Source: Methanosarcinaceae archaeon (GTDB taxonomy: Archaea > Halobacteriota > Methanosarcinia > Methanosarcinales > Methanosarcinaceae). From it: 59,650 nt of DNA. Location of the stretch: the NCBI GenBank assembly GCA_020055655.1, contig JAIPUR010000015.1, positions 1-59,650 of the forward strand, in the 5' to 3' direction. The notes beneath the pieces were generated by a model. The model was not told where the DNA came from and made no database searches. It worked only from the letters and a program-made list of their open reading frames with translations. Positions 1 through 59,650 of the stretch are shown here, piece after piece; the stretch's first letter is position 1; every line of letters begins with the position of its first letter. A program made the position numbers and the translations under genes.

Positions 1-240
1 TTTATTCTCTCACAGGCCGATGTCCGCGCAGTTGTTGTCTCACAGGCACCAATTGACTATGAAGATCTCGCAAAAGTCGGTGTCAAAACCGCATTTGTCA
101 GGCCGCCACCGGAGCATATCCGGACGAAGGGAGAGGTGGCAGCCATTGTCAGCGGGGTGACACGGGGTCAGACTCCGCCGCGGGATAAACTTGCTGAAGT
201 CGTTCAGGCAGTACTGAAAGAAATGAAAAATCCAAATTGA
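1..240 (+). CDS. mcrC: Methyl-coenzyme M reductase operon protein C, C-terminal part
   Basis: The open frame runs from base 1 to a TGA at 238-240, so only the last 79 codons are present. The C-terminus (FVRPPPEH, then a basic segment with TRGQTPPR) and its place directly before mcrG and mcrA match the mcrBDCGA order of methanogens. McrC is not a subunit of the mature reductase; in the family it belongs to the ATP-dependent complex that reductively activates the nickel cofactor F430 of methyl-coenzyme M reductase. The gene ends 12 bases before mcrG, and the mcrG ribosome binding site (GAGGTG) overlaps its stop, so it is co-transcribed with mcrG. The identity rests on C-terminal sequence plus context. 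Confidence 0.88.
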   Translation, partial: FILSQADVRAVVVSQAPIDYEDLAKVGVKTAFVRPPPEHIRTKGEVAAIVSGVTRGQTPPRDKLAEVVQAVLKEMKNPN

Positions 241-252
241 GGTGAAAAAATA

Positions 253-1008
253 ATGGCATACATACCACAGTATGGCCCGGGAACTTCTCATGTCGCTGAA
301 AACAGGCGCCGTCAGATGAACCCGACCTATAATCTTGAAAAAGTTCGCGATATCACTGATGAAGATATTGTAATGGTACTTGGTCACCGTGCACCGGGTT
401 CCGCATACCCAACCGCACACCCGCCCCTTGCTGAACAGCAGGAGCCTGACTGCCCAATGCGCAAGCTCGTCAAGCCAACAGACGGCGCAAAGGCAGGAGA
501 CCGTGTCCGCTACGTACAGTTTGCAGACTCAATGTTCAACGCACCATCCCAGCCGTACCAGCGTACCTACGCAGAGATGTACCGCTTCCGTGCAATCGAC
601 CCCGGTACACTCTCCGGTCGTCAGGTAGTTGAAGCTCGTGAAAGAGACATGGAAGAGATCGCAAAGTTCCAGCTGGAAACAGAAATGACCTGCCCAGCAC
701 TCGGTGGACTTAGAGGTGCAACAGTGCACGGCCACTCACTCAGACTTCCAGAAGACGGTCTGATGTTCGACATGCTCGACAGATGCAGAGTAGAAGATGG
801 CAATGTAATCATGCACAAGGACCAGGTAGGCAGACCAATAGACAAGAAGGTAATCCTTGGTAAGCCAATGTCCGCAGAAGAAGCAGCAAAGAGAACAACC
901 ATATACCGTGTAGACAACGTTGCATTCAGAGATGACCCAGAAGTCATTGAATGGGTACACAGGGTATTTGATAATAGAACCTGTTACGGCTTCAAGCCAG
1001 AGAACTGA
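253..1008 (+). CDS. mcrG: Methyl-coenzyme M reductase, gamma subunit
   Basis: The 251-residue product begins [19 protein letters not shown] and has the usual McrG length. It is the gamma subunit of the alpha2-beta2-gamma2 enzyme that catalyses the last step of methanogenesis, methyl-CoM plus CoB giving methane and the heterodisulfide. It is cytoplasmic and helps form the F430 pocket. The ribosome binding site GAGGTG lies 7 bases before the ATG and overlaps the mcrC stop. The ORF ends with a TGA ten bases before mcrA. Codon choice is strongly biased to C-ending codons, as in mcrA, in contrast to most of the window. Confidence 0.98.
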
Positions 1009-1018
1009 GGTGATGATA

Positions 1019-2737
1019 ATGGCAGATGATAGAAAGAAAATGTTTGCAAAACACATGGAGATCAAGTACACAAAAGAACATGGTACCAACAAGATGGAAG
1101 GTGGCGAGATCACCGACATGAATGTGGAATACCACAGACTTGGTGTAGATCAGAATCCACGTAAGTTAGAGATGAGAAAAGCTGGTGAAGAACTCTCAAA
1201 GAAGAGAGGACTTGTAGGTTACAACCCAATGATGCACTGTGGTGGTATCCCACTCGGTCAGAGAGCACTCACACCATCATTCCTTTCAGGTACTGACGAC
1301 ATGGTCGAGATCGATGATCTTCACTACGTCAACAATTCTGCAATGCAGCAGATGTGGGATGACATCAGAAGGACCGTAGTTGTCGGTATGGACATGGCAC
1401 ACGAGACTCTCGAGAAGAGACTCGGTATCGAAGTCACACCAGAAACAATCAACCACTACCTTGAGACACTCAACCACGCACTTCCTGGTGGAGCAGTTGT
1501 TCAGGAACACATGGTAGAAACACACCCAGCACTTGTAGATGACTGTTTCGTAAAGATCTTCACCGGTGACGATGAACTTGCAGACGAGATCGACAGCCAG
1601 TTCCTTATCGACATCAACAAGCAGTTCCCTGCAGAACAGGCAGAAGTACTCAAAGAAACTATCGGCAAGACATCCTGGCAGGCAGCTCACATCCCAACTC
1701 TGGTTAGCAGAGTGACCGATGGTGCTCAGACAAGCAGATGGATGGCTATGCAGGTCGGTATGTCCTATATCTCAGCATACAGCATGTGTGCTGGTGAAGC
1801 AGCAGTAGCTGACCTTTCATACGCAGCAAAGCATGCTGGTGTTATCTCAATGGGAGAAATGCTCCCAGCAAGACGTGCACGTGGACCAAACGAGCCTGGT
1901 GGAGTTTCCTTCGGACACTTCGCAGATATCATACAGACCAGCCGTACGACCCCAGAAAACCCAGCAAACATTGCTCTTGAAGTAGTCGGTGCTGGATGTA
2001 TGCTCTACGACCAGATCTGGCTCGGTTCATACATGTCTGGTGGTGTAGGTTTCACTCAGTATGCTACTGCAGGTTACACAAACAACATCCTTGATGATAA
2101 CCTCTACTACAACGTAGACTACATCAACGACAAGTACGATGGTGCAGCAAACGCAGGTACTGACAACAAGGTAGACGCAAATCTCGATGTAGTAAAGGAT
2201 ATCGCAACAGAATCCACGATCTACGGTGTCGAAAACTACGAGAAGTACCCAACAACCCTCGAAGACCACTTCGGTGGATCCCAGAGAGCAACAAGTCTTT
2301 CAGCAGCAGCTGGTTCCGCTGTAGCAATCGCAACAGGAAACGGAAACGCTGGTCTGTCTGGATGGTATCTTTCAATGTACTTGCACAAGGAAGCACTCGG
2401 AAGACTCGGTTTCTTCGGATACGACTTGCAGGATCAGTGTGGTGCAACCAACGTACTCTCATACCAGTCCGACGAAGGTCTGGCTCTTGAACTACGTGGA
2501 CCAAACTATCCAAACTACGCAATGAACGTAGGTCACCAGGGTGGATACGCTGCAATCACCTCCGCTGCACACGCAGGACGTGGAGATGCATTCGCAGTCA
2601 ACCCACTTGTCAAGGTCTGTTTCGCAGACGACCTCCTGCCATTTGACTTCAGCAAGCCAAGGAAGGAGTTCGCAAGAGGATGTCTCAGAGAGTTCGAGCC
2701 TGCTGGTGAGAGATCACTCATCATTCCAGCAAAGTAA
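1019..2737 (+). CDS. mcrA: Methyl-coenzyme M reductase, alpha subunit
   Basis: The 572-residue product is the catalytic alpha subunit of methyl-coenzyme M reductase. Familiar McrA stretches are present: [45 protein letters not shown], and the C-terminus [11 protein letters not shown]. These regions carry the F430 and coenzyme contacts and the post-translationally modified residues in characterised enzymes. The start is the ATG at 1019: GAGGTG is well spaced before it and MADDRKKMF matches the usual N-terminus. An upstream in-frame ATG at 920 lies inside mcrG and has no such site. The [22 protein letters not shown] segment type points to Methanolobus/Methanococcoides-like methylotrophs (inference). 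Confidence 0.99.
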
Positions 2738-2750
2738 AATTTAAACCTTA

Positions 2751-2776
2751 AAAGTAGGCTTTTGCCTACTTTTTTC
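2751..2776 (+). terminator. Terminator of the mcr operon
   Basis: A 9-bp perfect stem (AAAGTAGGC / GCCTACTTT) with a TTTT loop starts 14 bases after the mcrA stop and is followed by a run of T. This is the expected end of the mcrBDCGA transcript. Confidence 0.8.
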
Positions 2777-2886
2777 TATTTTTTGAATTTGGAACTTTAT
2801 CTCAGGTTTATTTTCTGCTATTCTTCTCATTCAAAAAAGTGAATGTATTCTCTCTTTTTAAAGCCAATATTAAATCTTTTTATGCA

Positions 2887-2932
2887 TATTATGTTAAAGA
2901 ATATGTTAAAAAATATGTTAAAGAATATGGAA
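2887..2932 (+). repeat. Short tandem repeat AATATGTTAAAR
   Basis: About three and a half copies of a 12-base unit (AATATGTTAAAG or AATATGTTAAAA) lie in the AT-rich gap between the mcr terminator and the 3' end of aroA. No ORF with a ribosome binding site is seen in 2777-2997. The function is unknown and it may simply be low-complexity spacer DNA. Confidence 0.6.
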
Positions 2933-2997
2933 TATGAAAAAAGAATATAAAAATGATATGAAAGATTTCTCTTTCAGATCATTCAAAATAGTTTATT

Positions 2998-4275
2998 TCA
3001 GGTAAGGGTGATATCAGCACCAATTGTCTTCATTTGCTCGAAGAAATCGGGGTACGATATATCCACAGCTTCTGCATTGTCGACTCTTGTGTTGCCTGCC
3101 ACCATTCCTGCGATGGTAAGTGACATTATGATCCTGTGATCGTGCCATCCATGCACATCTGCACCTCTTAGCTTTCCACCTTTGATAATAAGCTGGTCCG
3201 TCTCTTCTTTAACGCTGATTCCCATTTTGCTAAGTTCAAGCGCCATTGCATGCAGCCTGTCTGTTTCCTTGTAGCGGACATGCTCTGCATTTTGGATGAC
3301 TGTAACACCCTCTGCACATGCAGCAAGAACTGCAATGGTTGGTACAAGGTCAGGGGTTGCTCCTGCATCAAATGTCGTTGCTTTAAGCTTTCCTGCACTT
3401 AGCTTAACAATCCCTTTTTCTTTATCCCAATGTATCTTAGCTCCCATGCGCTCCAGCACATCGATGATGATCTTATCACCTTGTTCAGATGGGAACAGGT
3501 TCTTCACAGTGATACTTGAACCTGTAATAGCAGCAGCTGCCAGTATGTATGAAGCAGAAGAAAAATCACCTGGGACGGTGTACTCTTTCAGGTTGTACTT
3601 CTGGTTGGCAGGTATGATAAATTTAATATTATTTCCTTCTTCAACTAGAATTTCAGCACCTGCCTTTTCGATAATTTCAATTGTAATATCTACATAAGGC
3701 CTGGATTTCATTTCCCCCTTTATGGAGAGGGTTGTACTTTTTGTTGTTAAAGGACATGCTATCAGCAAGGCAGATATAAATTGTGAACTAATTGATCCAT
3801 CTATCATTGTGATCGCGCCTTTTAATCCTCCGCGGATCACAAGAGGTGCACATCCATTGTTGCGTGTGGAATCTGCTTCAACACCGAGCTTATTCAAAAC
3901 ATTAAGTAGAGGTTTGTTTGGTCTGCCTCTAATGGAACTGTCTCCTGTCAGTACAGTTACACCGTCTGCAAGTGCTGCAACAGCAGTCATGAATCTGAGA
4001 GTTGTACCGGAATTTGCTACATCTATTACATTATCCGGAACATTTGGTTTCCCTTTTACTCCACGAACTACTAATCTGTCATCCAGTTTTTCAATATTTG
4101 CACCGAATGCTTCACTTGCTCTTACTGTTGCCAGTGTGTCGGCAGACAAAAGTGGTCTGTGAATCACACATTCATTAGATAATGCTGCAATGGTGATCGC
4201 TCTGTGTGTATAGCTTTTTGACGGTGGTGCGAACAGCTCGCCACTAACATTTGAAATTCCAACAGAAACTTTCAT
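2998..4275 (-). CDS. aroA: 3-phosphoshikimate 1-carboxyvinyltransferase (EPSP synthase)
   Basis: The 425-residue protein catalyses the sixth shikimate-pathway step, transfer of enolpyruvyl from PEP to shikimate 3-phosphate, towards chorismate and aromatic amino acids. Visible motifs are PPSKSYTHR near residue 17 (substrate-binding Lys/Ser), NSGTTLRF around residue 89, and the C-terminal GWHDHRIIMSL segment. The length is typical. AGAGG lies 5 bases before the ATG. The gene is alone and divergent from the DUF488 gene; no other shikimate genes are in the window. Confidence 0.97.
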   Translation of the reverse strand: MKVSVGISNVSGELFAPPSKSYTHRAITIAALSNECVIHRPLLSADTLATVRASEAFGANIEKLDDRLVVRGVKGKPNVPDNVIDVANSGTTLRFMTAVAALADGVTVLTGDSSIRGRPNKPLLNVLNKLGVEADSTRNNGCAPLVIRGGLKGAITMIDGSISSQFISALLIACPLTTKSTTLSIKGEMKSRPYVDITIEIIEKAGAEILVEEGNNIKFIIPANQKYNLKEYTVPGDFSSASYILAAAAITGSSITVKNLFPSEQGDKIIIDVLERMGAKIHWDKEKGIVKLSAGKLKATTFDAGATPDLVPTIAVLAACAEGVTVIQNAEHVRYKETDRLHAMALELSKMGISVKEETDQLIIKGGKLRGADVHGWHDHRIIMSLTIAGMVAGNTRVDNAEAVDISYPDFFEQMKTIGADITLT

Positions 4276-4398
4276 TTTATCCTCTTTTCTTTAAAATTGG
4301 AAATAATGGGATCTTTCGGAAAACATCTTTATTATTTGATTTCCATCCCTCTAGTATCGAATAACTACATATTACACTTTTACCTATTAACCTTACTG

Positions 4399-4845
4399 AT
4401 GATGCAGAACGATAAATGTTATACTATAGGATATGGCGGTAGAACGCTGGATGACCTTGTAAAGATGTTGTTGGATTATAATATCACAAACCTTGTAGAT
4501 ATTCGCAGATATCCTCACTCTATTTTTGAGGAATTCGATAAAGAATCACTACAAGAGACTCTGCCTAAAAATGGTATTTTGTATTATCATTGCGAAGGTG
4601 TGGGGGGTATGCGGGATACAGGATATGTTGAGTACATGCACACTGATGAGTTCGCACAAAGCTTCTCCTCTTTGATGGATCTGATCACAAAAACAAACTT
4701 AATTTCTCAGAAAATAGTTCTTTTGTGTGCGGAAAAGAATCCCAAAGGTTGCCATCGGCACTACCTGTCAACAAAAATAGAAGAAAATAATGTAGAAGTC
4801 ATCCATCTGGTAGATTCCGGACAGACTAACCTCTTCATGTACTAA
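4399..4845 (+). CDS. DUF488 family protein
   Basis: This 148-residue cytoplasmic protein matches the DUF488 family: TIGYGGRTLDDLV at the N-terminus, LVDIRRYPHS, then LLCAEKNPKGCHRHYLS with the conserved Cys and His residues. The biochemical role of the family is not established. An in-frame start at 4297 would add a hydrophobic segment atypical for the family, so I prefer the ATG at 4399 (or 4402). No clear ribosome binding site precedes it, and an AT-rich TATA-like stretch lies about 30 bases upstream, so the mRNA may be leaderless. It is divergent from aroA. Confidence 0.82.
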   Translation: MMQNDKCYTIGYGGRTLDDLVKMLLDYNITNLVDIRRYPHSIFEEFDKESLQETLPKNGILYYHCEGVGGMRDTGYVEYMHTDEFAQSFSSLMDLITKTNLISQKIVLLCAEKNPKGCHRHYLSTKIEENNVEVIHLVDSGQTNLFMY

Positions 4846-4867
4846 TTATCCAGTTTTACTTTATAAT

Positions 4868-5719
4868 TTACATTGTTCGAAGACGTTTGATACGCTCTTC
4901 TGTTGCAGGATGCGTCCTGAAAAGCTTCATGATCGAAGTTCCTTTTAGTGGGTTGACTATGAACATATGAGCAGTGTGCTGTGATGCCTGTACATCTCCT
5001 CTTCTTGGTCTGTACTGTGCACTTCCATATTCCAATTTTTCAAGAGCACTTGCAAGTGCCCATGGCTTCTGTGAAATACGTGCTCCTTCTACATCTGCTG
5101 CAAATTCTCTTGATCTTGATATTGCAAGTTGGATTATCGTAGCTGTCAGAGGTGCTATTACTGCCATAGCTATAAACCCGACAATATTGTTACTATCGTC
5201 TCTTCCACCTATACCGCCAAATATCGCTGCCCATCTGGCCCATGTTGCGAGCATGGTGATTACACCTGCAATGGTTGCTGCCACTGCACTGATAAGTGTG
5301 TCACGGTTCTTGACATGTCCAAGCTCATGTGCCAGTACACCTTCAAGTTCTTCTGCTGTAAGCAGATCAAGTATTCCTGATGTTGCAGCTACTGCTGCAT
5401 GTTGTGGGTCTCTGCCAGTTGCAAATGCATTTGGCATGGACGTATTAACAATATATACTTTTGGCATTGGAAGATTTGCACGCATTGCCAGCTTCTGTAC
5501 AATTCCATAAAGCTCAGGTGCTTCTGCTGATGAAACTTCCTGTGCCTTATACATTTTAAGAACGATCTTATCACTGTACCAGTAACTACCAAAGTTCATG
5601 ACAATTGCGAAAACAAATGCAAGTATCATTCCTGTAGTACCACCAATCATTTGTCCTACAATGACCAGGAGTCCAGTAAGTGATGCTAGCAATAAAGTGG
5701 TCTTTATCATATTTCCCAT
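4868..5719 (-). CDS. htpX: Membrane zinc metalloprotease HtpX (M48B)
   Basis: A 283-residue M48 peptidase that degrades misfolded membrane proteins. Two N-terminal membrane helices (about residues 6-45) precede the zinc motif HELGH at 131-135. Two more helices follow, and then SRSREFAAD, with the third zinc ligand Glu at about 205. The C-terminal MFIVNPL and [11 protein letters not shown] segments are typical of HtpX. The start is set at the ATG at 5719, which has GAGG upstream; a longer ORF from 5764 lacks a site and would place basic residues before the first helix. A distant non-catalytic relative is encoded at 56197-57078. Confidence 0.95.
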
Positions 5720-5748
5720 GTTTTTCCTCGTAGAGATAACTTTACAAG

Positions 5749-5758
5749 TCTTTATAAG
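5749..5758 (-). promoter_or_regulatory. TATA box for htpX
   Basis: On the minus strand the sequence reads CTTATAAAG, about 30 bases before the htpX start codon, which would give a very short 5' leader that includes the GAGG site. Confidence 0.45.
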
Positions 5759-5859
5759 TATCAATATTCTGTTTGTTCTTCTATATATAAGTATCTGTAA
5801 GTTGCAAAATTAAGTATTAAAAGGAAAAAGAAAAAAGCAGAGAATGAACAATCTCATGT

Positions 5860-6120
5860 TCAAATCTCTTCAACGGTAATATTCTCTTCTGACTCTATCT
5901 CTGCAAGAAGTGCTTCAATTTCAGCCAGTTCAGCTTCCAGGTCTTCGAGTTCTGCATCTGTGAACTCTGCTCCCTCTTCACTTAATGCTTCATCGGCTGC
6001 ATTTACGTCTTCAAGATCAGAGACGACTTCTTCTTCAGGTACATCTTTTTCTGCACAACCGGATAGGATCAGACCCAGCAAAACAATAGTGAGTACGAAG
6101 ATGTATCTCATTTTAACCAT
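5860..6120 (-). CDS. Small acidic lipoprotein
   Basis: An 86-residue exported protein. A lipoprotein signal peptide ends in LILSGC with the lipidated Cys at 22. The mature part is almost entirely Glu, Asp, Ala and Leu (for example ELEDLEAELAEIEALLAEIE) and should form an acidic helix or short coiled coil on the outer face of the membrane. I do not recognise a family. The ATG at 6120 is preferred because GGAG lies 9 bases before it, whereas the ATG at 6129 directly abuts that site. The gene lies downstream of another very acidic exported protein (6194-7657) on the same strand. Confidence 0.75.
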   Translation of the reverse strand: MVKMRYIFVLTIVLLGLILSGCAEKDVPEEEVVSDLEDVNAADEALSEEGAEFTDAELEDLEAELAEIEALLAEIESEENITVEEI

Positions 6121-6193
6121 ACCACTCATCTCCTGTGATTTAGACTTAGTCTTATACTTTCAGATCTTACTGTATACATGTTAACCACTTTGC

Positions 6194-7657
6194 TTAACTG
6201 TTGTCAGTGTTTTCCTGACTTTCTTCTGATTCTCCGCTGTCATCATCTTCAGTATCATCTGATTCTCCAGGATCTTCCTCGCCGGAATTATCTTCGTTAT
6301 CTTCTTCAGAATCGGTTTCTGCACTTTCTACCTCATCTTCCTCAACTTCATCCTCTTCGTCATCATCCTGGCGTTGAGCCCAGTCACCTTCAACGTCTTC
6401 TCCATCTCCGGTAACATTGTAGCTACCTTCTCCTGCAAGTACTGCAGATCCGCTTCCTTCAGCGGTGAGTGAAATATCATCTGCACGGATCATCACAGTA
6501 AGGCGGGTGCCTTCGATCGATACGTCGCCTGTGACATTGTGGAAGACAAATGCACGGTTGTTATCAGTGCTGTTTCCTGAATCGATGTTTGATGATCCGT
6601 AGTCTGCATCATCTGTATTGATTACTGCATCTCCTGCCATATCTTTGATCACGAGCTTTGCATCGGTTGCACTGAAGCCCAGGGTAATATTTCCTGAAAG
6701 CACTGCAGTTCCATCTCCTTCAGCTTCAAGGCTTCCGGTTCCGCTAAGATGAACTACTCCTTCCCTGTGCTGTTTTAGTTCCTTGAGCATATCCTTGAGC
6801 ACAAGATTTGATTCCCTGATGTTATGCCCTGCTTCATTCATGTATCTGAGGGTTTCGCCGTATTCTGCATCACCATCTCTGAATCTGTTCCTTGCTCCTT
6901 CATAGTTTTCTTCAGCTTCTGCTATGAGTTCCTTGTACTCATCAAGCATTTCTTCAAGTTCTCCAACGTCTTCACCATTGTCTTCCATACGCTGTATCTC
7001 ATTCTCAAGACGGGCAATTATTGCATTTGATGTTCTAAGGGCGGATCCCATCTTATTGTTGATATTTTTGGCTGCACCAACTACTTGCTCTTTGTGTGCA
7101 TCCTTCCAGGTTTTATTTATGTCTCTGGCAGATTCTGCAAGTTCCTTTCTTGTACTTGCATCTGCAAGTTCTTCTCTTTCGTCTTCAAGTTCATCTATGT
7201 AGCTGTCATCGATATTCTCATTGTCTTCGATGATCTCTATCATGCGGTCAATTGTTGCGTTAAGGTAATCTTTAGCTGCCTGAAGTGCTTCTTCAGAATC
7301 AAGGCTCTTGTCATTGGCTTTTATTTTTACAAAACTGTCCTTTGCCTCCATATATTTTGCCTGAGCACTCTTTACAGCTTTAACTTTATTTCTGGCAGCA
7401 TTTGCATTCTGGTTCCGGGGTGCATCTTCATCAGCATTTAGCATGTCCCTGTCTCTGTCATGTTGCTGTACGCCGGGTGACTCATCATCTTCAGTATCTT
7501 CTGATTCAACACTTACGTTTTCATCATCGTTACTTGCTGCATTACTGTCTCCATTCATTCCATTGTCCGATGCTGCCATTGCACCGGCTGACAGAATACT
7601 TATCAGCATAATCGCAGCAGCGAAATAAGCAAATAATTTCAATCCTGTTGTCCTCAT
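6194..7657 (-). CDS. Acidic exported protein with coiled-coil and Gly/Ser-rich beta region
   Basis: A 487-residue secreted protein of unknown function. A Sec signal peptide (basic MRTTGLK, hydrophobic core, AMA-A cleavage near residue 28) is followed by an acidic linker. A charged helical region predicted to form coiled coils spans roughly residues 90-295. A beta-rich segment follows (roughly 300-415) with repeated Gly-Ser turns such as LSGTGSLEAEGDGTAVLSG and AEGSGSAVLAGEGSYN. The tail (about 425-487) consists almost wholly of Asp, Glu, Ser and Asn. There is no C-terminal anchor or sorting signal. AGGTGA precedes the ATG. It is probably cell-surface or matrix-associated (inference from composition). 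Confidence 0.8.
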   Translation of the reverse strand: MRTTGLKLFAYFAAAIMLISILSAGAMAASDNGMNGDSNAASNDDENVSVESEDTEDDESPGVQQHDRDRDMLNADEDAPRNQNANAARNKVKAVKSAQAKYMEAKDSFVKIKANDKSLDSEEALQAAKDYLNATIDRMIEIIEDNENIDDSYIDELEDEREELADASTRKELAESARDINKTWKDAHKEQVVGAAKNINNKMGSALRTSNAIIARLENEIQRMEDNGEDVGELEEMLDEYKELIAEAEENYEGARNRFRDGDAEYGETLRYMNEAGHNIRESNLVLKDMLKELKQHREGVVHLSGTGSLEAEGDGTAVLSGNITLGFSATDAKLVIKDMAGDAVINTDDADYGSSNIDSGNSTDNNRAFVFHNVTGDVSIEGTRLTVMIRADDISLTAEGSGSAVLAGEGSYNVTGDGEDVEGDWAQRQDDDEEDEVEEDEVESAETDSEEDNEDNSGEEDPGESDDTEDDDSGESEESQENTDNS

Positions 7658-7745
7658 TCTTTCACCTTTTCAAGTTTCATTTATATTATAGATCACCATG
7701 TCTCAAGTTCTCGTCCAATTGACATAATTGTGATTTCAAAATCAT

Positions 7746-7762
7746 TCCGGACATGTTCCGGA
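7746..7762. promoter_or_regulatory. Candidate operator: duplicated TCCGGA palindrome
   Basis: Two TCCGGA hexamers, each palindromic, are separated by CATGT. They lie in the 292-base divergent region between the acidic exported protein (start 7657) and the membrane winged-helix protein (start 7950). The symmetric spacing is that of a dimeric regulator site. A second, smaller inverted repeat (AGTTC-AC-GAACT) lies at about 7812. The binding protein is unknown; the adjacent winged-helix product is one candidate. Confidence 0.35.
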
Positions 7763-7916
7763 CACTTTGCTACAATTCCTGATTCTCAGATTCGAATATA
7801 ACCATGCTTTAGTTCACGAACTTTATGAGCCTTCATTGAATCTTCTTAAAGGCTTAAATGGATGTATTTTCAGGATTAAACCTTTAGAATGCTTTAGATT
7901 CTATCATCCAGTACAT

Positions 7917-7925
7917 ATTATATAG
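7917..7925 (+). promoter_or_regulatory. TATA box for the membrane winged-helix gene
   Basis: ATTATATAG is centred about 28 bases before the GTG start at 7950. Transcription would begin at or next to the start codon, and no ribosome binding site is visible, so the mRNA is probably leaderless. Confidence 0.5.
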
Positions 7926-7949
7926 TTTTACATAATAAATATACGTCTT

Positions 7950-8747
7950 GTGTTAGATAAAAAAATACTCTGCATCTTCATTTTACTATTTTTCGTGTGG
8001 AGCACTGCTGCAACAGCAAGTGATACGGCGATCATTCACGGGGCTGTCTATGAGTGGGACACATTCTCTCCGCTTGAGAATGTTATAGTTGAAGTCAATT
8101 CAACTCCTTCCCAATCTATGCTTGCAAGGTACGGGGTATATTCGTTTAGCCTGCAACCTGGTGCTTATATGATCACGGCTAGTTATTACAACAATAATAC
8201 ACTTGTTTCATATGCAAAGGAAAATGTCACAATAACCGATAATGGTGACTACTTACTTGATCTGATATTATTACCTGCGGACCTGGATATTTTTTATGAG
8301 AATAAATTTTCGGAACTGGAGGATATCTCAGTTTTTGCAGAAGAAGATAAGGGCCCAAACTATGGATATCTCATTGTATTCTTCATTGTCATAATAATTG
8401 TCTTAGCTGCTTATCTTTACACAAAGAATAAGGACGATAATAATAAAAATAATTCAGATAATGAACTTGAAGTTCCTAATGTTGAGGTTAATACTCCGGT
8501 ATCCGATGTCCTAACATCTGACACTCATATGGATGAGCTGCAAACCCTGCCAGATGATCTGCTTGAAATGATTGAAATTATAAATGCTGCAGGCGGGAGG
8601 ATGACACAAAGAGAGCTCAGGAAAAAAGTGCAGTATTCTGAGGCAAAGGTAAGTCTAATGCTCTCTGACCTTGAGGACCGTGGCATTATCCGTAAGTTCA
8701 AAAAAGGTAGGGGTAATGTTGTTGTTCTGGCAGATATTGAAGAATAA
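7950..8747 (+). CDS. Membrane-anchored winged-helix regulator with extracytoplasmic beta domain
   Basis: The 265-residue protein has three parts. A signal peptide (residues 1-23) and an extracytoplasmic carboxypeptidase-regulatory-like beta domain (about 25-110, IIHGAVYEWDTFSPLENV, then LQPGAYMITASYYN) come first. A single membrane helix follows (about 132-155). A cytoplasmic linker then leads to a winged helix-turn-helix (about 200-265: RMTQRELRKKVQYSEAKVS, LEDRGIIRKFKKGRGN). The layout suggests a one-component sensor that binds something outside and DNA inside. The start is GTG. Targets are unknown; the divergent acidic protein is a plausible one. Related architectures are common in Methanosarcinales. 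Confidence 0.8.
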   Translation: MLDKKILCIFILLFFVWSTAATASDTAIIHGAVYEWDTFSPLENVIVEVNSTPSQSMLARYGVYSFSLQPGAYMITASYYNNNTLVSYAKENVTITDNGDYLLDLILLPADLDIFYENKFSELEDISVFAEEDKGPNYGYLIVFFIVIIIVLAAYLYTKNKDDNNKNNSDNELEVPNVEVNTPVSDVLTSDTHMDELQTLPDDLLEMIEIINAAGGRMTQRELRKKVQYSEAKVSLMLSDLEDRGIIRKFKKGRGNVVVLADIEE

Positions 8748-8835
8748 ACCAAAATGTATAACTGCATTTAGTGAATATGGATAGAGAAATGAAAATGAAA
8801 TTGTATTCAAATTTATTTATCATACGAGGTAGCAC

Positions 8836-9345
8836 ATGAGAGTTTCAATGGACCTTGAATTAAAGGATATTCCCGGACAATTACTTCTAGTACTTAAACC
8901 AATCTCTGATTTCAAAGGCAATCTGGTCACAGTGGTTCACCATCATGAAAAAAGGACGCCCCGCGGCACAATTCCTGTGCAGGTGGTATTTGAGATCAAA
9001 GCTGATAAGCTTGATGATATCATCTCTAAATTCGAGGAAAGTGGTGTCAGTGTTGTAAGCGTTGATGAGAAACGCTATCTTGAACATGGAACTGTAATTC
9101 TCATAGGTCACATAGTCCATACAGATATACAGGACACTATTGACAAGATGGATGAAACAGGCTGTGCAGAACTAGTTGATCTAAATCTTTCAATGCCGAA
9201 AATAGATTGCCCTTCTTCAGCATGTCTGAAAATAGACGCTGTCAACAAGGAAGAGCTTAATCTTGTAATAGAATTGCTCAAGAAGATCGCTGTGGAGAAA
9301 GATCTACTTGTCATTGAACCAATAGAAAGCGAATTGAGGGTGTGA
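8836..9345 (+). CDS. ACT-domain amino-acid-binding protein
   Basis: A 169-residue cytoplasmic protein with an N-terminal ACT domain ([26 protein letters not shown], about residues 10-75) and a second, more diverged regulatory half. ACT domains bind amino acids and control biosynthetic enzymes. It lies only 4 bases before homoserine dehydrogenase on the same strand, and that dehydrogenase lacks its own C-terminal ACT domain. A separate regulatory partner sensing threonine, methionine or isoleucine is therefore likely (inference). GAGGTAG precedes the ATG. Confidence 0.85.
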
Positions 9346-9349
9346 TCAT

Positions 9350-10345
9350 ATGAAAACGATACGTACTTCCATTATAGGCTTTGGGGCTGTAGGTCAGGGT
9401 GTAGCAAAGGTCATCCTTTCAAAGAATGAATATCTGAATAACATGGGTATTGACCTTAGGGTAGTTGCAATTGCAGATTCAAAGACTGCAGTAATTGATG
9501 AGAATGGTCTTGATCTTTCTGCTGTCTTAGCTCGAAAGCTTGAACAGGGCAGTGTGGGTTCCGAAAACATAGGTGGCACTGAAATTATAAAGACCGTTGA
9601 ACATGATCTTGTTGTAGAGATCACTCCTACCAATATCAATGATGGTGGCGTAGGTCTTGGAAATATGATCGCTGCCTTTGAGAAAGGTATGGATGTTGTA
9701 ACTTCTAATAAGGGACCATTGGCCCTCAAATATTGTGAACTTGAAGAAATGGCTAAAAATTCAGGATCTCAATTTAAGTTTGAAGCAACTGTTGGTGGTG
9801 CAATGCCTATTATAAATCTTGCATCTGAAACTCTTGCAGGTAACAAAATACTGAGTATGGAAGGCATTTTGAATGGTACCTGCAACTACATACTCTGTCG
9901 TATGATGGAAGAGAATGCCCCTTATGACCAAATGGTTGCAGAAGCTCAGGAACTTGGTATTGCGGAAACTGATCCTATCTATGATGTTGAAGGTATAGAC
10001 ACTGCATGTAAACTTGTTATACTTGCAAATGCAATTTTCGGAATGAATGCAACTTACAAAGATGTATCAGTTACAGGTATAACTAAAATTACACCTGAAG
10101 CACTTCTTCTGGCTCAGAATAACGGCTACGATATCAAATTGATAGGAGAAGTAAATGGTAGTAAAATAAATGTTTCTCCAAAGCTCGTGCCAAAGGATAA
10201 TCCTCTTGCTGTTGGCGGTACTCTTAATGTCGCATCCTTGCAAACCGATATCTCAGGTCCGATAACCATTACTGGAAGAGGTGCAGGCTCTATTGAAACT
10301 GCAAGTGCTATATTGAGTGATATCATTTCCATTTACAAAGATTAA
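9350..10345 (+). CDS. hom: Homoserine dehydrogenase
   Basis: The 331-residue enzyme reduces aspartate semialdehyde to homoserine with NAD(P)H, the branch point to threonine, methionine and isoleucine. It has an N-terminal Rossmann motif ([13 protein letters not shown], residues 8-20), then TSNKGPLAL and the catalytic-domain hallmark [19 protein letters not shown] with [11 protein letters not shown]. Its length is that of the short archaeal form without a fused ACT domain. It is translationally close to the ACT-domain gene upstream, with the ribosome binding site inside that gene's last codons. Confidence 0.96.
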
Positions 10346-10374
10346 CTTACTGTCTTTGAAATATTGAGATCAAT

Positions 10375-12066
10375 ATGACAAGTTTCAAAGAATTTGCACA
10401 GGCATGTAAGGAAATTGAGCTAACTTCTGGTTCGCTTGATATGATTTCACTTGTGGCAGATCTTTTTCATAGTGTAACTCTTGAAGAACTACCTGTGGTA
10501 ACTCATTTTGTAATGGGTGAGATATTTCCTGCTTGGAGTGCAGAAGAAGTTGGTATAGGTGCAGGTATTCTTTATTCTGCCCTTGCAAAATCTGCCGGTG
10601 TTTCAGTCGAAGATATTGAAGATATAGTACGGCATACCGGTGATATTGGTAAAACTGCTGTTTTAGCACTTGACAAGAAATCCCAGGGACAATCCACTTT
10701 TTCATCTTTCCTTGAAGAAGATCACGAGCTATCAATAATGGAAGTATTTGAGCGCTTTAAGGATATTTCCAGAATATCCGGAAAAGGTGCACAAACATCT
10801 AAGATCAAGAACCTTCAGTATCTTTTTAATTCAGCTTCATCTAAGGAAGTCGGTTATATTTCTCTACTCGCGATCGAAGAGCTCAGGATAGGTGTTGGTG
10901 AGGGTATTGTCAGGGACGCTATTGGTCTGGCTTTCGATGTTTCTTCCGAGGACGTAGGGCGTGGATTTATGCTAACCAACGATATGGGTCTTGTGGCATT
11001 GACCGCCAGGCAAGGTGGCAGTGAAGCATTATCAAAGCTTGGTCTTGAGCTCAATCGGCCTATCAAACTCATGTTGGCACAAATAACTCCTTCTCTGGAA
11101 TCTGCTCTATCTAATATGGATGAAGCTGCCATCGAGTGGAAATTCGATGGTGCCAGAGTGCAGATACACAAGGATGGCGATGATGTCGTATTATATTCCC
11201 GCAGACTTGAGGATATAACCCAGTCACTTCCGGATATCGTGGAGGCTGTGAAAAAATATGTCAAGGTGGATACTGCAATACTTGATGGTGAAGCCGTTGC
11301 AATCGATTCCGATGGCATGCCACGTCCTTTCCAGGATATACTCAAACGTTTTAGAAGAAAATATGATGTAAATTCAACTGCTAGAGAAATACCACTGACA
11401 CTTAATCTTTTTGATATAATGTATCTCAATGGTCAAAGCCTGATTGATATGTCACTTATTGAGAGAAGAGAATTACTCAATTCCAGCGTTGAGAATGATG
11501 CCTCTATTCGTGTGGATACTCAGGTAGTGACAAAAGACCCGGAGGAGATCAATAGAATTTATACTAAAGCTCTGAACGGTGGTCATGAGGGCATAATGAT
11601 AAAGAACCCAAATTCCCCTTATTCTCCTGGAAAGCGTGGCAAGAATTGGCTTAAAAAGAAACCGGTCATGGAAACTCTTGACCTTATCGTGATCGGTGCG
11701 GAGTGGGGCTATGGCAGACGTACTAGCTTCATGGGATCCTATGCATTAGCATGTCATGATTCCGACACTGGAAATTTCCTGCCAGTGGGCAAGGTTGCTA
11801 CTGGCTTTTCAGATGAGCAATTGTCAGAGCTTACTGATATCTTTTCTGATCTTATTGTGATGGAGTATGGTAAGGAAATTGAGCTTAAACCGGAAGTTGT
11901 CTTTGAAGTAGCTTTTGAGGAGATCCAGAAAAGCACTAACTATGAATCAGGGTACGCTTTAAGGTTCCCGCGACTTGTCAATATACGAGATGATAAGTCT
12001 GTGGAAGATGTGGAAACAATTGAGCGCATTGAAGCTATGTATCGCCTGCAAAGGGAAAGAAACTAA
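10375..12066 (+). CDS. lig: ATP-dependent DNA ligase
   Basis: A 563-residue archaeal replicative DNA ligase. An N-terminal DNA-binding domain (about residues 1-230) precedes the adenylation domain with motif I EWKFDGAR (AMP-accepting Lys at about 256). Motifs further along include [29 protein letters not shown] and the motif V segment [11 protein letters not shown]. The C-terminal OB fold ends in the [20 protein letters not shown] region. It seals nicks in replication and repair. The gene follows hom with a 29-base gap, but no functional link is evident. Confidence 0.97.
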
Positions 12067-12156
12067 GCTAGAATAAAACTCGGCGTGCAATTTTTTACAA
12101 ACATTAATATGCAGACTCTTCAAATCATGAAGTAATATTAAGGATTCTGTGGTCAA

Positions 12157-12582
12157 ATGATTAAAAAGATATTTGCTATTCTAATGGTATTTTGTATCCT
12201 GTTCTTGTCAGGTTGTGTGGAATCTTCTCCTTCTGTGGAGCAGGAAACTGAAATTGTTCAAGAGAATATTTCTAATAGATCAGAAATGCAGGACAATAAT
12301 GGTAATGGTGATGCTGATATTAATGCCACAGGACCAAAAACAGAAATTGTCTATTTAGAAAACTATGCATTCGATCCTTATTTGGTCACCATATCAGCAG
12401 GAGATACTGTAAAGTGGGTGAAAAAAGATCATCCTGCACAGATAATTAGAAGTAATGTTTTCCAGTCTCAAACAATGAGGGCTGGCGATACTTTTAGTTT
12501 CACTTTTGAGGAACCGGGTAATTATGATTACCAGATAGTTACTCATCCATGGACTCCAGGTGGAATAGTAGTAGTTGAGTGA
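12157..12582 (+). CDS. Cupredoxin-like lipoprotein lacking the usual copper ligands
   Basis: A 141-residue exported lipoprotein: lipobox LFLSGC with Cys at 20, a disordered acidic linker (21-62), then a plastocyanin-like fold (about 63-141). The first His ligand is in KKDHPAQI (92) and the second in VTHPWTPGG (130). Type 1 copper proteins have a Cys four residues before the second His and a Met just after it. Here the segment reads YDYQIVTHPWT, with no Cys and no Met. It may bind metal differently or not at all. The fold assignment is good; electron transfer should not be assumed. Confidence 0.82.
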   Translation: MIKKIFAILMVFCILFLSGCVESSPSVEQETEIVQENISNRSEMQDNNGNGDADINATGPKTEIVYLENYAFDPYLVTISAGDTVKWVKKDHPAQIIRSNVFQSQTMRAGDTFSFTFEEPGNYDYQIVTHPWTPGGIVVVE

Positions 12583-12616
12583 GTGAAGATATGTTGAATT
12601 GGAAACAGGTAAATAA

Positions 12617-13474
12617 ATGACAGTTATTCAATTCATATTAATAATGGTACCAATAGTATTATTGCTTAACTTTCTTGCCTATTATGTTTTCATCCCAAGA
12701 GATAATAGAAAAATTTATGATGATTTAGATCAGGGTGGGAAATACGCCTATTATATATTTTCCAAAATCTTCCCCTATTTGCTAATTATATGTGCTGTAT
12801 ACCTTTTTGTAAAATCCCAGGGTATGATTGTTGAATATTTCAATATAGTTCCATATTATGGACTTGCAGAATATATATTTCTGATAGAAGGGGATATTGT
12901 AGGTAATTTTCAAGCTATAATGCTTCCTGGAATCACGTATTTTAGTATGTTCATATACCTTATCGGCTTCCCATTTATTTTAATCTTTACATTCATTGTT
13001 TTTTTCAGCACCCTGAAAATAGAACAGTTGCAGGAATATGCAATAGGAATAATTATCATTTATATGGTGGCCTTCCCTTTTTACATATTCATGCCAGTAA
13101 AAGTTACTGGATACAGTTTATCTGGTGTTTTTCCTTTGCTTTATGAATTGCATCCTGTAATTGATAGTGGTTTACGAAGTGTTGATCCATATCTGGATAA
13201 TTGTTTCCCCAGTCTTCATGCTGCACTTTCCATATTAGCTATGCTTCTAATAGTATTCAGAACAGACCTTAAAGCCCTAAAAGTAATGTCCTTTGTTCTG
13301 GTACTACTTATCCAGTTCACAATATTCTATCTGGGAATACACTGGATCAGTGACTTTATTGCAGGTACTGCACTTGCATTTTTAGCTTATTTTATTTCCA
13401 CTCGTTACAGGTCGAAAATAATCGATTCCTGCTCTTATATATTAAAATCGGGGGATGCTATGTGGAAAAAGTAG
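12617..13474 (+). CDS. PAP2-family membrane phosphatase
   Basis: A 285-residue integral membrane protein with about six helices. The PAP2 signature is in the C-terminal half: NCFPSLHAALS (motif 2, catalytic His) and GIHWISDFIAG (motif 3), as in the Aur1/inositol-phosphotransferase branch of the family. These enzymes remove or exchange phosphate groups on polar lipid carriers or lipids. The ribosome binding site is AGGT. The end overlaps the GTG start of the MFS gene by 13 bases, so the two are one transcription unit. The substrate cannot be told from sequence. Confidence 0.88.
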   Translation: MTVIQFILIMVPIVLLLNFLAYYVFIPRDNRKIYDDLDQGGKYAYYIFSKIFPYLLIICAVYLFVKSQGMIVEYFNIVPYYGLAEYIFLIEGDIVGNFQAIMLPGITYFSMFIYLIGFPFILIFTFIVFFSTLKIEQLQEYAIGIIIIYMVAFPFYIFMPVKVTGYSLSGVFPLLYELHPVIDSGLRSVDPYLDNCFPSLHAALSILAMLLIVFRTDLKALKVMSFVLVLLIQFTIFYLGIHWISDFIAGTALAFLAYFISTRYRSKIIDSCSYILKSGDAMWKK

Positions 13475-14679
13475 TGTCTGAGCTATTTGGAACAGATCAA
13501 AACCCCCAGTCCCTTAGTGTGCAATTCTACGCTCTCTCTATCTCTAAACTCTTCAAGGATATTGGTACAGGGATGCTGGCATTTTTACTTCCTCTTTATA
13601 TAATTCATCTTCATAGTTCTAATTTTGATGCAGTTCCTCTTATTGTTAAAGCAGGTGTTATAGCAACAGTTTTTGGTTTATCCAATGCTCTGTCCCAGCC
13701 TTTTATGGGAAGGTTTACTGACAAGCTCAATCAACGAAAACCTTTTTTGCTTGTGGGTTTGGCTGCATTCACCATTCTTTCGGTACTATATGCCAATACA
13801 AGATCCTTTGAGATCGTTGTTATTTTGCGTATGGTACAGGGTGTCAGTGTTGCTGTAATGGTTCCTGCTATCATTTCAATGGTCACTCATCTCTCAACAA
13901 GTCACACCCGTGGAAAAGCCATAGGGTTATATTCTTCTATCCGTGGCCTGGGTTTTGGTAGTGGGTCAATAATTGGTGGATTTATTGTAGATCACTACAG
14001 TTTTACTCTTGCTTTTTATCTGTGTGCATTTCTTGGGCTGCTAAGCACTTTGCTGATCTATTTCTTTGTCGATGAAACCTATGGCAGTGCGAATGACAAG
14101 AAACAGCTATCAAAAACACAAAAAGATAATTATCAATTTACTATACTTGCAATAGCAATATTCGCTATGATGGTGGGAATAATGGTTATATTTGCTTTCC
14201 TTCCGGAATACGAATCAAGGCTTAATGCAACAAAGCTTTCATTGAGCATCGCAGTTTCTGCTTATGTTTTGATACGTGTGATATTTCAGGCTCCTATTGG
14301 TATACTTTCCGATAAGTTTGGAAGAAAAAATATCCTGGCTTTAGGCTTACTTATAAATATTCCAATAATAATTGGCCTTGGTCAGGTGGAAGGTATAGGT
14401 ATGTTAATTGCTTTGAGAGCAGCACAGGGTATGTCAATGGCTGCAGTAGAAACCCCTCTCATGGCATTGGCAGTGGAACTTACTGGTGGTTCTTCTGTAG
14501 GCTCAAAAGTCAGTATAATTACAGCTTCTCAGGCAGCAGGTATGGCCATTGGGCCGCTTCTGGGTGGTTTCCTAGGAGCTTATGTGTCCTTTGAAACTCC
14601 ATTCAATATATGCGGGATAATGATGTTATTATCATTTTTCCTAGTGCTATTAAAAATAAAAGAGCCAGCAAAATATTAG
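13462..14679 (+). CDS. Major facilitator superfamily transporter
   Basis: A 405-residue protein with 12 predicted membrane helices. The MFS signature between helices 2 and 3 (GRFTDKLNQRKP) recurs in the second half (GILSDKFGRKN), and GLYSSIRGLGFGSG resembles the helix 5 motif of proton-coupled exporters. It starts at a GTG inside the end of the PAP2 gene, with a G-rich site just upstream, indicating translational coupling. The substrate is unknown; co-expression with a PAP2 enzyme hints at lipid- or envelope-related export (weak inference). The last codons overlap the convergent response regulator gene by 4 bases. Confidence 0.88.
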   Translation: MEKVVSELFGTDQNPQSLSVQFYALSISKLFKDIGTGMLAFLLPLYIIHLHSSNFDAVPLIVKAGVIATVFGLSNALSQPFMGRFTDKLNQRKPFLLVGLAAFTILSVLYANTRSFEIVVILRMVQGVSVAVMVPAIISMVTHLSTSHTRGKAIGLYSSIRGLGFGSGSIIGGFIVDHYSFTLAFYLCAFLGLLSTLLIYFFVDETYGSANDKKQLSKTQKDNYQFTILAIAIFAMMVGIMVIFAFLPEYESRLNATKLSLSIAVSAYVLIRVIFQAPIGILSDKFGRKNILALGLLINIPIIIGLGQVEGIGMLIALRAAQGMSMAAVETPLMALAVELTGGSSVGSKVSIITASQAAGMAIGPLLGGFLGAYVSFETPFNICGIMMLLSFFLVLLKIKEPAKY

Positions 14680-15506
14680 TGATTCATCATGTAATCTGAG
14701 TTTCCATTGCTCTTGTAACTCATGAATGCCTTTTCAATATCTTTTCTTTCTTTTATATCGTAAAATACAATTACTGCTCCAACAACTTCATCGTTCTTGT
14801 TGTGGATGGGTGACCCCAGTATGTCAATTGGGATATTGGCACTATTTTTGGAAATAAGAATTGTCTGGTCAGCAAGTCCATAAAATGTCCCTTCTTTTAG
14901 GACCTTATCAGTGGGGCTGCTTACACACTTTCTTGAATCTCCAGAAACTACTTTGAAGACTTTTTCTATATTCATGCCTAATGCTTCTTCTTCCCGGTAT
15001 CCTGTCAGAGCTTGTGCAAGGGGGTTTATTAGTCTTATGTTGCCCTTTGGATCAGTGGTGATTATTGCATCGCCGATGTTGTCCAACAATGAACTTATAC
15101 ATCTCTTACTTTCAAAAAGCCTGGCTTTTTCCAGTTCACTTTTATGAAGAGCAATTTCAATATTTGTCCTTAGTTCACGTTCTTCAAATGGTTTTAATAT
15201 GTGCCCGTAAGGTGCTGTCATTTTAGCTCTTTGCAGGGTCTTTTCATCAGAATAAGCAGTCAGGTAAATAATTGGTATGTCAAGATCGTCGTGTATGACC
15301 TTGGCTGTTTCAATACCATCCATCTTTCCTCTCAAAACGATATCCATTAGTATAAGATCAGGATGATGTACCTCTGCCATTTTTATAGCTTCTTCTCCTT
15401 TTGAAACCATGCATGGAACTGAGTATCCATAATGCTCAAGACTATCTTTAATATCTAAGGCCACTATTTTCTCGTCTTCAACGATCATGATCTTTGTATC
15501 TTTCAT
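14676..15506 (-). CDS. Response regulator with PAS output domain
   Basis: A 276-residue cytoplasmic protein with an N-terminal receiver domain (residues 1-120). The acidic pair is in VEDE, the phosphoacceptor Asp in ILMDIVLRG (about 55), the Thr in YLTAYS and the Lys in HILKPFE. A PAS domain follows (about 135-260). There is no DNA-binding domain, so output must be through protein contacts or further phosphotransfer, a common archaeal arrangement. It starts at the base where the upstream sensor kinase stops, so the two form a matched two-component pair. Confidence 0.92.
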   Translation of the reverse strand: MKDTKIMIVEDEKIVALDIKDSLEHYGYSVPCMVSKGEEAIKMAEVHHPDLILMDIVLRGKMDGIETAKVIHDDLDIPIIYLTAYSDEKTLQRAKMTAPYGHILKPFEERELRTNIEIALHKSELEKARLFESKRCISSLLDNIGDAIITTDPKGNIRLINPLAQALTGYREEEALGMNIEKVFKVVSGDSRKCVSSPTDKVLKEGTFYGLADQTILISKNSANIPIDILGSPIHNKNDEVVGAVIVFYDIKERKDIEKAFMSYKSNGNSDYMMNH

Positions 15507-17527
15507 TAATAGTCCCTTCTTTCATAGGATAGTTCTTTAAAGGAGATATCAAACTCAGTACCGTTGTTTGTTTTAAGTTCAAGGTGGCCTTCTATTTGCT
15601 CCACTAGTGAGTTTACAAGTTGTAATCCAAGTGAATCAGTATTTCTGAAATCAAGATCTTCCGGGAATCCTATTCCATTATCAGCAATACTTAAATTGTA
15701 TATGTTTTCCTTATCCTGATACATTTTTATTTTTATTTCGCCGGACCTTTCTTTAAATGCATGTTTCAAGGCATTAGATACAATTTCATTTATGATCAAT
15801 CCAAGTGGTATAGACGTATCTATGCCCAATGTTATGTCTTCACTGCTTATATCAATTTTGATTTCTGAATCTGAAAACCCGTATGAATTGGCCAAATATG
15901 TAACTAAACTATTAATATAATTTTTGAAATCAATGTATTCAAGACTATGTGACTGGTAAAGCTTTTCATGTGCAATTGCCATAGATCTTGTGCGATGTTG
16001 ACTCTCTTTAAAAGCTTCAATAACTTTGGGGTCATCGAATATTCTTGATTGAAGTTTAAGTAGGCTTGATATCACTTGAAGATTATTTTTAACACGATGA
16101 TGTATCTCTTTTAGAAGAATATTTTTCCTGTGCAAGTCCTCAGCTTGTTTTATTTCAGTAATATCCGTTACAATTGACATTACTTCATCCCTTCCACTTA
16201 CGACAATACGAGCCTGGTAATCTCTAATCTCACCTTTTACAGGCAGTTGATAATGCAGTGTTTGAATTTGTTTTGTTTCAAGTGCTTTTTCAATAACTTT
16301 AATTTCTTCTTTTGCAATATTCGCAGGCAAGACATCGGCTATCGTAATGTTAAGTGTAGTTTCAGGTGATTCGTAAAGACATTCCTCCATTGAAAGCTTA
16401 TAATTGTGTATTGTTCCATCTTTTTTGATATGGAACATCATATCAGGTATTGCCTGAATTATTGCTCTCATGGTTTCATCTCTCTTTGCGATCTCATCAA
16501 TGGAATCATCAAGAACCTCTAACAACTGGTTGATAGAGGTGCTGATATGTGCTATTTCATCATTGCTTTTGTTATCTTCAAGGCGGCTTGAAAAGGTTTT
16601 ATTCTTTCCAATGTATTCAATTCTTGAATTAAGTGAATTGAGTCTTGAGATAATATTGTTTTCTAAAAGGGATACTACAACTCCTCCGAAAACAGCGGCT
16701 ACAATTAAAAGAGTAAACAATAGGTACGCTGCAGTGATCTTAGCCTGCCTGTATATATTCCTTTGCATCTCTGCTTCAAGTTCAATACGTGGTTCCCCAT
16801 AAACGTCATTTAACACTATGGATCCAAGAATTGTACTTTCATTTACGGGTTGTATGTGAACTGATCCATCAGATGATTGCGGATCTATTGTTGGTGGTAT
16901 ATGCTTAAGGTTAAGGTCAGTTCTTGTTCTGCTTGAAAGTAATCCTATCTCGTTGTCGTCAAGATCACGTCCTATGACAACCGTTCCTCCAATCTCTCCT
17001 GTTCCGTTGCTAAGGACTATGGGCTGTGATGCCAGCATTAATGTGTGATCCTCAAGGGCCAGGTATCCTGTTTTTCGGCTCTGGCTATCATTGTGTTCAA
17101 GTAGGTAGTTTTCTTCTTCAAAATGATTTTTTAGATATGCGCAGATTGGTATATCTTCTTCTTTTCTCAAGTCCATACATTTTGCATAGACTAGATTGCC
17201 TGAAGAGTTATAGAAAAGAGCAAAGCTTATTCTTTGATTAATGAATGTATCATCCATCAGAAACTTATCAGCATACTCGGTGTTATTTCCTAATAAGAAA
17301 AAGTAAGTTTCATCCCATGCAGACCACTCAGCAGCCTGTTTTTCAATGTTCTCAAGGTCATTGTCAATAATATCCTTAGCAATGAGCACATTTTTTCTCA
17401 GCTCATCATCTTCAAGATGCTGGTAGCTATTTATTATTACAAATTGTGAGCTTAAATACAGGATAATTATAAGCCCGAACAAAGTCGTACCTATAATGGC
17501 AAGTGTTTTATTCCGTATGGAGGTCAT
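15506..17527 (-). CDS. Sensor histidine kinase (CHASE4-HAMP-PAS-HisKA_2)
   Basis: A 673-residue membrane kinase. The first helix (about 8-30) precedes an extracytoplasmic CHASE4-type sensor domain (KQAAEWSAWDETYFFL, about 35-260). A second helix (about 263-287), HAMP and a PAS domain (about 345-450) come next. The HisKA_2 dimerisation domain has LLKEIHHRVKNNLQ (phosphoacceptor His near 467), and the HATPase domain has NEIVSNALKHAF and ADNGIGFPED. It phosphorylates the receiver encoded immediately downstream (1-base overlap). The ligand is unknown. A TATA box lies at 17610-17620. Confidence 0.94.
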   Translation of the reverse strand: MTSIRNKTLAIIGTTLFGLIIILYLSSQFVIINSYQHLEDDELRKNVLIAKDIIDNDLENIEKQAAEWSAWDETYFFLLGNNTEYADKFLMDDTFINQRISFALFYNSSGNLVYAKCMDLRKEEDIPICAYLKNHFEEENYLLEHNDSQSRKTGYLALEDHTLMLASQPIVLSNGTGEIGGTVVIGRDLDDNEIGLLSSRTRTDLNLKHIPPTIDPQSSDGSVHIQPVNESTILGSIVLNDVYGEPRIELEAEMQRNIYRQAKITAAYLLFTLLIVAAVFGGVVVSLLENNIISRLNSLNSRIEYIGKNKTFSSRLEDNKSNDEIAHISTSINQLLEVLDDSIDEIAKRDETMRAIIQAIPDMMFHIKKDGTIHNYKLSMEECLYESPETTLNITIADVLPANIAKEEIKVIEKALETKQIQTLHYQLPVKGEIRDYQARIVVSGRDEVMSIVTDITEIKQAEDLHRKNILLKEIHHRVKNNLQVISSLLKLQSRIFDDPKVIEAFKESQHRTRSMAIAHEKLYQSHSLEYIDFKNYINSLVTYLANSYGFSDSEIKIDISSEDITLGIDTSIPLGLIINEIVSNALKHAFKERSGEIKIKMYQDKENIYNLSIADNGIGFPEDLDFRNTDSLGLQLVNSLVEQIEGHLELKTNNGTEFDISFKELSYERRDY

Positions 17528-17609
17528 ATACTCTCGCTACCTATAAGCATAAAACTTGGGATAATCATTCAGGTATTATTATAAAATCTATTTAGTATGA
17601 GTAAGTTTC

Positions 17610-17620
17610 TTATATATATT
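17610..17620 (-). promoter_or_regulatory. TATA box for the sensor kinase operon
   Basis: On the minus strand AATATATATAAG lies about 90 bases before the kinase ATG, giving an inferred 5' leader of roughly 60 bases. Confidence 0.4.
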
Positions 17621-17716
17621 TGTCTATGAAACCAGTCTCGTGGGAGATATTTCATTTTTATCTTTGAAATGACCAGTATGATCTGGTGACTGTTAAAAAA
17701 AGAAATGTCCAATTAT

Positions 17717-17739
17717 GGAATGGGTGGTGGTCCCATTCC
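17717..17739 (-). terminator. Terminator after tldE
   Basis: A perfect 8-bp stem (GGAATGGG / CCCATTCC) with a 7-base loop lies just past the tldE stop. On the minus strand a T-rich tract (TTTCTTTTTTT) follows about 15 bases later. Confidence 0.6.
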
Positions 17740-17747
17740 TTGGTATT

Positions 17748-19058
17748 TTAGCCTACAATGCTCATGTCAGGAATCCTGATCGAAGGTGTGACAGTAGACC
17801 CTACTTTACGTAGATCATTTCCTGCTCCATCTATTTTTTTGAGCATATCGAACATATTACCTGATATCATTAAAGATTTGATGGGTTTATCGATCATTCC
17901 ATCCTTTATGGTAAATGCATTTCTTGCTTCAACTGAAAAATCACCTGAGATCCCATTGGCCGTGTGTGCACCTATGACTGTATTTATAAAAATACCTTCC
18001 TCGGTGTCCTCAATGATATCACTGCCTGGTACGTCTACTATGAAATTTCTTGTACCAACCGATGGAGTTGAAAAATATGAACTTCTTGATCCATTTCCAG
18101 TGCTTTTTACATTATCTTTTCCAGCTGTGTAGCTATCATAAAGATATGAACTGAAAACGCCATTTTCAATTACATTTGTTCTCTGTGATGCAACTCCTTC
18201 ATCATCAGATCTTCCGGTTTCAATACCGCCATCCAGTAATCCATCGTCAATTATGGATATATTTTCTGCAGCTATTTGCTCACCTAATTTGTTAATAAGG
18301 TTCGAACGTCCTTTTTGTACATTATCTGCATCGATCGATGGAACAAATGTGCTATCCAGAAGGTCGGAAAATGCAAATGGATGTAATATGACATTTGTTT
18401 TATGTGGATCAATAGAGATGGCATCCTGTGATCTTCTGGCAAGCTCTGCAGCATTTTTACCAATTATCTCAAAATCAATATCGTTATTTCTTGAAATTTC
18501 AAAATCATATGCTGTTGAAGTTTCACCTTTATTTGTGATCGTATCTACAAACCCGGATACAGTGGTGCCCATCTCTTCGATCTCGATACCATTGCTGTTC
18601 AGTATCAGGCTTTTTCCAAATCCTCTGGAGAAATTACCTGATGTTACAGTTATATTGGATACTGTTTTTGCACCATCTATCATATCGATTGCTTTTTTGA
18701 TGCAATCATCCAGTTCCATATTTTTAAGCTCAGTATCAAATATACCGCAAACATTTGGGTATTTCTCATCAGATGGCAATGCTTTCCAGTCAGGGTCACT
18801 TTCTCTTACCTTTGCAGAACTGACTGCATTTTTGGCAGTATCCTCGATTCTGCTCATTATGTTTGTACTTGCAAAACCCACAGCCCCATTGATCACAACG
18901 CGAATGCCTAATCCCTGGGATGTACTTTCCTTTGCACCCTCTATTTCATTCTTGCGTATATCAAATGAAGTTCCATGACCTTCTCCTATGAATATCTCGG
19001 CTTCATCAGCACCCATGCTAAGTGCAGCTTTCAATCCTTTCTGTGCTAACTCGTACAT
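17748..19058 (-). CDS. tldE: TldE/PmbA family protein, partner of TldD
   Basis: A 436-residue member of the TldD/PmbA family. In the TldD-TldE heterodimer, which processes unfolded or ribosomal peptides in bacteria, this subunit lacks the zinc site. FDIRKNEIEGAKESTSQGLGIRV at the N-terminus and GRSDDEGVASQRTNVIENG later are family hallmarks, and no HExxxH motif is present, as expected for TldE. The ATG at 19058 is chosen because GGAGGTG is spaced 6 bases before it; the longer ORF's GTG start at 19067 lies inside that ribosome binding site. It begins 1 base after the tldD stop. Confidence 0.93.
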   Translation of the reverse strand: MYELAQKGLKAALSMGADEAEIFIGEGHGTSFDIRKNEIEGAKESTSQGLGIRVVINGAVGFASTNIMSRIEDTAKNAVSSAKVRESDPDWKALPSDEKYPNVCGIFDTELKNMELDDCIKKAIDMIDGAKTVSNITVTSGNFSRGFGKSLILNSNGIEIEEMGTTVSGFVDTITNKGETSTAYDFEISRNNDIDFEIIGKNAAELARRSQDAISIDPHKTNVILHPFAFSDLLDSTFVPSIDADNVQKGRSNLINKLGEQIAAENISIIDDGLLDGGIETGRSDDEGVASQRTNVIENGVFSSYLYDSYTAGKDNVKSTGNGSRSSYFSTPSVGTRNFIVDVPGSDIIEDTEEGIFINTVIGAHTANGISGDFSVEARNAFTIKDGMIDKPIKSLMISGNMFDMLKKIDGAGNDLRKVGSTVTPSIRIPDMSIVG

Positions 19059-19059
19059 T

Positions 19060-20391
19060 TTATGCACCTCCGACCAGAGCTTCGGATATTAACAAGTGCG
19101 GCGATCCGTCTGTAACAGGTACCAACTGTCCGCTCTTTCCACATCTGCCGGAATTCATACTAAGGTCATTGCCAACCATTTTGACATTGTTCAGTATTTC
19201 AAGTGTTTTACCTGAAAGAGATACATCTCTTATGAGACCTGTCAGCTCTCCATTCTCTACAAGGTATCCTTTTTCAGCATTGAACTGGAAAACACCTTCT
19301 CCGGTATTTACCTGTCCTCCTCGTGATCCAATAAGATATATTCCATCTCTGATCTCTTCTAGCATCTCTTCAAATTTTGAATTTCCGCTGTCTATGTACG
19401 TATTGCTCATTCTGACGACTGGCTTGGAATTACCCTGCGATCTGCTGTGTCCTGGAACTCCTCCAAGTTTTTCGGCAGTCTCTCTTGAATGCAGGTATGA
19501 ATCAAGTACTCCATTTTCTATAATGGTTGTTTTTCTAGCCTGTGATCCTTCATCATCAAATGGGTAATATCCATATGCATGCATGGTCGGATCATCGATT
19601 ATTGTAACAAGGGGTGATGCGATCTGCTGTCCTATCCTGTTCTCCAGAATTGAACTTCCCTCGAGTACAAGGTCAGCTTCGGATGCGTGTCCTACTGCTT
19701 CGTGTGCAAAAACACCGGCAAGTTCCGGATCAAGTATGACAGGCATACTCCCTCCTTTTGCAGGTTTTGCACTTAATAGTTCGAGGGCTGTGTTTGCAGC
19801 ATTTTCTGCAAGCTCTTCAGCATTGCTCTGGTCAAATATCTCGTAACCAGTTACTCCGAATCTGCTCTCCCTTCCTGCCTGGTAAACACCATTTTCAGAT
19901 GCTACTGCACTAATGGCAAATCCGGTTCTTATAAGGTCATACTCTCCTTTCGTGCCGTTAGAATCAATGTAAGTTACTTTTACTGCTGATTCACTGTAAA
20001 CTGCACTTGAGCTGCTTATGCCATCCTTTTGTGCATATGAACCAATCTCCTGAAGGTGCCTGACCTTTTCCTCCAGGGAGATGTCCTGTGGATCTATCTT
20101 AACTTTAGGAAGGTCAGTGACGCTGGGATTGTCAATTTCCTTCAACTTTGCATTTTCTTTTGGGGATTTGTCATTCATGCTTACAGCAAGTTCTGAAGCA
20201 GAAGCTATGGCTTTATCAATATCAAAATCTCCATCTGCTGATGTGAATCCCCAGGAGCCACCACATAGTGCTCTTACACCTGCTCCCTTTGTATAGTTAA
20301 CAGCTACCTGTTCTATTTTTCCATTATCAAGAACTATGGAGGTAGTTGTTCCTTCAACTATCCTTGCATCAAAAAAGTCTACGCTATGCAT
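19060..20391 (-). CDS. tldD: TldD family metalloprotease
   Basis: The 443-residue catalytic partner of TldE. The zinc motif is in AGVFAHEAVGHASEADLV (HExxxH, about residues 229-234), with downstream Gly- and Cys-containing segments including MNSGRCGKSGQLVP near the C-terminus. In characterised heterodimers the TldD zinc site hydrolyses short or unfolded peptides in the cytoplasm; the archaeal substrate is unknown. GGAG lies 6 bases before the ATG. The pair is expressed as a unit (tldD first). Confidence 0.94.
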   Translation of the reverse strand: MHSVDFFDARIVEGTTTSIVLDNGKIEQVAVNYTKGAGVRALCGGSWGFTSADGDFDIDKAIASASELAVSMNDKSPKENAKLKEIDNPSVTDLPKVKIDPQDISLEEKVRHLQEIGSYAQKDGISSSSAVYSESAVKVTYIDSNGTKGEYDLIRTGFAISAVASENGVYQAGRESRFGVTGYEIFDQSNAEELAENAANTALELLSAKPAKGGSMPVILDPELAGVFAHEAVGHASEADLVLEGSSILENRIGQQIASPLVTIIDDPTMHAYGYYPFDDEGSQARKTTIIENGVLDSYLHSRETAEKLGGVPGHSRSQGNSKPVVRMSNTYIDSGNSKFEEMLEEIRDGIYLIGSRGGQVNTGEGVFQFNAEKGYLVENGELTGLIRDVSLSGKTLEILNNVKMVGNDLSMNSGRCGKSGQLVPVTDGSPHLLISEALVGGA

Positions 20392-20423
20392 GTTTTACTC
20401 CCAAAATAATAAAATATCCCTGC

Positions 20424-22325
20424 TTATGCAGGGACTACGTCCGGTATATCAATATCCAGGTTAAGACTTTTCATATTCTGAAGTTTCTCAACGATCTTGC
20501 TCTTTTCAGGTCCGATAAGACTGTGTTCAATGACCTCTACAATATTGGTTACTGGAACTATCTCTATCTTATCTTTATATGCCTCTTCTATCAGAACATC
20601 CTCTTCGTTGGACTTTGGAATAATCACTTTCTTTATACCTGCTTGTGCTGCTGCTTCTATCTTATAGGTTGCACCGCCGATCGGTAGTACATCTCCTCTG
20701 ACAGAGAGTGATCCTGTCATTGCAACTGATTGATCTATTGGTATGCCTTCGAGGGCAGATATGACGGCTGTTGCTATGGATATTGAAGCACTGTCTCCTT
20801 CTACGCCTTCATAAGTTCCAATGAACTGTATGTGTATGTCGCGGTTGGTAATGTCTGCACCTGTTACACTCTTGATAACGGCTGAGACATTCTGGACAGC
20901 TTCTTTTGCAATATCTTTAAGCATTCCAGTGGCAACTACTTTTCCTTCTGAATTTGATTGTGCGGGTGTGACACCTGCCATGATCGGTAGTACAATTCCT
21001 GAATCTCCTCCCATAACAGCAAGTCCATTTACTCGACCTACTGCACCACCTTTCTTCTGGAATAGCTGGTAATCTTTCTTGCGTTCAAGATAGTTGTCTG
21101 CAAGCTGTTGTTCGATCGAACGCGCCATCTTCTTGGCTGCAAGCACATGATCTGCTGTTGTGATCTCTGCATTCTCAGAGTGTGCTATATCTCCGGCAAC
21201 TCTGACAAGTCCACCAAGGTCACGTAGTTTTAGTGTAAGATGACCTTTTCTTCCAGCTCTTCTTTGTGCTTCCCTGATAATTTCATCTACGGCATCTTTG
21301 TCAAATGGTGGAATATGTCCATCTCTCATAACTTCCTGTGCTACAAAACGCACGAGTGCCTTACGGTTATCGGGTTTGTCCTCCATTGATTCTCTCATAA
21401 AGAGTTCGTAACCGTATCCCTTTATACGGGATCTGAGAGCAGGATGCAGCTTTTCCATTGCATCCAGGTTTCCTGCTGCGACCATAATAAAGTCACATGG
21501 AACCGGTTCTGTCTTAACCAAAGCACCAGAGCTTCTTTCGGACTGGCCTGTAATTGGATACTCTCTTTCCTGAAGTGCTGTAAGCAGGCTCTGTTGTGAT
21601 TCAAGACTTAGTGTATTCATCTCATCAATGAACAGTACACCTTTGTGTGATTTGTGTATATCTCCACTTTCAACTCTGTCATGTGATGGTGTTTCCAATC
21701 CACCTGACTGGAAGGGGTCGTGTCTGACATCACCCAGAAGTGCACCAGCATGTGTTCCTGTTGAATCTATGAATGATGCATGTTCTTTCTGATAATTTGA
21801 AACAATGAGCTTTGGAATCATCATTTCATCTTTTGGGAGGAATTGACGTGTAAGTAATAGTATCATGATGGCTGCAATAATACCCCAGAGTAGTTGCCCT
21901 ACATAGAATGAGTACACAATGATACCAAATACCAATATCATCATAAGCATATTACGTGATTGTGCTTTTTTCTGTGCTTCCATTTTGTGGGCCATTACGA
22001 TCTCCCTGCCTTTTCCGGCAGGAACTGACCTTATTTTTGGATTATTATTATCTTCAACATTCGGATATACCATTATATCCTGCAATTCTTCTTTTGGCAG
22101 AAGCTCTGCCATTGCCTTTGCAAGTAATGATTTACCTGTACCGGGGCTTCCGATCATCATTATATGCCTTCTTTGACTGGCTGCCTTCTTTACAACTTCC
22201 ACTGCATGTTCCTGGCCTATGATCTGGTCGATCAATAGCTCCGGTACATCTATGGAGTCAGTTGTATCAAAAGAATCATTGTATAATTCCGTATCATCGA
22301 CGGCTGCTGTTATTTCATTCTCCAT
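20424..22325 (-). CDS. lonB: ATP-dependent membrane protease LonB
   Basis: A 633-residue archaeal Lon. Walker A is GSPGTGKS (59-66). Two membrane helices (about 125-163) are inserted between Walker A and Walker B (LFIDEMN, 231-237), which is the hallmark of archaeal LonB. The protease domain has the Ser-Lys dyad, Ser512 in EGDSAS and Lys555 in GATYKIEAA. It is membrane-tethered and degrades misfolded or regulatory proteins. Its promoter (TATA at about 22370-22380) is separate from that of the divergent exported protein. Confidence 0.97.
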   Translation of the reverse strand: MENEITAAVDDTELYNDSFDTTDSIDVPELLIDQIIGQEHAVEVVKKAASQRRHIMMIGSPGTGKSLLAKAMAELLPKEELQDIMVYPNVEDNNNPKIRSVPAGKGREIVMAHKMEAQKKAQSRNMLMMILVFGIIVYSFYVGQLLWGIIAAIMILLLTRQFLPKDEMMIPKLIVSNYQKEHASFIDSTGTHAGALLGDVRHDPFQSGGLETPSHDRVESGDIHKSHKGVLFIDEMNTLSLESQQSLLTALQEREYPITGQSERSSGALVKTEPVPCDFIMVAAGNLDAMEKLHPALRSRIKGYGYELFMRESMEDKPDNRKALVRFVAQEVMRDGHIPPFDKDAVDEIIREAQRRAGRKGHLTLKLRDLGGLVRVAGDIAHSENAEITTADHVLAAKKMARSIEQQLADNYLERKKDYQLFQKKGGAVGRVNGLAVMGGDSGIVLPIMAGVTPAQSNSEGKVVATGMLKDIAKEAVQNVSAVIKSVTGADITNRDIHIQFIGTYEGVEGDSASISIATAVISALEGIPIDQSVAMTGSLSVRGDVLPIGGATYKIEAAAQAGIKKVIIPKSNEEDVLIEEAYKDKIEIVPVTNIVEVIEHSLIGPEKSKIVEKLQNMKSLNLDIDIPDVVPA

Positions 22326-22449
22326 AGTAGACTCACGAGGTTTTTGATTTCTTCACTGTGGTACGTACAAAATATATACTTAACGGTTTTTGATGTTATT
22401 CGATCATATTTCTATCTGCACTATGCAATCGATTTATGTAAGGATTCTA

Positions 22450-22460
22450 GTATATATAAA
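22450..22460 (+). promoter_or_regulatory. TATA box for the 22519 gene
   Basis: GTATATATAAA lies about 65 bases before the ORF start, giving an inferred transcript start near 22480-22485. Confidence 0.45.
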
Positions 22461-22480
22461 GTAAAAGTTAATAAAGCATA

Positions 22481-22495
22481 ATGTCATCTCGACAT
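22481..22495. promoter_or_regulatory. Inverted repeat at the inferred transcript start
   Basis: ATGTC and GACAT separated by ATCTC lie about 25 bases downstream of the TATA box, where a bound repressor would block initiation. It is a short repeat and could be chance. Confidence 0.25.
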
Positions 22496-22518
22496 AATAA
22501 ACCTATGCGTCGCTTTAA

Positions 22519-22983
22519 ATGGATAGATATATAATGAAACTGATCTCCCTACTTGTCTGTATTCTGTTGTTTGCAACATTTTCGCTATCAACAATAGCTT
22601 ATGCGGACTCAAATGATGATCACTATATTCATTTTAATGAAATGATCATCAATTTCGAGGGAACTGATGCCACGGTTAGTATTTCATACGATCTCAATGC
22701 TTTTTCAAGGGTGTATGTTCTGTTACTTGGAAGTCATAATCTCAATCCCACTCTTGAAAATGTCCTGTTTGAATTTGAGGAAGTTAAAGTTGGGAGAATT
22801 GGCAGAAGCGAGGCAACTGTTTATGTAAAGAATATCTCCCGCCAAAATGAAGAATATTTCCTGCATGATTCTCATTCATTGGGTGCAAAGGTTGATACTT
22901 TGACAATGTTCTATCCTGATGGATCTTCAAGGACTGTTCCAGATGCAATAGCTACGCCTGATACATTCTATTCTGATCTTTAA
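22519..22983 (+). CDS. Exported protein of unknown function
   Basis: A 154-residue protein with a signal peptide (hydrophobic MKLISLLVCILLFATFS, cleavage near IAYA-DS) and a beta-rich mature domain of about 120 residues (HFNEMIINFEG, VSISYDLNAFSRVY, TLTMFYPDGSSRTVP). No anchor or sorting signal is seen at the C-terminus. I do not recognise a named family. The start could be the ATG at 22519 or 22534; neither has a strong ribosome binding site. It stands alone, divergent from lonB. Confidence 0.7.
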   Translation: MDRYIMKLISLLVCILLFATFSLSTIAYADSNDDHYIHFNEMIINFEGTDATVSISYDLNAFSRVYVLLLGSHNLNPTLENVLFEFEEVKVGRIGRSEATVYVKNISRQNEEYFLHDSHSLGAKVDTLTMFYPDGSSRTVPDAIATPDTFYSDL

Positions 22984-23115
22984 GTGACTTGCATAGGGCT
23001 CAGAAAATGTTCTATGTTCTCTCCTTAAACTTGTGTCAAAGTTTTGTAAAAAATAAATTGATATTTGCTATTATTGGCAAATAATGGATTCTGAGAAGTT
23101 AAATAAAGGTGCAAT

Positions 23116-23220
23116 ATGAGTTTTAATCAATATTTTCTCTTTCGGATATCTTTGCTTACAATCGAATTGGGCTTCAAAGACGTTCTATCCAAAAGCTTTA
23201 TCAACCATTATGCACTATGA
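23116..23220 (+). CDS. Possible small ORF, 34 residues
   Basis: ATG at 23116 is preceded by AAGGTG with 5-base spacing, a good archaeal ribosome binding site. The predicted peptide begins MSFNQYFLFRISLL and is partly hydrophobic. It lies in the 326-base gap between the 22519 gene and tRNA-Val, which otherwise contains only an imperfect hairpin (ATTTGC / GCAAAT near 23068-23087). There is no homology evidence, so it may be chance. Confidence 0.25.
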   Translation: MSFNQYFLFRISLLTIELGFKDVLSKSFINHYAL

Positions 23221-23231
23221 GGGGTGCTAAC

Positions 23232-23324
23232 ATGCGCCGGATGCATGCGGTAATTCACAGTAATGTGGATACTAATGTTCGGTGTAAAATAAAACTTATT
23301 CGCAAAGATGGGCTCGTGGTCTAG
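23232..23324 (+). CDS. Possible small ORF overlapping tRNA-Val, 30 residues
   Basis: ATG at 23232 follows GAGGGGTG with suitable spacing, just after the stop of the preceding small ORF. The peptide starts MRRMHAVIHSNVD and is basic. It ends at a TAG 15 bases inside the tRNA-Val gene, which argues against a stable coding role. An alternative reading is that GAGGGGTG is part of a tRNA leader transcribed from the AAAGCTTTATC element at about 23192. Confidence 0.15.
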   Translation: MRRMHAVIHSNVDTNVRCKIKLIRKDGLVV

Positions 23325-23386
23325 ATGGTTATGACGTCGCCTTGACATGGCGGAGGTCCTGAGTTCGACTCTCAGCGGGCCCACCA
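23310..23386 (+). tRNA. tRNA-Val (anticodon GAC)
   Basis: A full cloverleaf can be drawn: acceptor GGGCTCG/CGGGCCC, anticodon stem TCGCC/GGCGG around loop TTGACAT (anticodon GAC), and T arm CTGAG-TTCGACT-CTCAG. The 3' CCA is encoded (23384-23386) after discriminator A. It is the first of three tRNAs on the same strand. Confidence 0.96.
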
Positions 23387-23451
23387 CAGTTCTTATGAAA
23401 TGCGATAAGTTTAAATTCAAAAGCGACAATAGGTGCATTGGGTTTCAAAGT

Positions 23452-23524
23452 GCCCAGGTAGCTCAGTTGGGAGAGCGCTGCCCTGAAGAGGCAGATGTCC
23501 CTGGTTCAAGTCCGGGTCTGGGCG
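23452..23524 (+). tRNA. tRNA-Phe (anticodon GAA)
   Basis: The cloverleaf has acceptor GCCCAGG/TCTGGGC, D arm GCTC-GAGC, anticodon stem CTGCC/GGCAG around loop CTGAAGA (anticodon GAA), and T arm CCTGG-TTCAAGT-CCGGG. The base after the acceptor is G, followed by CCT, so CCA is not encoded and the discriminator is G rather than the A usual for tRNA-Phe. A TTTAAATT element about 40 bases upstream may be its promoter. Confidence 0.95.
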
Positions 23525-23537
23525 CCTAATGTCTTGA

Positions 23538-23609
23538 ACATCAGTAGTGTAGTGGTTATCACCGGGCGTTGCCAACGCTCGAACCCGGGTTCGAATCCCG
23601 GCTGATGTA
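23538..23609 (+). tRNA. tRNA-Gly (anticodon GCC)
   Basis: The cloverleaf has acceptor ACATCAG/CTGATGT, anticodon stem GGGCG/CGCTC around loop TTGCCAA (anticodon GCC), and T arm CCGGG-TTCGAAT-CCCGG. The discriminator is A and CCA is not encoded. The first acceptor pair is A-U rather than the usual G-C. It begins 13 bases after tRNA-Phe, and the two are probably cut from one transcript. Confidence 0.94.
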
Positions 23610-23721
23610 CTCATTCTTTTTTATTAAATTTATTATCAAGTAATTTTACTTTTCTATTCTGATCATTTCTAAGAGTATTTATTCAATAAAATACTCTTGT
23701 CAGTAAAGGATGCGATATTCA

Positions 23722-23853
23722 ATGACAAAAGATAATAGTAAACAATGTGGCAGTTCCTGTTCAGGCAATTGTCCATGTAGTGGTGACAACATGTTCAAAA
23801 TATGGATACTTGCAGGGGCTCTTATTGGTCTTGCATGGTATTTAATACAATAG
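23722..23853 (+). CDS. Small Cys-rich membrane protein, 43 residues
   Basis: The short reading frame encodes a polar head with four closely spaced Cys (CGSSCSGNCPC, residues 9-19) followed by one membrane helix (about 26-41, FKIWILAGALIGLAWYLIQ). An in-frame ATG at 23710 would add four residues (MRYS); AAAGG lies next to it. The Cys cluster suggests metal or Fe-S binding at the membrane, but no family is recognised. It lies between the tRNA cluster and the convergent S-layer gene and ends with TAG. Confidence 0.55.
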   Translation: MTKDNSKQCGSSCSGNCPCSGDNMFKIWILAGALIGLAWYLIQ

Positions 23854-23904
23854 TCAAAAAATAATAGTATTAGGAATAAATACAAAATAAGAAAAGAAGG
23901 AATG

Positions 23905-23925
23905 GTACCTGTTTCAAACAGGTAC
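23905..23925. terminator. Terminator hairpin between convergent genes
   Basis: A near-perfect palindrome (GTACCTGTTT-C-AAACAGGTAC) lies between the small Cys-rich gene and the 3' end of the S-layer gene. It is flanked by A6 on the plus strand and by a pyrimidine-rich tract downstream on the minus strand, so it may end transcription from either side. Confidence 0.6.
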
Positions 23926-23934
23926 AAAAAAGAA

Positions 23935-26592
23935 TTAGAGGCCTCCTCTTTGTCCTCCATTTCCTCCCATATTGCCACCTTTTCCAAGTTTTAGTTCCGG
24001 TCCTGCTACAAAGAATGCTGCCGCTGCCAATATTACAATTAGAACAAAAATAACAGGCAATACCGGGAATCTATTTTCAACTTCAATGCTACCTGTAGTT
24101 GTTCCAACCTTAACCCCATAGGTTCCCTTTTCTTCAATGGATGTTGTGAACTCAACCTTTGCTTCCTCATTGACATCAAGTTTTACAGTTTTTCCGTCAA
24201 TTACAGTTTCATTGATAATAAGCTGAACAAGTGCTTCACCTTCATCGGTACCTGTGTTGGTAATATTTGCGGAAACTGTGAACTCCTTTTCTGTTTTCAC
24301 AAGAAGTGGATCTATGACAAGATCTGAATAGATGAACCTTGCTTCAAGGGGATCGACTTCAAGATTAAGCTCTGCTTCAAGGTATTCAGTGGACTTACTT
24401 GTAATCTTGTGTACTCCAGGTTCTTTTACAGTATAAATGAACTTACCATCACTGTCACTATTTCCGATTAGATTTCCATCAAAGTATAACTCTACATCGG
24501 CAACAGGCTCGCCACCAATTGCAGTTACAGTGTATATGGTCATGTCATCTTCTTCGATCACATTTTCAGGTTCTGTCTCAATTACAAGTTTTCTGCTAAC
24601 GTCATCCGGGGATATTACTTCAACTTTAAATGATGCGGAAACAAAACCTTCTTTTTCTGCCTTCACGATATATGTTCCAGCATCTTCCGGCTCATATTCT
24701 ATAGTTCCATCATTTGATGTTTTTCCAATGATATTATCGCCAAAAGTTACAACAGTATCTTCAACAGTTGCTCCCCTTGATGATACGGTAATGGTTATGT
24801 CTTCATTTTCCTCGATCACTTTAGGCATATCAATGGCAAGAGATTCAGAAGGCATAGTTGATGTTTCAACAAAAGGATAGTATCTGATTGTGCCTGAATC
24901 TGCAATTCTGAAGAAGATATCTCCCATGATCTTGATGTCCTTTCCTCGTGAAAGTCCTATGGATTCATCATTCTCTAAAATCAATTCGTCTGATGAGAAA
25001 CTTTCTACTGACATCAATTCGAACGTTTCGTCGGCCTCTATCTCAATAATGTCCTCGGATATCTGGAAAATTCCTCTGACAAATACTGCGTTTGATTCAC
25101 TTCCACTAAAAATATCCTTGAAATGCACAACAATTATTGGAACATCATCTGTTGATCCTATATCTTTTTCATATACATAGTCATCATCTGATGACAGCAC
25201 AGCAGTATCAAGCTCGCTTCCGTATTTCACAAGTCTTACCATAACATTACTACCATCGATGTCAACTTCCATTATCTTGAGTTCATATCCATCCTCAAGC
25301 ATCAGAGAGTTGCCGGAATACAAAGTAGTCTGTTTATCCGTATCAATAAGTACTTCTGATAGCTGTCCGTCAGAAAGTATGCTCACATCATCTGTAAATT
25401 CATTGTCAGGGTAACCTGCAAAATACTTCTCTGCAAAAAATCCTACAACCTGAAACTCTCCCCAATCATCGTGCTCAAAACTGGTGTCCTGTGCTTTACT
25501 TCTGTAAACAAGTTCACCTTCATCGATAGTTCTTCCACTTAGGTCTTCAACTTCAAGGGATTCAGTTCCTATTCCTTCATCAATATTATAGTAGAATCCT
25601 TCAAAATTCAGTGGTGTCCATTTAAGTTCTTCATCTTCTGCCACTGTACCCCTGAGCTCGTAAGTCCCTGGTTCAGACATATCAACAACAGGTCCGAATC
25701 GAAGTGTATCATCATCTGCAACGACAAATTTGAGTTTGCCCATTATTTTGATAATATCTCCTCTTCCAAGATCAATTGAGTCGGTATTTTTCATCGTGAT
25801 CTCATTATCACCAATAGAACTGACTTCCATTTTCTCAAACTCATCATCAGCTTCAATTTTCATAAAATTTTCAGATATCTGGAAAATACCGTCTATCAGC
25901 ACTGCATTTGTCTCTGAACCTCTGAATATATCATCAAAACGGACAGATATGATGCTGACATCCTCATTTGATCCGAGATCTTTCTTGTAAACATAGTCGT
26001 CATCTCCGGAAATAACATCCATGTCGATGAGCTTGCCATCCTTTTTGAGGTTAACAAGCAGATTATTTCCATTCATATCTACTTCTACAATATCCAGTTC
26101 GTACCCTTCCTCAAAGACCAGAGAAGAGCCTGTAAACAATGATTTTTTCTCGTCAGAATCAATGAGTACTTTTGAAAGTTCTCCATCAGCCATGAGGCTT
26201 ACATCATCATCAGTAAACTCTGTAGCACTAGTGTATCCTGCAAAATACTGCTCTGCCATAAAACCAATAACCTGGTAGGAACCCCAGTCTCCCTGTTCGA
26301 AATCAGTTTTGATCGGAGCAGTGGAGTATTCCAGATCACCATCATCAATGACCCGGTCAGTTTCACTGTCTATATTTATAGTGAGTACTTCGGAACCTTT
26401 CCCGGAATCCATGTCAAAGTAGAATCCTGAGTAGCTCTTTGCGGTCCATGAGTATTCAAGTGACAATCCTTCGTCTGCATCCCATATCAGGTTGCCTGTG
26501 CTATTATTGATAGCCGCGCAGGCGGGGGGTAAATTTGTTAATGCCAGCAACAAAAATGCTGTCATTAAAATTATTCTAATAGTTTTTCGCAT
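23935..26592 (-). CDS. S-layer protein with duplicated S-layer domain
   Basis: The 885-residue protein of the Methanosarcina-type S-layer family forms the proteinaceous cell envelope. It has a signal peptide (to about residue 27), then two tandem copies of a domain of about 270 residues. Copies share GFYFDMD/GFYYNID, QVIGFMAEQYFAGY/QVVGFFAEKYFAGY, DDDYVYKKDLGS/DDDYVYEKDIGS and ISENFMKIEADDEFE/ISEDIIEIEADETFE. Three Ig/CARDB-like beta domains follow (about 600-830), then a C-terminal membrane helix and a Gly-rich tail (GGNMGGNGGQRGG). The ATG at 26592 is preferred over 26598 because GAGG is then 8 bases away. Confidence 0.93.
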   Translation of the reverse strand: MRKTIRIILMTAFLLLALTNLPPACAAINNSTGNLIWDADEGLSLEYSWTAKSYSGFYFDMDSGKGSEVLTINIDSETDRVIDDGDLEYSTAPIKTDFEQGDWGSYQVIGFMAEQYFAGYTSATEFTDDDVSLMADGELSKVLIDSDEKKSLFTGSSLVFEEGYELDIVEVDMNGNNLLVNLKKDGKLIDMDVISGDDDYVYKKDLGSNEDVSIISVRFDDIFRGSETNAVLIDGIFQISENFMKIEADDEFEKMEVSSIGDNEITMKNTDSIDLGRGDIIKIMGKLKFVVADDDTLRFGPVVDMSEPGTYELRGTVAEDEELKWTPLNFEGFYYNIDEGIGTESLEVEDLSGRTIDEGELVYRSKAQDTSFEHDDWGEFQVVGFFAEKYFAGYPDNEFTDDVSILSDGQLSEVLIDTDKQTTLYSGNSLMLEDGYELKIMEVDIDGSNVMVRLVKYGSELDTAVLSSDDDYVYEKDIGSTDDVPIIVVHFKDIFSGSESNAVFVRGIFQISEDIIEIEADETFELMSVESFSSDELILENDESIGLSRGKDIKIMGDIFFRIADSGTIRYYPFVETSTMPSESLAIDMPKVIEENEDITITVSSRGATVEDTVVTFGDNIIGKTSNDGTIEYEPEDAGTYIVKAEKEGFVSASFKVEVISPDDVSRKLVIETEPENVIEEDDMTIYTVTAIGGEPVADVELYFDGNLIGNSDSDGKFIYTVKEPGVHKITSKSTEYLEAELNLEVDPLEARFIYSDLVIDPLLVKTEKEFTVSANITNTGTDEGEALVQLIINETVIDGKTVKLDVNEEAKVEFTTSIEEKGTYGVKVGTTTGSIEVENRFPVLPVIFVLIVILAAAAFFVAGPELKLGKGGNMGGNGGQRGGL

Positions 26593-26632
26593 ATTCATTC
26601 CCTCAATTGCAATGTTTAGGTGATAGTAACTA

Positions 26633-26643
26633 GTATATATTAA
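26633..26643 (-). promoter_or_regulatory. TATA box for the S-layer gene
   Basis: The minus strand reads TTAATATATAC about 45 bases before the S-layer start codon, implying a 5' leader of about 20 bases that carries the GAGG site. Confidence 0.5.
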
Positions 26644-26825
26644 TAGTAATGTATTGAAAACAAACTATATTAATATGCATTATAATATAATCAGCTGCAT
26701 ATAAAATAAGTGATTCTGGCAGGCTATTTATTGTCCCGAGCAAAGGTGTCACTAGTATAACTCAATTACTATTTACTTAAAAAAAGAATAAAATCCAGTT
26801 AATTTATCTGAAAAATCAAATTTCA

Positions 26826-27038
26826 TTATTTTAGACGAATTGACCAGCTATTTCCATTTTTATCCATGCATATCTTGTCTTCTCTGGCAAGCCATCCCAT
26901 TGCCATAAAAGCTGTCTGTGCATCGTAACCGTTTTCCTTTAAGTGATTCTTAATGCCTGATAAATTTGTTTCACTACTTTCAAGCAGCCTGTAAATGTAA
27001 CCTGCCGCTTCTCCAATGTCGATACAGTTCTCACCCAT
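26826..27038 (-). CDS. DUF2582 winged-helix protein
   Basis: A 70-residue single-domain winged helix of the DUF2582 type: MGENCIDIGEAAGYIYRLL, NLSGIKNHLKENG, MAMGWLAREDKI, ending in a basic strand SIRLK. It is likely a small DNA- or protein-binding regulator; no target is known. The ATG at 27038 is preferred because GGAG is 8 bases upstream, while the longer frame would start at a GTG (27047) too near that site. A TATA-like AAATATATAC lies at about 27130-27140. It is upstream of the S-layer gene on the same strand, 233 bases apart. Confidence 0.85.
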   Translation of the reverse strand: MGENCIDIGEAAGYIYRLLESSETNLSGIKNHLKENGYDAQTAFMAMGWLAREDKICMDKNGNSWSIRLK

Positions 27039-27158
27039 CTTCTTCACTCCTGAATTTGATTCATTATTGAATTCACACTCATCCCGAAATAATACAGCAA
27101 AAACAGCTCCGATTTATGGATTTATTCTTGTGTATATATTTAATACTTTTCAAATCCC

Positions 27159-29147
27159 TTAAAGATTGCGAATTGGAACTTTCCCCTCTTGTAAAATGTC
27201 CTCGACATATGAGCGTATGATCTCTCCCACACTCCAGGCCTGGGATATGCAGCCTTTTGGTTCATGGGGTTTATCGCCATCAAATATTTCAGAGATTGTC
27301 CCAATACCTGCTTCGTCAAGATGTACTTCCAATTGCTTGATCAGTTCTTTCAGATAATCGCTGCAATTTTGCGTATCTTTATGAGTTTTCCTATATGCTG
27401 TAATGTAATGTCCAAGCAACCACGCCCAAACAGTGCCATTATGGTAAGCAAAATCCCGACTAATATCATTTCCCTGGTATATACCAATGTATCCTTTATC
27501 ACTTTTTGAAAGTGTTCTAAGGCCGTATGGAGTAAGTAATTCTCTTTCAATAACTTCAATAATGCTCAAGCTCATGCTTTCAGAAAGCATGGAATATGGA
27601 AGTGAGATTGCAAGTATCTGGTTTGGCCTGATGGCTGCATCTTTTTTCTCGATGGAATTATTTCCAGAACTCTCAGGACTCATGACATAATCAAAGAGGC
27701 AATTATTTTCCTCATTCCAGAAAATGTCTGCGAAATTCATCTTAAGATCATCAGCAATTTTCTTGAACTTCTTTGTATCTTTTCCCAGCACATTTCCCAT
27801 ATATTCTGTATATCTCAATGCATTGTACCAAAGTGCATTAATTTCACATGTTTTTCCAGCTCTTGGAGTTACCTCAAAATCTCCTATCTTAGCATCCATC
27901 CATGTGAGTTGACCTGTATGTGAGATTAATCCATCCTGATCCATCTTAATATTGTAATCAGTTCCACTGCTGTAATAATAGATTATCTCTTCAACGGTAT
28001 TCCAGATATGTTCTACAAGGTCAGTATCATTGGTATAATCAAAATATTTGCCAAGAGCATGAATGAACCAAAGTGATGCATCAACGGTGTTATAAACCGG
28101 ACTTTGTCCAGGAAATTCCGCAAACATGTTGGGTATAATTCCTCTCTGGCAATGAGTTGCAAAAGTTGACAAAATCTCCTTTGCAATATCGTATCTACCA
28201 TTTACAAGTGTCAGGCCGGGTAGTGCTATCATAGCATCCCTGCCCCAGTCTGCAAACCAATGATAACCGGCAATTATCGACGTCGATCCGGTGCTATTCC
28301 TTTTAACAATAAAAGAATCAGCTGCAAGCAGGAGCCTGCGGTAAATTTCATCCTCTTTATTAGCAGTAATAGTTAATTCTTTTCTGCGTAGCAATTCATT
28401 TTTGAACAACTCTTTAACATCTGCAATATCCATTTTATTTTTGCCTTCAGTTGAAGTAATTATAAAAAACTCAAGGTCTCTGCCTTTACAAGTCACCTGG
28501 AAATATCCGGGATTTAGATTATCCTCTCTATATGGGTACCCTCTTTCTCTTTCAATATCATATTCAATATCATAGTACCAATGCGATTCTGTATTGTACT
28601 GCATATTCGAAGAAAGGTAGAACTGTAGTCCATCCAAATGAAGTTTTACGTAATATTCACCGCTTTCCTGATTGATATTTACTGAGTCAGCATTAGTAAG
28701 GTGGTGTATACTTCTATTATTTACAAGCGGCAGGACCTTGAAGATAAATTCTTTATCGGAGGGATTGTTGATCTTATACTGCATAATGGTAGTATTTTCA
28801 CCATGTACCATCATAATCCTTTTTTTGATATCAATATCAGCAACATTATACTGGAAAAGCGGAAGTTCTTCCATGGAAAAGTCCTGCAGGTATTTGTAAC
28901 CTTCCGGATAGAAAGTTCCCGGGTATCTATGGACTGCAAGATGATGTATTTCATTTTCAAGTATTATCTCTTCATCCAGCGATGAAAGCAATACTCTTCT
29001 GTCAACAGGGGGATTCATCGCTGCTATCAGTAGCCCATGGTATTTTCTTGTGTTAAGTCCGCATGTGCTGCTGGATGCATATCCTCCCAATCCGTTGCTG
29101 ATCAACCACTCTTTCTGTTTGTCAATAGGATCATTTAATTCTTTCAT
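27159..29147 (-). CDS. Glycogen debranching enzyme (amylo-alpha-1,6-glucosidase)
   Basis: A 662-residue protein with an N-terminal beta domain (EWLISNGLGGYASSSTCGLNTRKYHGLL is the family opening) and a C-terminal (alpha/alpha)6 barrel like eukaryotic GDE C-domains (GYHWFADWGRDAMIALPGL, AEFPGQSPVYNTVDASLWF, GQLTWMDAKI). It hydrolyses alpha-1,6 branch points of glycogen in the cytoplasm. It is the last gene of the minus-strand glycogen cluster, 37 bases after the glucoamylase gene. Confidence 0.95.
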   Translation of the reverse strand: MKELNDPIDKQKEWLISNGLGGYASSSTCGLNTRKYHGLLIAAMNPPVDRRVLLSSLDEEIILENEIHHLAVHRYPGTFYPEGYKYLQDFSMEELPLFQYNVADIDIKKRIMMVHGENTTIMQYKINNPSDKEFIFKVLPLVNNRSIHHLTNADSVNINQESGEYYVKLHLDGLQFYLSSNMQYNTESHWYYDIEYDIERERGYPYREDNLNPGYFQVTCKGRDLEFFIITSTEGKNKMDIADVKELFKNELLRRKELTITANKEDEIYRRLLLAADSFIVKRNSTGSTSIIAGYHWFADWGRDAMIALPGLTLVNGRYDIAKEILSTFATHCQRGIIPNMFAEFPGQSPVYNTVDASLWFIHALGKYFDYTNDTDLVEHIWNTVEEIIYYYSSGTDYNIKMDQDGLISHTGQLTWMDAKIGDFEVTPRAGKTCEINALWYNALRYTEYMGNVLGKDTKKFKKIADDLKMNFADIFWNEENNCLFDYVMSPESSGNNSIEKKDAAIRPNQILAISLPYSMLSESMSLSIIEVIERELLTPYGLRTLSKSDKGYIGIYQGNDISRDFAYHNGTVWAWLLGHYITAYRKTHKDTQNCSDYLKELIKQLEVHLDEAGIGTISEIFDGDKPHEPKGCISQAWSVGEIIRSYVEDILQEGKVPIRNL

Positions 29148-29184
29148 ATTTTTGGAGATTTGATTGAAATAAGTCGATCAAAAT

Positions 29185-31137
29185 TTAATTACCTTTTAAT
29201 TCGTCAAGCATCGTGATATTATCCAACATCAGGGCACAACTCCAGCATAATGGTATGGCCCAGGCCGGTCTGCCTGTGTGCTTGTTTACCTGCTCAGGTA
29301 ACATTCCAGCTTTTGTTCTTCCTTTGAGGGACCATCTGATGTACTTGAGTGCTTCGACCACCAGACGATCGAATTCCTCATCTTTTCCATGGCTTTTGAT
29401 CCTTGATCTTGCCAGTTCCAGATATGCTTTTGATAACCATAATGTTGTAACTATCCACGGATTTCCATCTATGTAGTGGTCATTTTCATACCGTTTTATT
29501 CCGAAATGTCCATTAACAGGTACTCTGAGTTTCTTTTCAATATTCTCAATAATGGAATATATCATATATTTCTCATCATCGTTGTCTGCTGAGATCATAT
29601 TAAATGGAACAAAAGAACCCAGAATACTTGCATCAACAACGGGGTCTACTTTACCATGGATGATGCCCTTTGCAAAATATCCGTCTGGAAGCCATAGCTC
29701 TTTAATAGTTGTTTTTTTGATATACGCTGCTCTTTCTTTCCATCTATTTGCAAGCTCGGTCTCATTATAGTCAATAGCCATTTCTGCAGCTCTCATCAAA
29801 CCCGCATAAATAGCAGCATTTGTATAGGTAAAAATCCCTGTATAGGTTTCCCACAGGCCGATGCAGGATTCGTGAAGACCATCAGTTGTTCTTTTCATAA
29901 GATATTCAGAAGCGCAAAGTACTGTTGACCAGATCCAGTCTAAAAATTCTTTTTTGACATTTTTTCCAAGACTCTGGTAATATTTCTCAATTGCAAAAAG
30001 CGTAGAACCCGTTTCATCTATCTGGGTGGAATAATCGAAATTACCCCAGGAAGGGGCTGAATTACCATCAAGCCAGTATCTCTGGAACCATGATCCATCT
30101 GGTAATTGTGTTCTCCGACACCATTTCAGGAATTTTTCGCTATAATCCGGGTATCCTGCATTAAGTAGAGATAGTACTATTTCTGCAGAGTCTCTGTTCC
30201 AGCAGTATCCATAACCTCCACTCATCTCAAACTCATGATCGAATTCGGGAGCAGCTACGAAAGATCCTTTTTCCGGATCATTCAAAACACTTAGTGTAAG
30301 CAGCGATCGATCAAATGCTTCAATTAGTTCAAGTTTGAAAAATTCAAAACCTGCAAAGTCAGGTATGTCTAAAAGTCTCTTGCGTGAAAGCCATTTGATC
30401 CAGTTCTCATGCGTATCGCTGAATAACTTATCAATGGATTCATCCTGAACGCTTCGAAGTTGCTTGTAAAGTGATTGTCTGGTAGTTGCAGCTCCGATGA
30501 ATACAGTGAATTTTGCTTCACTTGAAGGATCAATATCTATTTTCCACCCAATAGCATTGTTAATATTCCCAATATCTTCCTTCCCTCTTCTCAGTTCACC
30601 ATCTTCCATATCATATTTGGCATTGGTCCACCAGATAGTATCCAATGCTTTACCTATCTGCCATTCTTCAAATGCATGTGAAGCTGATATTCCAATATTA
30701 TAGTGCTTCCAGTACTGGACAAGGATATTAGAATCAATGTCGCAATATGCAGAATTCTTTTTCTGCATTTCTCCGACCTGTAAATTTGAATAATAAAAGA
30801 ATTTTCCATGGAATCCATGAGTTGAACTTATTTTATAATCACGTATCAGGATCGGAAGTTTTGGATGGATAAAATCAATAATCTCCATTTTCAATCCATC
30901 AGCACGATGTAATTCGGTATGGACAATATTTGTGTCTTGGACATATCTCTGATTTGAGGTCCAATCATGGTCTGTTGACCAGATGAGTTTTTTACCATCA
31001 TACAAGCATCCCTGTGATTCTTCTATATGCTGGGCAAAATCTCTGTCCGGATAGAAAAATCCGAAGATTTCGGCACGCTGACCCATTGTCACAAGTAATT
31101 TTTCATTTCCAAGGATCGCATTGGGTTGCTTGATCAA
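29185..31137 (-). CDS. GH15 glucoamylase
   Basis: A 650-residue family 15 glycoside hydrolase. An N-terminal beta domain (about 1-250) is followed by an (alpha/alpha)6 barrel with GYGYCWNRDSAEIVLSLL, LPDGSWFQRYWLDGN, SCIGLWETYTGIFTYTNA (candidate catalytic Glu) and a second Glu near LPEQVNKHTGRPAW. No signal peptide is present, so it acts inside the cell, releasing glucose from the ends of the glucan. It starts with TTG, whose last two bases overlap the stop of the V4R gene (4-base overlap), so translation of the two is coupled. Confidence 0.94.
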   Translation of the reverse strand: MIKQPNAILGNEKLLVTMGQRAEIFGFFYPDRDFAQHIEESQGCLYDGKKLIWSTDHDWTSNQRYVQDTNIVHTELHRADGLKMEIIDFIHPKLPILIRDYKISSTHGFHGKFFYYSNLQVGEMQKKNSAYCDIDSNILVQYWKHYNIGISASHAFEEWQIGKALDTIWWTNAKYDMEDGELRRGKEDIGNINNAIGWKIDIDPSSEAKFTVFIGAATTRQSLYKQLRSVQDESIDKLFSDTHENWIKWLSRKRLLDIPDFAGFEFFKLELIEAFDRSLLTLSVLNDPEKGSFVAAPEFDHEFEMSGGYGYCWNRDSAEIVLSLLNAGYPDYSEKFLKWCRRTQLPDGSWFQRYWLDGNSAPSWGNFDYSTQIDETGSTLFAIEKYYQSLGKNVKKEFLDWIWSTVLCASEYLMKRTTDGLHESCIGLWETYTGIFTYTNAAIYAGLMRAAEMAIDYNETELANRWKERAAYIKKTTIKELWLPDGYFAKGIIHGKVDPVVDASILGSFVPFNMISADNDDEKYMIYSIIENIEKKLRVPVNGHFGIKRYENDHYIDGNPWIVTTLWLSKAYLELARSRIKSHGKDEEFDRLVVEALKYIRWSLKGRTKAGMLPEQVNKHTGRPAWAIPLCWSCALMLDNITMLDELKGN

Positions 31138-31943
31138 TTGATCTCCCCTCTCATAAGATGTTCCATCTGTATATTTTCAGGAGCAGGAGATACCAGATGC
31201 TCACATGTTCTGGTTCCCATACTCATACAATATGACTCATGGACCTGTACATTTTTTCCTGCTACTGTGGAAATGAATCCGGCAAAGAATCCGCTCATAT
31301 ACCCGCAAACTGGCATTTCACTCTCTTCATATGCTTCTGCAATAAAAGAATCTTTTACCTTTACAGATCCTATCAATGTCTCACAATCAATATCACATTC
31401 TAATATGCCCCAACCTGCAGCCATAAAGAATTCTCGGAGTAATTCCATACAATTAGTTGTAGTGACCTCTGTCATTTCCTGGAGATATTTTACCGTATCA
31501 GATCCGCTTTTTATTCCTGTGAGCATGAGAAGTCCTTCTGACTGCGGTGCATGCTCATGTATTATTTTCAATATATTCACAAAGGTCGTAGCTCGCACAA
31601 TAGTTGCCCTTTCTCCCAGAATATTAAGAGGGAAATCGACGGATTGCATAACACGGTTTTTCGAGATTCCATAATCTACATTCAGAACGACATCCATTTG
31701 TTTAAGTTCTGTGATGATATCTTCCAGACCCTCACACCTGTCAACTTCAGTGAACACAACAAATTTTCCTTTGCTGGGATCCTCTGAAGAATCCAGATAT
31801 GCAAACCTGATATCCAGTTTTTTATCTGCAAGGAAAGATGTTATATCCGCCTCAGATCTCAATGTGTTCTGATATTCTATTTTAAACCAAACAACTTCTG
31901 CATTATTGTCCACTTTCGAGAACATATATAGGTCCCTTACCAC
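31134..31943 (-). CDS. V4R-domain ligand-binding protein with N-terminal ACT-like domain
   Basis: A 269-residue cytoplasmic protein. The N-terminal part (about 1-90, VVWFKIEYQNTLRSEADITSFL, FVVFTEVDRCEGLEDII) resembles a small ACT-like regulatory domain. The C-terminal 160 residues are a V4R (4-vinyl reductase) domain with the metal-type Cys pattern in ESYCMSMGTRTCEHLV. V4R domains bind small hydrophobic or thiol-type ligands and regulate partners. I chose the GTG at 31943 because GGAGTGA lies just upstream; starts at 31952 (GTG) or 31925 (ATG) are possible. It lies inside the glycogen cluster and is coupled to glucoamylase, an unusual place for V4R. Confidence 0.8.
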   Translation of the reverse strand: MVRDLYMFSKVDNNAEVVWFKIEYQNTLRSEADITSFLADKKLDIRFAYLDSSEDPSKGKFVVFTEVDRCEGLEDIITELKQMDVVLNVDYGISKNRVMQSVDFPLNILGERATIVRATTFVNILKIIHEHAPQSEGLLMLTGIKSGSDTVKYLQEMTEVTTTNCMELLREFFMAAGWGILECDIDCETLIGSVKVKDSFIAEAYEESEMPVCGYMSGFFAGFISTVAGKNVQVHESYCMSMGTRTCEHLVSPAPENIQMEHLMRGEIN

Positions 31944-31990
31944 ACAACTCACTCCACATGAATATAGGATACTTTTGAATATATTATTTG

Positions 31991-33184
31991 TTACGTTTTA
32001 TTGAGCCTTTCAAAAACACGTGCTTTAAAGTCCATGATTACTGCCATGAAATTTATTGCAGCATCATAGGGTGTGGTGTGTATACTAAAATATGAATGAA
32101 CATCCCCATCTCCCAGCCACTTTGTGCTCATGTAGTAATAATGGTCGGATGTTAGCAGATGTTTCCATATGAGTAGCAACTCCGGATCATTTGTGGACTT
32201 TACATATGGTTCAAGCAGTTTGATTTCTTCGAAACAACGCCTCTGCATATCATTGCCAAGCCATGCGCTGGTATCTCTTTCAATATCAGCCCAGGATATT
32301 GTTGAAAAGTCACCCACATCTATCTCCCCTGCAGGTGAATATCTGTCAACTGTCATGGACGGTGTGCAAAATTCCACTCCTCTTTCAAGTATTTCTCCTG
32401 GCATAGCTTTGAGAAATTCAAATATGCCAGTGTCAATCCACTGATGTTCTCCAAATGTCTCATAGTCCATGAAAATATTAGCAGTTTCCCCAGAGGTATT
32501 GGAAACCCAGTTGGCCCACTTATCAGCTGTAAGCGGATATTCCTCCCAGCATTGTGAGGAGAATCTGAATCCTATGTCATCACTGAGTTTGAAATTACGA
32601 AGAAGAACTGATATATTGCTACCTGCAGCTTTGTAGACGTGGTTTGGAGAGCGCATTCCTAAAAGCCTGTCCACTCCTTCTGTGAGTATTGCTTTGTATC
32701 CCATAGCTTCTGCCAGTGCAGCTATACTGTTATTGTATAACATTTCAGTATTCCTGAATACTTCAGGTCTGATTCCAAGTAAATCAAAAGTAAGATCGCG
32801 ATGTTCTTTTACTTCTTCCAAGAACTCTTCTTTTGATTCAAAAAGGGATGCAAGTGAATGGTAATATGTTTCATCAATAAATTCTACACATCCAGTATCT
32901 GTAAGATCTTTAAATGATTGAAGTGTATCATCATCCCATTTTTCACACTGGCTTAGAAGTGTTCCTGTGACTGACATGCTCAATTTGAAACGTTTGTTAG
33001 TTTCATCTATCAGTTCAAGCATAGTATTGTTTGCAGGAAGGTAGCATTTCTCTGCTACTCTCTGGAATATTTCCTTATTCAATTTTTCATCGAAATATCT
33101 GTCAAGGCCGGTACTGCTATCTGGCCAGAACCATTTGAGTCTGTATGGTTGATGCAGTTCAAAATAAAAACAAAGAGATTTCAT
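31991..33184 (-). CDS. GH57 alpha-amylase-type glycoside hydrolase
   Basis: A 397-residue family 57 enzyme. The conserved regions are present: HQP in FYFELHQPYRL (region 1), GCVEFIDETYYH (region 2), AILTEGVDRLL with the Glu nucleophile (region 3) and FMDYETFGEHQW with the Asp acid/base (region 4). No signal peptide, so it should cleave alpha-1,4 bonds of an internal glucan. Its start overlaps the stop of a second, degenerate GH57 gene by 4 bases. Confidence 0.93.
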   Translation of the reverse strand: MKSLCFYFELHQPYRLKWFWPDSSTGLDRYFDEKLNKEIFQRVAEKCYLPANNTMLELIDETNKRFKLSMSVTGTLLSQCEKWDDDTLQSFKDLTDTGCVEFIDETYYHSLASLFESKEEFLEEVKEHRDLTFDLLGIRPEVFRNTEMLYNNSIAALAEAMGYKAILTEGVDRLLGMRSPNHVYKAAGSNISVLLRNFKLSDDIGFRFSSQCWEEYPLTADKWANWVSNTSGETANIFMDYETFGEHQWIDTGIFEFLKAMPGEILERGVEFCTPSMTVDRYSPAGEIDVGDFSTISWADIERDTSAWLGNDMQRRCFEEIKLLEPYVKSTNDPELLLIWKHLLTSDHYYYMSTKWLGDGDVHSYFSIHTTPYDAAINFMAVIMDFKARVFERLNKT

Positions 33185-34311
33185 TGAACTTCCTCCAGTA
33201 AAGCCCTTTTGATATCAGACATGATCGAAAAATTATTGACGGCTTTTTCATAACCGTGCCCATAATAAGCATCATTTTTCATTTCCAGAAATATCTCACT
33301 TTGCTGGAGGTAACGGTATAATGCCTGCATCTTGTCTTTATTTTCAGGTTTAATGTTCTGTATCTGTTTACCAATGTTTACAAGCTCATGCATGTACAGA
33401 TGCTGGGCATGATTTCCAATTAGGTTATGCATTCCATAGCGTGCAGTTTTCTTTGATGAAAGTGATGGCATTTCTTCTTTTTTGAATCTCTCAACTGCTT
33501 CTTCAGGATATAACATTTCAATTCCATGTGCATCAAGGCATTCTGGCAGCTTTCTCAGAAAAGTTATGATCTTCTCCCCATTTTCAAGGTGACTGTTGAG
33601 TGCGTCATACTTTATGTATAGCGTTGTCACATCTCCGTTCATATTTGATATCCATGTAGCAAATTTATCTGCTATCAAGGGGTATCCTGGCCATTTTTTA
33701 TCCGAAAATAGCTTTTCGATATCTTCACTGAGGTTGATATGTCTTAGCATGGTTGGAACTGTATTATAATATACATGGGCTGGATGAAGACCATTTAGCA
33801 AGTTTTGTGAACCTTCAGAAATAACACATTTGAATCCCATTTCTTTTATGATTTCCATGGAACGTTGTTCAAGCAAAAGCTCTGAATTCACAAAAGTCAA
33901 CGGTTTCACTCCAAACTCATGTTCAATAGTTCTCATGTGCATCTGAACCTGCTCTTTAAATTCCTGCAGATCAGGAAATAATGAACATGTCGAATGATAA
34001 TATGGAGATGCTGCAAAATGCGCTCCCTTTTCAGCAAGTAACCTGAAACTATCCATTGTCTCAGGTGCCCATTTACATTGCTCTATGAATATCCCTGATA
34101 TGTCGAAGGTATACTTTCCTCCTCTTTCAATAGAATCATCTATAGCATCATTAATTACTTGCAGATTGCTTTTTAGTTTAGAATAGTTATTTAACGACCT
34201 CTTAACATCGAAATAAGTATCCATTTCAGGAATGGTATATCCTTCGAGTGGCCAGTACCACCTGGTTGGAAGCGGAAGATGTACTTCAAAACATATGCAC
34301 ACAGCTTTCAT
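33181..34311 (-). CDS. GH57-like protein with degenerate catalytic motifs
   Basis: A 376-residue paralogue of the next GH57 gene, in the same register from end to end (opening CICFEVHLPLPTRWYWP compared with FELHQPYRLKWFWP). Region 1 HQP is HLP, region 2 is GAHFAASPYYH without its Glu, and region 4 is YIKYDALNSH, in which Lys replaces the catalytic Asp. Region 3 Glu is kept (VISEGSQNLL). It is therefore probably not a hydrolase on its own and may be a binding or regulatory partner of the active GH57, with which it is translationally coupled (4-base overlap). Not truncated and no frameshift. Confidence 0.88.
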   Translation of the reverse strand: MKAVCICFEVHLPLPTRWYWPLEGYTIPEMDTYFDVKRSLNNYSKLKSNLQVINDAIDDSIERGGKYTFDISGIFIEQCKWAPETMDSFRLLAEKGAHFAASPYYHSTCSLFPDLQEFKEQVQMHMRTIEHEFGVKPLTFVNSELLLEQRSMEIIKEMGFKCVISEGSQNLLNGLHPAHVYYNTVPTMLRHINLSEDIEKLFSDKKWPGYPLIADKFATWISNMNGDVTTLYIKYDALNSHLENGEKIITFLRKLPECLDAHGIEMLYPEEAVERFKKEEMPSLSSKKTARYGMHNLIGNHAQHLYMHELVNIGKQIQNIKPENKDKMQALYRYLQQSEIFLEMKNDAYYGHGYEKAVNNFSIMSDIKRALLEEVQ

Positions 34312-34377
34312 GATCAGTTCCTTATTATGAAATTAGTTTTCAATATTTTATTTTGCCAGTGAAATATACTTGCTGAA

Positions 34378-35544
34378 CTAGGGTAGTATCTGCATATATG
34401 TATTTACCGTTTCATCCGCAATTGTATTCCAATTATATTTTTTAGACAAGAGCTTGTTTCCTTTACGTCCCATTTCTCCATCTGCGTAATTGGCGAAAAC
34501 ATGATTAATTCCCCATGCTATGGATTCAGGGCTTTGGTAAACCGTTATTCCATTTTCAAAATTATCAATAAGTTCTACAGCATCAGTAGCAACTATATTC
34601 TTTGATGCATCCCATGCTTCCAGTAAGACTATTCCAAATGGTTCATTACGACTTGGGACGCACATCAGATTGCATGCATTTATCCATTCTTTTTTGGTCT
34701 GATCACTAACATACCCAAGGAAATGACAACTATTTTGCACATTTAGTTCACGAATTATATTCTCGCAAACAGGCCGCATTTCCCCTTCACCTACAAATAC
34801 GAATTTAACATCCCATCTTTGCTCGAGCACCATTGGAATTGCCCTGGATAAGATGTCGGGACCTTTCTGATAACTCATACGGCCTACAAAAAGGACTACG
34901 GGTGCATATGGATGAATATCATAATTCTTTTTGATCTCACCTGGATCCACAGCCATCTTCGCAGTTCCTTCGTTGAGACCATTTGCTATGATATCTATTT
35001 TGTAGTCAGGAATCTGGTACAGATGTTGAACCTCTTTTTTGAATTCATTGGAAGTTATGATTACCCTGCCCGACTCATACCCACCTTTCCATTCTATGTG
35101 GCTTATTTCGATGGCTTCCCACCAATCACCATGCACATTTCCATTTCTCCCCCATTCGGTACTGTGGTAGGTTATGACAAATGGTATATTAAGTTCCCAT
35201 TTGAGTCTGCATGCAAGATTGACTGGATGCCAATCATGTGCATGTACAATATCAAAGGGCCCAAACTTGTCCTTTGCTTCTATAAAAGAGCAATACATAG
35301 CGTCACACATGCTGTTCATCTGCTGAACTATTCCTCCAAAAAGAGAATGGTTTACACGATGATAATGTACGCCGTTGACCAGTTCATAGCGATCCATATC
35401 CTGATTTCGGCTAAAAATATGTATTTCATGTCCTTTTAATGCCAATGCTTCAGCCAGCTCAGATACATGAGGTGCAAGTCCACCTACTTTTACTGAATAC
35501 AGGCTTTCCCAAGAAAGCATGGCAATTCTTAATTTTCCCTTCAC
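34378..35544 (-). CDS. GT4/GT5-type glycogen synthase-like glycosyltransferase
   Basis: A 388-residue GT-B glycosyltransferase. The N-terminus has KVGGLAPHVSELAEALA, the K-x-GG-L nucleotide-sugar motif seen in starch/glycogen synthases. The C-terminal domain has LFVGRMSYQKGPDIL and the EX7E motif in RNEPFGIVLLEAW. It is likely to add glucose from a nucleotide sugar to an alpha-glucan. It is the third gene of the cluster, 34 bases after the galT-like gene. The stop is TAG. Confidence 0.9.
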   Translation of the reverse strand: MKGKLRIAMLSWESLYSVKVGGLAPHVSELAEALALKGHEIHIFSRNQDMDRYELVNGVHYHRVNHSLFGGIVQQMNSMCDAMYCSFIEAKDKFGPFDIVHAHDWHPVNLACRLKWELNIPFVITYHSTEWGRNGNVHGDWWEAIEISHIEWKGGYESGRVIITSNEFKKEVQHLYQIPDYKIDIIANGLNEGTAKMAVDPGEIKKNYDIHPYAPVVLFVGRMSYQKGPDILSRAIPMVLEQRWDVKFVFVGEGEMRPVCENIIRELNVQNSCHFLGYVSDQTKKEWINACNLMCVPSRNEPFGIVLLEAWDASKNIVATDAVELIDNFENGITVYQSPESIAWGINHVFANYADGEMGRKGNKLLSKKYNWNTIADETVNTYMQILP

Positions 35545-35578
35545 TATAATTCCCCATTTTCAAAATTAAATTTAGCAA

Positions 35579-36556
35579 TTAATCCCTGTTTAGAAGGTGG
35601 TCTACTGCAATTTCCGGTGGCATGGTATTGATATAAATGCCAGTATTCTTTTCAAATCCTGCTGCAATTGATGTTACTGGCTTGATACGCACATTGAAAT
35701 GATATTCTTCTTCATGTTCCAGCTGGAAGAACATGTAGTTGTAAGTAAGTTCTGGAATAGTTTCATCCAATCTGGATACTGAATATCTGATGCAATCTCC
35801 CAGAGATAATAACATTTCATCAGTAAGAGCTGATAAATGATTTATGTGTTTTATTGGTAATATCAATATTTCATATGGTACCATAGAGAAGTATGGTGCT
35901 ATGGCAATGAAATACTCATTTTCATAGATCAGCCTTTCCATTCCTCTTTCCTTTTTCACGATGTCACAGTATGGGCAAATATCCCTTTTCTTTATCACAT
36001 CCATCTCTTTGCTGAGGCATGAAGGCATCAATGGAACTGCAATTAGTTGTGAATGAGTATGTGGAAGAGAAGCTCCTGCTTTTTTCCCCCAATTCTTGAA
36101 TAGCGATACGTATTTTATTCCATCCTTTGCCTGATAATATTTGACCCTGTCCTGATATGCCTGCATTAACAGGAGTATCTCTTCATCAGACGACAGATGT
36201 ATACGATTATCATGTGACGGGTTCTCTATAATGACTTCATGAAACCCATATCCTTTGCTGACTGTAAAGTCCGACAAGTCCGGATCCTTTGCATCAGGGG
36301 AAAGTGCAGGAAAGAGATTTGGTATACACCTGATATTCCAGTCTTTTACATTCTGCTTGTCGCTATCCTGAAGTATCTCTCCATTTTTGTAAACAGCAGT
36401 TGCAGGAGGTGTTCTATCTTCACTGCCTGCACAGAACACACAGTCAGATGAAGCTTCTTCACTTTCACAAACTTTTGGTGCGGAAGGTCTTTTGCTTCTT
36501 CCGGATGCAATAATGCAATGTTCTTCAAGGAAGTAATGTTTGCGTATTTCGGACAT
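35579..36556 (-). CDS. galT: Galactose-1-phosphate uridylyltransferase family protein
   Basis: A 325-residue GalT of the HIT superfamily. Two Cys pairs for structural metal (SDCVFCAG near residue 40 and DICPYCDI near 195) and the active-site triad segment SLPHTHSQL (HxHxQ) are intact. The family transfers UMP between hexose 1-phosphates. There are no galactose genes nearby; the position between two glucan synthases suggests it forms or recycles the nucleotide glucose used for glycogen (inference). It begins 2 bases before the GT3 gene ends, upstream in transcription. Confidence 0.9.
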   Translation of the reverse strand: MSEIRKHYFLEEHCIIASGRSKRPSAPKVCESEEASSDCVFCAGSEDRTPPATAVYKNGEILQDSDKQNVKDWNIRCIPNLFPALSPDAKDPDLSDFTVSKGYGFHEVIIENPSHDNRIHLSSDEEILLLMQAYQDRVKYYQAKDGIKYVSLFKNWGKKAGASLPHTHSQLIAVPLMPSCLSKEMDVIKKRDICPYCDIVKKERGMERLIYENEYFIAIAPYFSMVPYEILILPIKHINHLSALTDEMLLSLGDCIRYSVSRLDETIPELTYNYMFFQLEHEEEYHFNVRIKPVTSIAAGFEKNTGIYINTMPPEIAVDHLLNRD

Positions 36557-36558
36557 GT

Positions 36559-38358
36559 TCAGTCCATCCTTGTCCTGGTGAGAAGTTCATAATATTGTTT
36601 TATTGGATCCTCCCAGCTCATATCTCCTGCAAGCAAGCTTGCTTCCTGACATAGTAGGTTGTATTTGGTCATATCATCGGTGTAGGTATCAATGAAATAG
36701 TCCATGGCAAGTGCGTAATCTGTAATGGATTCAATATAGGGAAGGTTTATATTGTCCACGACAATGACTCCTCCCATTCCCATGACCAGCCTTTTCAGCG
36801 TTTTCAATGCATCACTAAATCCACATACTTTGCTCACGATACTTGGAGTGGCTTCTTTTCCTGCTTCGAGCCCGGTTAGTAAGAATGGTTCATATTTGGA
36901 TGGGAACACCCCTGATATACATCCTGCCATGAATTCATCGGGATTCATGTTAAGCCCACCATCATGGTCAGATATCCATTGTGGGTACAACACTGCAGCA
37001 ACATGCCTTTTCCCTCCCGGGATGTTTGAACAGTCCAGTCCTCTTTCTTTGATCATCTGTTGCAGTCTGATCTCTTCTCCTATGAGAACTTCATCTGGCA
37101 GGTTGATCGGGAAATTTTCGGGAAGGTCGGTCTTTGGTCCCTGAGCTGCCACGATAAAACATACAATTATATAGTCATCTTCAAGGTGCCCTGCATCAAT
37201 ATGACTTTTGAACATCCTGTCAAGTACCACAAGTGAATCCAACAGATCAGGATATCCTTTGTTATCGATCTCTATACGAGATATTGAGAAAATTGGTATG
37301 ATCTTGTTAGCGGGGATCTGTTTTCCATCATAGACATTGTACAGGCTCTCTGAGAGTATTTCCTGTATCTTTTTCCTACAGGAACTCTTTTTTTTCCAAT
37401 CAATATCTTCCTCATCAATATCGATCCCATTTCTGACAATGATCGATTCAATATTATGGAATAATTTTATTTCTTTTCTAGTTGAATCCCCAACTGCCGT
37501 TACAACATCTGCATATGCAGATAGTGATTCGAGTTTGGCAAGATTTTCAGGAACTCCTGGATCCCATGAATTATCATTTTCCATGATCTTCTTTATGGAA
37601 CGGTGTCCGGATGATCTGCCTGGTAAAGTTGCATGATATGTGGCTACTGTATTGATATTAATGCCAAGTTTTTCCAATCTCGCAAGGGCATAAAAGGTAC
37701 CAAACTCATGACAGTGCAATGAAATATGTACGGTAGGCATTAAAGATGCTGCAAATTCAGATATAGCGCTGTCGTGGTATCCAACTGCAACTTTTTCCTT
37801 TGCCTCAACAGCAACCTTTATGAATTCAGAAATAGCATAGGATAAATTTAGATAATGGGTATATTCCGGGCCATTGCCCATGTTTTCGTAACTTAGTGAA
37901 TCAAGTCCCAATACATCATATGCCTCGGCTTTTATCATATGGGTAAGAGACATGGTTTTTGATTTGTACTCGGTAAAAGTTCTGCAGAATTCTCTGGTAT
38001 TGAACATGATGTACAATATTTCAATTCCGCTCACTTCCCTGGTTCCAAGGTGAGTTTCAATACCTCTTGAATTTAGTGTTTCGAGGGTCTCCAGCAATTC
38101 TCCTTCAGCTTCGTACTCATCATATTCACTCATATCTGTGATACGATTGAGTCCTTTGTTCCAGTCAGACCCACTGTGTCCATAGTAAGGTCCTGCAACA
38201 ATTATCCGGGGAGCGTCTTCTTTTTCAATTATTCCTTTACCAATAAGGCTTGCAAGATTTCGTGCTTCGGCATCAATTACATTCCAGATGCCTCCCATCT
38301 TGTTCGATCTTGGCCCTGATTCTTCACCAGCGATGATTATACATTTGCTTTCAAGCAT
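36559..38358 (-). CDS. GT3-like glycogen synthase
   Basis: A 599-residue GT-B enzyme resembling eukaryotic-type glycogen synthases (GT3). The N-terminus has GPRSNKMGGIWNVIDAEA, followed by VAGPYYG, HCHEFGTFYALARLEKLGI, VATYHATLPGRSSGHRS and, in the C-domain, FPSKYEPFLLTGLEAG (EX6-7E motif). It probably uses UDP- or ADP-glucose to extend glycogen. It is the first gene of the cluster, with GGGAGTG before the ATG and an AT-rich promoter region (TTTTAAAATA about 50 bases upstream). Seven genes follow with short gaps or overlaps down to 27159. Confidence 0.92.
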   Translation of the reverse strand: MLESKCIIIAGEESGPRSNKMGGIWNVIDAEARNLASLIGKGIIEKEDAPRIIVAGPYYGHSGSDWNKGLNRITDMSEYDEYEAEGELLETLETLNSRGIETHLGTREVSGIEILYIMFNTREFCRTFTEYKSKTMSLTHMIKAEAYDVLGLDSLSYENMGNGPEYTHYLNLSYAISEFIKVAVEAKEKVAVGYHDSAISEFAASLMPTVHISLHCHEFGTFYALARLEKLGININTVATYHATLPGRSSGHRSIKKIMENDNSWDPGVPENLAKLESLSAYADVVTAVGDSTRKEIKLFHNIESIIVRNGIDIDEEDIDWKKKSSCRKKIQEILSESLYNVYDGKQIPANKIIPIFSISRIEIDNKGYPDLLDSLVVLDRMFKSHIDAGHLEDDYIIVCFIVAAQGPKTDLPENFPINLPDEVLIGEEIRLQQMIKERGLDCSNIPGGKRHVAAVLYPQWISDHDGGLNMNPDEFMAGCISGVFPSKYEPFLLTGLEAGKEATPSIVSKVCGFSDALKTLKRLVMGMGGVIVVDNINLPYIESITDYALAMDYFIDTYTDDMTKYNLLCQEASLLAGDMSWEDPIKQYYELLTRTRMD

Positions 38359-38518
38359 ATTTTCACTCCCTTATAAACCACTTGCTTCATTAGTTCCACT
38401 CGTATTTTAAAATATCTGAATGATGTTTTACTAATATTCGTCTTATTTCTCATTAGTAATTTTTAGTTTTAATATTAGGGCTATCTGTGGATATATTTAC
38501 TTATATTGTTCATTCAGT

Positions 38519-41236
38519 TTACCATTTAAAATATCTGCTTACAAATGTATTATCTTTTCTAATGCCGTACTTTCTAAACTCATCAACTCCCAGAAGCAAT
38601 AGTGCAAATGGTATTGCTATGACTATGTATTTCAGGGATATTGCTGCAGTATTGAATATAAGGTTTCCAAGGGGATTGAATGCGATAAATCCTAGGATCA
38701 TCAGTTCACTGGCAATTCCCAGAAGTACCATATTGTTGCTGAAGAAGCCTTTTGTAAGTACAGATTGCCGCTTTGTCCTTGATGTGAATACGTTTGCTAT
38801 CTGGCAGATGATCACCGCTGCGAAAAATGCTGTAATTGCCTGCATGTAAAGTGTATCTGTGAATGGCAGTTGTTGTCCCCATTTCCATCCTCCATCAAAG
38901 AGTACTGCGAAGTAGCAGACAAAACCCGCAGCCGCCTCAATGGGTCCTTTTATTCCATATGATGTGAACAGCACCTGTGGTGTGAGAAGTTTTTCTTCTC
39001 TTGGACGCGGGGGTCGTTTCATTATGTCGCCTTCTCCTTTCTCAACCGCAAGGGACAAGGCCGGAATTATGTCTGTCCCAAGGTCAATGGCAAGTATCAA
39101 CTGCACGTTCATTGGTAATGGCAGTGCCAGCATTACAAAGGCAATGAATGGCAGTATCTCAGGAATATTGCTTGTGAGGATGTATGCTATGAACTTCTTT
39201 ATGTTGTCAAATACCGTCCTTCCTTCCTGGATAGCATTGACTATCGTGGCAAAATCATCGTCAAGTAGCACCATATCAGCAGATTCCCGTGCAACATCCG
39301 TACCGCTGCCCATGGCAACTCCCATGTCTGCATTCTTCATGGCAGGTGCGTCATTCACCCCATCTCCAGTCATGGTGACAATTTCTCCTGCTTCCTGGAA
39401 TGCCTGCACTATCTTCAGTTTCTGTACAGGGGATGTACGGGCAAATACGATGCTCGGCGCCTGTAATCTTTCAATCAGTTCCTTTGTGGAGAGTTCCTGA
39501 AGTTCTTTTCCTGTTATAAGGACGGGCTTTTCATGATCATCTGTAAGGCCAACCTTTGAAGCTATGGACTTTGCTGTTACAGGGTGATCTCCTGTTATCA
39601 TTACTACTTTTATGCCTGCCTCATGACATTTTTTAATGGCTTCCTTTGCTTCAGTTCTTGGAGGGTCCACAGCACCTGCAAAGCCAAGGAATATGAAGTC
39701 ATTTTCATACTCTTTTTCTTCCTCGATCTCTCTGTATGCAAAGGCCAATACTCTCTCACCTCTTGCAGCCATCACAAGATGTTCTTCTTCCAGTTTTTCC
39801 ATTTCCTCTGCTGTAAGGGGTACTTTCTTCCCATCAGAGAGTAGGTGGCTGCACATTCCAACTATTACTTCGGAACCCCCTTTCATATAGGATTCTTTAT
39901 TTCCTTGAGGAGTGGAACAGATGACTTGCATCCTCTGTTTCTTGGAGTCAAATGGGTATTCCTTCAGACGTGGATATTCTGCCTGAATTTTTCCTGTATC
40001 TCTAAATCCATTTACATAAACAAGCAGTGACCCTTCTGTGGGATCACCTTTGTATCCTGGATTCTCGTCAACTAATCTTGAATTATTACAAACCGCAGCT
40101 ACACGCAGCAGAATATCGGTGGGTTTCTCTCCTTTCCCAACATCAATGTATTTGCTACCTGTAAAGATCGAATGGACCTTCATCTTGTTCTGGGTAAGGG
40201 TTCCTGTCTTATCGGTACAGATCACAGTGGTCGAACCCAGTGTTTCCACGGATTCCAGTTGTTTTATCAATGCATTTCGTTTTGCCATTCTTTTGGATGC
40301 CAGACTCAGGGCAAGGGTTACTGTGGGCAGAAGACCTTCCGGTACATTGGCAACGATGATACCGATGGCAAATATCAGATTGGCGAGGAAAGTATCCTGA
40401 ATTATAAAACCGACCATGAAAAATGCAACTCCAAGAAACATTGCAATTGCGGATATGACCTTGATGAAATTATTAAGTTCCTTGCGTATTGGCGTATCCA
40501 CTGATGATGTCTGTTCAGTTAGGCTTGCAAGTTTTCCTATCTGTGTGTCGGATCCTGTGCCAAATACAAGGGCTTTACCATTACCGGTCTGAACTGCAGT
40601 ACCCGAGAACAACATATTCCTGCATTCGAGCATATCCGGGTGGGTGCAATTGAGTGATCTAAGTTGCGGCTCTGCTTCTCCTGTAATGGGTGAGTTGTCA
40701 ACCTTCAGGGAATTCTCCTCAACGATCCTTGCATCAGCGGGTATCTTGTCTCCTTCCTCTACATAGATGATATCGCCCACTGTGATCTCAGATGCCAGCG
40801 CTTCAACTATGTTTCCGTCCCTGAGTATGCGGCATTTCGGTGGGATGAGATCTTTAAAACTTGCCATTATCTTTTCGGCTTGATATTCCTGTATGAAAGT
40901 GAAGCTTCCGTTAAGGATAACAACACCCAGCAAGGCGATAGCTATGAATATATTCCCCTGTCCGGGGTCCAGCCATTCGGCTGTGAAGGAGAGCATTGAG
41001 CCGAATAAAAGTAGCATTGAAAAAAAGTTCCAGTATTGTTTCAGGTATTTTTTTATCAGGCTCTCTTTCCCGATCTCCTGAAGTACATTCATTCCACAAA
41101 TTGATGATCTTCTCTTAGCTTCGGTTTTCAAAAGACCTTCGGGTCCTGCGGATAGTCTTTCGAAAAGATTTTCAATTTCTATGCTATGCTCATCACCTTT
41201 TGAAGAGCATTGGAAATCCTTATCTGGATTAACCAT
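38519..41236 (-). CDS. P-type ATPase, Na,K-ATPase-like (IIC) cation pump
   Basis: A 905-residue P2-type ATPase: actuator motif SPITGEAEP (about 183), phosphorylated Asp342 in CTDKTGTLTQ, TGDGVNDAPAM in the hinge, and ten predicted helices. Helix 4 reads VANVPEGLLPTVTLALSLASKRMAKRN and helix 6 IDLGTDIIPALSLA, followed by GDIMKRPPR. These are almost the motifs of animal Na,K-ATPases rather than SERCA. It likely exports Na+ (with or without K+ or H+ import), fitting a marine or saline methylotroph. The start is uncertain: a TTG at 41269 and ATGs at 41254 and 41236 are in frame, none with a strong site. Confidence 0.9.
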   Translation of the reverse strand: MVNPDKDFQCSSKGDEHSIEIENLFERLSAGPEGLLKTEAKRRSSICGMNVLQEIGKESLIKKYLKQYWNFFSMLLLFGSMLSFTAEWLDPGQGNIFIAIALLGVVILNGSFTFIQEYQAEKIMASFKDLIPPKCRILRDGNIVEALASEITVGDIIYVEEGDKIPADARIVEENSLKVDNSPITGEAEPQLRSLNCTHPDMLECRNMLFSGTAVQTGNGKALVFGTGSDTQIGKLASLTEQTSSVDTPIRKELNNFIKVISAIAMFLGVAFFMVGFIIQDTFLANLIFAIGIIVANVPEGLLPTVTLALSLASKRMAKRNALIKQLESVETLGSTTVICTDKTGTLTQNKMKVHSIFTGSKYIDVGKGEKPTDILLRVAAVCNNSRLVDENPGYKGDPTEGSLLVYVNGFRDTGKIQAEYPRLKEYPFDSKKQRMQVICSTPQGNKESYMKGGSEVIVGMCSHLLSDGKKVPLTAEEMEKLEEEHLVMAARGERVLAFAYREIEEEKEYENDFIFLGFAGAVDPPRTEAKEAIKKCHEAGIKVVMITGDHPVTAKSIASKVGLTDDHEKPVLITGKELQELSTKELIERLQAPSIVFARTSPVQKLKIVQAFQEAGEIVTMTGDGVNDAPAMKNADMGVAMGSGTDVARESADMVLLDDDFATIVNAIQEGRTVFDNIKKFIAYILTSNIPEILPFIAFVMLALPLPMNVQLILAIDLGTDIIPALSLAVEKGEGDIMKRPPRPREEKLLTPQVLFTSYGIKGPIEAAAGFVCYFAVLFDGGWKWGQQLPFTDTLYMQAITAFFAAVIICQIANVFTSRTKRQSVLTKGFFSNNMVLLGIASELMILGFIAFNPLGNLIFNTAAISLKYIVIAIPFALLLLGVDEFRKYGIRKDNTFVSRYFKW

Positions 41237-41323
41237 AACCCTACACACCCACATTGATTTAGGTGGCAATGGGATAAATTAGTTTTTATTGCACTAAGTT
41301 CCCCAGATCATCTACTTCTGGGT

Positions 41324-41880
41324 CTACATCATCTGAAAGGACTGGTAAATGTTCCATATACCTGTGGCAATGAAATTCACAGCCATTGCGGCCAGCAAGA
41401 GTCCCATAAGTCTTGTGAACACAAGTATTCCAGTGTGGCCTATATGCTTGTATATTCTCCGTGAGAATCTGAATAGAGCCATGGCTATTGAAAATGTGAC
41501 AATTATCGCAAGTATGATGTTGAGTTTCCCATAAGGACTATTACTGTTATGGTTCCCGCTCCAGTGAGCAGTGGAAGGCAATTGGGAATATCCATAGGTC
41601 ACTACGGTCCAGTGAGATATTAATCTCAGAATCTGTTACGCGTTCGCAGGATACCTTTGCAAGCATCATGTCAAAAGCTACGTAAAAAAGCAGTATTCTG
41701 CCTGCAACACGGAGAGAATCAATGGTAATTCCGAAGAAGTCCAGTATCATTTCTCCTGTCATTGCAAAAATAGGGTAATTACAAATGCAAGGGTAACTGC
41801 CTTGTTCCCCACAATATTTTTCTCTTCAAATATTCATAAGCTGCATCCATGGGATCAACATGTATGGTAGTTCCTGACAG
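41324..41880 (-). pseudogene. MarC-family membrane protein, broken by several frameshifts
   Basis: Two frames together spell most of a MarC protein. One (41547-41762) gives MTGEMILDFFGITIDSLRVAG and SLDRSDLWIFPIA; the next (41324-about 41530) gives LNIILAIIVTFSIAM and RLMGLLLAAMAVNFIATGI. Upstream, a third frame supplies GNKAVTLAFVITLF. One-base indels are needed at about 41817-41821, 41766-41770, 41575-41578 and 41522-41530, all in short homopolymers, and the first helix is missing or unrecognisable. Fixing them would read LFFAMTGEM and FPIALPLLTGAGTITV. MarC proteins are six-helix membrane proteins of unclear function. Confidence 0.8.
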
Positions 41881-42028
41881 GTATGCAACATTGTTCAAGA
41901 GCATTTTCTGATCTGGTTTGTGATATCATGCCCTTCTTTTATAGTGATCTCAGAATATACAGTAATGTTCACAAAAGCTGAAAAAAGTTAATGGGATCAG
42001 ATCAATGGGGATCGAGGAGTAAAATGCT

Positions 42029-43315
42029 CTATTTCTTACTCTTCTGCTCTTCCAGAATATCACTCACAAGTTTCATGGCACAAAGATCTCCGCACATAGA
42101 GCATGCTTCACTACCGGTTATTCTTGCATCACGTATGGATCTTGCCTTCTCTCCATCTATTGCAAGCTCAAATTGTGTGTCCCAGTCAAGATCCTTGCGT
42201 GCATATGCCATTTTATCATCCGTTGCTCTTGCACGTTCCTTTTGTCCATCTTTTGCAAGATCAGCTGCATGGGCTGCGATCTTAGTGACAATCGCACCCT
42301 CTCTGATATCATCTTTAGTAGGTAGTGCAAGATGTTCTGCTGGTGTTGTCATGCACAAGAAGTCTGTGCCGCACATGCCTGCATAAGTTCCACCAATTGC
42401 TCCTGTGATGTGATCGTACCCGGGTGCAATATCCGTTACAAGAGGGCCAAGTAAGTATAGTGGGGCATTATCGCAGAGTTGTTTCATTCCTTTAACGCTT
42501 AGTTCTATTTCATCAATAGGCACATGTCCTGGTCCTTCAACAAAGCATTGTATGTCTGCTTCACGGGTTCTTTTAACAAGTTCTCCAAGACTGATAAATT
42601 CCATAAATGATGGTCTGTCTGAAGCATCGTGAATACATCCGGGTCTCATGCCGTCTCCAAGACTTATTGCCATGTCGTATTCGCGAGCGATCTCAAGGAG
42701 GTAATCGTATTCATTATAGAATGGATTGTCCTGTTCATTATGGATCATCCAGGCAAGGGTAAAAGATCCGCCACGGCTTACTACATCGGTTATTCTTTCA
42801 TCACCTTTGAGTCTTTTTATGGAATCAAGGTTGACCCCACAGTGGACTGTAACAAAATCGATCCCATCCTCTGCATGTTTGCGTACAGCATTGAACATGT
42901 CATCAGATGTCATGTCCACAACAGCTTTCTGGGATGCTGCAGCCTGATAGATGGGTACTGAACCTATGGGTATGTTCACAGAATCCATTATTCTTTTGCG
43001 GGCAAGGTCGAGGTCTCCGCCAGTAGAGAGGTCCATGAGTGCATCAGCACCGTATTTTTCGGCGGTTACTGCCTTCTCGACCTCTTCACCAATATTGACA
43101 TAATCTCTGGATGTGCCTATATTAGCATTGACCTTTGTGCTAAGATATTTACCAATACCTACGACTCTACATTCCCTTTCTACGTTATTGGGTATGGCTA
43201 TTGTTCCCTTTGCAACACAGGAGCAAATTGTCTTTGTGTCAATACCTTCATCCTTTGCCACATATTCCATTTGCGGCGTGATGATCCCTTTTTTTGCATC
43301 TTCCATTAATGTCAT
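42029..43315 (-). CDS. thiC: Phosphomethylpyrimidine synthase ThiC
   Basis: A 428-residue radical SAM enzyme that converts aminoimidazole ribotide to the HMP-phosphate half of thiamine. [24 protein letters not shown] and [20 protein letters not shown] are family signatures. The C-terminal Fe-S motif is [14 protein letters not shown] (CX2CX3C as read here). GGAG lies 5 bases before the ATG. No TPP riboswitch is visible in the leader. A TATA box (43370-43380) lies about 60 bases upstream, and a possible coupled 26-residue ORF overlaps the start codon. The stop is TAG. Confidence 0.95.
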
Positions 43316-43392
43316 TGTAACTCCAACAGACGTCCTATGGATCGAATATTTGCAAATACATCATTGTTACATATATATGTTTCACAGTCCAT
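43312..43392 (-). CDS. Possible 26-residue leader ORF coupled to thiC
   Basis: A strong ribosome binding site (GAGGTGA) precedes an ATG at 43392. The 27-codon frame ([19 protein letters not shown] onward) ends in TGA that overlaps the thiC ATG as ATGA, the classic coupling layout. Against it: the likely thiC TATA box lies inside this frame, so a longer transcript starting beyond 43392 would be required, and the spacing from GAGGTGA to ATG is long (about 10 bases). No homologue can be checked here. Confidence 0.3.
43370..43380 (-). promoter_or_regulatory. TATA box for thiC
   Basis: ACATATATATG on the minus strand is part of a 12-base palindrome and is about 60 bases upstream of the thiC ATG, giving an inferred leader of about 35 bases. 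Confidence 0.45.
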
Positions 43393-43452
43393 TTTTTTAC
43401 TTTCACCTCGCTAAACTTAGTTTTATCTAATATCAGGGAAATATGTGCATCC

Positions 43453-45777
43453 ATGTCAGTAGTCGTTTTTACAGAAAAGAACAAAGCCGCTTCACAAATT
43501 GCAAAGATATTAAGTGGGGGCTCCGTCAATCGTGCATCTATAGCCGGTATTTCTGTATACGACTTTAAGAAAAATGGTAAAGAATGGCGGATAATGGGTC
43601 TAGCCGGTCATATTATGGGTTATGATTTTCCGGCCGAGTTCAATAACTGGAGGGAATGTGACCCTGCTATACTCCTTGATGTCCCTCCTGAAAAAAATGT
43701 GACAAAAGAGTCATTTTCCAATGCCATCACTATGCTTTCAAAGGATGCAGACGAGCTTATCCTTGCCTGCGATTTTGACCGTGAGGGAGAAAATATAGGA
43801 TTTGAGGCAAAATCCATTGCTGAAAAAGTATCTTCAGCTCCAGTTAAAAGAGCAAGGTTCTCATCTTTGTCATCCAGTGAAGTGAATAAGGCATTTGACA
43901 AGCTGATTGAGCCAGACAGCAATCTTGCTATGTCTGCAGAGGCCCGGCAAATTCTTGACCTTCGCATGGGTGCAGCTTTTACTCGTTTCATGACCCTTTC
44001 AGTCAGGGAAAGGGCACGTACAAAAGGTGTTATATCCATAGGTCCGTGTCAGACACCAACCTGTGGCTTTGTTTATGAAAGAGAACGCCTGATAAGAAAC
44101 TTTGAATCAAAGGATTTCTGGAAGATCGAGGGAACCTTCAATTCAAAAAACAAAGATTTTGTAGCTAATCATCGTGGTGGCAATATCTCCGATGCTAAGA
44201 AGGCAAAGCAGATATTTGATAGGATCAAGGACATCAAGCAAGCCATTGTTGCCAAGAAAAGTGTTAAGGAATCTAAAACCAATGCACCATATCCATTGAA
44301 TACTACTGAATTTTTGAAGCGAGCTTCCAAGTTTTTAGATGTAAGTCCTGATGTAGCTCTGGAAACAGCAGAGCAGTTGTATCTTTCAGGTTTTACTAGC
44401 TATCCAAGGACCGAGACTAACAAATATGCTGATGATTTTGATTTCAGATCCAAGGTGATGGCTTATACTAACAGTATTTATCGTGAACATGCGCTTTTGA
44501 TCATTTCCAGCGGTATCAATTGCAGAAATGGTACACGTGATGGTCATGACCACCCTCCTATCCATCCTATTAAAGCTGCTTCAAAGGACGAGGTTGAGAA
44601 AAGCGTAAGAATGCCCGATGCATGGAAAGTTTATGATCTTATCACAAGGCATTTCCTTGCAAATCTTATGCCACCTGCAGTATTTGAAAAAACAAGACTT
44701 GAGATCCATGTTGTCGATGAGATATTTGATACATCGGGCTCTGTTATGAAGGATGCTGGCTGGCTTGCAGCTTATCCTTTTGAAAATAAGAATGACAAAC
44801 TTCTTCCCGATGTTTCTGAAAAGGAAATCCTGCTTGTAAAAGAAATTAGAAATATCAAATCGAAGACTGCCCCTCCTAAAAAACTTACCGAGGCAGAATT
44901 ACTCACATTGATGGACAAACATGGTGTAGGGACCAAGGCAACAGCTCCTTCTCATATTGAAACCAATAAAAAGCGTGGTTATTTTGAAACTAAAGGGAAA
45001 ACGATCTCAATACTTGATACCGGTTTCACTTTAATGGAAACTCTTGATACTACAGTTCCGATACTCATACGACCTGATATCAGGTCTCGTATCGAGGCTT
45101 TGATCCAGGATGTGGAAGATGGGAAAAAAGAGTATGATTCTGTTCTTCTGGAAGGTCGTAATCTCATAAAAGATATGTATGCCCAGCTTAGTGCCAGCAA
45201 AGGCGATATTGTTGCAAAACTTGCAGGCACTATCAATGATGAGCAGGTTGCCTCTGATAAGAAGAATTTCATCGGGACCTGCCCTGAATGCAATCGGATG
45301 TTGCGTATTGTAAGTACGGACAAGGGTCGCTTTGTGGGATGTTCCGGCTATCCTCAATGTAAGAATACCTATCCTCTCCCAAAGGTGGGAGCTCTGAAGA
45401 TACTGAGGTCAAAACAGTGTAAGAAAGATGGTGTTGCCATCATCAAGGTGGGCAACAAGTATCATTGGTCTGTGGGATTCGGGCCTTGCTTTACCTGCGA
45501 GTCTGAAAAGGAATGTTTTCCTCCGGATATATTGGGCCAATGTCCAAATTGTGATGGGTCAATGTTCTTAATAACAACCAAGGATTCTCGTTTTCTTGGA
45601 TGTACTAAACGTTGCGGCCATACTCAATCTATTCCAAAGAACGGTCGTTTAACCATTCTTAAAAATGTATGTGATCATTGTGGCTGGAGGCAGATCCGTA
45701 TCAAGGAAAAAGAGAAGGATGCAAAGGAATTCTGTACTAATGTGAAGTGTCCTTCTAAAAAGCTCAAAAGGGGATAA
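43453..45777 (+). CDS. topA: DNA topoisomerase I (type IA)
   Basis: A 774-residue type IA topoisomerase. The Toprim acidic motif is DFDREGE (107-113), RMGAAFTRFM and the substrate-gate region follow, and the catalytic Tyr is in GFTSYPRTETNKY (about 317). The C-terminus has three to four Cys-rich zinc-ribbon modules (GTCPECNRM, GCSGYPQC, GQCPNCDGS, CDHCGW, CTNVKCPS). It relaxes negative supercoils through single-strand passage. The ATG at 43453 gives the normal N-terminus MSVVVFTEKNKAASQIA. A 13-pair hairpin (45775-45820) follows the stop. Confidence 0.97.
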   Translation: MSVVVFTEKNKAASQIAKILSGGSVNRASIAGISVYDFKKNGKEWRIMGLAGHIMGYDFPAEFNNWRECDPAILLDVPPEKNVTKESFSNAITMLSKDADELILACDFDREGENIGFEAKSIAEKVSSAPVKRARFSSLSSSEVNKAFDKLIEPDSNLAMSAEARQILDLRMGAAFTRFMTLSVRERARTKGVISIGPCQTPTCGFVYERERLIRNFESKDFWKIEGTFNSKNKDFVANHRGGNISDAKKAKQIFDRIKDIKQAIVAKKSVKESKTNAPYPLNTTEFLKRASKFLDVSPDVALETAEQLYLSGFTSYPRTETNKYADDFDFRSKVMAYTNSIYREHALLIISSGINCRNGTRDGHDHPPIHPIKAASKDEVEKSVRMPDAWKVYDLITRHFLANLMPPAVFEKTRLEIHVVDEIFDTSGSVMKDAGWLAAYPFENKNDKLLPDVSEKEILLVKEIRNIKSKTAPPKKLTEAELLTLMDKHGVGTKATAPSHIETNKKRGYFETKGKTISILDTGFTLMETLDTTVPILIRPDIRSRIEALIQDVEDGKKEYDSVLLEGRNLIKDMYAQLSASKGDIVAKLAGTINDEQVASDKKNFIGTCPECNRMLRIVSTDKGRFVGCSGYPQCKNTYPLPKVGALKILRSKQCKKDGVAIIKVGNKYHWSVGFGPCFTCESEKECFPPDILGQCPNCDGSMFLITTKDSRFLGCTKRCGHTQSIPKNGRLTILKNVCDHCGWRQIRIKEKEKDAKEFCTNVKCPSKKLKRG

Positions 45778-45820
45778 TCAAGCAAAACTGATTGGATGGT
45801 AAATAAAGTTTACTTGATTA
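45775..45820 (+). terminator. Hairpin at the topA 3' end
   Basis: TAATCAAG-x-AAACT pairs with AGTTT-x-CTTGATTA around a 16-base loop, beginning in the topA stop codon. There is no T-run after it, so it may be a 3'-end processing or stability element rather than a simple terminator. Confidence 0.4.
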
Positions 45821-45840
45821 TGTTGAGAAATCACCATAGA

Positions 45841-45849
45841 TTTATATAT
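45841..45849 (+). promoter_or_regulatory. TATA box of a candidate small RNA
   Basis: TTTATATAT lies between two convergent genes, where no protein-coding promoter is needed on this strand. The expected transcript start, about 25 bases downstream, coincides with the 5' side of a 10-bp stem at 45872. Confidence 0.5.
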
Positions 45850-45871
45850 TATGGCACACAATCTTTAATTA

Positions 45872-45968
45872 GAGGCAAAGGTCAAAATCAATTCAAACTA
45901 ACTTTGACAATCCATGTTCCGGAGTAATCTTCTGCGTTTCTGCATTTCCTCTATAATGCCTTTGCCTC
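45872..45968 (+). ncRNA. Candidate structured small RNA
   Basis: A perfect 10-bp stem (GAGGCAAAGG at 45872-45881 with CCTTTGCCTC at 45959-45968) encloses about 77 bases. Inside, GTCAAA (45881-45886) pairs with TTTGAC (45903-45908). A consensus TATA box is placed 25-30 bases upstream. No C/D-box, H/ACA, RNase P, 7S or tRNA signature was found. The 3' end overlaps the stop of the convergent nitroreductase gene, so the RNA could also be antisense to that mRNA's 3' end. An alternative is that the stem serves as a processing or terminator hairpin for the nitroreductase mRNA on the other strand. Confidence 0.4.
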
Positions 45969-46494
45969 AATGCCTCCATTCTTTTCCAAACTTCTCGTTA
46001 TAACAAAGTTCCTGTATTTCCTTTCTTGTGGATGTGGCATTGTTGTTCATAGCCTGGCCTATTGCAAGGACCGCCATAAGTTCTAATGATTCCGGACAAT
46101 CAAGGCTCAAGTTGACCTTATCTTTCTGATTCAGGATCTCTCCAAGCCATACCGCTCCAAGACCTATATCATAAACCCTGAGGAGCATGTTCTGTATGGA
46201 CGCACCGATCGCCTGAGCATCTTTTGTATGGTTGTACATGGTATCGTGGTCAAGAAAGACTGCTATAAGCAGAGGTGCATTCCTGACAACTTCAGTATAA
46301 TGTGTAAAATTAGAAAGTTCTTCTATGGTATTTTTATCCTGGATGACAATGAACTTCCATGGCTGATTGTTCAATCCCGATGGTGCCCATCTTCCTGCTT
46401 CGAGGATACTGTCTATGTCTTCAGGTCGAACAAGATCTTCTTTGAATTTCCTTATGCTTCTTCTTGAAAGGATCGCTTCCATAGTTTCTGACAT
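45967..46494 (-). CDS. Nitroreductase-family flavoprotein
   Basis: A 175-residue FMN-binding nitroreductase. RRSIRKFKEDLVRPEDI at the N-terminus contains the FMN-phosphate-binding Arg/Ser residues; AGRWAPSGLNNQPWKFIVI and GLGAVWLGEI are family motifs. These dimers reduce nitro compounds, quinones or flavins with NAD(P)H; the physiological substrate in methanogens is not known. AGAGGTAT precedes the ATG. It is monocistronic. Confidence 0.92.
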   Translation of the reverse strand: MSETMEAILSRRSIRKFKEDLVRPEDIDSILEAGRWAPSGLNNQPWKFIVIQDKNTIEELSNFTHYTEVVRNAPLLIAVFLDHDTMYNHTKDAQAIGASIQNMLLRVYDIGLGAVWLGEILNQKDKVNLSLDCPESLELMAVLAIGQAMNNNATSTRKEIQELCYNEKFGKEWRH

Positions 46495-46570
46495 TTTATA
46501 CCTCTGGCTAAGTAATTGGGTGTTTGAGTTTAAAAATAAATATTCAATGGAATTATAATATGAAAAAAGT

Positions 46571-46588
46571 GTAGACCAGTAGGTCTAC
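46571..46588 (-). terminator. Terminator of the ilv operon
   Basis: GTAGACC / GGTCTAC with a 4-base loop starts in the ilvC stop codon and is followed on the minus strand by ACTTTTTT. Confidence 0.75.
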
Positions 46589-47592
46589 TTTTCGTTAAGT
46601 TCACTGTTGAGCCAGGGCATCTTAGCTCTGATCTCTTTACCGATGACTTCTAGTGGGTGCTCTCTGTCCTGTCTTTCCATTGAGCTAAGGACTGCTCTGT
46701 TGGTCTGTCCTTCGAGGATGAACTCACGTGCGAATTCACCGTTCTGGATTCTCTCAAGTGCATCGTACATTGCTTCTCTGGACAGTTCGTTGATCACCTT
46801 TGGACCAACTGTCATACCACCGTATTCTGCGGTGTTGGAAACTGAGTACCACATCTTGTCAAGTCCGCCTTCGTGGATAAGGTCTACGATGAGCTTAAGC
46901 TCGTGGCAGGTCTCGAAGTATGCCATCTCTGGCTGGTAACCTGCTTCAACAAGTACTTCGAATGATGTCTTGATAAGTGATGCGACTCCACCACAGAGAT
47001 CAACCTGCTCACCGAAGAGATCTGTTTCTGTTTCTTCCTGGAAACTTGTTTTGTATACACCAGCACGGGTACATCCGACACCTTTTGCATGTGCGAGAGC
47101 CATTTCCATTGCTTTTCCAGTTGCATCCTGGAAGACTGCTACAAGACCAGGTACACCAGCGCCATCGGTGTATGTTCTTCTGACAAGGTGGCCTGGGCTC
47201 TTTGGAGCTACCATGTATACATCAATATCTTTCTGTGGGATGATCTGGTTGTAGTGGATGTTGAATCCGTGTGAGAACACAATTGCGTTTCCAGCTTCAA
47301 GTCCGGGCTCTATCTCGCTGTAGTATACCTTTGACTGTACTTCATCAGGGAGGAGGATCTGTACTACATCTGCTGCTTTTGCTGCATCTGCAACTGTCAT
47401 AACTGCAAGGCCATCTTCTTCTGCCTGCTTCCAGCGTGCACTTCCTTTTCTAAGGCCGATTACAACATCAAGACCTGAATCGTGAAGATTCTGTGCCTGT
47501 GCATGTCCCTGACTTCCATATCCCATTACTGCTATCTTCTTGCCTTTTAAAAGGCCGAGATCCGCGTCACTATCGTAAAACATCTGTGCCAT
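46585..47592 (-). CDS. ilvC: Ketol-acid reductoisomerase
   Basis: A 335-residue class I enzyme for valine, leucine and isoleucine synthesis: it isomerises and reduces acetolactate or acetohydroxybutyrate with NAD(P)H and Mg2+. The Rossmann motif is [12 protein letters not shown] (about 20-31); the metal-binding acids are in [17 protein letters not shown] and the C-terminal knotted domain has [19 protein letters not shown] precedes the ATG. It follows ilvN by 74 bases. Its codon bias toward C-ending codons suggests high expression. Stop TAG. Confidence 0.98.
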
Positions 47593-47666
47593 TATAATAC
47601 CTCTATTTTGAATTTCAGTTGATTAGCTAACAATTGTATATTTTTGATTTTAATGCTCTTTTAGGT

Positions 47667-48152
47667 TCAAACACCTTTCGCCCCTCTTTTAAGGGCGATT
47701 TTGCCTGTCCTTACCATTTCCTTTATTCCGAAAGGACGGAGTAATTGTTCTATTGCTTCTATTTTTGTCTCGTCACCTGTGACCTCTATGATCATGGATC
47801 TTGGGGCAACATCAATTATCCTTGCACGGAATATGTCTGCAATTTGCATGATCTCTGATCTGTTATTAACATCAGACTTAACTTTGATCATAGCAAGTTC
47901 TCTTTCAACTGTCTCTTCATTTTTCAGGTCAGTGACCCTTATAACTTCGATAAGCTTATTGAGTTGCTTAGTGACTTGCTCGAGAACATCATCATCGCCT
48001 CTTACGACAATGGTCATGCGGGAGACTGTAGGATCTTCTGTTACTCCTACTGTGAGGCTGTCAATGTTGTATCCTCTTCTTGAGAACATGCCTGCAACTC
48101 TTGTGAGTACTCCATGACTGTTCTCAACCAGAACTGAAAGTGTATGTCTCAT
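47667..48152 (-). CDS. ilvN: Acetolactate synthase, small (regulatory) subunit
   Basis: A 161-residue regulatory subunit with an N-terminal ACT domain ([29 protein letters not shown], residues 5-33) that binds valine and stimulates the catalytic subunit, and a C-terminal ACT-like half ([19 protein letters not shown]). The start ATG overlaps the ilvB stop (ATGA), so translation is coupled. Confidence 0.97.
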
Positions 48153-49846
48153 TCTTTCTTCTCCAGGTCAAGTATTTCGTTGATCGCCGCTCCTGCTGGA
48201 ACCATTGGTGATACATTCTCTTCACATTCGACAACAAAGTCAATGAGGGTTGGTCTTCCTGATGCAATGGCCTTTTCAATCGCAGGACGGACTTCGCTTT
48301 TCTTTGTTGCTCTGATCCCCAGTGCTCCGTATGCTTCTGCGAGCTTCACAAAATCAACACTATTCTGTATACAGGTTGAGGAGTATCGCTTGTCATAGAA
48401 CAATTCCTGCCATTGCCTGACCATTCCAAGATACCCGTTGTTGAAAATAGCTATAATTACAGGTATGTCTTCGCTGACTACTGTTGCAAGCTCCTGTGAG
48501 CTCATCTGGAATGACCCATCTCCTGCAATATCAAAGACTATCTTATCTGGTCGAGCGACCTTTGCACCAATGGCTGCCGGGAATCCGTATCCCATTGTAC
48601 CAAGTCCGCCTGATGAGATGAATGTTCTTGGCTTATTGAATTTGAAGTATTGTGCAGCCCACATCTGGTGCTGACCAACTTCTGTTACTATAATTGCATC
48701 TTTTGCAGCTTCACTTATCTGCTCAATGATGAACTGCGGTTTGATGCCTTCTCCTGAAGATGGCTCTACATAGTGCAATGGATATTCTTTCTTCCAATGT
48801 GCAACTCTGTTCATCCATTCATCTGACTGAGCTTTGTCAACATACTTATTCAGGTTTTCAAGTATGCTTTTGGCATCACCTACAATTGGTATATCGACCT
48901 TCACATTCTTTGAGATCTCTGCAGGATCGATATCAATATGGATTATCTTTGCGTTCGTTGCAAAAGATTGGAGCTTGCCTGTAACTCTGTCATCAAAGCG
49001 CGCACCTATTGCGATAAGCAGGTCAGATTCTTGTATTGCATAGTTGGCATATTTGGCACCATGCATACCTAGCATTCCTACGAATTGCTTATGTTCTACG
49101 GGGAAAGCGCCCATACCTGTGAGTGTTGTTGTAACAGGTGCCTGTATCTTCTCAGCAAATTCCTTAAGATCAGTTGATGCATCTGAACTTATGACCCCAC
49201 CACCAGCATATATTACCGGTTTAGCTGCTTTTTTAATTTCTGCAGCTGCTTTTTTGATCTGCTGGATATTGCCTTGGTATGTAGGATTATATCCACGAAG
49301 CTCTACTTTTTCAGGATAATAGAAATCGATCTCTGCTGTAGTGATATCCTTTGGTATGTCTATTAATACAGGTCCTGGTCTTCCGGTGGATGCGATGTGA
49401 AACGCTTCTTTAATTATGCGTGGTAATTCATTAGCATCCTGCACAAGGAAATTGTGCTTGGTAATTGGCAAGGTTATGCCAGTGATGTTCGCTTCTTGGA
49501 ACGCATCATTGCCTAAAAGTGCAGTTGGTACCTGTCCGGTAAAAGCGACCATTGGTATGGAGTCCAGATATGCATTTGCAATACCTGTTACAAGATTGGT
49601 AGCTCCTGGTCCGGATGTTGCAAGACATACTCCGGTCTTTCCGGTAGCTCTTGCATATCCTTCTGCAGCATGTGCTGCCGATTGTTCGTGACGAACGAGT
49701 ATGTGTCTGATACTCGAATCATAGATCTCATCATAAATGGGAAGCAATACCCCACCTGGGTATCCAAATATAGTATCAACACCTTCCCTGTACAGACACT
49801 CGATAAAAGCCCTGGAGCCTGTCATTTTTGTGCTTGATTCTGTCAT
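48149..49846 (-). CDS. ilvB: Acetolactate synthase, large (catalytic) subunit
   Basis: A 565-residue thiamine-diphosphate enzyme that joins two pyruvates, or pyruvate with 2-oxobutyrate. [17 protein letters not shown] and [18 protein letters not shown] (catalytic Glu) open the protein; [15 protein letters not shown] with downstream [13 protein letters not shown] is the ThDP/Mg2+ motif. AGAGG precedes the ATG at 49846. It begins 80 bases after the leuA/cimA gene, on the same strand. Confidence 0.98.
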
Positions 49847-49926
49847 ATATATCCTCTATAGTAATATCTGGTCAATATGCGGTAGATTCTGATTAATATG
49901 TAATATCTGCCTTATAATTATCTGAT

Positions 49927-51412
49927 TCATATCAAACGGTTGATGCCGTTAAGGATCGCTTCTACTGAAGCCATGACTATATCAGTACGTGCTCCTCTTG
50001 AGGTGACCGTCTTCCCGTCCTTTGATAATTTTACCAGAACTTCTACAAGGGCATCAGTTCCGCCTGTGATAGCATCTACATGGTACTCTTCGAGTTGCAC
50101 ATCACCAAGGCTTGATATACCTTTCTTAATGCTTGCAAGGGTGGCATCCACCGGCCCATCTCCAATACCTGCTTCAACAATGGTTTTACCGTCAACCTTC
50201 AATTTAACGGAGGATGTTGGGGTTACTTTGTTTCCTGATACCACTGTGTATTCTTCCAGGATGACTCTTGATTCCTCCTGGATATTTAGCACGGTATTTG
50301 TTACGGTTTCAAGATCAGCATCAGTCACCTTTTTACCAAGGTCTCCGAGTTCTTTGATACGGTCCAATATCTCATGAAGCTGTGAATCATCAACATCGAA
50401 TCCCATTTCTTTAACTGCAAGTGTTACGGAACTTTTACCTGCATGCTTTCCAAGAACGATCTTGCGTTCCCTTCCTATGACTTCCGGCTTAATGGGCTCG
50501 TATGTTTCCGTATTTGCAAGAAGGCCGTGTACGTGTATGCCTGCTTCATGGGTGAATGCATTACCGCCAACAAGTGATTTATTGGGAGCCACTGGTATGC
50601 CGGTCAATCTGCTAACAAGGCGTGAGGTCCTGAAGATCTCTTCTGTCTTAATTCCGGTCTTACTCTTGTACAACCAGTCAATGGCCATTGCTACTTCTTC
50701 CAGCGAGGTGTTACCTGCACGCTCCCCAATTCCATTAATTGTCACATGGGCCTGCTTTGCCCCTGCTTTTAAGGCTGCAATGGTATTTGCAGTGGCAAGT
50801 CCGAAGTCATTGTGGCAGTGGATGCTTACTGGTGCATTTACAGCAGTTGTGATATCCCTGAACATCTCATCTGTCTTTTCCGGAACAAGTAATCCTACGG
50901 TATCGCAGAAACATAATCTGTCAGCTCCTGCTTCAACACCGTCATTGTATAATGATTTGAGAAAATCAATATCTGCTCTTGATGCATCCTCACCGCTAAG
51001 CTCAACGATGAGGCCATGCTCCTTTGCATATTCTGTAACGTCAATGGCCATCTGCCTGACAGCTTCCCTGTCCTTGCGTAACTTCACATTGATGTGCAGG
51101 TCAGATACTGGTGCTACAAGGTGGATCGAGTCTACGTCACAAGCAAGCGCATGGTCCACATCTGGCTTCATTATCCTGCAATAGCTGCAGATCTCAGCAT
51201 TTAACCCTTCAGCGGTCACTGCTCTTATGGAGTTCCTTTCACCTTCGGATGTAATGGCAGATCCTGCTTCTATTACATTCACACCAAGCTCATCCAGCTT
51301 CGTGGCAATTGCCACTTTATCTGCACTGCTAAGTGCTACGCCAGGTGTCTGTTCCCCATCTCTAAGAGTTGTGTCTAAAAACCGGATATTTTCAAATAAT
51401 ATGATCCCTCAC
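49927..51412 (-). CDS. leuA: 2-isopropylmalate/(R)-citramalate synthase with a 5' frameshift
   Basis: A DRE-TIM metallolyase that condenses acetyl-CoA with 2-oxoisovalerate or pyruvate. The intact frame to 49927 includes SIHCHNDFGLATANTIAAL, NGIGERAGNTSLEEV and the C-terminal allosteric domain (DGPVDATLASIKKGI). The first catalytic motif, FLDTTLRDGEQTPG, is encoded just upstream of 51315 in the same frame, but no start codon precedes it. Removing one T from the TTT at 51394-51396 joins it to a GTG at 51412, giving MRDHIIENIRFLDTTLR. LeuA and CimA cannot be told apart by eye. It heads the ilv cluster; TATA at about 51461-51470. Confidence 0.9.
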
Positions 51413-51460
51413 ATATGTTGTCTGCCATCAAGTAGCAGCCTAGTGGGATACATCAAAGTG

Positions 51461-51470
51461 CTATATATGT
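51461..51470 (-). promoter_or_regulatory. TATA box for the leuA/ilv cluster
   Basis: ACATATATAG on the minus strand lies about 55 bases before the reconstructed GTG start, implying a leader of about 30 bases. Confidence 0.45.
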
Positions 51471-51522
51471 ATGACGACTTTATATCACGATTTATCACAA
51501 ATGTCGCCACAAAAAAGGGCCT

Positions 51523-51540
51523 ATGATGGAAATCCATCAT
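51523..51540 (-). terminator. Terminator after the M42 peptidase gene
   Basis: ATGATGGA / TCCATCAT with a 2-base centre is followed on the minus strand by AGGCCCTTTTTTG. It separates the peptidase from the leuA promoter. Confidence 0.7.
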
Positions 51541-51550
51541 ATGCTCGAAT

Positions 51551-52597
51551 TCAAAAATAATCTTCCACACTGAGTACAGCTTTGACCAGAAGGTTCACAC
51601 TGTGTTCCAGGTCAGCAAGATCAAGAACTTCCACAGGTGAGTGGATGTATCTTGTTGGAACACTGAGGGTGCCTGTTGGTATGCCTTCTCTGGTCAGGTG
51701 AATTGCTGTTGCATCGGTTGTGCCACCGTCTCCTACATCCATCTGGTATGGTATGTCATTCTTATCACCTGCAGCTCTTAACCATTTGATCACCTGTGGT
51801 GCAGCAATGAGTCCGCGTCCTGAAGCATCAACCACTGTGACAGCCGGTCCTTTTCCTGTGTCTATAACGGAATCCTTCTTCTCAATTCCAGGATGGTCGC
51901 CAGGGACGGTTGTATCAATTGCCAGTGCTACATCAGGATCCAGTCCAAATGCAGATGTTTTTGCACCTTTAAGTCCTACTTCTTCCTGTACGGTTCCTAC
52001 TACGTAGAGCTTTGCCTTTAGATCCATGTCAGAAAGCCGGCGCATGGTCTCGATGACTATTGCACAGCCTGCACGGTTATCAAAAGCCTTTCCGGTTATT
52101 TTGCCATTTGCCAGCTTCTTAACCTCGCGGTCCGGGGATATGGGTGTGCCTACTTCGATACCCATCTTCTCAGCATCTTCCTTGTCCTTTGCACCCACAT
52201 CGATGAACATGTCATCTGACTTTACAGGTGTCTTCCTGTCCTCCTCTTTCATAACATGAGGTGGTTTGCATCCGATAACTCCCGTAACGGGTCCATTATT
52301 GGTGTGCACGATAACTCGCTGGCTGTGCAGGGTCTGATCGAACCATCCTCCTATCTTCACAAAACGCAGGAATCCTTTGTCATCTATGTACTTGACCATA
52401 AGTCCGATCTCGTCCATATGTGCTGCAAGCATGATGGATGGCCCATCGCCTTCTTTGACAGCTATGAGATTGCCCATTTTGTCTGTTCTAAGCTCGTCAG
52501 CATATGGCTTGAGTTCCTCCTCAAGCATTATTTTGATGTTTCCTTCGCTTCCGGATATGCCGTGGGCATTTGATAATTTAGCAAGTAGTTCTTCCAT
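51551..52597 (-). CDS. M42-family aminopeptidase
   Basis: A 348-residue M42 metallo-aminopeptidase, the family forming large tetrahedral complexes that trim short peptides to amino acids. Metal ligands are in AAHMDEIGLMV, GKAFDNRAGCAIVIE, QEEVGLKGAK (catalytic Glu pair), ALAIDTTVPGDHPG and RYIHSPVEVLDL. Such enzymes are often misnamed endoglucanases. GAGGATC precedes the ATG. It is alone, between a terminator at each side. Confidence 0.95.
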   Translation of the reverse strand: MEELLAKLSNAHGISGSEGNIKIMLEEELKPYADELRTDKMGNLIAVKEGDGPSIMLAAHMDEIGLMVKYIDDKGFLRFVKIGGWFDQTLHSQRVIVHTNNGPVTGVIGCKPPHVMKEEDRKTPVKSDDMFIDVGAKDKEDAEKMGIEVGTPISPDREVKKLANGKITGKAFDNRAGCAIVIETMRRLSDMDLKAKLYVVGTVQEEVGLKGAKTSAFGLDPDVALAIDTTVPGDHPGIEKKDSVIDTGKGPAVTVVDASGRGLIAAPQVIKWLRAAGDKNDIPYQMDVGDGGTTDATAIHLTREGIPTGTLSVPTRYIHSPVEVLDLADLEHSVNLLVKAVLSVEDYF

Positions 52598-52731
52598 GAT
52601 GATCCTCTTCTGAGTTAATTCATGAAAGTATAGGATTGAAGGAATATAAGGTTTGAGGATTGTAATTTTACAATTAAGAACTAATTGAAAAATAAAATAT
52701 CAAAAAAGGAACTAAAAAAAGAAATAAAGAT

Positions 52732-52752
52732 GAGTAAGTTATTTACTTACTC
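52732..52752 (-). terminator. Terminator of the PEF-CTERM gene
   Basis: GAGTAAGT / ACTTACTC (8 bp, 5-base loop) overlaps the stop of the PEF-CTERM gene and is followed on the minus strand by ATCTTTATTTCTTTTTTT. Confidence 0.75.
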
Positions 52753-53253
52753 TTCCTTGCGGCGCTGGAAGAAGAATGCCAGGCCGAGTATTGCAGCTAC
52801 TGGGAGTGCAATGGTTGGGAATTCAGGGATAAGGAAGTTTCTTGCAGCTGATCCTACGTCCTTACTTACTGCATCTTGGCCTGCACCAATGGTTACTCTC
52901 CACTGGCCTGTCACAGGTGCACTTGCATTGAGTGTTACCTGGATTACTCCTACATCTGTAGCAGGGTCTGCTGTTCCTGGCTCAAAGTTAGTGTTACTAA
53001 CTACAACTGTCATATCTGAAGCTGCTGCCCCACCGCCAACTGCAACTACATCAGTAAAGTATGGCAAAGTCTGGTTCTCTGCAGCAAAACCCATTCCATG
53101 GTAGCTGAATGTAAGTGTCTGACCTGGTTTGATAACTATTGGATTTGGTGCTGATGCTGTTCCTGCTTCATTCCATATGGCTGCATTATATGCAGATGCT
53201 GAACCTGCCATTGCAATAAAAGCGATTATTGCTATTACTAATAATTTCTTCAT
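52747..53253 (-). CDS. PEF-CTERM surface protein
   Basis: A 168-residue exported protein with a signal peptide (MKKLLVIAIIAFIAMAGSASA), a small beta domain rich in Ala, Thr and Val (about 22-138), and the tripartite C-terminal sorting signal PEF (143-145) in FLIPEFPTIALP, then a hydrophobic helix (about 147-161) and a basic tail QRRKEE. PEF-CTERM signals are recognised and removed by archaeosortases, leaving the protein anchored to a lipid or released. AAGGTGGT precedes the ATG and a TATA box lies at 53312-53322. An archaeosortase gene is 4 kb away. Confidence 0.9.
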   Translation of the reverse strand: MKKLLVIAIIAFIAMAGSASAYNAAIWNEAGTASAPNPIVIKPGQTLTFSYHGMGFAAENQTLPYFTDVVAVGGGAAASDMTVVVSNTNFEPGTADPATDVGVIQVTLNASAPVTGQWRVTIGAGQDAVSKDVGSAARNFLIPEFPTIALPVAAILGLAFFFQRRKEE

Positions 53254-53311
53254 ATTCGTACCACCTTTAAATTTAATATTTTTTTACTACTCTTCATAGT
53301 CTCTCTTGCTT

Positions 53312-53322
53312 GTTATATAAAC
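53312..53322 (-). promoter_or_regulatory. TATA box for the PEF-CTERM gene
   Basis: GTTTATATAAC on the minus strand is about 60 bases before the start, giving an inferred leader of about 35-40 bases. Confidence 0.5.
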
Positions 53323-53374
53323 ATTTCTAAAAAGAATACGAGGTGATAATCATCATCATTATGAGGGAAAAATC

Positions 53375-56074
53375 TCACGTGGCAACATAAAATGTCCAGC
53401 TTTCAATTTCGGTATTTCCTGCCTGATCTGTTACGCTCAGGCGCACGTCAACTGCTCCATTCTCCAATCCTGTTGCGCTATAGAATATCGAACTGTAATC
53501 CTTTTCGACACTTGAGCTCACATCAACACCATTTACTTCAAGTCTTGTACTATCTCTATCTATTCCCGCGCGATTATCTGAGAATGAAGCTGTGATCGCA
53601 GGGCTATTTGTATTCACGGTCTCTCCATCACCGGGGCTGAAACTCTTGATTGTGGGTTCTATTCTGTCGATTATGAACGTTTCTTCCTCATATAGACTCT
53701 GGGAGTTCACTGTCTTTGCGGTTACTGTGATACGGGCTGTACCATCGTCAATGTCATCATCTATTTGTGCTCTGTAGGTGTATTCATTATCGGAATAGCT
53801 ATCAAAAGTCACATCAAGGTAATGTCCGTACCTATCTCTTACTCTCACGCTTGGATTATCTTTGAGAGCTATTGATGAAACAATGATGATATCCACATCA
53901 TCTGATGCTTTTTCAGGATCAACTGATATCTCTAATTCTTCCAGGGATTCATCGGTATAAAGTGTATCAAAAGTATATGCGCTGTTATTTGCATAGTCCT
54001 TTGCAAAGACCTCTACATTGAAATTATCCTGTACTTCCACTGTGTATTTTGCAGTCCATACGAGATCATCCTTACTTGTGAGTTTTACAGTTTCTGCACT
54101 ACCGAAGTTCTGTGGCGTGACTGTACATTCAACTTCCATTAAAGGCTTGTTTGATTCAACTGTCAGATGTGTGGTGTCACTGGTGGGGTTGGGACTGATA
54201 TCCAGTTCTATTTCAGGTGCAGTACTATCGACCTTTGTACTGGTATCAGCAGATTGATGCTCGATCTCTTCATTGAGTGCATTGTCAACAGCCTTTGATC
54301 TGAAATAGTATGTCTGGCCTTGCTTTCCTTCAAACTCAGCTGAAGTTGTAACTGTTTTGCTAATCCATCTCTTCCAGTTTATTCCATCAGTGCTGTAGTC
54401 TATATCATAATAGTATATGCCAGATCCTTCATCGGTTCCATTCCAATTCACAATGAATTTGTTCTTGCTCATTGCTTGTGGAAGTGGAAGCACCTTAGAT
54501 ACTGGAAGGTCAAACTCTATGGTGTTATCCTCTTTCAAATATGGGGAGATTGATGACAATGGCATGAAACTGACCTCATCAATAGTGAATTCTACTGCTT
54601 TGAGGTCAAGGTTTCTGTTTTGTGCCAGAACGAATTTGAGGCTGTTCTTGCCTTCCTGTATTGTAACAGGAACCATGATGTGCTGCCATCCTTCATTTCC
54701 GTTTATTCCATCTGTCCATATTGTAAGGTCGTTGAACATGACCCATTTCAATTGTGCTTCATTTTCACTGGGATTTCCCTGTGTATAACTATCTTTCAGG
54801 AATGCAGACAGAAGCACATCCTGGGTCTTTTCACTGTATATATCCTGTTGCAGAATATGCTGTTCATAACCCCATTGTCCCAGATTCCCTTCAAATGTAT
54901 TATTGATAACAAAGGCCTGGGATGAGTATATGCCAGATCCGTTCAGGTAAGTTCCTGATGCTGATGTATCATTGCCTGGGATGAATGTCCAGCCGTTATC
55001 TGATTCCATTGATGGATTGTCTATCTGTATGAAATCAACGTTTGTCTGCTCGCTTGTTTCAACAGCTTCTGTACTTATCTCCTGAGTTAGCCAGAGGTGT
55101 ACAGATCTGTATATTCGCTCCATGTCTTTGTCTTTGTAAAGTATAAACTCAAGCTTTTGCTTGCCCTGTTTATATCTAACTGGATCAATGACAAGCTCTT
55201 CCTCCCATTTTCCTTCATGTCCAAGATCTATGGAAATCTCTTCGAGTACAGTTCCATCAAGTTTTGCCTGCAGTATGTAGCTAACATCAGCATGCTCGTA
55301 ATTCTCGATGCCTGCAATTATCTGGATTGGGTTTGAGGTCGAAAAGTTTTCAGGATAATTTTCGGCCATTCCATCAGGGCCCAATATGTAAAGTGTTGTG
55401 AATGTCTCTTTTTCGCGGGTTGCCTTTGCATAGGCAAACATGGACCCTGCAATGATTATGGAAATTACCATGGCGATAATAAGTGTCTTTGTGATCTCAG
55501 GGGGAACTCTGTCAGTGATCTTTGTTACAATGGGTTCACTTTTCTGTTTCCTGGCGGATGACACTTTTTTCCTGCTTTTTGCGCTGAATCTTTTTTCCTG
55601 TATCTCAGCAGGTTGAATTTCTTCTGTGTCTTCTATCTCCGGATCTTCTTCATTCAACGACTGGATAAAATTACTTAAGGAAAAAGTAAACTGTCTCTCT
55701 TCGGGCAGACGCTTTCTTGAAAGGTATGCGAGAACTACGAATACAAGTGTGAGTAGTGCCAGGGATATGGTGATGGAGTTTGGCCTGAACTTCCATTCGG
55801 TGAGGCTGACGATGAATCCGTCAAATACCATGATAACAATACTGAAACCAACACTGAGCGTGAATCTCTCGATGCCGGATATCTCTTCATTTGAGGGAAA
55901 TAATGCGGATATGAATGCATAACCTGGTATAAAGAATATTATCAGAAGCGCAAATATTATCCTTATTGGAGTTTCATTGAATGGGGCTATCAGGATAAAA
56001 AGAATTGATAATAATGAAATAGCAAGTAATAATTTAAGATCCTGTGTATAAATGCACTTGTTTTTGATAGACAT
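53375..56074 (-). CDS. DUF1616 membrane protein with large extracytoplasmic Ig-like region
   Basis: An 899-residue protein. Four N-terminal helices in a DUF1616 domain (about 12-120; IFFIPGYAFISALFP) lead to a cytoplasmic basic linker (RFSAKSRKKVSSARKQK) and another helix (about 193-215). The remaining 680 residues lie outside the membrane: a DUF1616-type beta domain (FTTLYILGPDGMAENYP), a jelly-roll-like segment, a fibronectin-type repeat (KFIVNWNGTDEGSGIYYYDIDYS) and several Ig-like domains (IKSFSPGDGETVNTNSPAITASF) ending LTVTDQAGNTEIESW-like. The DUF1616 role is unknown. It is probably a surface scaffold or receptor in the archaeosortase region. Confidence 0.85.
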   Translation of the reverse strand: MSIKNKCIYTQDLKLLLAISLLSILFILIAPFNETPIRIIFALLIIFFIPGYAFISALFPSNEEISGIERFTLSVGFSIVIMVFDGFIVSLTEWKFRPNSITISLALLTLVFVVLAYLSRKRLPEERQFTFSLSNFIQSLNEEDPEIEDTEEIQPAEIQEKRFSAKSRKKVSSARKQKSEPIVTKITDRVPPEITKTLIIAMVISIIIAGSMFAYAKATREKETFTTLYILGPDGMAENYPENFSTSNPIQIIAGIENYEHADVSYILQAKLDGTVLEEISIDLGHEGKWEEELVIDPVRYKQGKQKLEFILYKDKDMERIYRSVHLWLTQEISTEAVETSEQTNVDFIQIDNPSMESDNGWTFIPGNDTSASGTYLNGSGIYSSQAFVINNTFEGNLGQWGYEQHILQQDIYSEKTQDVLLSAFLKDSYTQGNPSENEAQLKWVMFNDLTIWTDGINGNEGWQHIMVPVTIQEGKNSLKFVLAQNRNLDLKAVEFTIDEVSFMPLSSISPYLKEDNTIEFDLPVSKVLPLPQAMSKNKFIVNWNGTDEGSGIYYYDIDYSTDGINWKRWISKTVTTSAEFEGKQGQTYYFRSKAVDNALNEEIEHQSADTSTKVDSTAPEIELDISPNPTSDTTHLTVESNKPLMEVECTVTPQNFGSAETVKLTSKDDLVWTAKYTVEVQDNFNVEVFAKDYANNSAYTFDTLYTDESLEELEISVDPEKASDDVDIIIVSSIALKDNPSVRVRDRYGHYLDVTFDSYSDNEYTYRAQIDDDIDDGTARITVTAKTVNSQSLYEEETFIIDRIEPTIKSFSPGDGETVNTNSPAITASFSDNRAGIDRDSTRLEVNGVDVSSSVEKDYSSIFYSATGLENGAVDVRLSVTDQAGNTEIESWTFYVAT

Positions 56075-56143
56075 TTGCGCTCACAATATCCTGAACAATG
56101 ATTAGAAATTTTATTATTATGAATTGAATGTAATTATTTGCTA

Positions 56144-56153
56144 AAATATATAA
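56144..56153 (+). promoter_or_regulatory. TATA box for the M48-like gene
   Basis: AAAATATATAAG lies about 45 bases before the GTG start at 56197, with an inferred transcript start near 56175. Confidence 0.45.
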
Positions 56154-56196
56154 GTGTAGGGTGCTATTGTACTACAGTCGATAAAATTAGTCATTT

Positions 56197-57078
56197 GTGT
56201 GCAGAGGGATCATTATTAAAAACAAGCTTCTCGTATTTCTAATACTTGCTTTGCCTTCTATTTTGCTGGCTTTACCGGTGTTCTATTTCGTGGGTGTTCC
56301 TGCAGGGATAGTCACTCTTGTAGTTCTTGCGTTTATTGACTGGAAGATCTATCGTTCATCTGGCTGGATAATTCTCAAATGGTATCACTGTCAAGCAATG
56401 CCTCTTGGTGAATATGCCAATGTTCACTCTACGCTTTATACGTTTTCAGAAAAGGTATCCATACGCCTCCCAAAACCATTCATATTTGAATCCATGGTTC
56501 CTGTTATATTTTCAGTGGGTACTGATAATTCTTCTAAGATAGTGATGTCAAGGGGCTTGATCGAACTACTGGATGAAAAGGAATTGGAGTCCGTTATTGC
56601 AAGGGAGATTGCACGGATATCTGAAAGTGGTATGGCCCAAAACACATTCATATCTATGCTGGCAGGCACTGTGGCATCGCTTGCCACAGCTGCCTTATGG
56701 ATGTCCCTGCTTGGCGGCTTTGGCCAGGAGGATGACCCTGCTCCAAGGTTCATACGATTTGTGGCAATGGGGCTTGTAATGCTTCCCGCAGCATTGCTGG
56801 TGTATCTTGGGAGTCGTGATCAGGTGTAGAGTTCCGATGCAAAGGCAGTCAGTATATTGGGAAGAAAGGATGATCTTGTATCTGCTTTGAATAAAATAGA
56901 TACTGAAATACGCCTTCATTCGCTTGAATATTTCAATCCGGCTCATGCCCAGCTCTTTGTGGTGAATCCTGTAAAGGTAAATTCCCTTTACGATATCCAT
57001 CTTTCTCTGTTTGTGGCAAAGCCTGACATGAAACATCGTTTGATGGTATTGGACAATACCGGGACAACACTTGATTGA
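56197..57078 (+). CDS. Non-catalytic M48 (HtpX-like) membrane protein with in-frame UAG
   Basis: Read through TAG codon 211 (56827-56829), the frame gives 293 residues aligned end to end with HtpX: two N-terminal helices, SVGTDNSSKIVMSRGLIELL, ELESVIAREIARI (HELGH replaced by REIAR), two more helices, then GSRDQV-TAG-SSDAKAVSIL matching [13 protein letters not shown], and LFVVNPVKVNSL near the end. The zinc ligands are all gone, so it is not a protease. TAG sits where relatives have Phe or Tyr. It may be pyrrolysine, or a nonsense mutation. The start is GTG. A small membrane protein gene follows 9 bases after the final TGA. Confidence 0.72.
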
Positions 57079-57087
57079 GGTAGAAAC

Positions 57088-57324
57088 ATGTTCTCAGAAA
57101 TACACTACTACTTTACAATTCTTAAGGATTGGCAAAAGGCGCTTTTCTTCAGTTTCGTGTCCTACTCATTCGTCCTTTTCGGGATAATTGTGGCAATTAC
57201 GTTCATACTGAAGGATTTCAAGTTCCTGCTGGTATTGGGTTTGAGCTTTGTGTATATGGGCTCAGTCATTGCAGCAATGCTGGTTGCGAGAAAGATATTC
57301 AAAAAAAGGTTGATAGAACAGTAA
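57088..57324 (+). CDS. Small membrane protein, 78 residues
   Basis: A short protein with two membrane helices (about 18-42 and 47-67) and a basic C-terminus (ARKIFKKRLIEQ). I do not recognise a family. GAGGTAG is 6 bases before the ATG, and only 9 bases separate it from the M48-like gene, so expression of both depends on the same transcript. It is convergent with the archaeosortase gene. Confidence 0.7.
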   Translation: MFSEIHYYFTILKDWQKALFFSFVSYSFVLFGIIVAITFILKDFKFLLVLGLSFVYMGSVIAAMLVARKIFKKRLIEQ

Positions 57325-57333
57325 TTGTTCTAT

Positions 57334-58158
57334 CTATTTCCTGTTCATGATATACATTATTATGCCAGCCGTCAGAGCAAATATCATCCAGCCAATATGT
57401 GTGTGTACCATCATCATTGTATCCATGCCGTACAGGTATGCTGTGATGTAAAGGATCACGACCCTGACAAGGTTGGCAATATATGCCACAAGTACTGCAA
57501 ATCCCAGGAGCTGGAATGATCTCTTAGCATCCATCTTTTCTATTCTGGAGTACCCGGCTACGATACCTATGAGCAGGAACATGGAATAGAGTCCAGAGCA
57601 TGGTCCGCCTATGACGATGGTCATGGGCTCTGCACCGTAGAGTATCACAGTCTCGGTGGCTATGATCTCCACCGGGATGCCCAGTACCTTTATGATAGCA
57701 ACCGTGGGCATAAGGACCATGTAATGGTCGAAGAGGTGTAGGAAGTCGATATTGAAAAAACCGAAGGCAGAATAAAATATGAGATACAGGGTAGTAAAGA
57801 CGGACGAGATGTAGAAACCAAACTCTCCAAGTTGTCGGATATCCTTTTTATTGGTTCCCATTGCAATAAGGGAAGCTCCCACAAAGAATGCCATGGAGTC
57901 AAGAGTGCCAATATCACTTTCGTTGACAAAGTTGTATATGAGGTTTGCAGCAACTATGAAACCACCTATCAGGAGGTAGCTCCTGGAGCTCTTTATTCCT
58001 TCATTTCCGGTCAGCTCCATCCTGGTGATCAGCAGTGCTGCCAGAACAAAGAGTACTATTCCCACAACTGTGGACCCTTCACTAAGCTCGATGGTGGCTC
58101 CGGTGAAGAGTGCAAGCACCAGAAGAATAATGGCTATGTTTTTCTTTTCACTGTACAT
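57334..58158 (-). CDS. Archaeosortase (exosortase family), candidate processor of PEF-CTERM proteins
   Basis: A 274-residue membrane protein with about eight helices. The exosortase/archaeosortase active site is visible: Cys187 in IGGPCSGLYSM, Arg232 in IANLVRVVIL and His254 in VHTHIGW. These cysteine transpeptidase-like enzymes cut C-terminal sorting signals such as PEF-CTERM. The N-terminal four helices are a family extension. It belongs to the branch expected for PEF-CTERM (ArtC type), but the subtype is inferred from the neighbouring substrate. TATA at about 58188. Stop TAG. Confidence 0.9.
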   Translation of the reverse strand: MYSEKKNIAIILLVLALFTGATIELSEGSTVVGIVLFVLAALLITRMELTGNEGIKSSRSYLLIGGFIVAANLIYNFVNESDIGTLDSMAFFVGASLIAMGTNKKDIRQLGEFGFYISSVFTTLYLIFYSAFGFFNIDFLHLFDHYMVLMPTVAIIKVLGIPVEIIATETVILYGAEPMTIVIGGPCSGLYSMFLLIGIVAGYSRIEKMDAKRSFQLLGFAVLVAYIANLVRVVILYITAYLYGMDTMMMVHTHIGWMIFALTAGIIMYIMNRK

Positions 58159-58187
58159 TTTTATCTGATGTCTTATTATTTGAAATA

Positions 58188-58197
58188 GTATATATAT
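58188..58197 (-). promoter_or_regulatory. TATA box for the archaeosortase gene
   Basis: GATATATATAC on the minus strand is about 30-35 bases before the ATG, giving a very short or absent leader. Confidence 0.45.
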
Positions 58198-58266
58198 CTG
58201 TCTGACAATTATTGAAGACCTAAGTTGATGAGTATCATCTTTATATATTATTATTTGATTATAATT

Positions 58267-58275
58267 AATATATAT
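58267..58275 (+). promoter_or_regulatory. TATA box for the deacetylase unit
   Basis: AATATATATT is centred about 27 bases before 58298, where a 17-codon ORF begins, and 77 bases before the TTG start of the deacetylase. Confidence 0.4.
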
Positions 58276-58297
58276 TCATGGAGACGAATCCTAAGAT

Positions 58298-58351
58298 ATG
58301 AGGAACCATTTAGGCATACTCCATGTATTTCTTAGCGGGGTCATAAATTGA
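58298..58351 (+). CDS. Possible 17-residue leader peptide
   Basis: ATG at 58298 sits at the inferred transcript start, so it would be read as a leaderless mRNA. The 18-codon frame (MRNHLGILHVFLSGVIN) ends in a TGA that overlaps the TTG start of the deacetylase (TTGA). The GGGG stretch within it could be the deacetylase ribosome binding site. Too short to support by composition. Confidence 0.2.
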   Translation: MRNHLGILHVFLSGVIN

Positions 58352-59148
58352 GGGATTTTACACTGTCTATCTACAGGGACTTGCTTGAGGCTATATATGA
58401 GAGTAGCTACAGCACGACAAATGTATGCGAATATCTGAAGCATACATCGGAAGGTAAATGGATAATCCTGCGTCACGATGTTGATCGTGCAGTGGACAGG
58501 AACCTTGCGATGGCACGCCTTGAGCATGAGTTTGGCATCAGTTCCACATACTATTTCAGACACGTGGAGGATGTGTTCATTCCTGATGCAATAAGGGAGG
58601 TATCTGAACTTGGCCATGAAGTGGGCTTCCACTATGAGGTAATGGACAAGGCGAAAGGTGACAAAGAAAAAGCTCTGGAAATATTTGAATCTGAACTTTC
58701 AGAACTTCGCAAATATGCTGATGTGACCACAGCCTGCATGCACGGAAACCCCCTTGCTTCCTGGTCAAACAGGGACCTCTGGCGGGATAATGACTTCAGG
58801 GACTTTGGCATAATAGGGGAGCCCTATTTCTCTCTGGATTACTCAAAGATACTCTACCTTACGGATACTGGCAGGACATGGGCTGACCGCAATATTCGTG
58901 TAAAAGATGTCCTGGAAACACCTTCTCATGGGCTCAATGGTCGGTATGGCAAAACCATAAAAAGTACAAATGACGTTATAGACCTAATCAGAAGGGAGGA
59001 AGTGGATCAGATCTGTATACTTGCCCATCCTAACAGGTGGTGTGACGGTATAGCAGGTTGGACTAAAGAATTGGTGATGCAGAATATTAAGAATGTTGGC
59101 AAGGCTGGCATTATAAAATACAGGAAAATAAAGGGTCAGGATAAATAG
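58348..59148 (+). CDS. Polysaccharide deacetylase-like protein
   Basis: A 266-residue protein with a NodB-like fold: WIILRHDVDRAVDRN (catalytic Asp and metal-binding Asp), GHEVGFHYEVMD (His ligand) and CILAHPNRWCDG near the C-terminus. Such enzymes remove acyl groups from glycan amino sugars. No signal peptide, so it may act on lipid-linked or cytoplasmic sugars. The start is TTG; a stop lies in frame at 58333, and GGGGT is placed 7 bases before it. It is followed after 33 bases by a FemAB-like gene, as in EPS/PEP-CTERM loci of bacteria. Confidence 0.85.
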   Translation: MRDFTLSIYRDLLEAIYESSYSTTNVCEYLKHTSEGKWIILRHDVDRAVDRNLAMARLEHEFGISSTYYFRHVEDVFIPDAIREVSELGHEVGFHYEVMDKAKGDKEKALEIFESELSELRKYADVTTACMHGNPLASWSNRDLWRDNDFRDFGIIGEPYFSLDYSKILYLTDTGRTWADRNIRVKDVLETPSHGLNGRYGKTIKSTNDVIDLIRREEVDQICILAHPNRWCDGIAGWTKELVMQNIKNVGKAGIIKYRKIKGQDK

Positions 59149-59181
59149 AATTACCCTTGATTAATTCGCGGTGATAAAATC

Positions 59182-59650
59182 ATGTCTATGGATGTTGAAT
59201 ATCTAACAAAAGATAATGAGGATGATTGGAGGGATTTTACTGAGAAGGAGGATCATGCAGGCATCTGGCACACCCTTGAGTGGCGGGATATTCTGGCAAA
59301 AGAGTATAGTTACAAGTCTAAATATCTAATTGCAAAGGATGGGGATGAAGTATGTGGAATACTACCCCTTTTCCAAGTAAAAAGTCCTATTACAGGCAAT
59401 CGTTTAACTTCACTTCCATTTTCTTACCATTGTGGACCTGTGGCAAAAACTGATGATGCATATCTTTCATTGATCCATGAGGCTCAGAGTATTGCCGATG
59501 ATCTTGGTTGCAAATACCTGGAAATGAAGATGATCGAAAAACTTCCTGATCAGGTTGTAATAAATGGAAATGTGGTAGACAATCTTTATTTCAACACAAG
59601 CATTCTGGATCTGTCTTCTAATCCGGATGATAACTGGAAGAAGCTGGATT
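59182..59650 (+). CDS. FemAB/GNAT-like acyltransferase, N-terminal part
   Basis: The window ends within this gene; 156 codons are visible. IWHTLEWRDILAKEYSYKSKYLIA, GILPLFQVKSPITGNRLTSLPFSYHCGP and the ILDLSSNPDDNWKKLD hinge are typical of FemAB-type proteins associated with exosortase/exopolysaccharide loci, which transfer aminoacyl or acyl groups. GGTGAT lies 6 bases before the ATG. With the deacetylase upstream, it appears to start a surface-glycan modification operon that continues past the window. Confidence 0.85.
   Translation, partial: MSMDVEYLTKDNEDDWRDFTEKEDHAGIWHTLEWRDILAKEYSYKSKYLIAKDGDEVCGILPLFQVKSPITGNRLTSLPFSYHCGPVAKTDDAYLSLIHEAQSIADDLGCKYLEMKMIEKLPDQVVINGNVVDNLYFNTSILDLSSNPDDNWKKLD

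Follow-up and report, generated by a model that had tools for sequence, protein, structure and literature searches.

A conserved structured RNA gene beside a nitroreductase gene in Methanosarcinaceae, with a candidate anti-Shine-Dalgarno loop

To our knowledge, few small RNAs of archaea are backed by structural covariation. The characterised methanogen examples that we met come from Methanosarcina mazei, and the RNA described here spans six genera at a fixed locus. In M. mazei, sRNA154 is described as a structured intergenic RNA whose anti-RBS loop covers the ribosome-binding site (RBS) of glnA2 (PMC5867862, PMC11456600); its gene is placed between MM3337 and MM3338 and reported to be under nitrogen control (PMC3177094). 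A second RNA, sRNA162, is reported to mask the predicted RBS of MM2441 with a single-stranded linker, and that report gives homologues only in M. acetivorans and M. barkeri (PMC3510493). The intergenic sRNA41 is reported to repress by masking RBSs in polycistronic mRNAs (PMC5867862). A study of Methanolobus psychrophilus reports 195 intergenic small-RNA starts (PMC5378194), which may already include, as an unanalysed start, the RNA that we found at the topA side. No title or abstract opening that we found in the open-access literature describes this RNA.

Our analysis concerns a window of 59,650 nucleotides, positions 1 to 59,650 of a contig from a Methanosarcinaceae archaeon (JAIPUR010000015.1). 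Within it, positions 45870–45985 of the + strand almost certainly constitute a conserved structured RNA gene. We consider it reasonably probable that this small RNA gene stands alone under an archaeal promoter of its own, that it represents an undescribed Methanosarcinaceae RNA family and that its product acts in trans by pairing with ribosome-binding sites.

The RNA gene lies downstream of a topA-like DNA topoisomerase gene on the same strand (43453–45777, +; Pfam PF01131) and faces a convergent gene of the nitroreductase family (45967–46494, −; Pfam PF00881). A TATA box, TTTATATAT (45841–45849, +), has counterparts upstream of the relatives' copies and places the predicted RNA start at about 45870–45872. 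The closing stem is formed by a 5' arm, GAGGCAAAGG (45872–45881, +), and a 3' arm, CCTTTGCCTC (45959–45968, +), which form a perfect 10-bp inverted repeat with a spacer of 77 nt and covary in relatives. Inside it, a hairpin (45881–45908, +) is predicted from GTCAAA (45881–45886), which has one base in common with the outer stem, and TTTGAC (45903–45908). The earlier note on this DNA had located the TATA box, the 10-bp arms, the inner hairpin and the convergent genes, and we found each at the claimed position. Its 3' end for the RNA, 45968, was too short: the RNA continues to a T-run near 45985 (45982–45985, +), the putative transcript end, with a conserved CCUCC in between. The 3' arm touches the nitroreductase stop, and the final 19 bases of that gene lie within the RNA. 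A separate hairpin directly 3' of topA (45774–45821, +), identified as an inverted repeat, is distinct from the RNA and is a possible topA terminator.

Considered alone, the window gave a modest signal that was only suggestive. Perfect 10-bp inverted repeats with a spacer of 40–150 nt arose in 73 of 5,000 shuffles of the intergenic stretch and in 4 of 286 same-sized tiles of the window. The region had folding z-scores of −2.7 on the + strand and −3.7 on the − strand, and because both strands fold better than shuffles, folding alone left the strand unfixed. At the gathering score, Rfam (release 15) matched only three tRNAs elsewhere in the window and nothing at the RNA, and there was likewise no match at this score at eight Methanolobus loci. 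A match to the C/D box RNA snoU36a on the − strand (24.8 bits, E 0.0058) fell below its gathering score of 45 bits, and a match to the Na+ riboswitch was also sub-threshold; one further Rfam comparison gave no match at all. Comparison with relatives raised the signal far above chance.

For this comparison the same-genus set comprised 27 Methanolobus-type genomes, including the window genome, and the junction was found by locating both flanking genes, topA and nitroreductase, in each genome. BLAST alone hid the RNA, because only the nitroreductase part aligned well in a nucleotide search with the intergenic region. The junction was assembled in 26 of the 27 genomes, the exception being G013, whose nitroreductase gene sits at the end of a contig, and all 26 junctions hold a TATA-led RNA of about 115–130 nt with one layout: a TATA-like box, roughly 27–31 nt, an arm of the GAGRCGAA type and, about 75–95 nt further on, its complement. 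The 26-sequence alignment supports an 11-bp closing stem, in which 97.5% of cells are paired compared with 84.8% in shuffles, slid controls lie far below the observed pairing and 6 of the 11 pairs are changed on both sides. Across a wider set of 21 diverse copies, pairing reached 97.0% (85.9% in shuffles) with 8 of 11 pairs doubly changed, and 0 of 500 shuffles matched the observed values. A comparison with related genomes that should reveal compensatory changes in the stem had been proposed in the earlier note; the changes are there in both alignments and, with the TATA box about 27–31 nt upstream, they bear out its reading of a structured RNA that follows a TATA box and belongs to no known family.

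The closing stem of the window copy itself is of the GAGRCGAA type and is backed by compensatory changes; its arms are GAGGCAAAGG/CCUUUGCCUC where the usual same-genus arms are GAGACGAA../..UUCGUCUC. The copy was matched by models R1 and R2, which include it, and by R3, built from the other 25 same-genus copies with the window copy excluded. When the whole window was scanned with R3, this copy was the top match (27.7 bits, E 1.4e-4). A second R3 match, at 59519–59609 (18.1 bits, E 0.03), is probably due to chance. Inner hairpins differ among lineages, and GTCAAA/TTTGAC is not common to the relatives, so the inner hairpin put forward earlier stands for the window and fails as a family feature. 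That of the main Methanolobus group is nearly invariant by eye and is therefore uninformative either way. Most loop sequence outside the motif described below is poorly conserved between genera.

We then followed the RNA through the Methanosarcinaceae. R1, a Methanolobus-only model, recovered all 26 same-genus copies and matched eight genomes of other genera, and in seven of these eight the match directly adjoins the nitroreductase gene. We dropped the eighth, in G102, as chance-like, as it lacks the loop motif and its stretch has no nitroreductase match. In a chosen set of 20 genomes, 18 of which had a match, we also inspected the region beyond the nitroreductase gene and saw further copies in G029, G030 and G031. 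At an E-value cut-off of 0.01, R2, a model from 21 diverse copies, matched 44 of the 111 family genomes; we removed G121, a low-complexity match without the loop motif, and added G002, which R1 alone had found and R2 had missed. The final tally is 46 copies in 44 genomes of six genera (Methanolobus, Methanomethylovorans, Methanohalobium, Methanosalsum, the MAG genus g23 and the MAG group g4), located beside the nitroreductase gene and single in each genome save for two tandem pairs (G132 and G133). We infer that g4, which includes HMMV2, is ANME-3. The tandem copies in g4 lie at L121:3143–3266 and 3620–3744 and at L294:1944–2071 and 2487–2614; in L121 there is a second, partial nitroreductase match by the second copy, and the unit seems to have been duplicated together.

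The RNA stays by the nitroreductase gene where topA is on another contig (G128, G131 and G132 of g4). In G028, topA and the nitroreductase gene are close together without the RNA, which may have been either lost or never present there. None of the other 67 family genomes gave a convincing match to the RNA models, and R2 had no match outside the family when 185 genomes of the order were searched, returning the same 44. Among 80 named nitroreductase loci, those of Methanosarcina, typical Methanococcoides, Methanohalophilus and Methanoperedens had no convincing R2 match, and neither had L199, which is titled ANME3_10. Weak R2 matches in the Methanosarcina loci L216 and L218 were rejected as chance, lying away from the gene and on both strands.

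Several features bear on the strand. In 45 of 46 copies, a loose pattern finds a TATA-like match 18–40 nt before the RNA start, and at least four T in a row occur within 30 nt 3' of the stem in 28 of 46, so that the + strand carries a TATA upstream and a T-run downstream of the stem. In core stem columns 4–11 of the diverse-copy alignment there are 8 G-U cells and 1 A-C, an excess that appears to favour the + strand as a lean rather than as proof, since RNAalifold and the stem finder both favour G-U. Another tally, 38 to 2, was set aside because the stem finder scores G-U as pairs. Directly 5' of the RNA start, copies from genera other than Methanolobus, except those of the Methanomethylovorans type, carry TTGTTCG(T/C)A or a close form (AGTTCGTA; L119–L122, L128, L130, L131, L292 and L295), possibly a promoter-proximal or operator element.

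The conserved part of the loop is a short motif. Its sequence, ACCUCC, complements the core Shine-Dalgarno sequence GGAGGU and is the same as the anti-Shine-Dalgarno core of 16S rRNA. Interior ACCTCC occurs in 38 of 46 copies, where shuffling predicts 1.59; the eight copies without it include the window copy, and several of them carry one-base variants. The loop is poor in G (5–13%), and predicted folds mostly give its interior CCUCC an unpaired probability above 0.7, L124 (0.31) being an exception. An additional CCUCC stands 3' of the stem in most Methanolobus and in all six Methanomethylovorans-type copies. In the window, the loop holds only UUUCCUCU (45945–45952, +) at the relatives' ACCUCC stretch, possibly a weakened anti-Shine-Dalgarno remnant. 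The anti-Shine-Dalgarno-like GCCUCC 3' of the stem (45972–45977, +), which most Methanolobus relatives retain, is present, with a predicted unpaired probability of 0.93 for its CCUCC. The window copy has lost the loop motif, and probably acts via the post-stem CCUCC or has changed targets. The earlier note, which had only this copy, could not have seen the conserved motif.

These observations suggest a mechanism. Once transcribed, the RNA would use its 11-bp closing stem to enclose a G-poor, mostly single-stranded loop displaying one or two ACCUCC motifs in most members, often with a further CCUCC between stem and T-run, and ACCUCC would pair in trans with the ribosome-binding sites of target mRNAs and lower their translation. 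Pairing with ribosome-binding sites is the most likely role because ACCUCC is complementary to GGAGGU, and trans-acting Shine-Dalgarno masking is favoured because the nearest known RNAs in mechanistic terms are the RBS-masking sRNAs of M. mazei.

Searches for targets covered several candidates. When the 27 same-genus genomes were searched for long complements of the RNA, most of what came up was the RNA gene itself. A methylamine-permease-like gene (EamA, by a corrinoid protein) has a site 5' of its start codon in 5 of 27 genomes, and was rejected as a target: the RNA of each of these species matches it at the core alone. In mtaC (NF040655), a GGAGGTAG site is kept in 24 of 24 upstream regions examined (25 genomes with a match), and a swap test gave no cognate preference (−18.2 vs −18.3 kcal/mol when swapped). 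Motif complements in the five g4 genomes searched numbered 28 in all compared with 52 for the reversed control. The nitroreductase gene itself was also rejected as a target, its GGAGGU-type RBS being found in most Methanolobus and absent in the g4 and g25 (Methanomethylovorans-type) copies. No conserved target emerged from the complement searches and the swap test. Separately, we note striking conservation across Methanolobus (L329–L352) of the stretch around the mtaC RBS, TAAGGAGGTAGAAT with its neighbours. An MtaC match at E 1e-60 was present in 25 of the 27 genus genomes and in neither the window genome nor G017; a link between MtaC absence and loss of the loop motif is weak, as G017 retains ACCUCC in its loop.

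The motif can also be read in other ways. If the RNA served as a scaffold or decoy bound by protein, its closing stem and ACCUCC repeats would form a protein site, not a pairing region. The repetition of short identical motifs in a caged loop would suit such a role, as would the outcome of the target searches, but the motif is the exact Shine-Dalgarno complement and sits in mostly unpaired stretches, like known anti-RBS archaeal sRNAs, and we hold this reading to be possible but unlikely; a translation factor or Lsm-type protein would, to the same small degree, be an example of the partner. Alternatively, the RNA might be a free-standing mimic of the 16S rRNA 3' tail that competes for Shine-Dalgarno sequences globally and with low specificity, an idea that we regard as doubtful. 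It would show ACCUCC(U) one to three times on a stem scaffold, which is as doubtful, and a variant that we rate no higher has it compete for factors that read the 16S tail. Were the mimicry real, the RNA of methylotrophic methanogens and ANME-3-type archaea would set the translation of strongly Shine-Dalgarno-led messages, methyl-corrinoid genes among them.

Other readings start from the neighbouring gene. Cis-antisense action on the nitroreductase 3' end, raised in the earlier note, draws on the overlap with the last 19 bases of the gene in the window and on the persistence of the RNA beside nitroreductase even where topA is on another contig (g4). In many Methanolobus genomes, however, stem and T-run come before the nitroreductase stop, so the overlap is not conserved; it also leaves the conserved loop motif unexplained, and the linkage may reflect only shared history. 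We consider this quite unlikely. A − strand element, either a 3' untranslated region or a terminator of the nitroreductase mRNA, would fit an element that always follows that gene and folds at least as well on the − strand, but the + strand TATA-like box in 45 of 46 copies, the excess of G-U over A-C in the core stem and the T-run on the + strand make it very unlikely. The inverted repeat ends and a short ATG frame in some copies might recall a mobile element (MITE) or a small protein gene. This reading is already largely refuted and, in our view, barely credible: the locus is fixed, with one copy per genome save two tandem pairs, differences in loop length are not multiples of three and the arms show compensatory change. 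The single fixed copy per genome led us to reject the MITE.

Trans-acting pairing with ribosome-binding sites remains our preferred reading, and the RNA is present in culturable Methanolobus species. The ACCUCC motif gives a direct hypothesis, that the motif affects translation, and the window lineage, which has lost the motif from its loop, offers a natural experiment. The RNA is also a test case for whether methylotrophic methanogens use anti-Shine-Dalgarno control as a general strategy. With sRNA41, as described, it shares an intergenic origin in an archaeon and, by our inference, RBS masking; the two differ in genus, and R1 and R2 give only chance-like matches in Methanosarcina-type genomes. 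The published descriptions of sRNA154 likewise give a structured intergenic sRNA with an anti-RBS loop, which is predicted here, at a different locus (MM3337/MM3338 rather than topA/nitroreductase). In sRNA162, according to its report, the linker is the most variable part, whereas in the RNA described here the loop motif is the part that is conserved.

What the first reader, a model, noticed from the sequence alone, without database searches (positions are those of the whole stretch)
56197..57078. In-frame UAG in a non-catalytic HtpX-like protein of the archaeosortase region
Codon 211 is TAG at the place where HtpX proteins have the aromatic residue of REF/REY-x-AD. The frame continues for 82 codons that align with the HtpX C-terminus (SSDAKAVSIL, LFVVNPV), with no other disruption. 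Methanosarcinaceae can decode UAG as pyrrolysine. All three zinc ligands are also lost (HELGH to REIAR, Glu to Val), so this is a pseudo-protease that may have a new role, possibly with Pyl at the former active-site edge. The competing explanation is a recent nonsense mutation (TAC/TAT to TAG).
Basis: partly seen in the sequence, partly recalled or inferred. Interest (0 to 1): 0.8.

Follow-up and report, generated by a model that had tools for sequence, protein, structure and literature searches.

The report
Amber codon in archaeosortase-linked dead protease
A Methanolobus archaeon that can insert the 22nd amino acid pyrrolysine has one 'stop' codon in the middle of an otherwise intact, catalytically dead protease-like gene of its protein-sorting locus; the codon is probably a chance mutation that the cell partly reads through, and the gene also appears to start at an unusual, conserved AUU codon.

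Summary
In detail: TAG at 56827-56829 interrupts an M48/HtpX-like frame that otherwise runs to 57078. The genome (Methanolobus) carries pylS-pylB-pylC-pylD and a pylT-like tRNA gene. Its mtmB, mtbB and mttB genes have in-frame TAG, yet TAG also ends about 13% of genes in a one-third sample, so UAG is ambiguous. The target is the only non-methyltransferase in that sample found with a Pfam domain spanning TAG. None of 17 Methanolobus orthologues has TAG there; they have Leu, Ser, Phe or Val, with Leu in the closest. The codon is therefore lineage-specific and one base from TTG or TCG. Sequence after TAG is as conserved as before it, so the mutation is either recent or read through. Best reading: a near-neutral amber codon partly decoded as pyrrolysine, as in M. 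acetivorans Thg1, with no evidence of a pyrrolysine role. The zinc ligands are lost across the genus, with purifying selection between close orthologues. The gene co-occurs (37 of 39) and usually adjoins archaeosortase C. Unexpected: SD + 7-8 nt + AUU/AUC/AUA replaces AUG in all 18 Methanolobus copies, so translation probably starts at 56215 and not at GTG 56197.

The parts
56204..56207 (+). Shine-Dalgarno core GAGG, 7 nt before the ATT; 7 nt is the commonest GAGG-to-start spacing in this genome sample
56215..56217 (+). probable initiation codon ATT (AUU), conserved as ATT/ATC/ATA in orthologues
56215..57078 (+). M48/HtpX-like pseudo-protease frame with one internal TAG
56602..56616 (+). former HExxH, now REIAR
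56824..56826 (+). codon aligned with the third zinc ligand (Glu), now Val (GTG)
56827..56829 (+). in-frame amber codon TAG; orthologues carry TTA/TTG/CTA, TCA, TTC or GTC
57088..57324 (+). small membrane protein TM78 (ATG start); its SD overlaps the TGA stop of the pseudo-protease; matches the sequence just downstream of, or the C-terminal extension of, the M48 protein in other genera
57334..58158 (-). archaeosortase C (ArtC)
   Evidence: TIGR03762, 349.9 bits
53375..56074 (-). DUF1616 membrane protein, divergent neighbour
   Evidence: PF07760; conserved next to orthologues
52747..53253 (-). PEF-CTERM protein, likely ArtC substrate
   Evidence: TIGR03024, 43 bits

Best explanation
The gene encodes a membrane pseudo-protease of the M48/HtpX fold that works with archaeosortase C, probably as a scaffold or substrate-handling subunit. 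In this one Methanolobus lineage a single-base change (most simply Leu TTG or Ser TCG to TAG) created an in-frame amber codon. Because the cell makes Pyl-tRNA with a CUA anticodon and nothing is known to restrict it to particular genes, ribosomes at this UAG partly insert pyrrolysine and partly terminate, so a minority of full-length protein carries Pyl at a tolerant position at the start of a helix. The Pyl residue has no selected role; the codon is a near-neutral passenger, as in Thg1 of M. acetivorans. Shown: the codon, the Pyl genes, the dual use of UAG, the old loss of zinc ligands, the link to ArtC, the unrelaxed C-terminal sequence. Inferred: the read-through itself, its level, and the scaffold function.
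For: pylS 398.9 bits and pylS-B-C-D in a row (PylB, C and D named by operon order and sequence); pylT full length at 90% identity. MtmB, MtbB and MttB domains span TAG in this genome. TAG also ends conserved genes such as L18e, KARI and TrpD, 94 of 706 genes in the sample. [quoted passage not shown] Post-TAG identity to the nearest orthologue is 0.57 against 0.52 before TAG; branch ratio C/N 0.89, bootstrap 0.39-1.53. Closest orthologues L020-L022 have Leu TTA/TTG at the codon. The gene is the only ArtC-linked M48 copy in G000, and ArtC, TM78, DUF1616 and nine PEF-CTERM genes are intact. The AlphaFold model (pLDDT 88) shows the residue at the N end of helix 204-215, with further helices after it that truncation would remove.
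Against: No protein or ribosome-profiling data. One genome only; its UAG could be a very recent mutation or an assembly error. G000 departs from two C-terminal positions invariant in the other Methanolobus copies (for example NPGH to NPAH), although the N part departs at a similar rate (3 of 31 against 2 of 15). No special downstream RNA structure favours Pyl insertion (z 0.09), but none is thought to be required.
Confidence: 0.6

Rival explanations
1. A recent loss-of-function nonsense mutation: UAG terminates nearly all ribosomes, the truncated protein is useless, and the gene is on its way out; the C-terminal part looks conserved only because there has been no time to decay.
For: UAG unique to this genome among 18 Methanolobus orthologues; TAG is a normal stop in this genome. 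ArtC without this partner occurs in G005, so loss may be tolerated. A second, accessory gene with an in-frame TAG in the sample (L128) also looks shortened compared with its only orthologue.
Against: Read-through in a pyl-proficient archaeon is expected to be substantial (PMC2933860). No decay marks; all partner genes intact. No comparable deep-internal TAA or TGA in 469 aligned genes, so fresh pseudogenes are rare here.
Confidence: 0.27
2. A sequencing or assembly error, or strain mixture, at one base.
For: Draft assembly of 48 contigs, single genome, one-base difference from a sense codon.
Against: Completeness 99.9%, contamination 0.9%; no other comparable error seen in 469 aligned genes.
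Confidence: 0.08
3. Pyl (or regulated UAG read-through) is functionally used here, so that the ArtC partner is made in full only when Pyl-tRNA is abundant, for example on methylamines.
For: Single ArtC-linked copy; the AUU start already suggests that the gene is kept at low translation; Pyl decoding is tied to methylamine use.
Against: UAG not conserved in any orthologue; the position varies; no conserved element around it.
Confidence: 0.05

Closest known systems
Thg1 of Methanosarcina acetivorans (in-frame amber read as Pyl, not essential for activity)
   Same: Non-methyltransferase gene in a Pyl-decoding methanogen; UAG in one species only; orthologues have a sense codon (PMC2933860)
   Different: Pyl was physically observed in Thg1; here translation is untested, and the host protein is a pseudo-protease
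Methylamine methyltransferases MtmB/MtbB/MttB
   Same: In-frame TAG read through in a complete domain, present in this genome
   Different: There the UAG is conserved and Pyl is thought to take part in catalysis; here it is neither conserved nor near an active catalytic site
HtpX / M48B zinc proteases
   Same: Family match and topology; predicted fold matches the HtpX domain 3cqb and ZMPSTE24/Ste24p
   Different: HExxH and Glu ligand lost across Methanolobus; in a locus with archaeosortase C
AUU-initiated bacterial genes (infC, pcnB; from general knowledge)
   Same: AUU after an SD, conserved, expected to keep translation low or make it depend on initiation fidelity
   Different: Here archaeal; AUU/AUC/AUA interchange; gene not known to be autoregulated

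Membership tests
Pyrrolysine-containing protein | Complete Pyl system in the genome | tested here: met
   pylS, pylB, pylC, pylD in a row and pylT 7 kb away on the same contig
Pyrrolysine-containing protein | In-frame UAG within a continuous homologous frame | tested here: met
   PF01435 match spans TAG; C part as conserved as N part
Pyrrolysine-containing protein | UAG position conserved in orthologues | tested here: not met
   0 of 17 Methanolobus orthologues and none of the other relatives aligned
Pyrrolysine-containing protein | Pyl detected in the protein | not testable with these tools
   needs mass spectrometry
Catalytic HtpX/M48 protease | HExxH plus distal Glu zinc ligands | tested here: not met
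   REIAR and Val; the first His and the Glu are lost in all 18 Methanolobus copies, the second His kept only in L029
M48/HtpX fold | Family profile and structure match | tested here: met
   PF01435 42 bits; Foldseek to 3cqb (E 1.3e-3, prob 1.00) and 2ypt (E 8.6e-4); profile to 3cqb E 2.9e-14
Archaeosortase C system component | Co-occurrence and neighbourhood with ArtC | tested here: met
   37 of 39 ArtC genomes have it, 3 have it without ArtC, of 112; Fisher p about 1e-23 not corrected for phylogeny; 32 of 37 within 10 kb
Archaeosortase C system component | Required for PEF-CTERM processing | not testable with these tools
   needs a knockout

The most novel reading that the evidence does not exclude
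The archaeosortase C partner is doubly gated at translation in this lineage: a conserved AUU start limits initiation, and the newly acquired UAG makes full-length protein depend on Pyl-tRNA, coupling surface-protein sorting to methylamine growth.
Probability: 0.05. Interest if true: 0.85.

Novelty: new member of a known kind. Interest (0 to 1): 0.45.

Why it matters
It offers a second, easily tested case (after Thg1) of how a Pyl-decoding archaeon lets amber codons drift into ordinary genes, which bears on how ambiguous codes evolve. The locus itself adds two points: a catalytically dead HtpX relative tied to archaeosortase C, and a conserved AUU/AUC/AUA initiation codon in place of AUG across Methanolobus and some related genera. 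The latter is unusual for archaea as far as I know; two library searches found no report, but they were narrow.

Tried and rejected
Whole-genome reassignment of UAG to Pyl: rejected, TAG ends 13% of genes here and 12% in G003, including L18e, KARI and TrpD with complete neighbours. Relaxed selection after the TAG: not seen. Other TAG-interrupted conserved genes: candidates proved to be adjacent genes, the TrpD/TrpF overlap or a 5' leader. TAA/TGA control: 0 of 10 tested cases had a domain across the stop. Rfam match or special fold after the UAG: none. GTG 56197 as start: disfavoured, no SD, and several orthologues have a TGA just upstream of the SD-linked Ile codon. Searches failed on inputs; one search used a wrong accession; the TM78 query was out of frame and was redone.

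Full report
What is there. The frame 56197-57078 contains one stop, TAG at 56827-56829, and continues 82 codons to TGA 57076-57078. The M48 profile matches across it: 42.0 bits with read-through and 28.7 without, and NCBIfam HtpX models likewise run to residue 286-288. An AlphaFold model built from the window protein (Pyl as Lys) and 27 relatives has mean pLDDT 88. It matches the HtpX domain 3cqb and ZMPSTE24/Ste24p; the overlay on full-length ZMPSTE24 is loose (TM 0.44). The UAG residue falls at the first turns of helix 204-215 (numbered from the ATT), after the last long helix, probably membrane-spanning; truncation would remove several helices.

Organism and code. Relatives place the genome in Methanolobus (record titles; the window's own record is not named). 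It has pylS (398.9 bits) followed by pylB, pylC and pylD (the last three named by operon order and sequence, not by a profile) and a pylT match at 90% identity over all 72 bases. In a sample of 829 kb, a third of the genome, crude gene calls end in TAA 331, TGA 281 and TAG 94 times. Ten TAG codons are followed by at least 50 coding-like in-frame codons. Three are MtmB, MtbB and MttB with the domain across the TAG; five join genes or end complete families (L18e then L13, KARI then nitroreductase, an Na/H exchanger then a P-type ATPase, inositol-1-phosphate synthase, and a frame leading into a tetrapyrrole methylase); one is an accessory protein without Pfam match; one is the target. So UAG is a normal stop and a Pyl codon in the same genome, as published for M. 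acetivorans, where an amber-containing reporter was read through at 20-30% (PMC2933860).

Is the interruption unusual? Proteins called from 1.2 Mb of a congener (G003) were aligned to the sample: 469 good matches, about 153,000 aligned positions. The target is the only deep internal stop in a convincingly aligned gene; the remaining stops listed are, on inspection, upstream over-extensions, gene ends or antisense ORFs. Of ten TAA/TGA cases scanned with Pfam none had a domain crossing the stop. One event cannot show that TAG is enriched over other nonsense codons.

History of the codon. All 17 other Methanolobus orthologues have a sense codon: Leu TTA/TTG/CTA, Ser TCA, Phe TTC or Val GTC; the nearest three have Leu. 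TAG is one base from TTG or TCG. The aromatic residue of the catalytic family had thus probably gone before the UAG arose. After the TAG, G000 is 57% identical to its nearest orthologue, before it 52%. The G000 branch is not longer in the C part (ratio 0.89 relative to the tree, bootstrap 5-95% 0.39-1.53). If unconstrained protein change runs about six times faster (omega about 0.17 for the G000-L020 pair, with saturated dS), the C part can have been free of constraint for at most roughly a tenth of the branch. So the TAG is recent or is read through.

Pseudo-protease. The first His and the Glu ligand are lost in all 18 Methanolobus copies, the second His in 17, while relatives in other genera keep HEIGH and REY/REF (L037, L038, L045, L046) or have lost only the first His (several g16 copies). 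Close Methanolobus pairs of inactive copies show dN/dS of about 0.13-0.33, so the inactive protein is under selection. The gene occurs in 37 of 39 family genomes with ArtC and in 3 without (112 genomes; Fisher p about 1e-23, not corrected for phylogeny) and lies within 10 kb of artC in 32 of 37. The neighbours DUF1616, the small membrane protein TM78 and ArtC are conserved. I infer a non-catalytic partner of archaeosortase C. G000 keeps nine PEF-CTERM genes, so the system appears to be in use.

A second, unlooked-for feature: the start codon. In the Methanolobus copies a GAGG is followed, 7 nt later (8 in L021), by an in-frame ATT, ATC or ATA, at the place where L038 (another genus) has ATG with the same spacing. 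Seven nt is the commonest GAGG-to-start spacing in this genome sample (34 of 143 genes). Several copies have TGA just upstream, and some have no canonical start for 30-50 codons (L027, L028). Codon periodicity begins at this codon: upstream mismatch rates are 0.41/0.47/0.41 by position, downstream 0.19/0.07/0.24. Only 3 of 496 long genes in the sample lacked an SD-linked canonical start but had this arrangement, all well inside the frame. This supports conserved non-AUG initiation, at 56215 in the window; a few copies (L030-L032, L034, L036, L037, L039) also have a nearby ATG, so it is strongest for the others.

Verdict. The codon is present in the assembly, and it very probably yields some Pyl-containing protein if the gene is expressed while Pyl-tRNA is present. 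It is most simply a near-neutral or recent change and not evidence of a new Pyl function. Sequence alone cannot separate partial read-through from a fresh inactivating mutation.

Noticed in passing
56204-56217; orthologues L019-L048: Conserved SD plus 7-8 nt plus ATT/ATC/ATA in place of ATG: probable conserved non-AUG initiation in an archaeal gene across Methanolobus and some related genera.
   Followed up: yes
57088-57324: Small membrane protein TM78, about 70-78% identical in the nearer Methanolobus copies; similar sequence follows the M48 gene in other genera and appears as its C-terminal extension in L037, L045 and L046. Its SD overlaps the TGA of the upstream gene, suggesting translational coupling.
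   Followed up: partly
genomes: An M48 subfamily co-occurs almost perfectly with archaeosortase C in Methanosarcinaceae, usually as a neighbour, with stepwise loss of the zinc ligands.
   Followed up: yes
L128 (G000:C4:31024-31728): Accessory gene with an in-frame TAG; its orthologue in G016 (L129) has a sense codon, 58% identity and a longer frame, so this copy may be decaying.
   Followed up: partly
G000:C4:10081-10152 and L049: pylT lies about 7 kb from pylS, on the other strand, with methyltransferase genes nearby, instead of directly before pylS.
   Followed up: no
window 4871-5527: A second M48 gene, canonical HtpX with HELGH, in the same window.
   Followed up: no
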